Made by a program: the position numbers and the translations under genes. Below are positions 1-34,151 of a stretch of DNA of 34,151 nt, piece after piece. Origin of the DNA: an uncultured Nitrospinota bacterium. GTDB lineage: Bacteria; Nitrospinota; Nitrospinia; Nitrospinales; VA-1. The stretch lies in contig CAJQRI010000068.1 of assembly GCA_905612265.1 (NCBI GenBank), forward strand, positions 1 through 34,151, read 5' to 3'. The notes below the pieces were generated by a model. The model ran no database searches, was not told where the DNA came from, and worked only from the letters and a program-made list of their open reading frames with translations. Position 1 is the stretch's first letter; the number at the start of each line of letters is the position of its first letter.

Positions 1-1098
1 GACCAGCTGCCTTTGATCACTGATGTAGGGAAGAATTTTCTCGGCTTGGAGCATAATAAGTCTCCAGAGTTGGCTCAGCGGGTGAAAACTGTTTTTAAGT
101 TACTGAACGGCAAGTTGGGCTTCCCGGATACCGCAATAGGTCGGGAGCATCAGGAGGTTTTCAATCTACTTCTCTGCATGATTTATCCTGAAATATTGAT
201 CGATATTGCAGACTTGTTATACGTTCTGCACGAGCGTCCGGCAGTAGTTCTCAACTTTGATCATATCCATATGAATCTTCGCAAGGACCGCACGTCCTTG
301 TCTGAATCTCTGGATCAGATGGATGAAAAGTTTTCTATCCTTTTCAATGAACTGGTCAGCCTGATTAAAAATGATCCGGTTCTTTATAATGATCCAGAAT
401 GGGTCACCCTGCTTAGTGAAAGTTACAGCTTCTATCTACATGAGACCGAGAATTTTCCCTGGGATAATCCGATGGAACTGGTTCCGATTAATTTGAAAAC
501 TCCCATGATGGATGTGGCGACGGGGCTTGCCGGGTTCCGCCTGGTCCATGACTGGCCGAAAAACTTTCCTCGCTTGGTTCTGGCTGACAATATGCCTTTT
601 ATTATTAAAGGGCTGATCCACTTTGTGAAACTTTCTGGCAAGGAGAATGTTGAAGTTCTGAATGTTGATTTTCCAGACGGTCCGCTCGGCAAGAATTATG
701 GCTGCATATTAGCTAACAAGTTTTTACATCACTTGCAAAGGATAGAGCGCCAGCAGTTTTTGCACTGGGCAGCAGAAGCGTTGGAACCGGGGGGATTCCT
801 GATGATTCTGGATACCGATTTGGAATGCCAGATATTGAAACGCGCTGACGACCCGGAGTACCGAAGCAAACTTACACACGGTTACTTTGAAACGCTGGTG
901 GAGATAGAAGACAATTTTTGTGAAACGCTGATTAAGGACGTCCGGAAAATTGGTTTTGATGTTTCCCATTTTGATTTTCACGAATATGAAGATGAGACCG
1001 ATGCCTACAGTCAGTTGCCGGGAGAAAATCTGTCGATAAAATTTGTGGGGTTAGAAATTGTCGCCTCTCGGGCAACGCCCGCTAGCGGTGAGAAGTAG
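1..1098 (+). CDS. SAM-dependent methyltransferase, 5' end outside window
   Basis: Likely a class I S-adenosylmethionine-dependent methyltransferase; the substrate cannot be told. The frame is open to the left edge, so the gene probably starts outside the window; the first possible start inside is a TTG at 13, giving 361 residues. From that TTG, residues ~165-190 (PMMDVATGLAGFRLVHDWP) look like the glycine-containing SAM-binding motif I, followed by an acidic residue in VLADN. Residues ~230-265 (CILANKFLHHLQ... LEPGGFLMILDTD) match the motif IV/post-motif pattern of this fold. The ~150 N-terminal residues are helical-looking and not recognised. The stop codon TAG coincides with the first bases of a dispersed repeat (1096-1130). 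It converges with the modE-like gene. Family call fairly sure, function unknown. Confidence 0.7.
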   Translation, partial: DQLPLITDVGKNFLGLEHNKSPELAQRVKTVFKLLNGKLGFPDTAIGREHQEVFNLLLCMIYPEILIDIADLLYVLHERPAVVLNFDHIHMNLRKDRTSLSESLDQMDEKFSILFNELVSLIKNDPVLYNDPEWVTLLSESYSFYLHETENFPWDNPMELVPINLKTPMMDVATGLAGFRLVHDWPKNFPRLVLADNMPFIIKGLIHFVKLSGKENVEVLNVDFPDGPLGKNYGCILANKFLHHLQRIERQQFLHWAAEALEPGGFLMILDTDLECQILKRADDPEYRSKLTHGYFETLVEIEDNFCETLIKDVRKIGFDVSHFDFHEYEDETDAYSQLPGENLSIKFVGLEIVASRATPASGEK

Positions 1099-1130
1099 CT
1101 TTATTTAGCGAGCAAGCAGTTGTCTTGGCC
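1096..1130 (+). repeat. dispersed intergenic repeat, forward copy
   Basis: A copy of a repeat with core TTTATTTGGCGAGAAAAGAG, here with several mismatches (TTTATTTAGCGAGCAAGCAG), followed by TTGTCTTGGCC. Other copies are at 1151-1228 (inverted), 13864-13955, 14663-14720 and 16907-16967. The first three bases are the stop codon of the methyltransferase gene. Confidence 0.65.
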
Positions 1131-1150
1131 CCAGGCCGAATGGAGGGATT

Positions 1151-1228
1151 TGGCAATTACTTTTTATGCCGAGCTAACTCTTTTCTAGCCGAATAAAGAT
1201 GTTGCTAGTCGGCCTCACGCCGAGTGGT
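1151..1228 (-). repeat. dispersed intergenic repeat, inverted copy reaching into modE-like gene
   Basis: Read on the minus strand this holds ACTCGGCGTGAGGCCGACTAG-like sequence, then CTTTATTCGGCTAGAAAAGA and GTTAGCTCGGC, then an AT-rich part ending AATTGCC. Each block has a counterpart in the same order in the copies near 13.9, 14.7 and 16.9 kb. It encodes the last seven residues and the stop codon of the modE-like gene, and with the forward copy at 1096 forms an inverted pair between two convergent genes. Confidence 0.65.
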
Positions 1229-1582
1229 GAGGAGGAGTTTTTGTAGGGACTTTCCTTCTGCACGGGTAGCGTCCTCGGCTTTTTTTTCCATTTTTCGATA
1301 AAGCTGAATGATTTTTTTTCCACCTTCAGTCAGTATAGCACCACCTCCTCCTTTACCTCCTGTGATGCTGACAACCAGAGGTTCCTTGAAGCATTGGTTC
1401 ATAGTGTCCACCATGTTCCAGGCACGGCGGTAACTCAGGTGCCTTTCCCGAGCTGCTTGAGAGATAGATCCCTCCTGCCCAATCGATTCCAATAAATCGA
1501 CTTTGCCTGGTCCCAGAGCAATCAAATCTCCAGTCATTATTCGGAACCGAGGACGAACTGAACTTTTCTTATTCTCTGGCAA
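1205..1582 (-). CDS. ModE-like winged-helix regulator without molybdate-binding domain
   Basis: A 125-residue protein matching the N-terminal DNA-binding domain of ModE-type regulators: RPRFRIMTGD... GPGKVDLLESI, then the helix-turn-helix GSISQAARERHLSYRRAWNMVD at ~35-58 and the wing with a glycine-rich stretch (ITGGKGGGGAILTEGG) at ~73-88. Full-length ModE carries two C-terminal MOP (molybdate-binding) domains; these are missing, so it may sense nothing directly or work with a partner. The start is TTG at 1582, chosen because residues before the first internal ATG belong to the conserved block and an AGGGGA lies upstream. It follows the phosphodiester-glycosidase-like gene by 11 bases, so the two are probably cotranscribed. 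The C-terminal residues TTRREAD are encoded by a dispersed repeat. Confidence 0.8.
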   Translation of the reverse strand: MPENKKSSVRPRFRIMTGDLIALGPGKVDLLESIGQEGSISQAARERHLSYRRAWNMVDTMNQCFKEPLVVSITGGKGGGGAILTEGGKKIIQLYRKMEKKAEDATRAEGKSLQKLLLTTRREAD

Positions 1583-1593
1583 AGGGTCCCCTT

Positions 1594-2466
1594 TTATTTT
1601 TTGAGGCGCATCAGACCCAGAACGTTCGGGACCGGATGGGAAAAAGTGTTTTCATCATGTTCCCTGGAATCACTGGAATAGCTACCGATAAACTCGTGTC
1701 TCTCTTTTCCAGTGTTGATATATAACTGAGCATCTGCTCCACCTTCAACATACATTGCTTGTTTCAGGTTGATCGGGAGTTCAAGAAGCATGTTGATCAA
1801 ATCGTGGGTGGTGTATGGCGACCGAACATGAATGAACATGACCCGACTCTGATTATCCAACCCAATAGCGGCTGTACTCCACATTTTCTTGTGCGGAGCC
1901 CACATATTTTCCCCGCGACAGGAGACCATGCGAATGTTTTGGATCAGGGTGCCATACAATTTTCGTAATTTATTAAAATCTTCACAATCGCGGTCGATGA
2001 TTCTTACTGGGGGCAGGTTCTTGTCAGCGGGATCGAAAGCGAGGATGGTTTTATCTTTGGAAACCCAAGTGCTGTTAGTATGTTGCCGGGTTTTCATGTA
2101 AGAAACACTGGACCTCATATCTCTTTGGTACATGCTCGCGTTAATGGCGGCAACCATGCCATTTTTATTCACCCAGTTTTTTACAGATCGACGTTTGCCC
2201 TGGTCTTTGGATGAAGCGTTCAACAGCCGCAAATCAAAGTAGTGGGTGTCGGCCCTTAAAATGCGAATTAACGAGTCGCCCAAAGCGGATTTTTTAGGTG
2301 CTTGAAAAATGCCCAAATCTAAACCTTTTTCAAGGTGTATCCATGAAGCAGGTCTTGCGGAATCGGCCGATCGGGTTCCCGGGCTGTTTGCCAGCGTTAG
2401 GATTCCCAGAAAAACAATAACTGGAATAAGCAGGTGTTGGAAACGTTTCAAGGTTTTTGGCTCCAC
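1594..2466 (-). CDS. secreted phosphodiester glycosidase-like protein (NAGPA/DUF2233 type)
   Basis: A 290-residue protein with an N-terminal hydrophobic segment (~11-28, LLIPVIVFLGILTLANS) acting as signal peptide or anchor, so it works outside the cytoplasm. The rest resembles the NAGPA/phosphodiester-glycosidase fold: AAINASMYQRD at ~105, AAIGLDNQSRVMFIHV at ~200 and the characteristic YVEGGADAQLYI near 240, where family members have a GGxSxxL-type motif. Family members cleave sugar phosphodiesters or anomeric sugar linkages; the substrate here is unknown. The start is a GTG with no strong ribosome binding site, so the true start is uncertain. First gene of a probable operon with the modE-like gene. 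Confidence 0.65.
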   Translation of the reverse strand: MEPKTLKRFQHLLIPVIVFLGILTLANSPGTRSADSARPASWIHLEKGLDLGIFQAPKKSALGDSLIRILRADTHYFDLRLLNASSKDQGKRRSVKNWVNKNGMVAAINASMYQRDMRSSVSYMKTRQHTNSTWVSKDKTILAFDPADKNLPPVRIIDRDCEDFNKLRKLYGTLIQNIRMVSCRGENMWAPHKKMWSTAAIGLDNQSRVMFIHVRSPYTTHDLINMLLELPINLKQAMYVEGGADAQLYINTGKERHEFIGSYSSDSREHDENTFSHPVPNVLGLMRLKK

Positions 2467-2870
2467 CGCAAAGCACTCGTAGAAAGATGCCGGTCTTTCT
2501 TGTTTATGAGGAAGTTGGACCAGCTAAAGAAAGCGGATAGAATTATAGCCTTCATTCTCTGACTTGTCCTTGAAATTTTCGCATAGCGATATTTGAGTCC
2601 AAATGGCAAAACTAATGAATTTTAGGTCTAAGTAGCGGTTTTTTTGAAAAGAGATGATTGATTTTGTTCATATTTTGCTCTACTATTAGCACTATACAGT
2701 TCTTGTGAAACGTGTTTATTAGCTGTGGTCTTGGCTCAGGAGACAATCGGCAGAAAAATCTTTGGCCAGCCTCTTAATTTTTCAGGGGTTGTTTTTTTTG
2801 ATTTAAATTATTTTCGGTCGAATTTCTGGATGACCGGGTTTATAGGATTTCGTCAAGTAGTAGTATTATA
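2467..2870. other. intergenic region between divergent genes
   Basis: About 400 AT-rich bases between the minus-strand glycosidase-like gene and the plus-strand lipoprotein gene. It should hold both promoters, but I see no convincing -35/-10 pair, repeat or structured RNA in it. Confidence 0.5.
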
Positions 2871-2906
2871 TTGATTAACGTTTCATCTATTTATTGTGAG
2901 GAGTTT

Positions 2907-3353
2907 ATGAAAATCATTTCTAGAGTTATGGCATTGTTCGTAGTGGCTTTATTTACAGGTTGCGTGGCTACAACCGGAGGCGGTAGTGCTATATCTCCAA
3001 GTTCTGGACAAGCATTATCAATTACTACGCCGGCTACGCTGAGTAATGTCAGTAGCCCATTGAAAGTTTGTATGTCAACCAATGGTTATGCAGTGGAACC
3101 TGCAAAAAATGGTGTGAACCCTGGTAAAGGTCACCATCATCTGATTATTGATGAGTCTATTCCTAGGGACTTGAGACAGCCTGTTGCAAAAGATGACACT
3201 CATATTCATATGGGTGATGGTTCTAAATGTAAAACTATCAACCTGACAAAAGGCCAACATACGATTAGGGCTCTTTTTGCGCAGGGCAACCACGTTCCTT
3301 ATAACCCTCCGGTCACGGCTGGAGTAACAGTTACTGTGGTACAAGTGAACTAA
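2907..3353 (+). CDS. small lipoprotein with DUF4399-like domain
   Basis: A 148-residue predicted lipoprotein. The ATG at 2907 is chosen over an earlier in-frame start at 2871 because GAGGAG lies just upstream and the protein then begins with a normal signal peptide (MKIISRVMALFVVALFTGC) ending in a lipobox, with Cys19 as the lipidated residue. The mature part has the DUF4399 pattern as I know it: GKGHHHLIID, then a DDTHIHMGDGSKC segment, a LTKGQHTIRALFAQGNHVPYNPPV segment and a short beta strand at the end. The histidines (GHHH, HIH, GQH, GNH) could bind a metal; that is inference. Function unknown. It stands alone, followed by its own terminator. Confidence 0.75.
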   Translation: MKIISRVMALFVVALFTGCVATTGGGSAISPSSGQALSITTPATLSNVSSPLKVCMSTNGYAVEPAKNGVNPGKGHHHLIIDESIPRDLRQPVAKDDTHIHMGDGSKCKTINLTKGQHTIRALFAQGNHVPYNPPVTAGVTVTVVQVN

Positions 3354-3383
3354 TTCCATTTTTGGAATCATTGCTTTAACAAG

Positions 3384-3427
3384 AAATTTCACCTCCAACT
3401 TTGGGGGTGGAATTTTTTTTTGTTTTT
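3384..3427 (+). terminator. Rho-independent terminator after the lipoprotein gene
   Basis: Stem 3384-3397 (AAATTTCACCTCCA) pairs with 3402-3415 around the loop ACTT, with two G-U pairs, and is followed by a long T run. It lies 30 bases after the lipoprotein stop codon. Confidence 0.85.
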
Positions 3428-3485
3428 TTCTCTAAGATTGTATTAAGAGCGGTTGAGTTTCACAACTATAGCCTTGTAGGAAACT

Positions 3486-4409
3486 ATGACAGAATTAGTT
3501 AGAACTCCAGTTTTTGCAGACGACAACTTGATCAACTTATGTCACTTGAACGAGTTATATCAGAATGTTGCTACGGAAGTTTCCCGAAGAATGCGGGAAA
3601 CTCACCAGATGGATATTTCCATCACTTCAGGAATCTGGGGTGGCACCTACCTGATCGCTCATCCTAATGGATTGGCTAGAAGACGTATATGGAGGCTTTA
3701 TTGCATTATTAATCTTCCGCAAAATACCCTTTTGGATAAACATCAAAATCTGGAGAGATTGGTTTCAATTTATTGCGATGTGTTCACAGAGGCATTTTCT
3801 CCGCAGTTGGAGTTAACTTTGAAAATGTGGGGTGGCCGTCTTCCCTTTAGTAATACTGCCAAGCCCAGCCTGACACTTCACATGGAAGATGCCACTGAAA
3901 CGGTGAGATGGTTGAGAGCGTTCTTTGTTCGGAATCATGTGCCTTGGGAAGAGTCGATCATCTGTGACACTGTAAGGATAATCAAGGAATATAAAGAGTT
4001 TTTTGACCTGTCAAAAGGTCCGGTCGCAAAAGACCCGCAAGAGATCAAATATCTACTTCAAGACATCATTATAATTTACCGTACTCTGGAAAAGGCCTGC
4101 AGTGAAGATTTTCAGGAGCACGCTAATCCGATCATCGAAGAAATGATGGAAGGGTTTATGACCGGCCTGAATGATCCTGAGAGGATCATCGACCTTTATG
4201 AGACGGTGTTTAAAAGTGCGTTGATTTACGGATTTGAAGAAAGCTTGGAAGGACCTTATGCAAAAGCGGGTCTTGATATCCACAACCTAGAAAGCTGGCC
4301 GGTAGAAAAAATTAATTGGGTGCCTGATGAGTTGAAGGAAAAGATCATTCCCCCCATCCAGAAAATATTTTCCGGATTCAAAACAGAGTTGGAAAAAGAG
4401 AAGTCCTGA
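3486..4409 (+). CDS. conserved-looking protein of unknown function
   Basis: A 307-residue soluble protein I do not recognise. It has no signal peptide and no membrane segment. Residues ~46-78 are rich in Trp, Gly and Arg (SGIWGGTYLIAHPNG, RRRIWRLYCIINLP) and may form a beta core; the part from ~165 on is acidic and helical (KYLLQDIIIIYRTLEKAC). There is no catalytic motif I can name. The ATG follows AGGA at a suitable distance. It is a single-gene unit, downstream of a strong terminator and convergent with the HAD hydrolase gene. Confidence 0.7.
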   Translation: MTELVRTPVFADDNLINLCHLNELYQNVATEVSRRMRETHQMDISITSGIWGGTYLIAHPNGLARRRIWRLYCIINLPQNTLLDKHQNLERLVSIYCDVFTEAFSPQLELTLKMWGGRLPFSNTAKPSLTLHMEDATETVRWLRAFFVRNHVPWEESIICDTVRIIKEYKEFFDLSKGPVAKDPQEIKYLLQDIIIIYRTLEKACSEDFQEHANPIIEEMMEGFMTGLNDPERIIDLYETVFKSALIYGFEESLEGPYAKAGLDIHNLESWPVEKINWVPDELKEKIIPPIQKIFSGFKTELEKEKS

Positions 4410-4432
4410 ACTCAGAAAAGCTGGAAAATAAC

Positions 4433-5125
4433 TCAGTTTTTCAACGCCGCAACAAAATCTGTAAGACTTTCAAAGATCAGTTCTGCACCGTCAAAATTTA
4501 TATTGCGATTCAAGGGATTTCTCAGAATGATGCAGGGCATTCCTGCTTCTTTGGCTGCATTGAGTCCTTTCAGCGCGTCTTCCAAAACAAAACATTCATT
4601 TGCATCGCACCCCAACTCTTTTGCGGCATTTAAAAAAATATCGGGATGTGGTTTTTCTCGGGGGGCAGATTCTTTTCCCAGGATAACGGGGAACAGATCT
4701 AACGCGCCTGCATTCTTAAGAATATTGCGGATGTCCTTAACCCATGACCCTGACGCGATGGCCAGTTTGTGATTGAATGAAAGGTTCTCAGCCATGGTCT
4801 GTGCCAACGGAAACAACTTGATCTCTCCACTCTGACAAAAGCTGGAGTACACCTCGAATTTTTGTTTTCTCAGGTCTACCGGGTCTACATTCAGTTTGAG
4901 GTTGTGGCGTTCTATTTCTCCGGCGATACCTTTTCCTTTTGAAGTCCATTCTACCCAATACTCTTCCTTGTCCAGGGTGTGCCCGTACAGTTCAAAAACT
5001 TCGTTATAAGCCCGATAGTGGTAAGGTTCTGAGTCGGCTAGCAATCCGTCAAAGTCGAGAATAGCAGCCTTGCTTTGAGTGAGAAGGGAGTGCAGTTTGT
5101 TTTTTAATGTCAAAGGATCTGTCAT
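4433..5125 (-). CDS. HAD-family phosphatase, beta-phosphoglucomutase-like
   Basis: A 230-residue HAD superfamily hydrolase of the beta-phosphoglucomutase/phosphonatase-like subgroup. Motif I is DFDGLLADSE (nucleophile Asp24, acid/base Asp26), motif II is Ser125 in ASGSW, motif III is Lys158 in REKPHPDIF, and motif IV is Glu182-Asp183 in VLEDALKG. The cap lies between motifs I and II (~35-110), as in subclass I enzymes. It probably dephosphorylates or isomerises a small phosphorylated metabolite; the substrate cannot be read. It is third in the lepA-lepB-HAD run, starting 6 bases after the lepB stop. Confidence 0.85.
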   Translation of the reverse strand: MTDPLTLKNKLHSLLTQSKAAILDFDGLLADSEPYHYRAYNEVFELYGHTLDKEEYWVEWTSKGKGIAGEIERHNLKLNVDPVDLRKQKFEVYSSFCQSGEIKLFPLAQTMAENLSFNHKLAIASGSWVKDIRNILKNAGALDLFPVILGKESAPREKPHPDIFLNAAKELGCDANECFVLEDALKGLNAAKEAGMPCIILRNPLNRNINFDGAELIFESLTDFVAALKN

Positions 5126-5131
5126 GTCAGG

Positions 5132-5803
5132 TTATTCCAGAATCTTTCCGAACCGTTCAAACCGAACCCAGCTCTCTATTCGATCCCAGGACCAGTAAAT
5201 TATAAGTGCTTTGCCACGGATTTTTTTGACATTCAAATAGCCCCAATAACGACTGTCCTGACTGTTTTCCCGGTTATCACCCATGACAAAGACGTGACCC
5301 TCTGGAATAAGAATGGGGCCGAAGTCATCTCTGGGTACCAAAGGGCTGTCTGAGGGAGACTCGGTATGACGGGCGCGAGTATCCTCATAAGGTTTGTTAT
5401 TGATAAAAACTTTTTGCCGTCGAACTTCCAGCAAGTCACCGGGTAGGGCGATCACGCGTTTTATGAAATCTCGAGTTTCATCCTTGGGAAACTTGAATAC
5501 AATAATGTCTCCTCTTTCTGGAACTGAGGAAAACAAAACAATATCGTCAAACAGTTTGGCGTTGATAAAAGGAATTTCGTTAGGGATATGCGTCCCATAA
5601 CTGAACTTGGAAACCAGAATGTGATCGCCAATGAGAAGCGTCTTCTCCATGGAGCCAGAAGGAATTTTAAATGCTTGAACGATAAATGTGCGAATCAACA
5701 AGGCCAGAAGTAGGGCAATTAAAATGGCTTCGATATACTCGCGGGTGAGACTCTTTTTTGGGACTTGGTTCTCTTCGGTCAGATTGTCGGTTTTATTTGT
5801 CAT
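5132..5803 (-). CDS. lepB: signal peptidase I
   Basis: Membrane-bound serine protease that removes signal peptides from exported proteins. In 223 residues it shows a transmembrane segment (~23-45), box B with the nucleophile Ser51 in PSGSMEKTL, box D with the general base Lys115 in [12 protein letters not shown], and box [15 protein letters not shown] at 175-188. The single N-terminal membrane segment resembles the shorter Gram-positive and deep-branching bacterial enzymes rather than the two-segment E. coli form. The ATG overlaps the 3' end of lepA by 11 bases, indicating translational coupling; the lepA-lepB pairing is common in bacteria. Confidence 0.95.
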
Positions 5804-7595
5804 CGGTCCTCAATACTGCGAGAAAGGCTTCTTGGGGAATTTCCACACTACCCACGCGCTTCATTTTTTTCTTACCTTCTTTTTGTTTTTCTAGCAGTTT
5901 GCGTTTGCGGGTGATGTCACCCCCATAACATTTTGCCAGAACATTTTTTCTAAGTGCTTTAACCGTTTCGCGCGCGACAACCTTACTGCCTATCGCGGCC
6001 TGAATGGCCACCTCGAACATTTGACGCGGTATCTGTTCCTTAAGCTTTTTCACCAGATCACGGCCCTGATAATGCACTTTATCTTTATGTGCGATTAAGG
6101 ACAGCGCATCGACCAATTCGCCATTCAAAAGAACGTCCAACTTTACCAGACTGGATGTCCTGAATTCTATAAATTCATAGTCAAACGAAGCATAACCTTT
6201 AGTACCTGACTTGAGACGGTCATAAAAGTTTAGGACGATTTCATTAAACGGCAGCTCATACTCCAGTAAGACTGTTTCCGGGCTCATGTACTCCATTTTT
6301 TTCTGGACTCCCCGGCGGTCGCGTACCAGTGCCATCACCACTCCGATATATTCTTCCGGAACGATAATTGTTCCTAAGACATAAGGTTCCTCAAGGTGAT
6401 CGATATTTTTTTGTTCCTGTAGTTTGGTGGGGTTGTCGATCATCAGAGTTTTCCCGTCGGTGGTGACGACTTTGTAAATGACGGTAGGTGCGGTGGTGAG
6501 AAGATCGACTTTATATTCGCGCTCAATTCGCTCTCTTATAATTTCCATATGCAGTAGTCCCAGAAACCCACAACGGAACCCGAAACCCAGGGCTGTGGAG
6601 GTTTCGGCTTCATATGAAAACGAGGCATCGTTCAACGTGAGTTTTTTTAGTGCGTCTCGCAAGTCTTCGTAATCGTCACCGCTGATGGGATACAATCCGC
6701 TGAAGACCATGGGCTTGACTTCCTTATAACCGGGCAAGGGTTTTTCAACAGGGTTTTGGGAATGGGTGATGGTGTCTCCCACCTTTGTCTGGTCCAATTC
6801 TTTGATATTGGCGACCAGGTAGCCGACCTCTCCTGCTCGGAGTTCGGTTCCCTTTACTTCTCTGGGATCAAATGTGCCCAGCTCTTCTACAGTAAACTGA
6901 TTTCCGGTTGCCATCATCATGATTTCCTCACCGGTCTTCAAGCTTCCGTGTTGTATTTTGACCAGAATGATAACTCCCCGGTATGCGTCATACCATGCGT
7001 CGAAGAGCAAGGCCTGTAATTTAGCGGAAGAGTCTCCTATTGGAGGAGGAATCTGTTTAACTACCGCTGCCATCAATTCATTGATTCCGATTCCTTCCTT
7101 GGCACTGACTAAAACTGCGTCGGTGGCTTCTATCTGCAAGACATCTTCCAGTTGTTCTTTTATGAACTCGGGATTTGCACTAGGGAGGTCGATTTTGTTG
7201 ATCACCGGTATGACGGCCAGATTATGTTGAATGGCGAGAGTGAGGTTAGCTATGGTCTGTGCCTGAATGCCTTGCGTTGCGTCTATGACCAGCAGCACTC
7301 CTTCACAGGCAGCAAGACTGCGGGACACCTCATAGGAAAAATCCACATGTCCTGGGGTATCAATCATGTTGAACACGTATTCCTGCTTATCTTCAGCTTT
7401 GTGTTTTAGGCGCACCGTTTGAGCTTTGATGGTGATTCCACGTTCCCGCTCCAAATCCATATTGTCCAATACCTGCTCTTTCATTTCCCGTTCGGGGATT
7501 GCCGAGGTGGCTAGAATCAGTTTGTCGGCCAGAGTAGATTTGCCATGATCAATATGGGCAATGATGGAAAAATTTCTTAATCGTTCCTGTGTCAT
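5793..7595 (-). CDS. lepA: elongation factor 4 (LepA), ribosomal back-translocase GTPase
   Basis: Translational GTPase LepA/EF4, acting on the ribosome. The ATG at 7595 ([20 protein letters not shown]) is preferred over a TTG at 7613 because it gives 600 residues, close to the 599 of E. coli LepA, and a start at the usual place before the P-loop. GTPase motifs: G1 AHIDHGKS at 13-20, G2 [11 protein letters not shown]3 DTPGHVDF, G4 NKID, G5 VSAKEG. The LepA-specific C-terminal domain follows ([25 protein letters not shown]), which tells it from EF-G. First gene of the lepA-lepB-HAD operon. Confidence 0.97.
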
Positions 7596-7678
7596 AAGTT
7601 GTTTAATATCCAAAGGGCATTTTCAATCCACTGGGGATTGTTTGCCGGCGCGGAGAACCTCCGTAAATAATTTACAAT

Positions 7679-7709
7679 AACTTTTTTACCCCTGCGGGGC
7701 ACAAAAGTT
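7679..7709. other. short inverted repeat upstream of lepA
   Basis: AACTTTT at 7679-7685 and AAAAGTT at 7703-7709 enclose a CCCC-TGC-GGGG hairpin. No T run follows on either strand, so it is not a standard terminator; it may act in the lepA leader or at the end of the nucleotidyltransferase transcript. Confidence 0.35.
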
Positions 7710-7786
7710 AAGGGAGAATATCACGACCATTAGAATCATGTTCTTGGCCTGGTCAAGCCTCTGTCAGTTGCCTCTGCGGCTAGTAG

Positions 7787-8827
7787 TCAGTGCGTGGGTG
7801 AAGGTCGCACCACTTTCTCCGCAAGAGCGGCGCGGGAAACCTTGTTGTAGTTTTTAGTCACGGTTCGGGGTTCTTCATTTTCCCGTAAATATTTCCACCA
7901 TTCATCAAACCGGGTTTTCATGGCTTCATAGTCTTTAGCATTATCTATATCCAGAGCCGCTCCCGGATAGGGAACTTCCAAGGCCATAAAACGGGTTTTC
8001 ATAATGGTGCAGATTCTTTTTTCCACTTCTTTTTTTGGATTCAAATTGCGAAAATAGTCCACTAGGAAATCGAGCCTGAGACTGGCAAAAAACAGACATA
8101 TTTGAAGGCCGATATAGTTTTTGTAATTTCGCAACTTTTCTTTTCCAAAAATCGATAAAGCAAAAAGTATCAGGTTTTTAAAATTTCTCTGATAACGATA
8201 CTGGTACATTTTTTGGATGTATTCACGGTTTTCAATGCGCAAGGGTTTAACCAGATGCAGGTTGTTGATCCGAAAGCTGTCTTCTTTGATGTGAAGATAG
8301 GCCATTTTTATACCTGGTTTGCCGTCTCTAGGATAAAAATATTTCAGTTTTTCGCGGGAAGCTAATCCCAGAACGTGGTCGTGGTTCTCCATATCTGCGT
8401 GGGAAATAAAATATTCCACTTCCTGTGAGGTCATCAGCGGAGCGTCACAGGGCACGATCAAGACTGCACGGTCGCGATGAGACTCGGTATTCGTTTCTTC
8501 TCCATTTTTATCCTTCAAGGATTGCAGGAAAGTGTACCAGACGTTTTCGTAGAGATTGGACTTTTGCTCGACAATGTGAATACGTTTTGGAGAATTTAAA
8601 TCCACATGTCCTGATAAAAAGACCTGTTGCAGTCTTTCTTTGAGGCCAACTACATAAATATCCTGAATGGATTCCACTTGTTGTAGAGTCTCGACAATAT
8701 AATGGACGAGGCACTTGCCATTGATGGTCAAAAAAGCCTTATTTTGATGATGGACCTTGTAGCTGGATTTTCCTTCTCCTGCTACCAGAATCGCGTCATA
8801 TTTTTTATGACCGTTTGTCGAACTCAT
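7787..8827 (-). CDS. MobA-like NTP transferase family protein
   Basis: A 346-residue protein with a nucleotidyltransferase (Rossmann-like GT-A) domain at its N-terminus: YDAILVAGEGKSSYKV at ~10-25 in place of the usual AAGxGxRM loop, KAFLTINGKCLVHYIVE (the pL.G.pll pattern) at ~30-46, and VPCDAPLMTSQEVEYFI near 125, the metal-binding Asp region. Such enzymes transfer a nucleotide to a sugar phosphate, cofactor or polyol phosphate; the acceptor is unknown. The loop lacks the normal arginine, so activity is not certain. Residues ~200-270 form a basic and hydrophobic extension that could touch the membrane. Divergent from gcvT; AGAGAGGG lies upstream, followed by eight T before the ATG. Confidence 0.75.
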   Translation of the reverse strand: MSSTNGHKKYDAILVAGEGKSSYKVHHQNKAFLTINGKCLVHYIVETLQQVESIQDIYVVGLKERLQQVFLSGHVDLNSPKRIHIVEQKSNLYENVWYTFLQSLKDKNGEETNTESHRDRAVLIVPCDAPLMTSQEVEYFISHADMENHDHVLGLASREKLKYFYPRDGKPGIKMAYLHIKEDSFRINNLHLVKPLRIENREYIQKMYQYRYQRNFKNLILFALSIFGKEKLRNYKNYIGLQICLFFASLRLDFLVDYFRNLNPKKEVEKRICTIMKTRFMALEVPYPGAALDIDNAKDYEAMKTRFDEWWKYLRENEEPRTVTKNYNKVSRAALAEKVVRPSPTH

Positions 8828-8938
8828 GCAAAAAAAACCCTCTCTATTTTGATATTATTATAATACCTTGCGCTCTCTAATGAAATTGGTTATACACAGA
8901 GGTTACGTACTTGATCCAAAATAACAGATTTTTAAAAT

Positions 8939-10060
8939 ATGTCTCAAGAAAATTCCTCAAGCCTGAAAACCACCCCTTTGATCGATATCCATAAAGAACT
9001 TCGGGGCAAGCTGGTTCCTTTTGCGGGATGGCAGATGCCCATCCAGTTTCAAGGGGTCATGCAGGAGCATCAATGTGTCCGCGAGGGTGTCGGCATATTC
9101 GATGTCAGCCATATGGGTGAGATCGAGATACAGGGACCTTCTGCTAAGGGCCTGATTCAAAAACTGGTGACCAATGATATCGACTCAATGCATGACAATC
9201 AGGCCCTTTATACCCTTATGTGCTTGGAAAATGGCGGTGTGGTGGATGACTTACTGGTCCACCGTTTTTCTGAAGATCATTATTTCCTTTGTGTGAATGC
9301 ATCGAATGCGGAAAAAGATTTTCAATGGATTTTAAAGAATGCAGGGACTTGCGATGCAACTATCCGAAATACCAGCCATGAAACGGCACAATTGGCGATT
9401 CAAGGCAAACATTCAGAGGCTCTATTACAAAAATTATGTGAAACCCCTTTGAGTGAGATCAGATACTACCATTTTACAAAAGAAAAAATCCATAATTTTG
9501 CAAGCATCATAGCGCGTACCGGGTACACAGGTGAAGATGGTTTTGAAGTTTATGTTGATGCGGGCGACGCTGAACCCCTATTCAGGGCCATACTCGATGC
9601 CGGTAAAGAGTTTGACCTTAAGCCGATTGGCTTGGGAGCAAGAGACACCTTGAGAATGGAAATGGGGTATGCCCTTTATGGTAATGAAATAAATGAAGAA
9701 TCCAGGCCGTTGGAGGCCGGATTAGGATGGGTCATCAAACTGAGTAAGGACGAGTTCATAGGGCAGACAGAGCTAAAAAAACAAAAAGCTGAGGGAAACA
9801 GACGCAAGCTGGTAGGAGTCCGTCTGCTAGATAGAGGAGTGCCTCGCCCGCATTACCGGGTACTCAAAAATGGGGCTCCCGTTGGCGAATTGACCAGCGG
9901 AACTTTTTCCCCCACCTTGAATACAGGGATAGGACTATGTTATGTATCCCCTGAATATGCGGAACCCGGAACGAAACTGGAAGTGGAAATCAGGAAATTG
10001 AACGTACCGGCTGAGGTCGTCAAGCCGCCTTTTTTACCAACCAGCGTCAAAAAAGATTAA
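8939..10060 (+). CDS. gcvT: glycine cleavage system T protein (aminomethyltransferase)
   Basis: Transfers the methylene group from the aminomethyl-lipoyl arm of H protein to tetrahydrofolate and releases ammonia. At 373 residues it has the family length. Landmarks: LVPFAGWQMPIQF at ~21-33, the IFDVSHMGEIEIQG block at ~53-66, ARTGYTGEDGFEVYV at ~195-209, and PIGLGARDTLRMEMGYALYGNEI at ~231-253 with the folate-site aspartate region. First gene of gcvT-gcvH-gcvPA. No ribosome binding site is visible before the ATG, which sits in an A/T stretch. Confidence 0.96.
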   Translation: MSQENSSSLKTTPLIDIHKELRGKLVPFAGWQMPIQFQGVMQEHQCVREGVGIFDVSHMGEIEIQGPSAKGLIQKLVTNDIDSMHDNQALYTLMCLENGGVVDDLLVHRFSEDHYFLCVNASNAEKDFQWILKNAGTCDATIRNTSHETAQLAIQGKHSEALLQKLCETPLSEIRYYHFTKEKIHNFASIIARTGYTGEDGFEVYVDAGDAEPLFRAILDAGKEFDLKPIGLGARDTLRMEMGYALYGNEINEESRPLEAGLGWVIKLSKDEFIGQTELKKQKAEGNRRKLVGVRLLDRGVPRPHYRVLKNGAPVGELTSGTFSPTLNTGIGLCYVSPEYAEPGTKLEVEIRKLNVPAEVVKPPFLPTSVKKD

Positions 10061-10081
10061 TCGCTAATATACGGAGGCATC

Positions 10082-10471
10082 ATGGAGGTTCCCAAGGACT
10101 TAAAGTATACGCAGGAACATGAATGGATTCGCATTGACGGCAAAAAAGCCGTGGTAGGCATCACTGAGTTTGCCCAGGAACAATTGGGTGATATTGTTTT
10201 TGTCGAATTACCGGAAGTGGGTAGTGAGGTTGAACAGGAAAGTCCTTTCGGGGTTGTGGAGTCCGTGAAAACCGTTTCCGATCTTTATGCACCTGTTAGC
10301 GGTAAGGTCACAGCTGTAAATAAGGATTTGGAGACTAACCCGGAAAAGGTCAATAGTGAGCCTTACGGAGGAGGGTGGGTTGTGGAGATTGAACTTTCTA
10401 ACGAAAAAGATATTGAATCACTTCTCGATGCGGATGCTTACACCGAACAATGTCAAAAGGAGACGGAGTAA
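10082..10471 (+). CDS. gcvH: glycine cleavage system H protein
   Basis: Lipoylated carrier that shuttles the aminomethyl group between P, T and L proteins. In 129 residues it holds the signature VVESVKTVSDLYAPVSG, with Lys63 as the lipoyl attachment site, and the usual HEWI start and EPYGGGWV end motifs. It has a good ribosome binding site (GGAGG, 5 bases before the ATG) and follows gcvT by 21 bases. Confidence 0.97.
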   Translation: MEVPKDLKYTQEHEWIRIDGKKAVVGITEFAQEQLGDIVFVELPEVGSEVEQESPFGVVESVKTVSDLYAPVSGKVTAVNKDLETNPEKVNSEPYGGGWVVEIELSNEKDIESLLDADAYTEQCQKETE

Positions 10472-10495
10472 AACCTCCGCTTCCTTCTCCGAACT

Positions 10496-11842
10496 ATGAG
10501 ATATATCCCCCACACAGAACAGGATATCAGGTTGATGCTTGCCGAAATTGGCGTGCAGAATATTGATACTCTGTTCGAAAGCATCCCCGACTCACTGAAG
10601 TTGGGAGATACCTTGCTAGGCCTGCCTGAGAGCCTGTCTGAGAGCGATCTGACTGGATACCTGAAACAACTGGAGAAAAAAAATGCCACAGCTGAGAACC
10701 ATTCTATCTTTCTTGGTGCCGGAGCCTATCACCACTTTTCTCCTGTATTGATTGATCATCTAATTTCTCGTGGCGAATTCGCCACCAGCTACACTCCCTA
10801 TCAACCTGAAGTCAGCCAGGGTACTCTTCAAGCCATTTACGAATTTCAGACCATGATCTGTCTGTTGACCGGCATGGAGATTGCTAACGCTTCCATGTAT
10901 GACGGGGCTTCTGCTCTAGCTGAAGCGGTGGTGATGTCAAATCGGGTCAACCGCCGTACGGAGTTTTTGGTTTCGCGAGGGATCCATCCCGAATACCGTA
11001 AGGTGACAGAAACATACACTAGAGGGAGCGACTTCAACCTCAAGGAAATCCCTTTTGACAAAAAAGGTAAAACTGATATCTCTGCCATTACGAACAGCCT
11101 GACAGAGAATATATCTGCTGTTGTCTTGCAATCGCCAAACTTTCTCGGAACAGTAGAAGAATACACATCGTTAAAAGAAAAGTTGACTGAAAATGGAACT
11201 CTTCTTATCGTTGTTGTAGCAGAAGCTTTGTCTTTGGGGGTTTTGCAGGCACCGGGTGCGCACGGTGCGGATATAGTCGTGGGGGAAGGGCAGTCATTAG
11301 GACTGCCGGTTTCTTATGGCGGGCCTTATGTGGGTTTTTTCGCGACGCGAGAAAAATTTTTAAGACAAATGCCGGGACGTCTGGCTGGCGAAACGGTGGA
11401 CCAGAATGGCAAACGCGCTTATGTGCTGACGCTGTCCACCAGAGAGCAACATATCAGGCGCGAACGGGCCACTTCCAATATCTGCACAAATCAGGGGCTA
11501 TGCGCTTTGGCCGCGGCTATTTTCATGTCGACTCTGGGGAAACAGGGTTTTCGTGAGATGGCAGTGTTGAACTTGAGAAAATCCGATTATCTAAAAAACC
11601 GGCTGGCGCATGTGCCGAATTTTAAAATCCGTTTTGCTACCGACACGTTTAATGAATTTGTCCTCGAATGTCCTCGTCCGGCAGAGGAAGTTTTGCATGG
11701 CTTGAAGCAGGACGGCATTATCGGAGGTTATGACTTGAAGTCCTATTACCCGGATCTAAAAAACTGCCTGCTAATTTGCGTAACTGAATTGAACACCCGC
11801 GAAGAAATGGACCGTCTGGCTGAAAAACTGGAAGCGATTTAG
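10496..11842 (+). CDS. gcvPA: glycine dehydrogenase (decarboxylating) subunit 1
   Basis: N-terminal half of a split P protein (448 residues, typical for subunit 1). Family blocks: YIPHTEQDIRLMLAEIG at the start, FLGAGAYHHFSPVLIDHL at ~72-89, TSYTPYQPEVSQGTLQAIYEFQTMI at ~98-122, and VGEGQSLGLPVSYGGPYVGFF at ~262-282. It works only with subunit 2 (gcvPB), which carries the pyridoxal-phosphate lysine and is not in this window. It starts 24 bases after gcvH, with a small CGGAG/CTCCG hairpin over the gcvH stop codon and no clear ribosome binding site. Convergent with the flavoprotein gene, only 3 bases away. Confidence 0.95.
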   Translation: MRYIPHTEQDIRLMLAEIGVQNIDTLFESIPDSLKLGDTLLGLPESLSESDLTGYLKQLEKKNATAENHSIFLGAGAYHHFSPVLIDHLISRGEFATSYTPYQPEVSQGTLQAIYEFQTMICLLTGMEIANASMYDGASALAEAVVMSNRVNRRTEFLVSRGIHPEYRKVTETYTRGSDFNLKEIPFDKKGKTDISAITNSLTENISAVVLQSPNFLGTVEEYTSLKEKLTENGTLLIVVVAEALSLGVLQAPGAHGADIVVGEGQSLGLPVSYGGPYVGFFATREKFLRQMPGRLAGETVDQNGKRAYVLTLSTREQHIRRERATSNICTNQGLCALAAAIFMSTLGKQGFREMAVLNLRKSDYLKNRLAHVPNFKIRFATDTFNEFVLECPRPAEEVLHGLKQDGIIGGYDLKSYYPDLKNCLLICVTELNTREEMDRLAEKLEAI

Positions 11843-11845
11843 CTG

Positions 11846-13222
11846 TCAATCACTTGGCAATTGTTTAAGCAGTTCTTCCGCAGGATAGGTTAGGATCTCT
11901 GCCAAGGTAGGATGGTAATGCGGTATCTCTGCAAGGTCTTTCACCGTACCGCGAAAATGCATGAGAGTGATGATCTCATGAATCAGTTCTCCTGCTTCCG
12001 GTCCAACAATATGACCTCCCAACACTTCTCCAGATACAGGATCGCAAAGTAGTTTCACGTGACCCTCTGTTTCTCCCAAACACATAGATTTTCCGTGATC
12101 GTCAAAGGAATAGGATGCGGTCAGATAAGCGATCTTACTGGCTTGACATTCCTTTTCGCTCAATCCCACACTGGCAACTGCCGGATCGGTAAAAACGACG
12201 GAAGCTTTGAGACGATCATTAACCTCACGTTCGTTCTCGGGGTGCATAGCATTGAAGCCCGCCACTTCTCCTTGCTGAATGGCGATATGCACGACCTCAT
12301 GAATTCCATTCACGTCACCAACTGCAAAAATATGTGGCTGATTGGTTTTCATTTTTGTATCGACAGTAACGCGGCCTTTGTGGATTTTAACACCGGCTGA
12401 CTCCAGTTGTAGCCCATCGATGTTAGGTCTTCGTCCCAATGCCTGCAGGATGAGTTGAGCGCGGACATTCTTTTCTTTTCCTTCATGCTGGAAATAAACG
12501 ACAGGGTTTCCCTTGTCCTTCTCGGTTCGCAGAAGCTTTGTTCCGGTATAAAGATTCATACCCTCTTTGCGGAGCCGGGTTTCGACCGGTCGCGCCAAGT
12601 CTTCATCGCCTGACGATAATATATGCGAACTTCGTTGCAGGAGCGTTACTTTAATGCCGATGCGCAATAAAAATTGTGCAAGCTCCACCGCCACCGCTCC
12701 GGCACCCAGAACAATGATTGACTCTGGAGCCTCGCGCATTTTTAAAACATCATCGCTGGTGACAAAACCGGTTTCTTCGAGACCAGAAATAGGATAGTCG
12801 GCAATCACAGAGCCGGTTGCTATGATGAAGGATTTTGCCTTGAGGGTTTTGTCCCCGATGCGGATTTTGTGTGCGGAGATGAACTCCGCCTGTTCCTGGA
12901 TGAGCGTGAATCGGGGATCATTCAGTTGCTCGATTCGGTAATCGGCAAATTCCTTGATGAGTTTGTTTTTGCGATCATTGATGTCGGGAAGGTGAGCTTG
13001 CGGGTCAACAGACTGAATGCCAAACTCTTTGGCCCGACGCATCAACGCCATAATGTCAGAGGAACGCAAGATTGTTTTAGTCGGCATGCATCCCTTAAGA
13101 ATACATAACCCCCCCAAAGGCCCAGGGTCAATAATGGCTACCCTGGCTCCTAGCGATTGAGCGGTAGATGCCGCAGAATAGCCTGCTGAACCGCCGCCGA
13201 TGATAGCGACATCAAAATCCAT
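11846..13222 (-). CDS. dihydrolipoamide dehydrogenase-like flavoprotein disulfide reductase
   Basis: Class I pyridine-nucleotide disulfide oxidoreductase, 458 residues. It has the FAD Rossmann motif IIGGGSAGYSAA (7-18), a redox pair Cys40/Cys45 in GGLCILKGCMPTK, an NAD(P)-binding Rossmann motif (VLGAGAVAVELAQFL, ~172-186), a second FAD motif IFAVGDVNG (~298) and the C-terminal HYHPTLAEI with the His/Glu active-site pair. Dihydrolipoamide dehydrogenases usually have CLNVGC, so this is a divergent member and could be a mercuric-reductase-like or unknown disulfide reductase. Its place against the gcv genes makes an L-protein role attractive, but that is inference. It follows the TPR gene by 12 bases. 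Confidence 0.8.
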   Translation of the reverse strand: MDFDVAIIGGGSAGYSAASTAQSLGARVAIIDPGPLGGLCILKGCMPTKTILRSSDIMALMRRAKEFGIQSVDPQAHLPDINDRKNKLIKEFADYRIEQLNDPRFTLIQEQAEFISAHKIRIGDKTLKAKSFIIATGSVIADYPISGLEETGFVTSDDVLKMREAPESIIVLGAGAVAVELAQFLLRIGIKVTLLQRSSHILSSGDEDLARPVETRLRKEGMNLYTGTKLLRTEKDKGNPVVYFQHEGKEKNVRAQLILQALGRRPNIDGLQLESAGVKIHKGRVTVDTKMKTNQPHIFAVGDVNGIHEVVHIAIQQGEVAGFNAMHPENEREVNDRLKASVVFTDPAVASVGLSEKECQASKIAYLTASYSFDDHGKSMCLGETEGHVKLLCDPVSGEVLGGHIVGPEAGELIHEIITLMHFRGTVKDLAEIPHYHPTLAEILTYPAEELLKQLPSD

Positions 13223-13234
13223 TGCTGATCAATG

Positions 13235-13765
13235 TCATAAGGTCACGCAGTCTTCAGGAGTTAGTTTAAATTCCCTGCCACACTCCTGAATCAGATCACG
13301 GGCATTTTTTTCCATGAACTCATCGCCCGTCTGCTTGAAAAGCTCTGCCGCTTTGGCAAGATGATGAATGGTTTCCTTGCCGTGTTTCAGCGCATAATGC
13401 AACATGGCAATATTGCTGTGGGCTCGGCCGAACTCTGGGTTGATGCGAATGGCTTCTTCGTAATGTTTGAAGGCTTCATCCATCTCGCCAATAAAATTGC
13501 TGACCACGGCAAGACTGTAATGAACCATCGGTGCCTCTGGTTTTAAACGCAATGCTTCCCGAAAAGATTGAGCAGCTTCTAGGTTCATACGTAGTTTGCC
13601 ATAGCGTATTCCAATATTGAAATGAGCCATAAAATGGTCTGGATCGAGCTCAATAGCTTTCTTGTAAGATTCGAAAGTTCTGCGATCATCCCCTAGTTTG
13701 CTAAATGCCAAGCCATCTTTGAAATGCTCTTCCGCAGTTTTTTCCGCTTGCTGTTCTGACGACAT
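13235..13765 (-). CDS. tetratricopeptide repeat protein
   Basis: A 176-residue protein built of TPR units, e.g. ~12-45 (HFKDGLAFSKLGD... AIELDPDH), ~46-79 (AHFNIGIRYGKL... ALRLKPEA) and ~80-113 (VHYSLAVVSNFIGEMDEA... AIRINPEF), then a helical tail. TPRs bind other proteins; no signal peptide is seen, so it is probably cytoplasmic. A good ribosome binding site (AGAGGA) precedes the ATG. First gene of a two-gene unit with the flavoprotein, so it may serve as its scaffold, which is inference. Confidence 0.85.
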   Translation of the reverse strand: MSSEQQAEKTAEEHFKDGLAFSKLGDDRRTFESYKKAIELDPDHFMAHFNIGIRYGKLRMNLEAAQSFREALRLKPEAPMVHYSLAVVSNFIGEMDEAFKHYEEAIRINPEFGRAHSNIAMLHYALKHGKETIHHLAKAAELFKQTGDEFMEKNARDLIQECGREFKLTPEDCVTL

Positions 13766-13863
13766 ATATATCCTCTAACTTTCAGATAAATTAAAGCTGT
13801 TAACGACAAAATTGATAATGAATTGGTACTTATGCTACCTTATTGCACCCTGACATTGCAACC

Positions 13864-13955
13864 ACTCGGCGTGGGGCCAATTAGTAATAGCCGGATTTGG
13901 CTGGCAAGGGGTTATCTAGGCTTAATACGTTTTTGCCCAATTCCCTTCTGTGGGG
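13864..13955 (+). repeat. dispersed intergenic repeat, divergent copy
   Basis: Holds CTCGGCGTGGGGCCAATTAG, shared with 14663-14682 and with the inverted copy at 1151-1228, then a poorly kept core (GGATTTGGCTGGCAAGGGG) and an end, AATACGTTTTTGCCCAATT, like that of the 16.9 kb copy. Confidence 0.6.
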
Positions 13956-13990
13956 ATGGGCTATTTGGCGTGAGGTCAGTGTTTAAACCT

Positions 13991-14018
13991 CTCCCTGAGA
14001 AGGGGGATTGAGGGGGTT
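13991..14018 (+). repeat. REP-like hairpin with G-rich tail, copy 1
   Basis: CTCCCT and AGGGGG pair around the loop GAGA, followed by ATTGAGGGGG. The copy at 14768 differs by only three bases over this span. Confidence 0.6.
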
Positions 14019-14061
14019 TGAGCAATCCAGTAACTTTGTTTTCCCTCAAGGAAAAGGTATT

Positions 14062-14334
14062 ATGCCAATAGAACCAGGTACAGATGAAGAAAGACTCACG
14101 TTGGGACGTTGGATTAAACAAGGGCAAAGTCTTATTGTTGGGACTTCGGCTTTAGGCGACTCCTATTTGGACCCCAATGTCAAAAGGGAAGAGGATATTG
14201 AGAAAAAATCACAAGATTATGTGGCATTTGACCATCAGGTTGCAGAAGAACTTCCTCATCTTTTGGGAAGGTTTCGCTGGGATCTGGAGAAATATTATCG
14301 TGACCGTTATGGTCCTTACCTGCCACAGGACTGA
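14062..14334 (+). CDS. small protein of unknown function, coupled to the Rieske-like gene
   Basis: A 90-residue soluble protein starting MPIEPGTDEERLTLGRWIKQGQ. The ATG at 14062 follows AAGGAAAAGG and is preferred over a start at 14008 that lies in the REP-like hairpin. It is rich in charged residues and ends RWDLEKYYRDRYGPYLPQD; no motif or domain is recognised and it has no cysteine. It ends two bases before the ATG of the Rieske-like gene, so the two are translated together and the products may form a complex. Confidence 0.65.
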   Translation: MPIEPGTDEERLTLGRWIKQGQSLIVGTSALGDSYLDPNVKREEDIEKKSQDYVAFDHQVAEELPHLLGRFRWDLEKYYRDRYGPYLPQD

Positions 14335-14336
14335 TC

Positions 14337-14660
14337 ATGTCTAAACTCAAAATTTCAGAACTCAGCGATGTCCCGCCGGAAGGGACCGGCAAACAAATTA
14401 ACTTTAAACATCAATACACCGAGATCGACTACGTTCTTGGGCTGTTTCAGGTTAAGGGTATATTTTATTGCATCACCGACCAGTGCCGCTGTTGCTCAGG
14501 GAGTCTAGGGCAGGGTGTGTTGAAAGACATGTTTGTCTTCTGTCATAAAGATGCATGCGGCTGGAATATTAGAAAAGGACATTGCAAATTCAACCGCTCG
14601 GATATCACCCCCACCTATAAAGTCACATCTGAAGAAGACGGTCTATACATCGAAATCTAG
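14337..14660 (+). CDS. Rieske-fold protein with cysteines at the histidine-ligand positions
   Basis: A 107-residue protein shaped like a small Rieske ferredoxin: a first beta region (KISELSDVPPEGTGK), a strand with a cysteine (GIFYCITDQC), the cluster loops at 50-83, and a closing TPTYKVTSEEDGLYIEI that matches the usual end of Rieske ferredoxins. Normal Rieske proteins bind [2Fe-2S] through C-x-H...C-x2-H. Here loop 1 is Cys50-Arg-Cys52-Cys53 and loop 2 is Cys69-x4-Cys74-Gly-Trp, with 16 residues between Cys52 and Cys69 as in true Rieske spacing. His70 and His82 are present but not at ligand spacing. It may bind an all-cysteine [2Fe-2S] cluster or another metal. Likely a cytoplasmic electron carrier or metal protein; the partner is unknown. 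Confidence 0.7.
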   Translation: MSKLKISELSDVPPEGTGKQINFKHQYTEIDYVLGLFQVKGIFYCITDQCRCCSGSLGQGVLKDMFVFCHKDACGWNIRKGHCKFNRSDITPTYKVTSEEDGLYIEI

Positions 14661-14662
14661 TA

Positions 14663-14720
14663 ACTAGGCGTGGGGCCAACTAGAATAGCTTTATCTGGCG
14701 AGAAAAGAGTTGTCTCAGCC
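14663..14720 (+). repeat. dispersed intergenic repeat, well-kept copy
   Basis: ACTAGGCGTGGGGCCAACTAG, then AATAGC and TTTATCTGGCGAGAAAAGAG (one mismatch to the core), then TTGTCTCAGCC. It begins two bases after the stop codon of the Rieske-like gene. Confidence 0.7.
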
Positions 14721-14767
14721 CGCTGGTCGATAAGCGTCACGAGTCGCGAAAACCCTTAAATGATCTT

Positions 14768-14795
14768 CCCCCTGAGAAGGGGGACTGAAGGGGTT
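14768..14795 (+). repeat. REP-like hairpin with G-rich tail, copy 2
   Basis: CCCCCT and AGGGGG pair perfectly around the loop GAGA, followed by ACTGAAGGGG. Enclosed by the 12-base inverted repeat at 14738 and 14809. Confidence 0.6.
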
Positions 14796-14991
14796 CCTCT
14801 GTTTGGCATCGCGAGCCGTGAAGTGGCGTGGCCGTATTATTCCGAAGTGTTCGTGACCCGCAAGGATAAACCCAACTGCTTTCAGAATGTTTTTTGAATT
14901 AGAAAAGATGATTATAAAAAGATTATCTTGAACCAAAATAGAAAAACCAAATTCACCCAACCCCCTTCGTAGATGTGGAAGTTTTAATGGA

Positions 14992-15020
14992 CCCCTCTTC
15001 AGCGAAGAGGGGTTGGGGAG
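14992..15020 (+). repeat. hairpin with G-rich tail, longer-stem variant
   Basis: CCCCTCTTC (14992-15000) pairs perfectly with GAAGAGGGG (15004-15012) around AGC, followed by TTGGGGAGA. The layout is that of the other REP-like copies, though the stem differs. No T run follows. Confidence 0.55.
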
Positions 15021-15162
15021 ATTTAGAACCTCTCGCGCAAAATGCAGGTCAGCAAGTCATCGCGCTCAATGACGAACAGGTTTGCTAGGCAACTTGATGG
15101 GTACTCAATTCATTTGTGCTAACCTGTTTTCAAAACAATGTATTTCCTCAAAGAGGTTTGTG

Positions 15163-15558
15163 ATGAGTCTGGACTTAAACAAAAAGGTTGTGACCGTTCG
15201 TCCTGGTCAAACGATTGCGACGAAACAGAACCTGCCTTATTACGTGGGCATATCTACTGAAACTGCCGGGACGGTGGGGTTGTCGATGAACCTGGTGGTG
15301 ATTCCTCCAGGCGCGTCTCCTAAAGCGCATTACCATAAAGATTTTGAGACGGCAATTTATCTGCTGAAAGGCAGGGTTGAAACCCGGTTTGGCGAGAACC
15401 TGAAAGAGTCGATCATCAACGAAGAAGGCGACTTTATTTTTATTCCTCAGGGGGTGCCGCATAAACCGGTGAACCTGTCGGATAGCGAATCAGCCCTGGC
15501 CATCGTTTCGCGCAACGATCCCAACGAGCATGAGAATGTCGTGCCTTATGAACCGTAG
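15163..15558 (+). CDS. single-domain cupin protein
   Basis: A 131-residue cupin. The ATG at 15163 (MSLDLNKKVVTV) is chosen because AGAGG lies upstream and the 27 residues gained from an earlier start look unlike a cupin. Motif 1 is PPGASPKAHYHKDFETAIYLLKG, giving metal ligands His56, His58 and Glu62; motif 2 is GDFIFIPQGVPHKPVN, giving His100. All four usual metal ligands are present. Small cupins are isomerases, dioxygenases or sugar/metabolite-binding proteins; which one cannot be told. It stands alone between a repeat-rich region and the sigma-54 activator. Confidence 0.85.
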   Translation: MSLDLNKKVVTVRPGQTIATKQNLPYYVGISTETAGTVGLSMNLVVIPPGASPKAHYHKDFETAIYLLKGRVETRFGENLKESIINEEGDFIFIPQGVPHKPVNLSDSESALAIVSRNDPNEHENVVPYEP

Positions 15559-15677
15559 TCCTGCCCGTAAAATAATCCATCAAATAGCGTTCACTTGAAA
15601 AATCTGCTTATTTTAGGTTGTGTTGGATGTTTGACGTTTTTCGCCCTCACTGATAATCACATAACATCTTGAAAAAT

Positions 15678-15705
15678 TTGATAGTTTTGTATTTTTTGTT
15701 ATAAT
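15678..15705 (+). promoter_or_regulatory. strong sigma-70-type promoter for the sigma-54 activator gene
   Basis: TTGATA at 15678-15683, 16 bases, TATAAT at 15700-15705. The -10 covers the first possible ATG (15704), and the expected transcript start (~15712) lies only a few bases before the second ATG (15716), so that second ATG is the likelier start. Confidence 0.65.
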
Positions 15706-15715
15706 GACGCCAATT

Positions 15716-16771
15716 ATGAAGATAAAACTCGACACAGAAAGTTATAACATTATTGGAGAAAGCCCAGAGATTCGTGAGGTTTTTGACATAGTGGGTCGAG
15801 CTGCAGCTTCTCAGAGCACGGTGATGATTTATGGAGAAAGCGGAACGGGGAAGGAGCTGATTGCCCGGGCTTTGCATTTAAACAGTCCGCGAGCATCGAA
15901 ACCGTTCATTGCTGTTAATTGTGCCGCTATTCCTCATGACTTGTTGGAGAGCGAATTATTTGGTTATGAAAAAGGCGCGTTCACGGGAGCTGTGAATACC
16001 CGTATAGGTAGGATGGAGCTGGCGAATAAGGGAACGATCTTTCTCGATGAAATCGGTGATATGCCTCCAACCTTACAAGTGAAACTGCTCCGAGTTCTGG
16101 CGGAAAGAGAGATAGATCGTATTGGCAGTACCAAGTCCACTCCGATTGACATCCGGGTGATTACTGCCACGCATCGCAATCTGGAAGCTGCCATCGAGGA
16201 AGGTCAGTTTCGCGAAGACCTGTATTATCGGCTCAATATCATTCCTCTCAACCTTCCTCCTTTGCGGGATCGTAAAACAGACATTCCGCTTTTGGCCGCC
16301 TATTTTCTCAAGCAATGTAACGGACCGGGCAGTTATAAAACCATTAGTGATGAAGCGATGAATGTATTGGTGAATTATTCTTGGCCGGGAAATATTCGCG
16401 AGTTGGCAAACTTTGTCGAACGCATGGTCGTGCTGAGCATAGGCTCAACGATCACTCCGAGAGATTTACCGGATAAAGTGCTAGGCGAAGTTCCCAGAGA
16501 AAAATGGATTCCTCTAGAAAAAGGGTCTGAGCCTGAAGGAAATCCGACGCAGATTCTGCAACAGTCGTTGAAGCAATCCTTCCATGTGGGAATCCCCGAT
16601 GAAGGCATCAACTTGAAAAAAATTATGGAAGATTTCGAAAAGGAACTTCTCATCGAAGCGTTGGAAAAAACCGGTTGGGTCAAAAATAAGGCCGCAATTT
16701 TGTTGAACCTCAATCGTACTACTCTAGTAGAAAAACTCAAAAAACTAAAAATCACTAATCCCCCGGCTTAG
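15716..16771 (+). CDS. sigma-54-dependent transcriptional activator without receiver domain
   Basis: An enhancer-binding AAA+ ATPase of 351 residues that remodels sigma-54 RNA polymerase. Motifs (numbering from 15716): Walker A GESGTGKE at ~40-47, the sigma-54 contact loop GAFTGA at 87-92, Walker [12 protein letters not shown] at ~106-116, the [11 protein letters not shown] sensor block near 165, and a Fis-type DNA-binding helix-turn-helix at the C-terminus ([30 protein letters not shown]). It has only ~13 residues before the AAA+ domain, so no receiver or GAF domain controls it; PspF-type or FleQ/FlrA-type control by a partner or by level is possible. Its place beside flagellar genes suggests a role in flagellar transcription; that is inference. 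Confidence 0.9.
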
Positions 16772-16833
16772 TTGGCTAAGGCAAGGGAAGGTCAACACTC
16801 GCTTTGCTCGCGAGCTTCTGCATTTTTATATCT

Positions 16834-16865
16834 CCTCCCTTGACAGGGAGGGATTGAGGGAGGGT
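16834..16865 (+). repeat. REP-like hairpin with G-rich tail, copy 3
   Basis: CCTCCCT pairs with AGGGAGG around TGAC, followed by GATTGAGGGAGGGTT. A GCTCGCGAGC palindrome lies 18 bases upstream, echoing the TCGCGAGC arm near copy 2. Confidence 0.6.
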
Positions 16866-16906
16866 TGGCTGTTATGCTCAGGAGAAGAACCTCAGGTAAC
16901 TTGCGG

Positions 16907-16967
16907 TAGCTTTATTTGGCGAGAAAAGAACAGTCTTGGTAGAATAATTTTTTGCCAATTGCCACCG
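16907..16967 (+). repeat. dispersed intergenic repeat copy
   Basis: TAGC followed by TTTATTTGGCGAGAAAAGA (exact core), then ACAGTCTTGG and the AT-rich end AATAATTTTTTGCCAATTGCC, which also closes the inverted copy near 1151. Confidence 0.7.
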
Positions 16968-16979
16968 GACGTTGCCCGG

Positions 16980-17180
16980 TTATTCTATGCGGGCATCGGC
17001 GAGTTCTTGTGCAACTTTAGTGATGTCGTTGACAAATTTTGCAAAGGATTTGTCATCGTCTTTATGCTGGGTTTGCCTGCGGATATTTTCCCCATTGGCG
17101 TCAATGACAAGGTCCAGTACATTGATCCCTGGAGTCACGTGATGCTTTCTAATCTCTACTCTAATTTCATTGACTTCCAT
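16980..17180 (-). CDS. small protein of unknown function downstream of the flagellin remnant
   Basis: A 66-residue protein starting MEVNEIRVEIRKHHVTPG. The ATG at 17180 follows GGAGAG at a good distance and is preferred over an upstream start giving 93 residues. The middle (VLDLVIDANGENIRRQTQ) is faintly like the C-terminal motif of FlaG proteins, but too weak to name it. It lies on the same strand as and ~200 bases downstream of the flagellin pseudogene. Confidence 0.5.
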   Translation of the reverse strand: MEVNEIRVEIRKHHVTPGINVLDLVIDANGENIRRQTQHKDDDKSFAKFVNDITKVAQELADARIE

Positions 17181-17375
17181 TAGATTTCTCTCCGAATTTG
17201 ACAGCGTGGGCTTCCATCGCAGACTTGCGATAAGACGACCGACAATAATATTTAATAGCACCTCTCTTCAAGCAGCATTGTATTTAATATCATTTCAGGG
17301 TAGGGCGGTCAAGCCCTCTGACTTACTTTATTGGTAGAGCCATCCATTGTTAAAACTACCAGCAGCTGTTAGTCG

Positions 17376-18094
17376 CTAGATGGTGAAACCCAGTAGGCGA
17401 GGTCGGCTTTGTTCGTTTTGCAGTTGGGAAGCCATAGACCGAATGGATGTTTCAAACTTCAATAACCCTTGCTGGAGATTACTAACCTCTTCAGCAAGAT
17501 CGGTATGGGCCTAGCCGGATTCACTCAGGGGCAGGTTTTCTGTTTTAATATTCAAACTGTTAGAGGTGCTGACTAAGCGTTTGCCAACGGCTCCCACTTG
17601 TCCCCGAGCGGCATTCAGAGTCTGAGAGGCCAGTTCAAAATCATCCACCGCCTGCAACGTACCTTGAGGGTGGATATACCTGCATTGTTAACCCCCAGGG
17701 ATTGAATGCTGGTGTTTTCCACTACATTGAGGCTCATCTGGTTTTCCGGCCCTGATTCTGCGCCTGCCTGAATGTTAAGCGGGTTGGCATTTCGCCCTAA
17801 GGTACCATCCAACAGGTTCTGACCGTTGAATGGGAGCTAGCCAGCGACTTCGGCGAGCCCGCCTTTAGCATGTAGGGACAAAATTGTCGCCTGATTCGAC
17901 ATTGCTGACAGATTGGGTAATGGCACTGATGCTGACCTTAGCTGATAACGCGTTCGCTTCAGGGTTGGGCGGGCTGTCCGGTTCTGTTTTTGGCCTAAAG
18001 AGATACGTTCCATGGAGTTCTACAATCCGGTTCAATTCCGGTTGATCGTGTTAAGCAACTGGTTGAAAGTTACACCACTTAAAGGGTCGACCAT
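17376..18094 (-). pseudogene. flagellin gene remnant
   Basis: Read on the minus strand with frame changes, the sequence matches a flagellin from start to end. The N-terminal part NQLLNTINRN-stop-TGL-stop-NSMERISLG is followed by ALSAKVSISAITQSVSNVESGDNFV, then GGLAEVAG-stop-LPFNGQNLLDGTLGRN, PLNIQAGAESGPENQ, SIQSLGVNNAGISTL, and the C-terminal TLNAARGQVGAVGKRL, STSNSLNIKTENL, DLAEEVSNLQQ. In-frame stops lie at 18032-18034, 18020-18022, 17837-17839 and 17511-17513. A one-base loss near 17665 and at least two more shifts in the N-terminal half break the frame. About 40-50 residues usual between GGLAEV and FNGQ are missing, and the C-terminus lacks the normal end helix pattern. It is therefore dead, unless it donates sequence by recombination. 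Confidence 0.85.
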
Positions 18095-18129
18095 TTTGAT
18101 TTCTCAAGGGTTATGTATTAGTACTACCA

Positions 18130-18196
18130 AGAAAAGCCATCTTACCGGCTTGTCAATGTGGGCAAAAAGAAAGACTGCCGGTTGCAATGCTTTTCT
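18130..18196. other. structured inverted repeat before the unknown flagellar-cluster gene
   Basis: Nested arms: AGAAAAGC (18130-18137) with GCTTTTCT (18189-18196), a symmetric six-base internal loop, ACCGGC (18144-18149) with GCCGGT (18177-18182), and GTC (18152-18154) with GAC (18173-18175). It lies 42 bases before the next gene's ATG and upstream of the dead flagellin gene on the other strand. It fits no riboswitch class that I can match by eye. Confidence 0.5.
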
Positions 18197-18238
18197 GAGC
18201 AGATTAGAATTAGCATGAATTTTATTTGAGGAGAAGTA

Positions 18239-18817
18239 ATGAAAATTTCCATAAATGGGGCTGAAACGCAAGAGGCGTCTTTTCAAGGGGGAACTCTGGG
18301 GGAAGTGCTACATGCGATATTAAATAGCCGCAAGGACTCTTATATAAGAAGAATTTGGCTGGATGGGCAGGAAGCTTCCTCCAACACTCAGGATAATTTA
18401 AAAACTTCTACCGCAAGCGTTGAATCACTGGAGTTGGAGTTGGCTCTGTTGCAAGACCTAGTAGCCAATAACCTGACTAATGCGAAGGAGTATCTCGAAA
18501 AATTGGTTCCCGGGTTTCAAAAGGCGGCAGACCTGTTTCGCATGGGCAACGAGCAGGAGGCAAACCAATACTATCTTCAAATCCTTGAAGGCATTGACTG
18601 GTTCTCCCAGGTTCTTCTGACCATCGTAAATGCTCAGGTAGATATATTCAAAGAGCAAACTCTTGAAGAGCGACAAAAAAAATTAACCGAATTTATGGCG
18701 CAAATGCTGGAGGCCAACCAAAATCAGGACTGGGTGCTAATGGCTGATTTACTGGAATATGAAATGGCTCCCTTCTATAAAGACTGGCAGGAAGTACTTT
18801 CTCAAACTGAGACCTGA
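18239..18817 (+). CDS. unknown protein in flagellar cluster
   Basis: A 192-residue protein with no signal peptide. The first ~45 residues (MKISINGAETQEASFQGGTLGEVLHAIL... RIWLDGQEA) look like a small beta-grasp or ubiquitin-like fold; residues ~60-190 are helical and acidic (LELALLQDLVANNLTNAKEYLEKLVPGFQKAADLF, EERQKKLTEFMAQMLEANQ). I do not recognise a named family. GAGGAG precedes the ATG at a good distance. It sits between the flagellin remnant and fliD, so a role in flagellar assembly or its control is likely but not shown. Confidence 0.7.
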   Translation: MKISINGAETQEASFQGGTLGEVLHAILNSRKDSYIRRIWLDGQEASSNTQDNLKTSTASVESLELELALLQDLVANNLTNAKEYLEKLVPGFQKAADLFRMGNEQEANQYYLQILEGIDWFSQVLLTIVNAQVDIFKEQTLEERQKKLTEFMAQMLEANQNQDWVLMADLLEYEMAPFYKDWQEVLSQTET

Positions 18818-19195
18818 GGCAGGCGAATTGCCAGCACCCTACGAAAATTCCCTACCTATTTGAATACTAGTGTCTTTTGCGATTCTCTAGGTCTTTCCCC
18901 AGGTGAATATTGCAATAGACTGGTTTTTTTTCAAAAAAACTTAAATTAAAACTAAAGTTTGAGAGTTTTTAGCCGATAGGAGTATCGGGCCCCTATACTA
19001 AGTTTTGGGTGGGGATAATTATCGTTGGAAATTTTTCAGGAAAAGGATACTTTCTAGTCTTATCTCTTAACGAAAAATAACTCTAAAACTTTAATATCGA
19101 ATTGATAATTATGAGGGTGGGGGGAAGTTTCCTAGTTAGGAAACTCCCAGGGATTGGGCCAATAAACTTGGAAGAATTTTGAAAAGGGAGAAGTC
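18818..19195. other. regulatory intergenic region
   Basis: About 380 AT-rich bases holding the sigma-28 promoter (18953-18979), a ~210-base untranslated leader and a hairpin at 19122-19148 (GGGAAGTTTCC with GGAAACTCCC) before the next gene. I see no coding sequence. Confidence 0.6.
18953..18979 (+). promoter_or_regulatory. sigma-28 (FliA) flagellar promoter
   Basis: TAAAGTTT at 18953-18960, exactly 11 bases, GCCGATAG at 18972-18979. The enterobacterial sigma-28 consensus is TAAAGTTT-N11-GCCGATAA, so 15 of 16 positions match at the exact spacing. It points to the acidic-protein gene at 19196 and the fliD unit behind it. Confidence 0.88.
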
Positions 19196-19678
19196 ATGGC
19201 CGAAGATATTAATTTTTCTTTAGACCAGACTCGAAATACCAACACGTTCCAGTTTTTGCGGGAAGCTTTGTGGGAGTCCGATAGACCAAGGCGAATCGAA
19301 GATCAGGAAGAAGAATTAAACAACCCCGACCGAGCTCCGGAAGAACAGGAGCAACAGCCTGTTAATGAATTAGGAAGCTTGGCGCCCCTCGTAGAGTTAT
19401 TCCAGGGAGTCCGCCAACAGGTTGGCGAAGACCTTCAAAACCCCACGGACCTAAAGAATCAGGAATTAAAACAGTATATAGCTGAAGCAGAACGGCGTGA
19501 ACTTCAGGCTAGTCGTGACTTGGCAGATCTGGACCGGATTGAAGAGCCTGAAAATCAAATACAGGAAGTTTTGGGTACGAATTCGTTGCTAGGCCCTCAG
19601 CCTTCTAAGTTGAGGGATGACTCCGATGCTTCAGCTGTGGAAACCGAGCGTGGACAGAATATTAGTAGTTTGATTTGA
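19196..19678 (+). CDS. acidic unknown protein behind a sigma-28 promoter
   Basis: A 160-residue, strongly acidic, Gln/Glu-rich protein without signal peptide, membrane segment or cysteine. It begins MAEDINFSLDQTRNTNTFQF and ends VETERGQNISSLI; the middle has a Glu/Gln-rich low-complexity stretch (EDQEEELNN, EEQEQQPVNE) and a helix (KQYIAEAERRELQASRDLADL). I recognise no family. GGGAG precedes the ATG. It is the first gene after a near-perfect sigma-28 promoter, the place where flagellin or FlaG usually sits, so it should be made late in flagellar assembly. It could be an exported filament-associated protein or a late regulator. Confidence 0.7.
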   Translation: MAEDINFSLDQTRNTNTFQFLREALWESDRPRRIEDQEEELNNPDRAPEEQEQQPVNELGSLAPLVELFQGVRQQVGEDLQNPTDLKNQELKQYIAEAERRELQASRDLADLDRIEEPENQIQEVLGTNSLLGPQPSKLRDDSDASAVETERGQNISSLI

Positions 19679-20053
19679 ACGAACCGCCCCGTCAGCAACG
19701 TGCTGATTAGGTCTTAAAAGAAGCTCATCAAGAGGAGACAAGCTAGAACCGGGATAACCCCATTGCATTAAAGAGGATCTCGAAAATTATTGGCATGGTT
19801 TGCGGCCTGGTCCAATAGTTTTCGAAGGTTCGATTTTCAGCTTGAAGTCCTTTTTGGGACCCTTGTCACATCTACCTGGCCTTTGGCCTGACGGAAAAAA
19901 TCCGTTCGAAGTGACTGCACGCGGCACCAACGAGGCGGGCGTTTTATTTTTCCGGTTTACTGGCACTCTTCCGTTCTTGATGTGTTTATCGACATTTTCG
20001 ACTAAACACTTTAATGGCGTAACAAGTTTTCTTCGCCAGACCGGAAAAAAATC
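19679..20053 (+). other. unassigned stretch before fliD, possibly its decayed N-terminus
   Basis: About 375 bases with no gene I can support. An 88-residue open frame at 19800-20066 has no ribosome binding site or family likeness. Another frame reads IIGMVCGLVQ-stop-FSKVRFSA-stop, faintly like the start of a flagellar cap protein, so the region may be the broken 5' part of fliD. The evidence is weak. Confidence 0.3.
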
Positions 20054-21893
20054 GTGCAGGTCCTAAATAAAATTAATTCCACGTTTTTGCCCCTAAACTC
20101 CACGCGTTCGACTAGTAATAACGTGGATGTCCGTATTGCCCGTGACACCATAAATAGCTCTAATAGCCCCCGGAAAACCAAGCGGGACATCCTATTTGAC
20201 TCCGTATTTATCAATAGAAGAAAGGTCCCAAATTTGGAGGCAACCGGGCCTCTGGCCGCATTTCGGGTAGCCGATGCAATTTCTCTCATTTCCAAGCAGT
20301 CCTTAGCTAGACAACTCCCCATTGCGGATAACTTGGATAAAAGTGAGCGGTTCACTCTGCTGAAACTCCGCCAACTGGACGATCTCACTGCTTCTTTGAA
20401 AAGTCTTGGAAAAACGGTTTCCGAATTGCTCGCCGATGATGCACTGAACCCAAAAATTGCTTCTTCAACTCGATCAAAACTGTTGCAAGCTCTGGCAGGA
20501 AAGGATTCCCCGCTGAATAGCTTTCGCATCATTCCGGTGCGGCTATCGCAAGAAGCGATCCTTGCATCTGACGAACAATCCACTCCCTTGGGGGCTTTGG
20601 GCCTGACGGGAAGTTTCTCTATCAATGGCACGAAAATTACTGTTGAAGCTACGGACTCGTTATTCGAGCTTAAAAATAAAATCAATTTTGGGGAAGACCT
20701 GAATAGTAATGGGGTGCTCGATAAAACGGAAGATGTCAATAGCAACGGGACGTTGGATGTTATTCGAACTGCGAACGCAGAATTTGTCCGGGCGATTTAC
20801 ATTATCGAAGACCTTGATGGCGATGGCGAGATCGACCTTGGCGAAGATATAAATAATAACGAAAATTTGGATGGAGGGACCGCTGAGACTAAAGTCCGGG
20901 CATTGATTCAGGACAACCGATTGGTTCTGGTAGGACTGGCAGGGGGGGGGCACCAAAATAGATTTGCAGGATAATGATGAGATTCTTTTAAGTCTCGGAT
21001 TCTTTGAATTAAATAGCAAAGGATTCCCAATCCAGAAAGAGCTCCAGTTTGATTCTGATGACCAGAGCCTCACCAACCTGATCCGGGAGCCTCAAACAGC
21101 AAAAATTTCTTTCAACGGAAAGCATGTGCCCAGTGATAACAACGTTTTTTCAGGGGTGATTGAAGATACTGATCTGGTCATCAAACAAGCCTCGGAAAAG
21201 GCAGCTCAGATTAATATTTCCATTGATGCCGTAACATTTTTTGCCCAGATAAGATTTTTTGTTGAGCAATTCAATAACTCCATATCTAAAATTAATGATC
21301 TTCTTGAAGTCTCGCAGACTTTTAAGCGCGATGGGGATATTCAAGATATCCGTAATGACCTCACCTTCAAACCGCAGGCAAGGGTGAGGGAACTCGATCA
21401 GCGCAATCAAAATATAGACACACTTAGAGGCCGATCGGGAAACCCATTTGCAACGGGTATCGAGGTAGTCAATACACAGAAAAGAAACCTGCAGGAAGTT
21501 GCTATTACCGCCGCAGTTCAGAATGTCAAAAGCGGAATCGGCAAGTCCTTCCAAAGCGACGAGGAAAAACTGTTACGCAGATTGAGTGCCATCGGCATCC
21601 ATACTCTGACAGACGATACGTTTGTTTTAGATGAAAAAAAACTAAGGCGTGGGCTCGATTCTAACTCGGTAGAAGTTGTTGACCTGTTTACCAATTCTGA
21701 AACCGGGATCTTGCCGAGCCTAGCCGAAACCCTGACTATTATTTTGCGAGAGGAGTTAGGTGAACTGGCAATTAAAGAAAATGAAATTATTATGCAGTTT
21801 AGTTCGCCAAGAGCATTGCCGGAAAATTTCCGCAGGTTTACCGAAAACGCTATTTTAAAAAAAACAATACAAACCCTTATCGCGGTGGTGTGA
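20054..21893 (+). pseudogene. fliD: flagellar hook-associated protein 2 (filament cap), split by a frameshift in a G9 tract
   Basis: Encodes a FliD-like filament cap, ~612 residues if the frame is restored. The first frame (20054-20974) holds LGLTGSFSINGTKITVEATDSLFELKNKIN, a typical FliD block, then an insert with four calcium-loop-like DxNxNGxxD motifs at residues 215-273. At 20942-20950 a run of nine G puts the ribosome out of frame; with eight G it reads on as GTKIDLQDNDEILLSLGFF and the rest follows to 21893, with FliD C-terminal blocks AKISFNGKHVPSDNNVFSG, VIEDTDLVIKQAS and VEQFNNSISKINDLL. It may be a phase-variable gene, a true pseudogene or a read error. The GTG start at 20054 has no ribosome binding site and the usual N-terminal D0 region is not evident. 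flgN follows 9 bases later. Confidence 0.75.
20696..20872 (+). other. four calcium-loop-like motifs inside fliD
   Basis: Four short acidic loops DLNSNGVLD, DVNSNGTLD, DLDGDGEID and DINNNENLD, set as two pairs each spaced 12 residues apart. They fit the DxDxDGxxD pattern of dockerin, EF-hand and thrombospondin type 3 calcium sites. Confidence 0.7.
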
Positions 21894-21902
21894 ATTTAAA
21901 TT

Positions 21903-22337
21903 ATGAATAAGCAAGAAATAGAAATTGTCAGCCTTCTCAAACACAAGCAGGAAACCTGTGCCCGGCTTCTCGAAAAAATGAGAGAGCAAATGAAGGCTGT
22001 AGACACTCAGGACGAGTCTCGATTAGCAACGATTATCGAGGAGAAGGAGACTTTGATTGCTGGCCTCAATGAGACAGATCAGGAAATCGCCGGCTTGTCG
22101 CGTGATTTGGATCAAACCATTCTCGCATCATTAACTAGTAGAAATGCAGAACTGGCAAAGAGGATCGAATCTGATTTGGAAAAAATCATCGAGCAGGAAA
22201 CCGTTTGCCAAACAAAGCTCAACCTCGTGAAAAGCGAAGTACTGGAAAAGATCAAAGCCGTGAAAAGTGGTCATCGGCTTTTAAAAGGCTACGGAGTTCC
22301 TCAAAGAATTAAACCGAAAATTTCTAAAAATATATAA
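21903..22337 (+). CDS. flgN: FlgN-like flagellar export chaperone
   Basis: A 144-residue, nearly all-helical protein with long heptad-type stretches (LLKHKQETCARLLEKMREQMKAV; LAKRIESDLEKIIEQE), matching the FlgN/FliT chaperone pattern; the ending IKAVKSGHRLLKGYGVPQ resembles the conserved FlgN tail. FlgN keeps hook-filament junction proteins (FlgK, FlgL) ready for export. It lies directly behind fliD and before another small flagellar-type gene, the usual neighbourhood. Sequence identity in this family is low, so the name rests on shape and context. Confidence 0.65.
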   Translation: MNKQEIEIVSLLKHKQETCARLLEKMREQMKAVDTQDESRLATIIEEKETLIAGLNETDQEIAGLSRDLDQTILASLTSRNAELAKRIESDLEKIIEQETVCQTKLNLVKSEVLEKIKAVKSGHRLLKGYGVPQRIKPKISKNI

Positions 22338-22353
22338 CTGAAAGCAAGAGGTC

Positions 22354-22671
22354 ATGGAAATTTCAATTGCTACTGTCAGCCGGGCTTTTAAAACCTATCA
22401 GGGGCAGGTTCGCATTGCAGAGTTGAACAGTAAGAACCCTGTTAAACGGGATCAGGGGCAACGCGACTATGTCCGTATTTCGAGTGAGGCTAAAGCCGCG
22501 CTCACTAAACATGCAATGGGGCATTTGTTGAATCAAATCCGATCATCTCAGTCAACGCAAGTTGAGACGAAAAATATGGAAGCAAAAAATGTTCAAACCG
22601 AGAAGATTGAAATAAAAAAGAATGGGGAAGTTGCATCCGAAGTACTTGCAGAGTCAAAAGTTTTAATTTAA
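22354..22671 (+). CDS. small flagellar-cluster protein, possibly FlgM-like
   Basis: A 105-residue protein starting MEISIATVSRAFKTYQGQVRIAELN, with RDYVRISSEAKAALTKHAMGHLLNQI in the middle. The DxVxISSEA-type motif occurs in FlgM (anti-sigma-28) and related small flagellar proteins, but the usual FlgM C-terminal sigma-binding helices cannot be confirmed. The last ~40 residues are low-complexity and charged (ETKNMEAKNVQTEKIEIKK). AAGAGG precedes the ATG. It closes the flagellar run. If it is FlgM it would hold back the sigma-28 promoter at 18953; that is only a suggestion. Confidence 0.5.
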   Translation: MEISIATVSRAFKTYQGQVRIAELNSKNPVKRDQGQRDYVRISSEAKAALTKHAMGHLLNQIRSSQSTQVETKNMEAKNVQTEKIEIKKNGEVASEVLAESKVLI

Positions 22672-22847
22672 GAAACTTTGGCGTGTCTACTGGTTGAATT
22701 TTCTCGACGGTTGAAATATGCGGAATTTTTGGAGTCAAAAATACAGGTCATTTGTTTCCTTATATGCATGCAACACACCCTTTTTTAATCACCCCAAGTC
22801 TGGTATTATCCTTTCTCTAAGTACGAATTTTTTATTGGATTGTCCTG

Positions 22848-24323
22848 ATGATTTGTATTCCCATTGTTGGTCCCTCCATGTCGAAAGCTCAGGAGCAGAT
22901 CGAATCTGCTTTAGTGATTGCCGATATTCTGGAGCTGCGCCTGGACTTGATAGTGTCCCCAGATTTGAGTGCTTTACTCGCTTCGTCCACGTTGCCGGTC
23001 ATTGTGACCAATCGTTCCAAGCATGATGGTGGGCAATATAAAGGTTTGGATGAGGACCGTTTGCAGTCGCTTCGTGATGCTCTGAAGGCTGGAGCCGATT
23101 ATGTGGATATTGAAGTCTCCACTCCCCGAGAGTATTTGCAACCCTTTCTGGAAGAAAGCGAGCCGGCAAAAATCATTCTCTCTTATCACGACTTTTCACA
23201 CACTCCGGAAGATCTCAATCCGGTTTATGAAACTATGTGCGAAATGCCTGGGGAAATTGTCAAGATCGTCACCTACGCCCGAGACCTGAGTGATAACCTG
23301 AAAATGTTTGAACTGCTTAAACGCGCCAAAAGTGAGAAGCAAAAGCTGATAGGACTCTGCATGGGCGACCTGGGAGAAACCAGTCGAATTCTTTCTCCGC
23401 TGTTTGGCGGATACCTGACCTTCGGCAGTCTCGAAACAGGGCAGGAAAGCGCTCCGGGTCAGATTCCTGCAAAAATACTCAAAGATATTTATCGGATCAA
23501 CGCCGAGCGTTCTGATTTTAAAATTTATGGAGTCATTGGCAACCCGGTATCAAAAAGTCTGGGATATCTGGTGCATAACCGTGCTTTTCAGGAAAAAGGC
23601 TCTCCCGACATCTACGTTTCTTTTCTGGTCGATAATGTTGAAAAGTTTTTCAACAGCTTTAAAGATTTCTTTAGTGGCTTGAGTGTCACGATGCCAGCGA
23701 AGGAAAAGATCATGCCTTTATTAGACCGTATTGATGAAACGGCCCAAAAAATTGGTGCTGTAAATACGGTGGTAAAAGAGGGTTCTGCTTGGGTTGGTTA
23801 TAATACCGATTGTTCGGGTGCTATTTCAGCTCTTGAAGCTTGCACCTCTTTGCAGGGCAAGAATGTGTTGATTCTAGGTTCGGGTGGAACTGCCAAGGCC
23901 ATCGGTTACGGCGTGAAGGAAAAAGGCGGTAAGTTAACTGTGACCTATAATAAAAATAAAGAACGAGGCGAAAGTCTGTCAAAAGAACTCGACTGCGAAC
24001 TGGCCCATGCACGTGATGCGGGAATGCGTGCAATTGATGTTCTGATTAATTGTTCGCCGGTGGGCATGAGTCCGAATATCACAGAAAGTCCGTTTCTGGC
24101 AAGAGACTTCAAGGAAGGCATGGTGGTGTTTGACTCGGTTTACAACCCGTTAGAGACTCGGCTTTTGCGCGAAGCCAAATCGGCAGGGTGTAAGGTCATT
24201 CCCGGCTATGAATTGTTCATCAATCAAGCGGCTCGGCAGTTTGAGCTATGGACCGGTCAATCTGCTCCCATCAACACCCTGCGCGAAGTATTATTGAGAA
24301 AACTAGCCACGGGTGGTGGCTAG
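22848..24323 (+). CDS. aroDE: bifunctional 3-dehydroquinate dehydratase/shikimate dehydrogenase
   Basis: Two consecutive shikimate-pathway enzymes fused in 491 residues. Residues 1-220 are a type I dehydroquinase: ELRLDLI at 29-35, the catalytic His114 in SYHDF, the Schiff-base Lys139 in VKIVTYA, and the C-terminal substrate loop TGQESAPGQIP. Residues ~226-491 are shikimate dehydrogenase: VIGNPVSKSLGYLVHN at 229-244, the catalytic Lys285 in VTMPAKEKI, Asp321 in YNTDCSGA, and the NADP-binding GSGGTAKAIGYG at ~346-357. The substrate loop reads SKSLGY where SHSLSP is usual. The same fusion order is known from plants and some bacteria. Its stop codon overlaps that of the convergent rhodanese gene. 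Confidence 0.94.
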   Translation: MICIPIVGPSMSKAQEQIESALVIADILELRLDLIVSPDLSALLASSTLPVIVTNRSKHDGGQYKGLDEDRLQSLRDALKAGADYVDIEVSTPREYLQPFLEESEPAKIILSYHDFSHTPEDLNPVYETMCEMPGEIVKIVTYARDLSDNLKMFELLKRAKSEKQKLIGLCMGDLGETSRILSPLFGGYLTFGSLETGQESAPGQIPAKILKDIYRINAERSDFKIYGVIGNPVSKSLGYLVHNRAFQEKGSPDIYVSFLVDNVEKFFNSFKDFFSGLSVTMPAKEKIMPLLDRIDETAQKIGAVNTVVKEGSAWVGYNTDCSGAISALEACTSLQGKNVLILGSGGTAKAIGYGVKEKGGKLTVTYNKNKERGESLSKELDCELAHARDAGMRAIDVLINCSPVGMSPNITESPFLARDFKEGMVVFDSVYNPLETRLLREAKSAGCKVIPGYELFINQAARQFELWTGQSAPINTLREVLLRKLATGGG

Positions 24324-24664
24324 CCCGAGGACCGGTAACGGGGTACGGTCGGGTCGACCACTTGTGACCATGCATCGATCCCACCTACGAGGTTGTGGAC
24401 GGTTTTGAATCCACATTCGATCAATTCTGTTGCCGCTCTTTGTGAGCGCTCGCCGTGGTGGCAGATCACCACAATTTCTTCTTCGAAAACAAACTCCTGC
24501 TGCCGGTCAACGACCTCAGCTAGAGGAAAATTTTCCGATCCGTCAATGGCGGACAGCGAAAACTCCCAGGGTTCCCGGACATCGAGCAGAAAAATATCTT
24601 CTCCGCTATCCAGCTTTTTTTTCAGTTCAACTGCTTGCAGTTGATTGACGGATTTTATCGACAT
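24320..24664 (-). CDS. single-domain rhodanese-like protein
   Basis: A 114-residue rhodanese domain. It shows FLLDVREPWEFSLSAIDGSENFPL at ~25-48 and the active-site loop VVICHHGERSQRAA with catalytic Cys68, then GGIDAWSQ near 94-101. Such proteins carry persulfide sulfur or transfer it to thiol acceptors in the cytoplasm. The true start is the ATG at 24664 (MSIKSVNQLQ); longer open sequence upstream is only the transporter gene in another frame. It begins two bases after the transporter stop, so the two are cotranscribed, which hints that the transporter handles a sulfur anion. Confidence 0.9.
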   Translation of the reverse strand: MSIKSVNQLQAVELKKKLDSGEDIFLLDVREPWEFSLSAIDGSENFPLAEVVDRQQEFVFEEEIVVICHHGERSQRAATELIECGFKTVHNLVGGIDAWSQVVDPTVPRYRSSG

Positions 24665-24666
24665 GA

Positions 24667-26121
24667 TTATTGAAAACCGATCATTGGCCAATAGAACATG
24701 AGGAGAAATAGGTAGAAAACAAGTCCCATTAAGCTGAGTATGCTTCCTGACCAAATCATCTCTTTCAAGTTCAGGAACCTTGAAGAATAAGCCAGCGCAG
24801 AGGCCGGAGTTGCGACGGGTAAAATGAACGCGAAATTGCTGGGTAGTATTACAGTCATGGTCGCCAGTGCTGGATTGATACCGTAAGCTGGGCTCATGCT
24901 GATAGCGGTAGGCAGAAGGATGGCGATGACGGCCGAGTTGCTCATGAAAGTGGTGAACAGGGTGGACAACAACGCGATGACCAACAGGAAAACGACGCTT
25001 GATTCGATCAGTCCCGAAAAAATTTGTTGGGCCAACCACAACGCTGCTCCTGATTCCGACATGACTTCTCCCAGACAGATAGCGCCACCATACATCAGGA
25101 CAATAGCCCAATTGATATGATCCTCCACCATTTTCCAGGTAATAAGATTCAGCACGAATAATAAAACGATAGAAATGATGGCAATATTGGCAAGGCCTAA
25201 CTGATCGCCATACCCGAACCAGCAAAACAGCGTGGCCCCCATTACCAGCGCGATGCCTTTTTCCTGAAAGGTCAACTTCCCCATGACTGTTGCTTTTTGT
25301 TTCAGTGCTTTTCGTGCTCGATCGATGTTTTGAATATCTGAGGGAAACAAGACTTTCAAGGCTACCCACCCACCTGCAAGAAGGAGTATCACTAGTGGAA
25401 AACTCAACTTGGTGTATTGCAAAATTCCCAGAGTTTGTTGCCCGGCTGTGGCTTTTTCCAGCATCTCTACGCCGAGTAGCACTCGTCCGCCACCGAGCAC
25501 GGTCATAGTTCCTCCGATGATGCACCCCCAAGCCATAGCAAAGTACATAGATTTTCCAAAGACAGAATTATCTCGTTTCAAATTTAAGGACTGCGCGATT
25601 TCATGGATGACCGGAAATAGGATGACGGCAACCGCATGTTCGGACATGAAGCACGAACTGAATGCCGCAAAGCAATAGATAGACGTGACCAGTTGCCCGG
25701 GTGTTCCGCTCCAATGCTCCATAATCCATATGGAAATACGGGTGCTGAGACCACAGGCGATCATTGCCGCCGAGAGGATGAAGACCCCGAGTATAAAGAA
25801 AACGGCTTTGTTACCAAAATAACTATAAGCCTGAGAGGCATCCATGATTCCCAGAAGCGGTACTGAGGCGATGGCTAGCAGGCTGGTAATCGACAGAGGA
25901 ATTAGATTGGTCGACCAAAGACTGACACAGAGAATAAAGAGGCACAGAACTTTATAGCCTTCCGGTGACAGATCGTTGGGACCTTGGAGTCCCAGTAACA
26001 CGGCAAAAACACCAAAAAACAGGGCCAGCAATATATACCGGCGCATGCGGTCAAAAATCACGATCCATATTGGACGCCTATCGACAAAAATCTGAGGACT
26101 ATTTAAGTGTGAATCAGTCAT
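24667..26121 (-). CDS. SLC13/DASS-family anion:sodium symporter
   Basis: Inner-membrane transporter of 484 residues with about 11-12 hydrophobic segments. The fold is recognisable from PLSITSLLAIASVPLLGI near 75-92, the first hairpin FMSEHAVAVILFPVIHEI near 157-174, the second hairpin FMSNSAVIAILLPTAISMSP near 394-413, and the AFILPVATPASALAYSS block near 432-448. DASS transporters carry sulfate, citrate, succinate or other dicarboxylates. The first substrate motif is SEH where SNT is usual; the second is SNS. The downstream rhodanese gene makes sulfate, thiosulfate or a related anion a fair guess, not a proof. Confidence 0.9.
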   Translation of the reverse strand: MTDSHLNSPQIFVDRRPIWIVIFDRMRRYILLALFFGVFAVLLGLQGPNDLSPEGYKVLCLFILCVSLWSTNLIPLSITSLLAIASVPLLGIMDASQAYSYFGNKAVFFILGVFILSAAMIACGLSTRISIWIMEHWSGTPGQLVTSIYCFAAFSSCFMSEHAVAVILFPVIHEIAQSLNLKRDNSVFGKSMYFAMAWGCIIGGTMTVLGGGRVLLGVEMLEKATAGQQTLGILQYTKLSFPLVILLLAGGWVALKVLFPSDIQNIDRARKALKQKATVMGKLTFQEKGIALVMGATLFCWFGYGDQLGLANIAIISIVLLFVLNLITWKMVEDHINWAIVLMYGGAICLGEVMSESGAALWLAQQIFSGLIESSVVFLLVIALLSTLFTTFMSNSAVIAILLPTAISMSPAYGINPALATMTVILPSNFAFILPVATPASALAYSSRFLNLKEMIWSGSILSLMGLVFYLFLLMFYWPMIGFQ

Positions 26122-26244
26122 TACAAATAAAAAGGGTTAAAGCTGGAAAACAGATAGAATTAGGGGATCATAACCCGCTGATAGTTAAAGAGCTATAGCA
26201 AAATTAGTCTAGGTTATGATAATCGCAGGTTTTTTGTAGAGGAA

Positions 26245-27282
26245 CTACTCAACCAGTAAGGGGGTTTGCAAGCTGGTGGGTTTGGTTGTTGTGGGTTCGG
26301 CTCTTGCGGGGACTTGATCAATCACCCACAAGTCGCAGGTGCCGCAGGTGTCACGGTAGTTTTCACGGAAATGATCAAATTTATCATTCTTCCAAATATT
26401 TCCCAGGCTGTCATTGAGGAGGTTGCCCATTTTTGCATTAGGCAGGAGACAGCAGGGAGTCACATTGCCTTCACGAGTGACGTATGCGTAGTCAAAGGTT
26501 TTCAGGCAATATTGTCCTGACCGGTGTAACTTTTTTCTCAACAGACGATAAAAGAACCGGGTTAATCCATTGGAAACCGAATATTGTAACCAATCGAGTT
26601 GAATGCCACTTGAGCTAGCAATCTCATCGGCTTTCAAGAAGATGAATCGTTCTTCTCTGGAATCGGGACGCATAAGGTTGGGGCGAAACTGTCTATCGAG
26701 TCGGCCCACGTTAACGGTGTCACATCCGATCCTGGCTCCGTAACGAATGACATCGTAAAGATCATTTTCGCAGTCCATGTGCAAAGTGGCTTGCAGTCTA
26801 ACGATCATGCTCCCGGGTTTTCTGCCTTTCACCACGGCTTCGATATTTTCATAGACCTTGTTACTGGTATGGCCTTCGACAACGGTTTCGTTGCCATTTA
26901 CACTGTCGATGGAGAAAGTAATAGCATCCACGCTGGACTTCAAGATGTCATAGACCATCGAGGGTTTCGTGAACAGGCCGTTCGAGGTGATCATCACACG
27001 ATGACCTCGTTCCTTGCAGTACGCGATCATATCGAAAACTTTCGGGTGAATGAAGGGTTCTCCCCAACCGGTCAAGGTGATATTTTCACGATGGTCCAAT
27101 TTATCCACTACAGCAGTGAAATGAGACCAACTCATATGCTCCAGTTCGATGCCGAGATCTTCCCTCTGGCACATGGGGCAATCCATATTGCAACGATTGG
27201 TGATTTCAATCTGAACTTGCCGAGGGCGTAGAGGGATTTTATAGCGTATTCGGTCGAGGGTTTCTTTGATGAGTTTGATCAT
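26245..27282 (-). CDS. radical SAM/SPASM protein
   Basis: A 345-residue radical SAM enzyme. The cluster motif is CNMDCPMC (Cys31, Cys35, Cys38), followed by the LTGWGEPFIHP strand (GGEP-type SAM contact), TSNG and the ITFSIDSVNG strand typical of the family barrel. The C-terminal part has SPASM-type cysteines: one in GQYCLKTF, the pair in VTPCCLLPNAKMGNL, and CGTC near 310, which would hold one or two auxiliary [4Fe-4S] clusters. SPASM proteins modify peptides, sugars or lipids; no precursor peptide gene is visible next door, so the substrate is unknown. It is a single-gene unit, divergent from leuC. Confidence 0.9.
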   Translation of the reverse strand: MIKLIKETLDRIRYKIPLRPRQVQIEITNRCNMDCPMCQREDLGIELEHMSWSHFTAVVDKLDHRENITLTGWGEPFIHPKVFDMIAYCKERGHRVMITSNGLFTKPSMVYDILKSSVDAITFSIDSVNGNETVVEGHTSNKVYENIEAVVKGRKPGSMIVRLQATLHMDCENDLYDVIRYGARIGCDTVNVGRLDRQFRPNLMRPDSREERFIFLKADEIASSSGIQLDWLQYSVSNGLTRFFYRLLRKKLHRSGQYCLKTFDYAYVTREGNVTPCCLLPNAKMGNLLNDSLGNIWKNDKFDHFRENYRDTCGTCDLWVIDQVPARAEPTTTKPTSLQTPLLVE

Positions 27283-27476
27283 TTTGTTTTCCAGGTTGTT
27301 CAGGGCTTGTTTGGCCCGAATAAATTCATTTTAAGCAAAAAAACAAGTAAATAAAAATTTTATATGGTTTGACCATTTTCAATGGTATCTTACCTACTTA
27401 ATAGCCTTTTCGGAAATTTAAAAGAAAAACTAAAGCCCTTGCGGGGTCATTATCCGCTTTGAGAGGAACTTGTTTC

Positions 27477-28778
27477 ATGGGAATGACAATTACAGAAAAG
27501 ATTTTAGCCGCACACGCAGGTAAAGAGTCGGTTGTGCCCGGTGATAATATTTGGGTAGATGTAGATGTGTTGATGACTCATGACGTTTGTGGGCCGGGTA
27601 CTTTTGCGATTTTTAAAAAGCAGTTTGGCGAAAACGCCAAAGTTTGGGACCGGGATAAGGTAGTGATTATTCCCGATCACTTTATCTTTACTAAGGACAC
27701 CCATGCCAATAGAAATATAGACATCCTTCGCCAGTTTGTGAAGGAGCAGTCCCTGCCGCATTATTTTGATGTGGGAACGGATAGATATAAAGGAGTGTGC
27801 CACCTTGCTCTGGCTCAGGAAGGTTTTAATCGACCTGGCGAAGTTTTGTTTGGCACGGACTCCCACACGAGTACTTCGGGTGCATTCGGCATGTTTTCCA
27901 CTGGCATCGGCAACACTGATGCGGCATTTATTCTGGGCACTGGAAAACTCTGGGTCAAGGTTCCCGAATCCATGTGCTTTGAGTTCACCGGCACTTTCCC
28001 TGAACATGTCATGGCTAAGGATGTGATCCTCAATGTAATTGGTGATATCGGAGTGGATGGTGCGACCTATCGGGCGATGGAATGGCGTGGTGATGCGGTC
28101 ATGAGTCTTTCGATGGAAGAGCGCATGACCCTCTGTAATATGGCGATTGAAGCAGGTGGAAAAAATGGCATTATCGAAGCCGATGAGGTGACCACCAATT
28201 ATGTCCAGCAGAGAACTGATGCACCTTACAAAATTTACAAGTCAGATAAAGACGCGCAGTATATTTTCAAAAAAACCTACAATGCCAGTGAGATGGAACC
28301 GATTGTTGCCAAGCCGCATTCTCCCGATAACAAAGCCAAGGTGAGCGAGTGTGTGGATGTGAAACTTGACCGAGCTTATATCGGATCTTGCACCGGCGGT
28401 AAACTCACAGATTTCATGGCGGCGGCCCGTCTCTTGAAGGGTAAGAAAGTGAAGATTGATACTTTCATTGTTCCTGCTACCCGCGAAGTCGAACAAGATT
28501 TATATAAGGAAAAAATTGGAGGAGAAACGCTTGTAGACATTTTTAAAAATGCTGGGGCCTACCTAGGTGACCCCTCTTGTGCCGCTTGTCTTGGGGGACC
28601 GCAAGATACTTTCGGTCGAGCCAAGGACAACCAAGTGGTGATCTCGACGACCAACCGGAATTTCCCGGGGCGTATGGGTTCTAAGCAGTCGTATGTTTAT
28701 CTGGCTTCGCCTTACACAGCGGCGGCTTCTGCCCTGACCGGGCACATTACAGACCCTGCTGAATTTATCTACAACTAA
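27477..28778 (+). CDS. leuC: 3-isopropylmalate dehydratase large subunit
   Basis: Aconitase-family subunit of leucine biosynthesis, which with LeuD converts 2- to 3-isopropylmalate. The ATG at 27477 (MGMTITEKILAAHAG) follows GAGAGG and gives 433 residues, slightly shorter than E. coli LeuC and like the archaeal/thermophile-type LeuC-homoaconitase group. Blocks: DVLMTHDVCGPGTF at ~30-43, TDSHTSTSGAFG (~131-142), and the [4Fe-4S] cysteines in GSCTGG (~300) and in DPSCAACLGG (~360). Tightly followed by leuD. The small-type large subunit makes substrate width (e.g. homoaconitate or methylmalate relatives) possible, but leucine is the simplest reading. Confidence 0.93.
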   Translation: MGMTITEKILAAHAGKESVVPGDNIWVDVDVLMTHDVCGPGTFAIFKKQFGENAKVWDRDKVVIIPDHFIFTKDTHANRNIDILRQFVKEQSLPHYFDVGTDRYKGVCHLALAQEGFNRPGEVLFGTDSHTSTSGAFGMFSTGIGNTDAAFILGTGKLWVKVPESMCFEFTGTFPEHVMAKDVILNVIGDIGVDGATYRAMEWRGDAVMSLSMEERMTLCNMAIEAGGKNGIIEADEVTTNYVQQRTDAPYKIYKSDKDAQYIFKKTYNASEMEPIVAKPHSPDNKAKVSECVDVKLDRAYIGSCTGGKLTDFMAAARLLKGKKVKIDTFIVPATREVEQDLYKEKIGGETLVDIFKNAGAYLGDPSCAACLGGPQDTFGRAKDNQVVISTTNRNFPGRMGSKQSYVYLASPYTAAASALTGHITDPAEFIYN

Positions 28779-28793
28779 AATCATGAAAATAAA

Positions 28794-29360
28794 ATGAATA
28801 AAGTGATTGAAGGTGTTGCCTACGTCTTGGGGAATGATGTTGATACGGATCAAATCATTCCTGCCGAGCATCTAGTTTACAGCTTGAGTGACCCCGAAGA
28901 GCGCAAGAATTACGGTAAGTTTGCTATGTCAGGAGTGCCTGCCGATCAGGCGGGTCTGCCGGACGGAAAAATTCCTTTTACGGAAAACGGGCAGAGCGAG
29001 TCGAAGTATTCCATCATTATCGGGGGCAGAAATTTTGGTTGTGGATCTTCTCGTGAGCACGCTCCGGCTTGCATGGAAATTGCCGGAGTCAGGGCTGTTG
29101 TTGCGGAGTCGTACGCGCGCATTTTTTACCGCAATTCGGTAGATGGTGGATTTTTCATACCTTTCGAAAGCGTCAAATGCATGGTCAAAGAGATCAAAAC
29201 GGGGGATAACCTGGTCATTGATTTGAATAAGAGCACTCTCACCAATCGTTCCAGCAATAAAATTTATGAGTTGAAATCGTTGGGTGAGGTGATTGAGATT
29301 ATCGAAGCGGGTAATATTTTTGAGTATGCCCGGAAAACAGGAATGATTCCATCCGCTTGA
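28794..29360 (+). CDS. leuD: 3-isopropylmalate dehydratase small subunit
   Basis: The swivel-domain partner of LeuC, 188 residues, beginning 15 bases after the leuC stop. It holds GNDVDTDQIIPAEHL at ~13-27, the conserved GRNFGCGSSREHAP at ~78-91 (substrate-binding loop, serine and arginine ligands), and AESYARIFYRNSVDGG at ~104-119. It is within the usual length of the small subunit. Together with leuC it forms a two-gene operon. Confidence 0.95.
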   Translation: MNKVIEGVAYVLGNDVDTDQIIPAEHLVYSLSDPEERKNYGKFAMSGVPADQAGLPDGKIPFTENGQSESKYSIIIGGRNFGCGSSREHAPACMEIAGVRAVVAESYARIFYRNSVDGGFFIPFESVKCMVKEIKTGDNLVIDLNKSTLTNRSSNKIYELKSLGEVIEIIEAGNIFEYARKTGMIPSA

Positions 29361-29410
29361 ACAAGGTTTGGTTTTCTTGCTGTAAATGTTTTGTTGATGG
29401 AGTGGATTAA

Positions 29411-30226
29411 ATGGGTTTCGAAGTAGCTCCTAAAAATTCTATGTTCAAACTTTGGTTTTTCCTATTGATGTTGCCGCTTTTAGGTATGGGGTTCTCAGGA
29501 GCTTCAAAGGCGGAAGCGGGGGAAATGATCCTGATTCCTGAAGGCCCCTTCTCTATGGGAAGCTCTGATGAAGATATCTTTTGGGCGGCCAAGCAATTTC
29601 ACTCCGAAACTCTCGACTGGTATCGCGATGAAACACCCGCGCATAATGTGCACTTGCCTGCTTTTCAAATTGACAAGTATGAGGTCACAGTAGGTGATTA
29701 TAAAATATATATGGCAGCCACAGGTAAGCCGGCTCCGCGTGAATTTGTCAATGCTCGGTTGAATAATCCTCGTCAGCCGGTGGTGAGTGTTGCTTGGCAG
29801 GTTGCAAAGGATTATTGTCTCTGGGCCAAAAAGCGTTTACCAACGGAAGCAGAATGGGAAAAGGCGGCGCGAGGTACTGATAAACGATATTACCCATGGG
29901 GCAACGAACCGGATGCTCTCAACGCCAATATTCGTGGCAAAGGAGATAACTATCGCAACACCAGTCCGGTTGGTAAGTTTCCTGAAGGAGCCAGTCCTTA
30001 TGGAGTGATGGATATGTCAGGGAATGTTTGGGAATGGATGGAGGATTGGTTGCAACCCTATCCGGGTAATGAGTACGAGAACGATTTTTACGGCGAACGC
30101 TTTAAAGTGATCAAGGGTGGATCATGGTATTCTAGCCTGGATCTGGCTCGCCCGGCGACTCGTGGTAAAGCATTACCGAATCAGAAAAAAAACTATATTG
30201 GCTTTCGTTGTGTAGCCTCGAAATAA
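29411..30226 (+). CDS. secreted FGE-sulfatase-fold (SUMF1-like) protein
   Basis: A 271-residue exported protein: an N-terminal hydrophobic stretch (~13-29) is followed by AEAG, a likely cleavage site. The rest is the formylglycine-generating-enzyme (FGE/SUMF1) fold: MILIPEGPFSMGSSDEDIFWAA at ~38-59, the VHLPAFQIDKYEVTVGDY block at ~80-97, LPTEAEWEKAARG at ~143-155, YGVMDMSGNVWEWMEDW at ~197-213 and VIKGGSWYS near 235. True FGEs have catalytic cysteines after the GGSW block; none is here (only two cysteines, in YCLWAKK and FRCVASK), so it is probably not an active FGE. The following gene is 16 bases away. Confidence 0.85.
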   Translation: MGFEVAPKNSMFKLWFFLLMLPLLGMGFSGASKAEAGEMILIPEGPFSMGSSDEDIFWAAKQFHSETLDWYRDETPAHNVHLPAFQIDKYEVTVGDYKIYMAATGKPAPREFVNARLNNPRQPVVSVAWQVAKDYCLWAKKRLPTEAEWEKAARGTDKRYYPWGNEPDALNANIRGKGDNYRNTSPVGKFPEGASPYGVMDMSGNVWEWMEDWLQPYPGNEYENDFYGERFKVIKGGSWYSSLDLARPATRGKALPNQKKNYIGFRCVASK

Positions 30227-30242
30227 AAAGGAGAATTTTATC

Positions 30243-31088
30243 ATGCGAACTCATAAAAAATTATTGCAGGGTGTTTTGGTGCTGGGCTGGCTGGTCTGGT
30301 CTTTGCCCGCAATTGGAGCGGGGGAGCATTCCCCTCATGAAGGCAAACAGGCTGAACATGGCTCTGGAAAACATGGTGAACATCCTGGTGCGGCAAAAAA
30401 GGGGCCGGGTGGAAAACATAGTGGCCATGGTTATGGTCGGCCAAAAGGTCCGCCTGCAGATATCCCGGCTCACATAAAGGAGCGGATGGAATCGGATGGC
30501 ACAAAAGTTAATTTGAATCGGTCGTTGATCGGTGTGAAAGGCATGCAGATCCTTGCTGACATGGATGAACTGAAAAATGTAAAGTCATTAGCTTTGCAGG
30601 GAAACAAGTTAGGAGATGAAGGGGTGCGGATTCTTGCAGAATCGGCAACATTCAAACATACCGAGAATCTTTCTTTGTGGGGCAACAAGGTAACTGCTCA
30701 GGGTGCGCGGATGATTGCCGAGTCTGCAAATATGAAGAACCTGAAAGAACTTAAACTGACCCGCAATGAGATAGGCGATGAAGGGGTTGAGGCACTGGCA
30801 GAGTCAGAAAACTCGACAACCCTGACTTTTCTAGATTTTAGTGCCAACAAGATCAGCGATCGGGGTGCCCTAGCGATTGCCAACTCACCTCGGTTTGCGA
30901 ACTTGAAAACTTTGGACCTCTATAATAATCAGATTACAACAGAGGGTATGAAGGCTTTATTGCAATCGAAAAACCTGAAGAGTCTAGAAATGCTCATTCT
31001 GGTTCGCAATGAGATTGATTTTGAAAAAGCCCAAGACCTCGCCAAAAATCAGAGCTTGCCTAACTTGAAAAGGTTAGAGCTGGAATAA
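30243..31088 (+). CDS. secreted His-rich leucine-rich-repeat protein
   Basis: A 281-residue protein with a signal peptide (~1-22, LLQGVLVLGWLVWSLPAIGAG), then a His/Gly/Lys-rich stretch (residues ~24-65, with about ten histidines) that could bind metal, then ribonuclease-inhibitor-type leucine-rich repeats from ~90 to the end, units of ~25-28 residues (e.g. LALQGNKLGDEGVRILAES, LKLTRNEIGDEGVEALAES, LDLYNNQITTEGMKALLQS). Such repeats bind proteins. The gene follows the FGE-fold gene by 16 bases with AAAGGAG before the ATG, so the two periplasmic or surface products may work together. Confidence 0.85.
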   Translation: MRTHKKLLQGVLVLGWLVWSLPAIGAGEHSPHEGKQAEHGSGKHGEHPGAAKKGPGGKHSGHGYGRPKGPPADIPAHIKERMESDGTKVNLNRSLIGVKGMQILADMDELKNVKSLALQGNKLGDEGVRILAESATFKHTENLSLWGNKVTAQGARMIAESANMKNLKELKLTRNEIGDEGVEALAESENSTTLTFLDFSANKISDRGALAIANSPRFANLKTLDLYNNQITTEGMKALLQSKNLKSLEMLILVRNEIDFEKAQDLAKNQSLPNLKRLELE

Positions 31089-31117
31089 TAAAAGAGGTTT
31101 TTCTAAAGAACAGACTG

Positions 31118-31303
31118 TTAACGATAGCGACGATCATTAAACTGATCTAGTTTTTCCTGCACTTGGCGGGCGCCCCGCATCAGGGCGTCCAGCATTTCCT
31201 TCAAGGCTTCTTTTTCCTCCTCCTTAGATTCGGCAATCTTTAAGTTATTCGCTTCGTCTTTCACTTCTTCAATAATGGTGTCGATTTCTTCAAATAATTC
31301 CAT
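31118..31303 (-). CDS. small acidic coiled-coil protein
   Basis: A 61-residue protein (MELFEEIDTIIEEVKDEANNLK...), almost wholly charged helix with heptad-like spacing, ending EKLDQFNDRRYR. No family recognised. It has only a weak ribosome binding site, and lies convergent to the LRR gene with 29 bases between. Supported by its clean composition rather than by homology. Confidence 0.45.
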   Translation of the reverse strand: MELFEEIDTIIEEVKDEANNLKIAESKEEEKEALKEMLDALMRGARQVQEKLDQFNDRRYR

Positions 31304-31508
31304 GATTTATAACCAAGTTTTTGTTGAGCATTATGAGTAGGGTTCTTCTCTCCTGCATTTTTGGGTGAAAATTCCCAGGAAGAACATAACGGAGGTGTAA
31401 AGGCGAAGATCTCGCAACCTCAACCCTGTTGGTTTATTTTTAGATTCAAAAGTCACCGGAAAGTTGTAGGAAAAACCTGGTTTAGGCAGGTATTTTCTTA
31501 GTAGAGAA

Positions 31509-32075
31509 TCAAGATGGACAGAATTCTAGCATATCGCGAACTTCTTTGAGAAAACCATTCTGGTCGAGGGATTTCTTTTCGATCAGTTTTTCTATACCAC
31601 CGTTCAAAAGCAGTCGGTCGGCATGGGTGATTTCCTTCGAGGTGATGACCATAATGGGTATTGCTCGCTCTTCCGGGCTTGTTATTAGTTCTTCGAGGAA
31701 TTTCAACCCGTCCATGACCGGAATCATCAGGTCTAGAAAGATAACTCATGGAGACTGTTTATTTACCTCGTCAAGGGCGATTTGACCATTTCCTCCTTCA
31801 GCTACATTCAGCCCATAATACTTTCAGTATTTTGCTTAGCATTTTTTGGGTGCCAGTGTCATCGCTTACCAACAGAGCCACTATCTCATTTGTATTTTTT
31901 CATATAGGGTATTATATTTTTATTTAGGTGTGATCAATAGGCTTTGGGAGTTACTCTGGGGCCTCGAGGAAGTAGCCTTTGTTTTCATCACCCGCTATGG
32001 AGATGAAAAAAACGGGCATTTTTGCCAATTCCGGGTCGGCTTTTAACCCCGTTAATACGGTCCATCCATATACTG
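31509..32075 (-). pseudogene. remnant of tandem response-regulator domains, probably of a hybrid histidine kinase
   Basis: Read on the minus strand, two receiver domains follow each other. The first part reads VYGWTVLTGLKADPELAKMPVFFISIAGDENKGYFLEAPE-stop-LPKPID, the familiar GW..L..LKADPEL..IPV...KGY..GA..YL.KPID pattern. In the same frame, after three more stops, comes KNTNEIVALLVSDDTGTQKMLSKILK, the start of a second receiver. After a frameshift near 31818 it continues YGLNVAEGGNGQIALDEVNKQSP-stop-VIFLDLMIPVMDGLKFLEEL to the C-terminus at 31509. Stops lie at 31746-31748 and 31951-31953, among others. No kinase domain is left in the window; a terminator-like hairpin stands at the broken end. 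Confidence 0.8.
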
Positions 32076-32086
32076 TCCTTTATCCA

Positions 32087-32123
32087 ATAAAAAAGACCAG
32101 ACACACCCGAGAGTATCTGGTCT
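32087..32123 (-). terminator. terminator-like hairpin, minus strand, no gene ahead of it
   Basis: AGACCAGA (32094-32101) pairs perfectly with TCTGGTCT (32116-32123). Read on the minus strand the stem is followed by TTTTTT. No minus-strand gene lies within ~1.1 kb upstream of it in that direction. Confidence 0.6.
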
Positions 32124-32697
32124 ATTGAACGATTATAGGACTACTGAATAGCTCTCCAACGACTCTGAATTCGGCGAAAATTGAAGTATTGGGTTTTTGT
32201 GTCTTTTAATGACCCAGTTAGTTCCTTTGAGGTTTTTACATCAATAGTGTATTCCCTAAAATACTGACTTGACTGAACTGTTTGTTACTTTGGTTTGCGG
32301 GTGTTGTAAAAGAAAACCCCTAAAAACCCTTCGCCAGCATACTCCCTAATAATTTACCCACACCCCATTTCTATTCACTGTCGGGTCTCGAAATAATCCC
32401 TGCTTTTTGGGTTTGCTTAGTTGGAACAAGGATAATTGGAGTAACTGGTAGGTATATTTTGATAAAGGCCTACATGCAGTATTTACTATCATCAGAGTAA
32501 TCGACTCTTATGCCTTACTTGAAAAAGAAGGCTACTGTGTAACTTAAAAGAGATTAAACCTTAGCTTTACTATTTTTTGATACCACCGTTGCTCTTTCTT
32601 AACGCATTAGTTTTCTAACTTTTATTATGATTACCGCTTACCAGCTTATAGTTTTGTTTCTATTGACTTTAAAGTGATTGTTTAATACAATTATTTC
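32124..32697. other. gene-free AT-rich region
   Basis: About 570 AT-rich bases. Apart from the promoter at its right end (32663-32691) I find no coding sequence, repeat or RNA gene. It may be eroded remains of the sensor-kinase gene, but nothing in it can be aligned by eye. Confidence 0.5.
32663..32691 (+). promoter_or_regulatory. sigma-70-type promoter for the pentapeptide lipoprotein gene
   Basis: TTGACT at 32663-32668, 17 bases, TACAAT at 32686-32691. The -10 ends six bases before the ATG at 32698, so transcription should start at or next to the start codon (leaderless mRNA). Confidence 0.65.
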
Positions 32698-33279
32698 ATG
32701 AATAAAATATTTTCTTTTAAAATATCATTTTATTCCCTAATCTTTTCATCCCTGGTTTGTTTTTTTTCCCTAGGAGGGTGCGCGAAGTATTCTGAAGAAG
32801 TTCAAGCAAATTTAATCAAACTAAAAACTACTAAATCATGCTCAGGTTGTGATTTGACAGGGGTAGAGTTAGTTGGTTTTGATCTTAAAAATGCCGATTT
32901 AAGTGGTGCCAATCTAACTAGCGCAAATCTGAACAGAGTAGATCTGACAGAAGCAAACTTGACCAATGCAAACTTAACTGATGCAAATTTGGTGATGGCA
33001 ATCCTTACAGGTGCAGAATTAGTTAATACAAACCTAAGTAGGGTCAAACTTAGTTACGCGAATTTAAGTGGGGTAGATATATCTGGTTCGTTACTAGTGG
33101 ATGCGTCCATGAATAGTTCAAAAATACTCAATTCTAAGATCAGTGATACAAACATGGATGGTGTTAATCTCCATAATGCTAACCTAACAGGAACAAAAAT
33201 TACTGACAAAATACTCAAAAATTCAGTGTTATGTAAAACAGTAATGCCGTCTGGTCAACGAGATGACTCCGGTTGTTAA
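32698..33279 (+). CDS. pentapeptide-repeat lipoprotein
   Basis: A 193-residue exported protein: signal peptide with lipobox SLGGC (lipidated Cys28), then a stack of pentapeptide repeats (A[D/N]LxX) from ~51 to ~175, e.g. ADLSGANLTSANLNRVDL and EANLTNANLTDANL, which fold into a right-handed quadrilateral beta-helix. It ends LCKTVMPSGQRDDSGC, a Cys-T-MP-G-Cys tail often seen on such proteins and shared with the convergent neighbour. No ribosome binding site is seen before the ATG, which fits the leaderless promoter. Base composition is more AT-rich than the core genes. Function unknown. Confidence 0.85.
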   Translation: MNKIFSFKISFYSLIFSSLVCFFSLGGCAKYSEEVQANLIKLKTTKSCSGCDLTGVELVGFDLKNADLSGANLTSANLNRVDLTEANLTNANLTDANLVMAILTGAELVNTNLSRVKLSYANLSGVDISGSLLVDASMNSSKILNSKISDTNMDGVNLHNANLTGTKITDKILKNSVLCKTVMPSGQRDDSGC

Positions 33280-33563
33280 GGTTGATTTTTACAACCTACG
33301 TTATTGATCGTTCGATCAGGCATGATTGTGTTACAGAAAATAACACCATCAAGAATCACGCCTGTTAAGTTTACTCCTGTAAGTTTTGCACCAGTCAGAT
33401 TTACTCCTGAAAAATTAGCACTGGTTTTACTTCCTACCATTTCATTAACTCCTTGATTTTGAAATCCGTACCAAAATATAGATACAGCAATCAATATAAC
33501 TAGTGAAACTATGCTCTTGATATACCTCTTTCCAAGTAAATTAAACTCTCTACTTCCTATCAA
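33276..33563 (-). CDS. short membrane-anchored pentapeptide-repeat protein
   Basis: A 95-residue protein with one N-terminal membrane segment (~16-33, SIVSLVILIAVSIFWYGF), a short pentapeptide stretch (ANFSGVNLTGAKLTGVNLTGV) and the tail FCNTIMPDRTINNVGC, like that of the neighbouring lipoprotein. The start is TTG at 33563, supported by AAGGAG nine bases upstream. It overlaps the convergent gene by four bases at the palindrome TTAA, which gives both their stop codon. It is probably a paralogue of the neighbour, shortened. Confidence 0.75.
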   Translation of the reverse strand: MIGSREFNLLGKRYIKSIVSLVILIAVSIFWYGFQNQGVNEMVGSKTSANFSGVNLTGAKLTGVNLTGVILDGVIFCNTIMPDRTINNVGCKNQP

Positions 33564-34151
33564 TATTTTTCACTCCTTAAAAAAGAGTTAACTCCAAAAA
33601 ATCATCACATTTGGTTAAACCGATTAGCACGGTATCTAAAAGCTAACTATTTCCCAGAATACCTATACTAAAGAATAGTTTTATAGCATAGGTTTAGATA
33701 TCTTTAAAGAATTAATATAGGTTTATTTGATAGGGGAGGGTAGGTGCTTTGATTGTATTGGTTTAAGTATTTATTTATTTAGTTGATCAGAATTGTAGTA
33801 ACTCTTGAACCTTCTGTTGATTAACCTTCAGATAATGGAAGATCTTGACAGGTTTTCTTAAAAGTCTCTTATACCGTCAATGATTTTATCTCTGTAAAAC
33901 ATTGTAAATAAGGGAATTATTATTTGTACAAAACATATACGAAACTCGGATTTGCTATTAACTGAAGATTGGAGAGGTTAGTGTAGGGATGAATATATAA
34001 ATATGTGTCCCTAGTATTTATGTCTCCATCTGTGTCATTCCAAGTTCCTCTTTATCCTTTCTCGGTTCACATCGGGACTTCAAGGAAATAACAACACCGG
34101 GAATTGGCAATTTAAAGTCCAGAGATTTTGCACTCTTCAAACACTTCTCTT
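33564..34151. other. gene-free AT-rich end of the window
   Basis: About 590 bases rich in A and T with short broken frames only. I see no gene, tRNA, repeat or terminator. The first bases hold the ribosome binding site of the short pentapeptide gene. Confidence 0.5.

Follow-up and report, generated by a model that had tools for sequence, protein, structure and literature searches.

The window analysed here is a stretch of 34,151 nucleotides from an uncultured Nitrospinota bacterium of the order Nitrospinales (contig CAJQRI010000068.1). It contains, on the forward strand, a gene for a small protein that we call Rieske-C, directly preceded by a partner gene and, beyond it, by two divergently oriented genes. 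The features to which we refer are as follows.

11846..13222, minus strand: dihydrolipoamide-dehydrogenase-like FAD/NAD(P) disulphide oxidoreductase, divergent; present by homology cluster at 46 of 50 loci, several loci ending at contig ends
13235..13765, minus strand: TPR protein, divergent, with TPR Pfam matches; 49 of 50 loci
14062..14334, plus strand: partner, a 90-aa protein of unknown family, ending 2 bp before Rieske-C
14337..14660, plus strand: Rieske-C gene, 107 aa, from the open reading frame and its translation
14409..14432, plus strand: family-specific insertion in the strand 2-3 hairpin, enclosing residues 25-30 (gap in the hhalign alignment)
14484..14495, plus strand: loop 1, C-R-C-C, with proposed ligands C50 and C53, invariant in 50/50 orthologues
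14484-14486, plus strand: C50 codon, TGC
14490-14492, plus strand: C52 codon, TGT
14493-14495, plus strand: C53 codon, TGC
14541..14558, plus strand: loop 2, C-x4-C, with proposed ligands C69 (50/50) and C74 (position 74 is C/H)
14541-14543, plus strand: C69 codon, TGT
14556-14558, plus strand: C74 codon, TGC

The two loops read D-Q-C50-R-C52-C53-S-G-S-L-G and F-C69-H-K-D-A-C74-G-W76, and the window copy contains neither of the Rieske [2Fe-2S] motifs, C-x-H and C-x2-H. The cysteine codons had been described as unambiguous in a preceding sequence-only reading of this DNA, and TGC or TGT was indeed read at all five positions. The strand opposite the reading frame is closed, with no open antisense counterpart, no signal sequence was recognisable on the protein, and a promoter scan gave no result. 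Searched alone, the window copy matched no Pfam family. A minority of its orthologues gave weak matches to PF00355 or PF13806. The NCBIfam HcaC/PRK09965 ferredoxin model matched the window copy over residues 2-107, the match (E=1.8e-9) falling short of the curated cut-off.

Profile comparisons and a predicted structure nevertheless indicate that the relationship of this open reading frame to Rieske proteins is real. The AlphaFold2 (AF2) model built from 39 sequences was mostly beta and confident (pLDDT 90.9, pTM 0.81), and Foldseek aligned it with Rieske ferredoxins at TM 0.75-0.85; the best 50 matches were Rieske ferredoxins, NirD, and Rieske oxygenases, with a probability of 1.00 and a query TM-score of 0.71-0.85. 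The family profile matched that of ten canonical Rieske ferredoxins encoded within Nitrospinales (hhalign, 99.4%, E=6e-22), and an orthologue profile run against the PDB with HMMER retrieved Rieske ferredoxins (best 9.8e-7). Rieske-C thus shows both the all-beta fold and the detectable homology expected within the Rieske fold superfamily, which bears out the earlier proposal of a Rieske fold with cysteines in place of the histidine ligands. It does not have the rubredoxin fold with C-x2-C-G ... C-x2-C-G, since its own fold is Rieske and its loop 2 is C-x4-C/H.

Rieske-C resembles the Rieske-type ferredoxins of dioxygenase systems (BphA3/BphF, CarAc, HcaC) and NirD in size, all-beta fold, and sequence, and shares with them the inner Cys of both loops, the Gly that follows, and the loop length. 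It differs from all of these in lacking C-x-H and C-x2-H, its putative outer ligands lying at +3 and +5, and in carrying an insertion of about six residues with invariant H25 and T28. The segment concerned also contains an invariant Y32, its final residue. The end-to-end line-up noticed earlier is not strict, being interrupted by this insertion (about residues 25-30) before strand 3.

Both metal-binding motifs aligned without gaps to canonical Rieske proteins (hhalign) and to PDB ferredoxins (HMMER), the sole gap near the motifs being one residue between the loops, and the next conserved Gly follows the loop-2 Cys at a distance of 12 in the Rieske-C family and in canonical Rieske proteins alike. 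In this gapless register, C53 lies one residue past the Rieske His position, and, counted from the loop-2 Cys, residue 74 is at +5 and W76 at +7, an aromatic position; the strand predicted by AF2 at residues 75-77 fits. We take +5 and +7 to be Ser163 and Tyr165 of the bc1 Rieske protein, in bovine numbering, which would place residue 74 at the Ser163 position. In bc1, Ser163 hydrogen-bonds to a cluster sulphide and Tyr165 to the first Cys ligand (PMC12445004), and because the Ser163 position contacts the cluster, a Cys or His at +5 would be well placed to reach a metal. Reading C-G-W as the equivalent of H-G-W would require an insertion and a compensating deletion, chosen by neither hhalign nor HMMER, and the earlier view that the GW after loop 2 stands in Rieske register has to be given up.

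The conservation of the cysteines was analysed among orthologues. C50, C53, and C69 were the only invariant cysteines in 50 sequences and are among the invariant residues of the family, and position 74 was Cys in 43, His in 13, and Thr in 1 of 57 distinct orthologues. Cys74 was found in all Nitrospinaceae-type sequences (family f1), His74 in families f2 and f4, and Thr74 in L037, from the single genome of family f3. Position 52, the loop-1 Rieske His position, was occupied by Cys (15), Lys (15), Ser (6), or other residues (n=50), C52 being lineage-specific. As C52 varies and C53 does not, the site would be C50-C53-C69-[C/H]74, and, on these alignments, loop 1 supplies C50-x2-C53 and loop 2 C69-x4-[C/H]74 to the conserved ligand set. 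These results amend the ligand set proposed earlier (Cys50, Cys52, Cys69, and Cys74). The retention of its cysteines in homologues lacking the Rieske histidines was seen for C50 and C69, with the histidines mostly absent, but not for C52, and an all-cysteine site describes only the Nitrospinaceae, since position 74 is His, or Thr in one genome, elsewhere. In the confident AF2 model, the cysteines are predicted to lie in both metal-binding loops, C50/C53 and C69/C74 forming one pair per loop, which partly answers the earlier call for a structure prediction.

Other candidate ligands were less well conserved. His70 and His82, put forward as unusual ligands, were present in 6/50 and 1/50 orthologues, respectively, and so cannot be ligands of the family. 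C83 was found in 40/50, but its absence from family f2 and its occurrence in canonical Rieske paralogues make it unspecific. A C53-C74 disulphide as the common function is excluded by the Cys/His exchange at position 74. One position that swaps Cys and His while the others stay fixed is typical metal-ligand behaviour, and the presence of one or the other in 56 of the 57 distinct sequences supports a metal site.

In a tree of Rieske-C and its partner, from which column 74 was omitted, a single branch (support 99) separated the sequences with Cys74 from all others. The His74 form may be the older state, since loop 2 of canonical Rieske proteins has a His. A His at the loop-1 Rieske position was found in only two of the 57 distinct orthologues, L033 and L036. 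In both, which belong to genus g13, loop 1 is C-K-H-C, with this His and the new Cys together, and this loop is possibly an intermediate form.

The altered ligands are not peculiar to the window. Searching 60 relatives returned full-length orthologues at 36-93% identity, without internal stops, and a phylum-wide profile search detected Rieske-C in 58 of 77 genomes (one copy being a fragment at a contig end), all of them in four families of one order, Nitrospinales; the altered ligand set is common to 57 distinct full-length orthologues. These genomes are mostly metagenome-assembled (MAGs), and the collections cover part of the species. The profile search found no Rieske-C in the rest of the class (13 genomes), and, at E<=1e-15, none was detected beyond the phylum (310 genomes). 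In a further phylum (151 genomes), the 30 matches inspected were all canonical Rieske proteins, and a plasmid search gave only four weak matches of about 30%, of which one carries the annotation HcaC and the other three lie where no gene is listed. Two small phyla, when searched, gave no matches at all and are uninformative on distribution. Rieske ferredoxins with the canonical C-x-H/C-x2-H motifs are also encoded in Nitrospinales genomes.

Within the genus, the NG86 dN/dS of this short protein was about 0.08-0.25, synonymous changes exceeding nonsynonymous ones per site about four- to twelve-fold. Judged by these ratios, Rieske-C is under purifying selection across Nitrospinales, and decay of a single copy is contradicted both by them and by the 57 orthologues. 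In genus g15, Rieske-C was cut after about residue 27 in G045 (L110 2867-3309) and missing in G047 (L109 1428-1900), with the partner intact in both genomes. Rieske-C is thus not indispensable, and either the partner is useful by itself or Rieske-C was lost only recently.

The closest precedent for such a site was engineered. In the Sulfolobus Rieske ferredoxin (ARF), Iwasaki et al. introduced the substitutions H44I/K45C/H64C and obtained a mononuclear Fe(Cys)4 site that was thermostable, whereas cluster assembly largely failed in the H44C/H64C protein (PMC2946596). As in Rieske-C, loop 1 of the engineered ARF is C-x2-C, with its second Cys one residue past the Rieske His. In loop 2, however, the ARF Cys stands at the Rieske His position (+3, H64C), giving C-x2-C, whereas the putative fourth ligand of Rieske-C stands at +5, giving C-x4-[C/H]; Rieske-C is moreover natural and order-wide. 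The failure of H44C/H64C, together with the Fe(Cys)4 site obtained by a one-residue shift, suggests that a single-metal site fits Rieske-C better than an all-Cys [2Fe-2S] cluster. Rieske cluster loops have long been noted to resemble rubredoxin and zinc-ribbon scaffolds (PMC2946596). Rieske-C has in common with both the four-ligand layout C-x2-C ... C-x(n)-C, but its whole-chain fold is Rieske and it has no significant sequence match to either.

The probable explanation, in our view, is that a Rieske scaffold holds a mononuclear site of natural origin, occupied by Zn or Fe; both the binding of a metal and its being a single one are what we infer for this protein. The Cys2His2 site of the Rieske [2Fe-2S] cluster would be replaced by one tetrahedral metal site, to which loop 1 would contribute C50 and C53, and loop 2 C69 and C74 (His74 in the sister families). 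The inner Cys of each loop would be retained from Rieske, and the outer ligands would be shifted: in loop 1, a Cys at +3 would take the place of the His at +2, and in loop 2, a Cys or His at +5 that of the His at +3, yielding a rubredoxin- or zinc-ribbon-like site. These data suggest that nature has turned the scaffold of a two-iron cluster into a single-metal one. Zn(II), structural or thiolate-reactive, is more likely than Fe in rubredoxin-type electron transfer, since one ligand exchanges between Cys and His among families; zinc or another metal had also been considered earlier, and is plausible. Against a mononuclear site stand the C-x4-C of loop 2, compared with C-x2-C in rubredoxin and in the engineered protein, and the Thr74 of L037. 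C-x2-C pairs occur in [2Fe-2S] ferredoxins too. As a rubredoxin variant is also able to take up a [2Fe-2S] cluster (PMC2946596), the spacing does not settle nuclearity.

The main rival is a low-potential [2Fe-2S] cluster, which we regard as possible but rather unlikely. The scaffold is that of a Rieske protein, the Rieske ferredoxin engineered with H64C alone carries a low-potential [2Fe-2S] cluster of the 3Cys-1His type (PMC2946596), a Cys/His exchange at the fourth ligand would suit such a cluster, and the reductive TCA cycle of Nitrospina needs a low-potential ferredoxin (PMC3578206). However, the loop-1 outer ligand lies at +3 rather than +2, and in the engineered protein this +3 placement gave a mononuclear site, while an all-Cys swap at the Rieske positions, in the one scaffold tested, largely failed to assemble a cluster.

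Two further explanations dispense with a metal. The cysteines could act as a thiol/disulphide redox switch or persulphide carrier without a stable metal, serviced by the lipoamide-dehydrogenase-like flavoprotein, a divergent conserved neighbour of the disulphide reductase family. One of these cysteines is nevertheless a His in 13/57 orthologues, and three invariant Cys plus a fourth position alternating between Cys and His, all at the end of a metalloprotein fold where the metal is bound, form a ligand pattern, so that we consider this function improbable. It is even harder to believe that Rieske-C is a decayed ferredoxin that lost its cluster and was retained solely as a scaffold for structure or protein binding. 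The His ligands are gone and the gene was lost in one genus, but the dN/dS of about 0.08-0.25 speaks against decay, as do the new cysteines, whose invariance across four families is unlike what decay leaves.

The mononuclear site, if true, would be a natural case of a switch between Rieske and rubredoxin or zinc-ribbon sites, of which we found only designed cases. Our literature search, with subscription journals mostly beyond its reach, found no naturally occurring Rieske-fold protein described with this set of ligands, and an earlier description is possible. A natural switch, with His and Cys forms in sister families and canonical paralogues alongside, would make testable what fixes the cluster type of a scaffold. 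The fuller proposal, namely an order-fixed family in which ligand sliding in both loops turned a Rieske scaffold into a single-metal site, with 3Cys-1His and 4Cys forms in sister families and a dedicated partner resembling nothing known, seems to us slightly more credible than not. Nitrospina, which belongs to Nitrospinales, is among the major marine nitrite oxidisers (PMC3578206). With regard to a possible tie to nitrite oxidoreductase, a search for NxrB-like proteins (TIGR03478) gave matches in genomes of three of the four families, and missed many good MAGs.

The partner gene lies directly upstream of Rieske-C, on the same strand, in 50/50 loci. Of 64 Nitrospinales genomes, 61 contain it, the gene pair being nearly universal in this order; no copy was detected in the genomes searched outside it. 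In matched sets, the mean column identity was 81% for the partner and 72% for Rieske-C. The window copy of the partner is cysteine-free, and AF2 predicted three helices (pLDDT 91.7); no Pfam, NCBIfam, PDB sequence, or PDB fold match and no significant PHROG match was obtained. We found no assigned function for the pair, and Rieske-C would most likely form a two-protein module with this 90-aa protein, as the half that binds the metal.

The flavoprotein matched TIGR01350 at E=1e-112, below the cut-off, and its link to Rieske-C is a positional association only. In the window, the neighbourhood is preceded by gcvT-gcvH-gcvPA, an arrangement that is not universal. A pair of short repeats occurs on either side of the two-gene operon (13864-14018 and 14663-14795), with order and orientation unchanged between the two sides: one of 21 nt containing GGCGTGGGGCCAAYTAG, followed by one of 29 nt containing CCTGAGAAGGGGGAYTGARGGGGTT. 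The incomplete assembly holds one further copy of the 21-nt repeat, with one mismatch, and no further copy of the 29-nt repeat. In several genomes, a protein with a Tat-like signal is encoded near the operon (L102 10572-11309 and similar f2 loci). This protein, examined by eye, putatively resembles the sulphite oxidase/YedY molybdopterin family, and it is accompanied by a second, putative mercuric-reductase-like flavoprotein, also recognised by eye.
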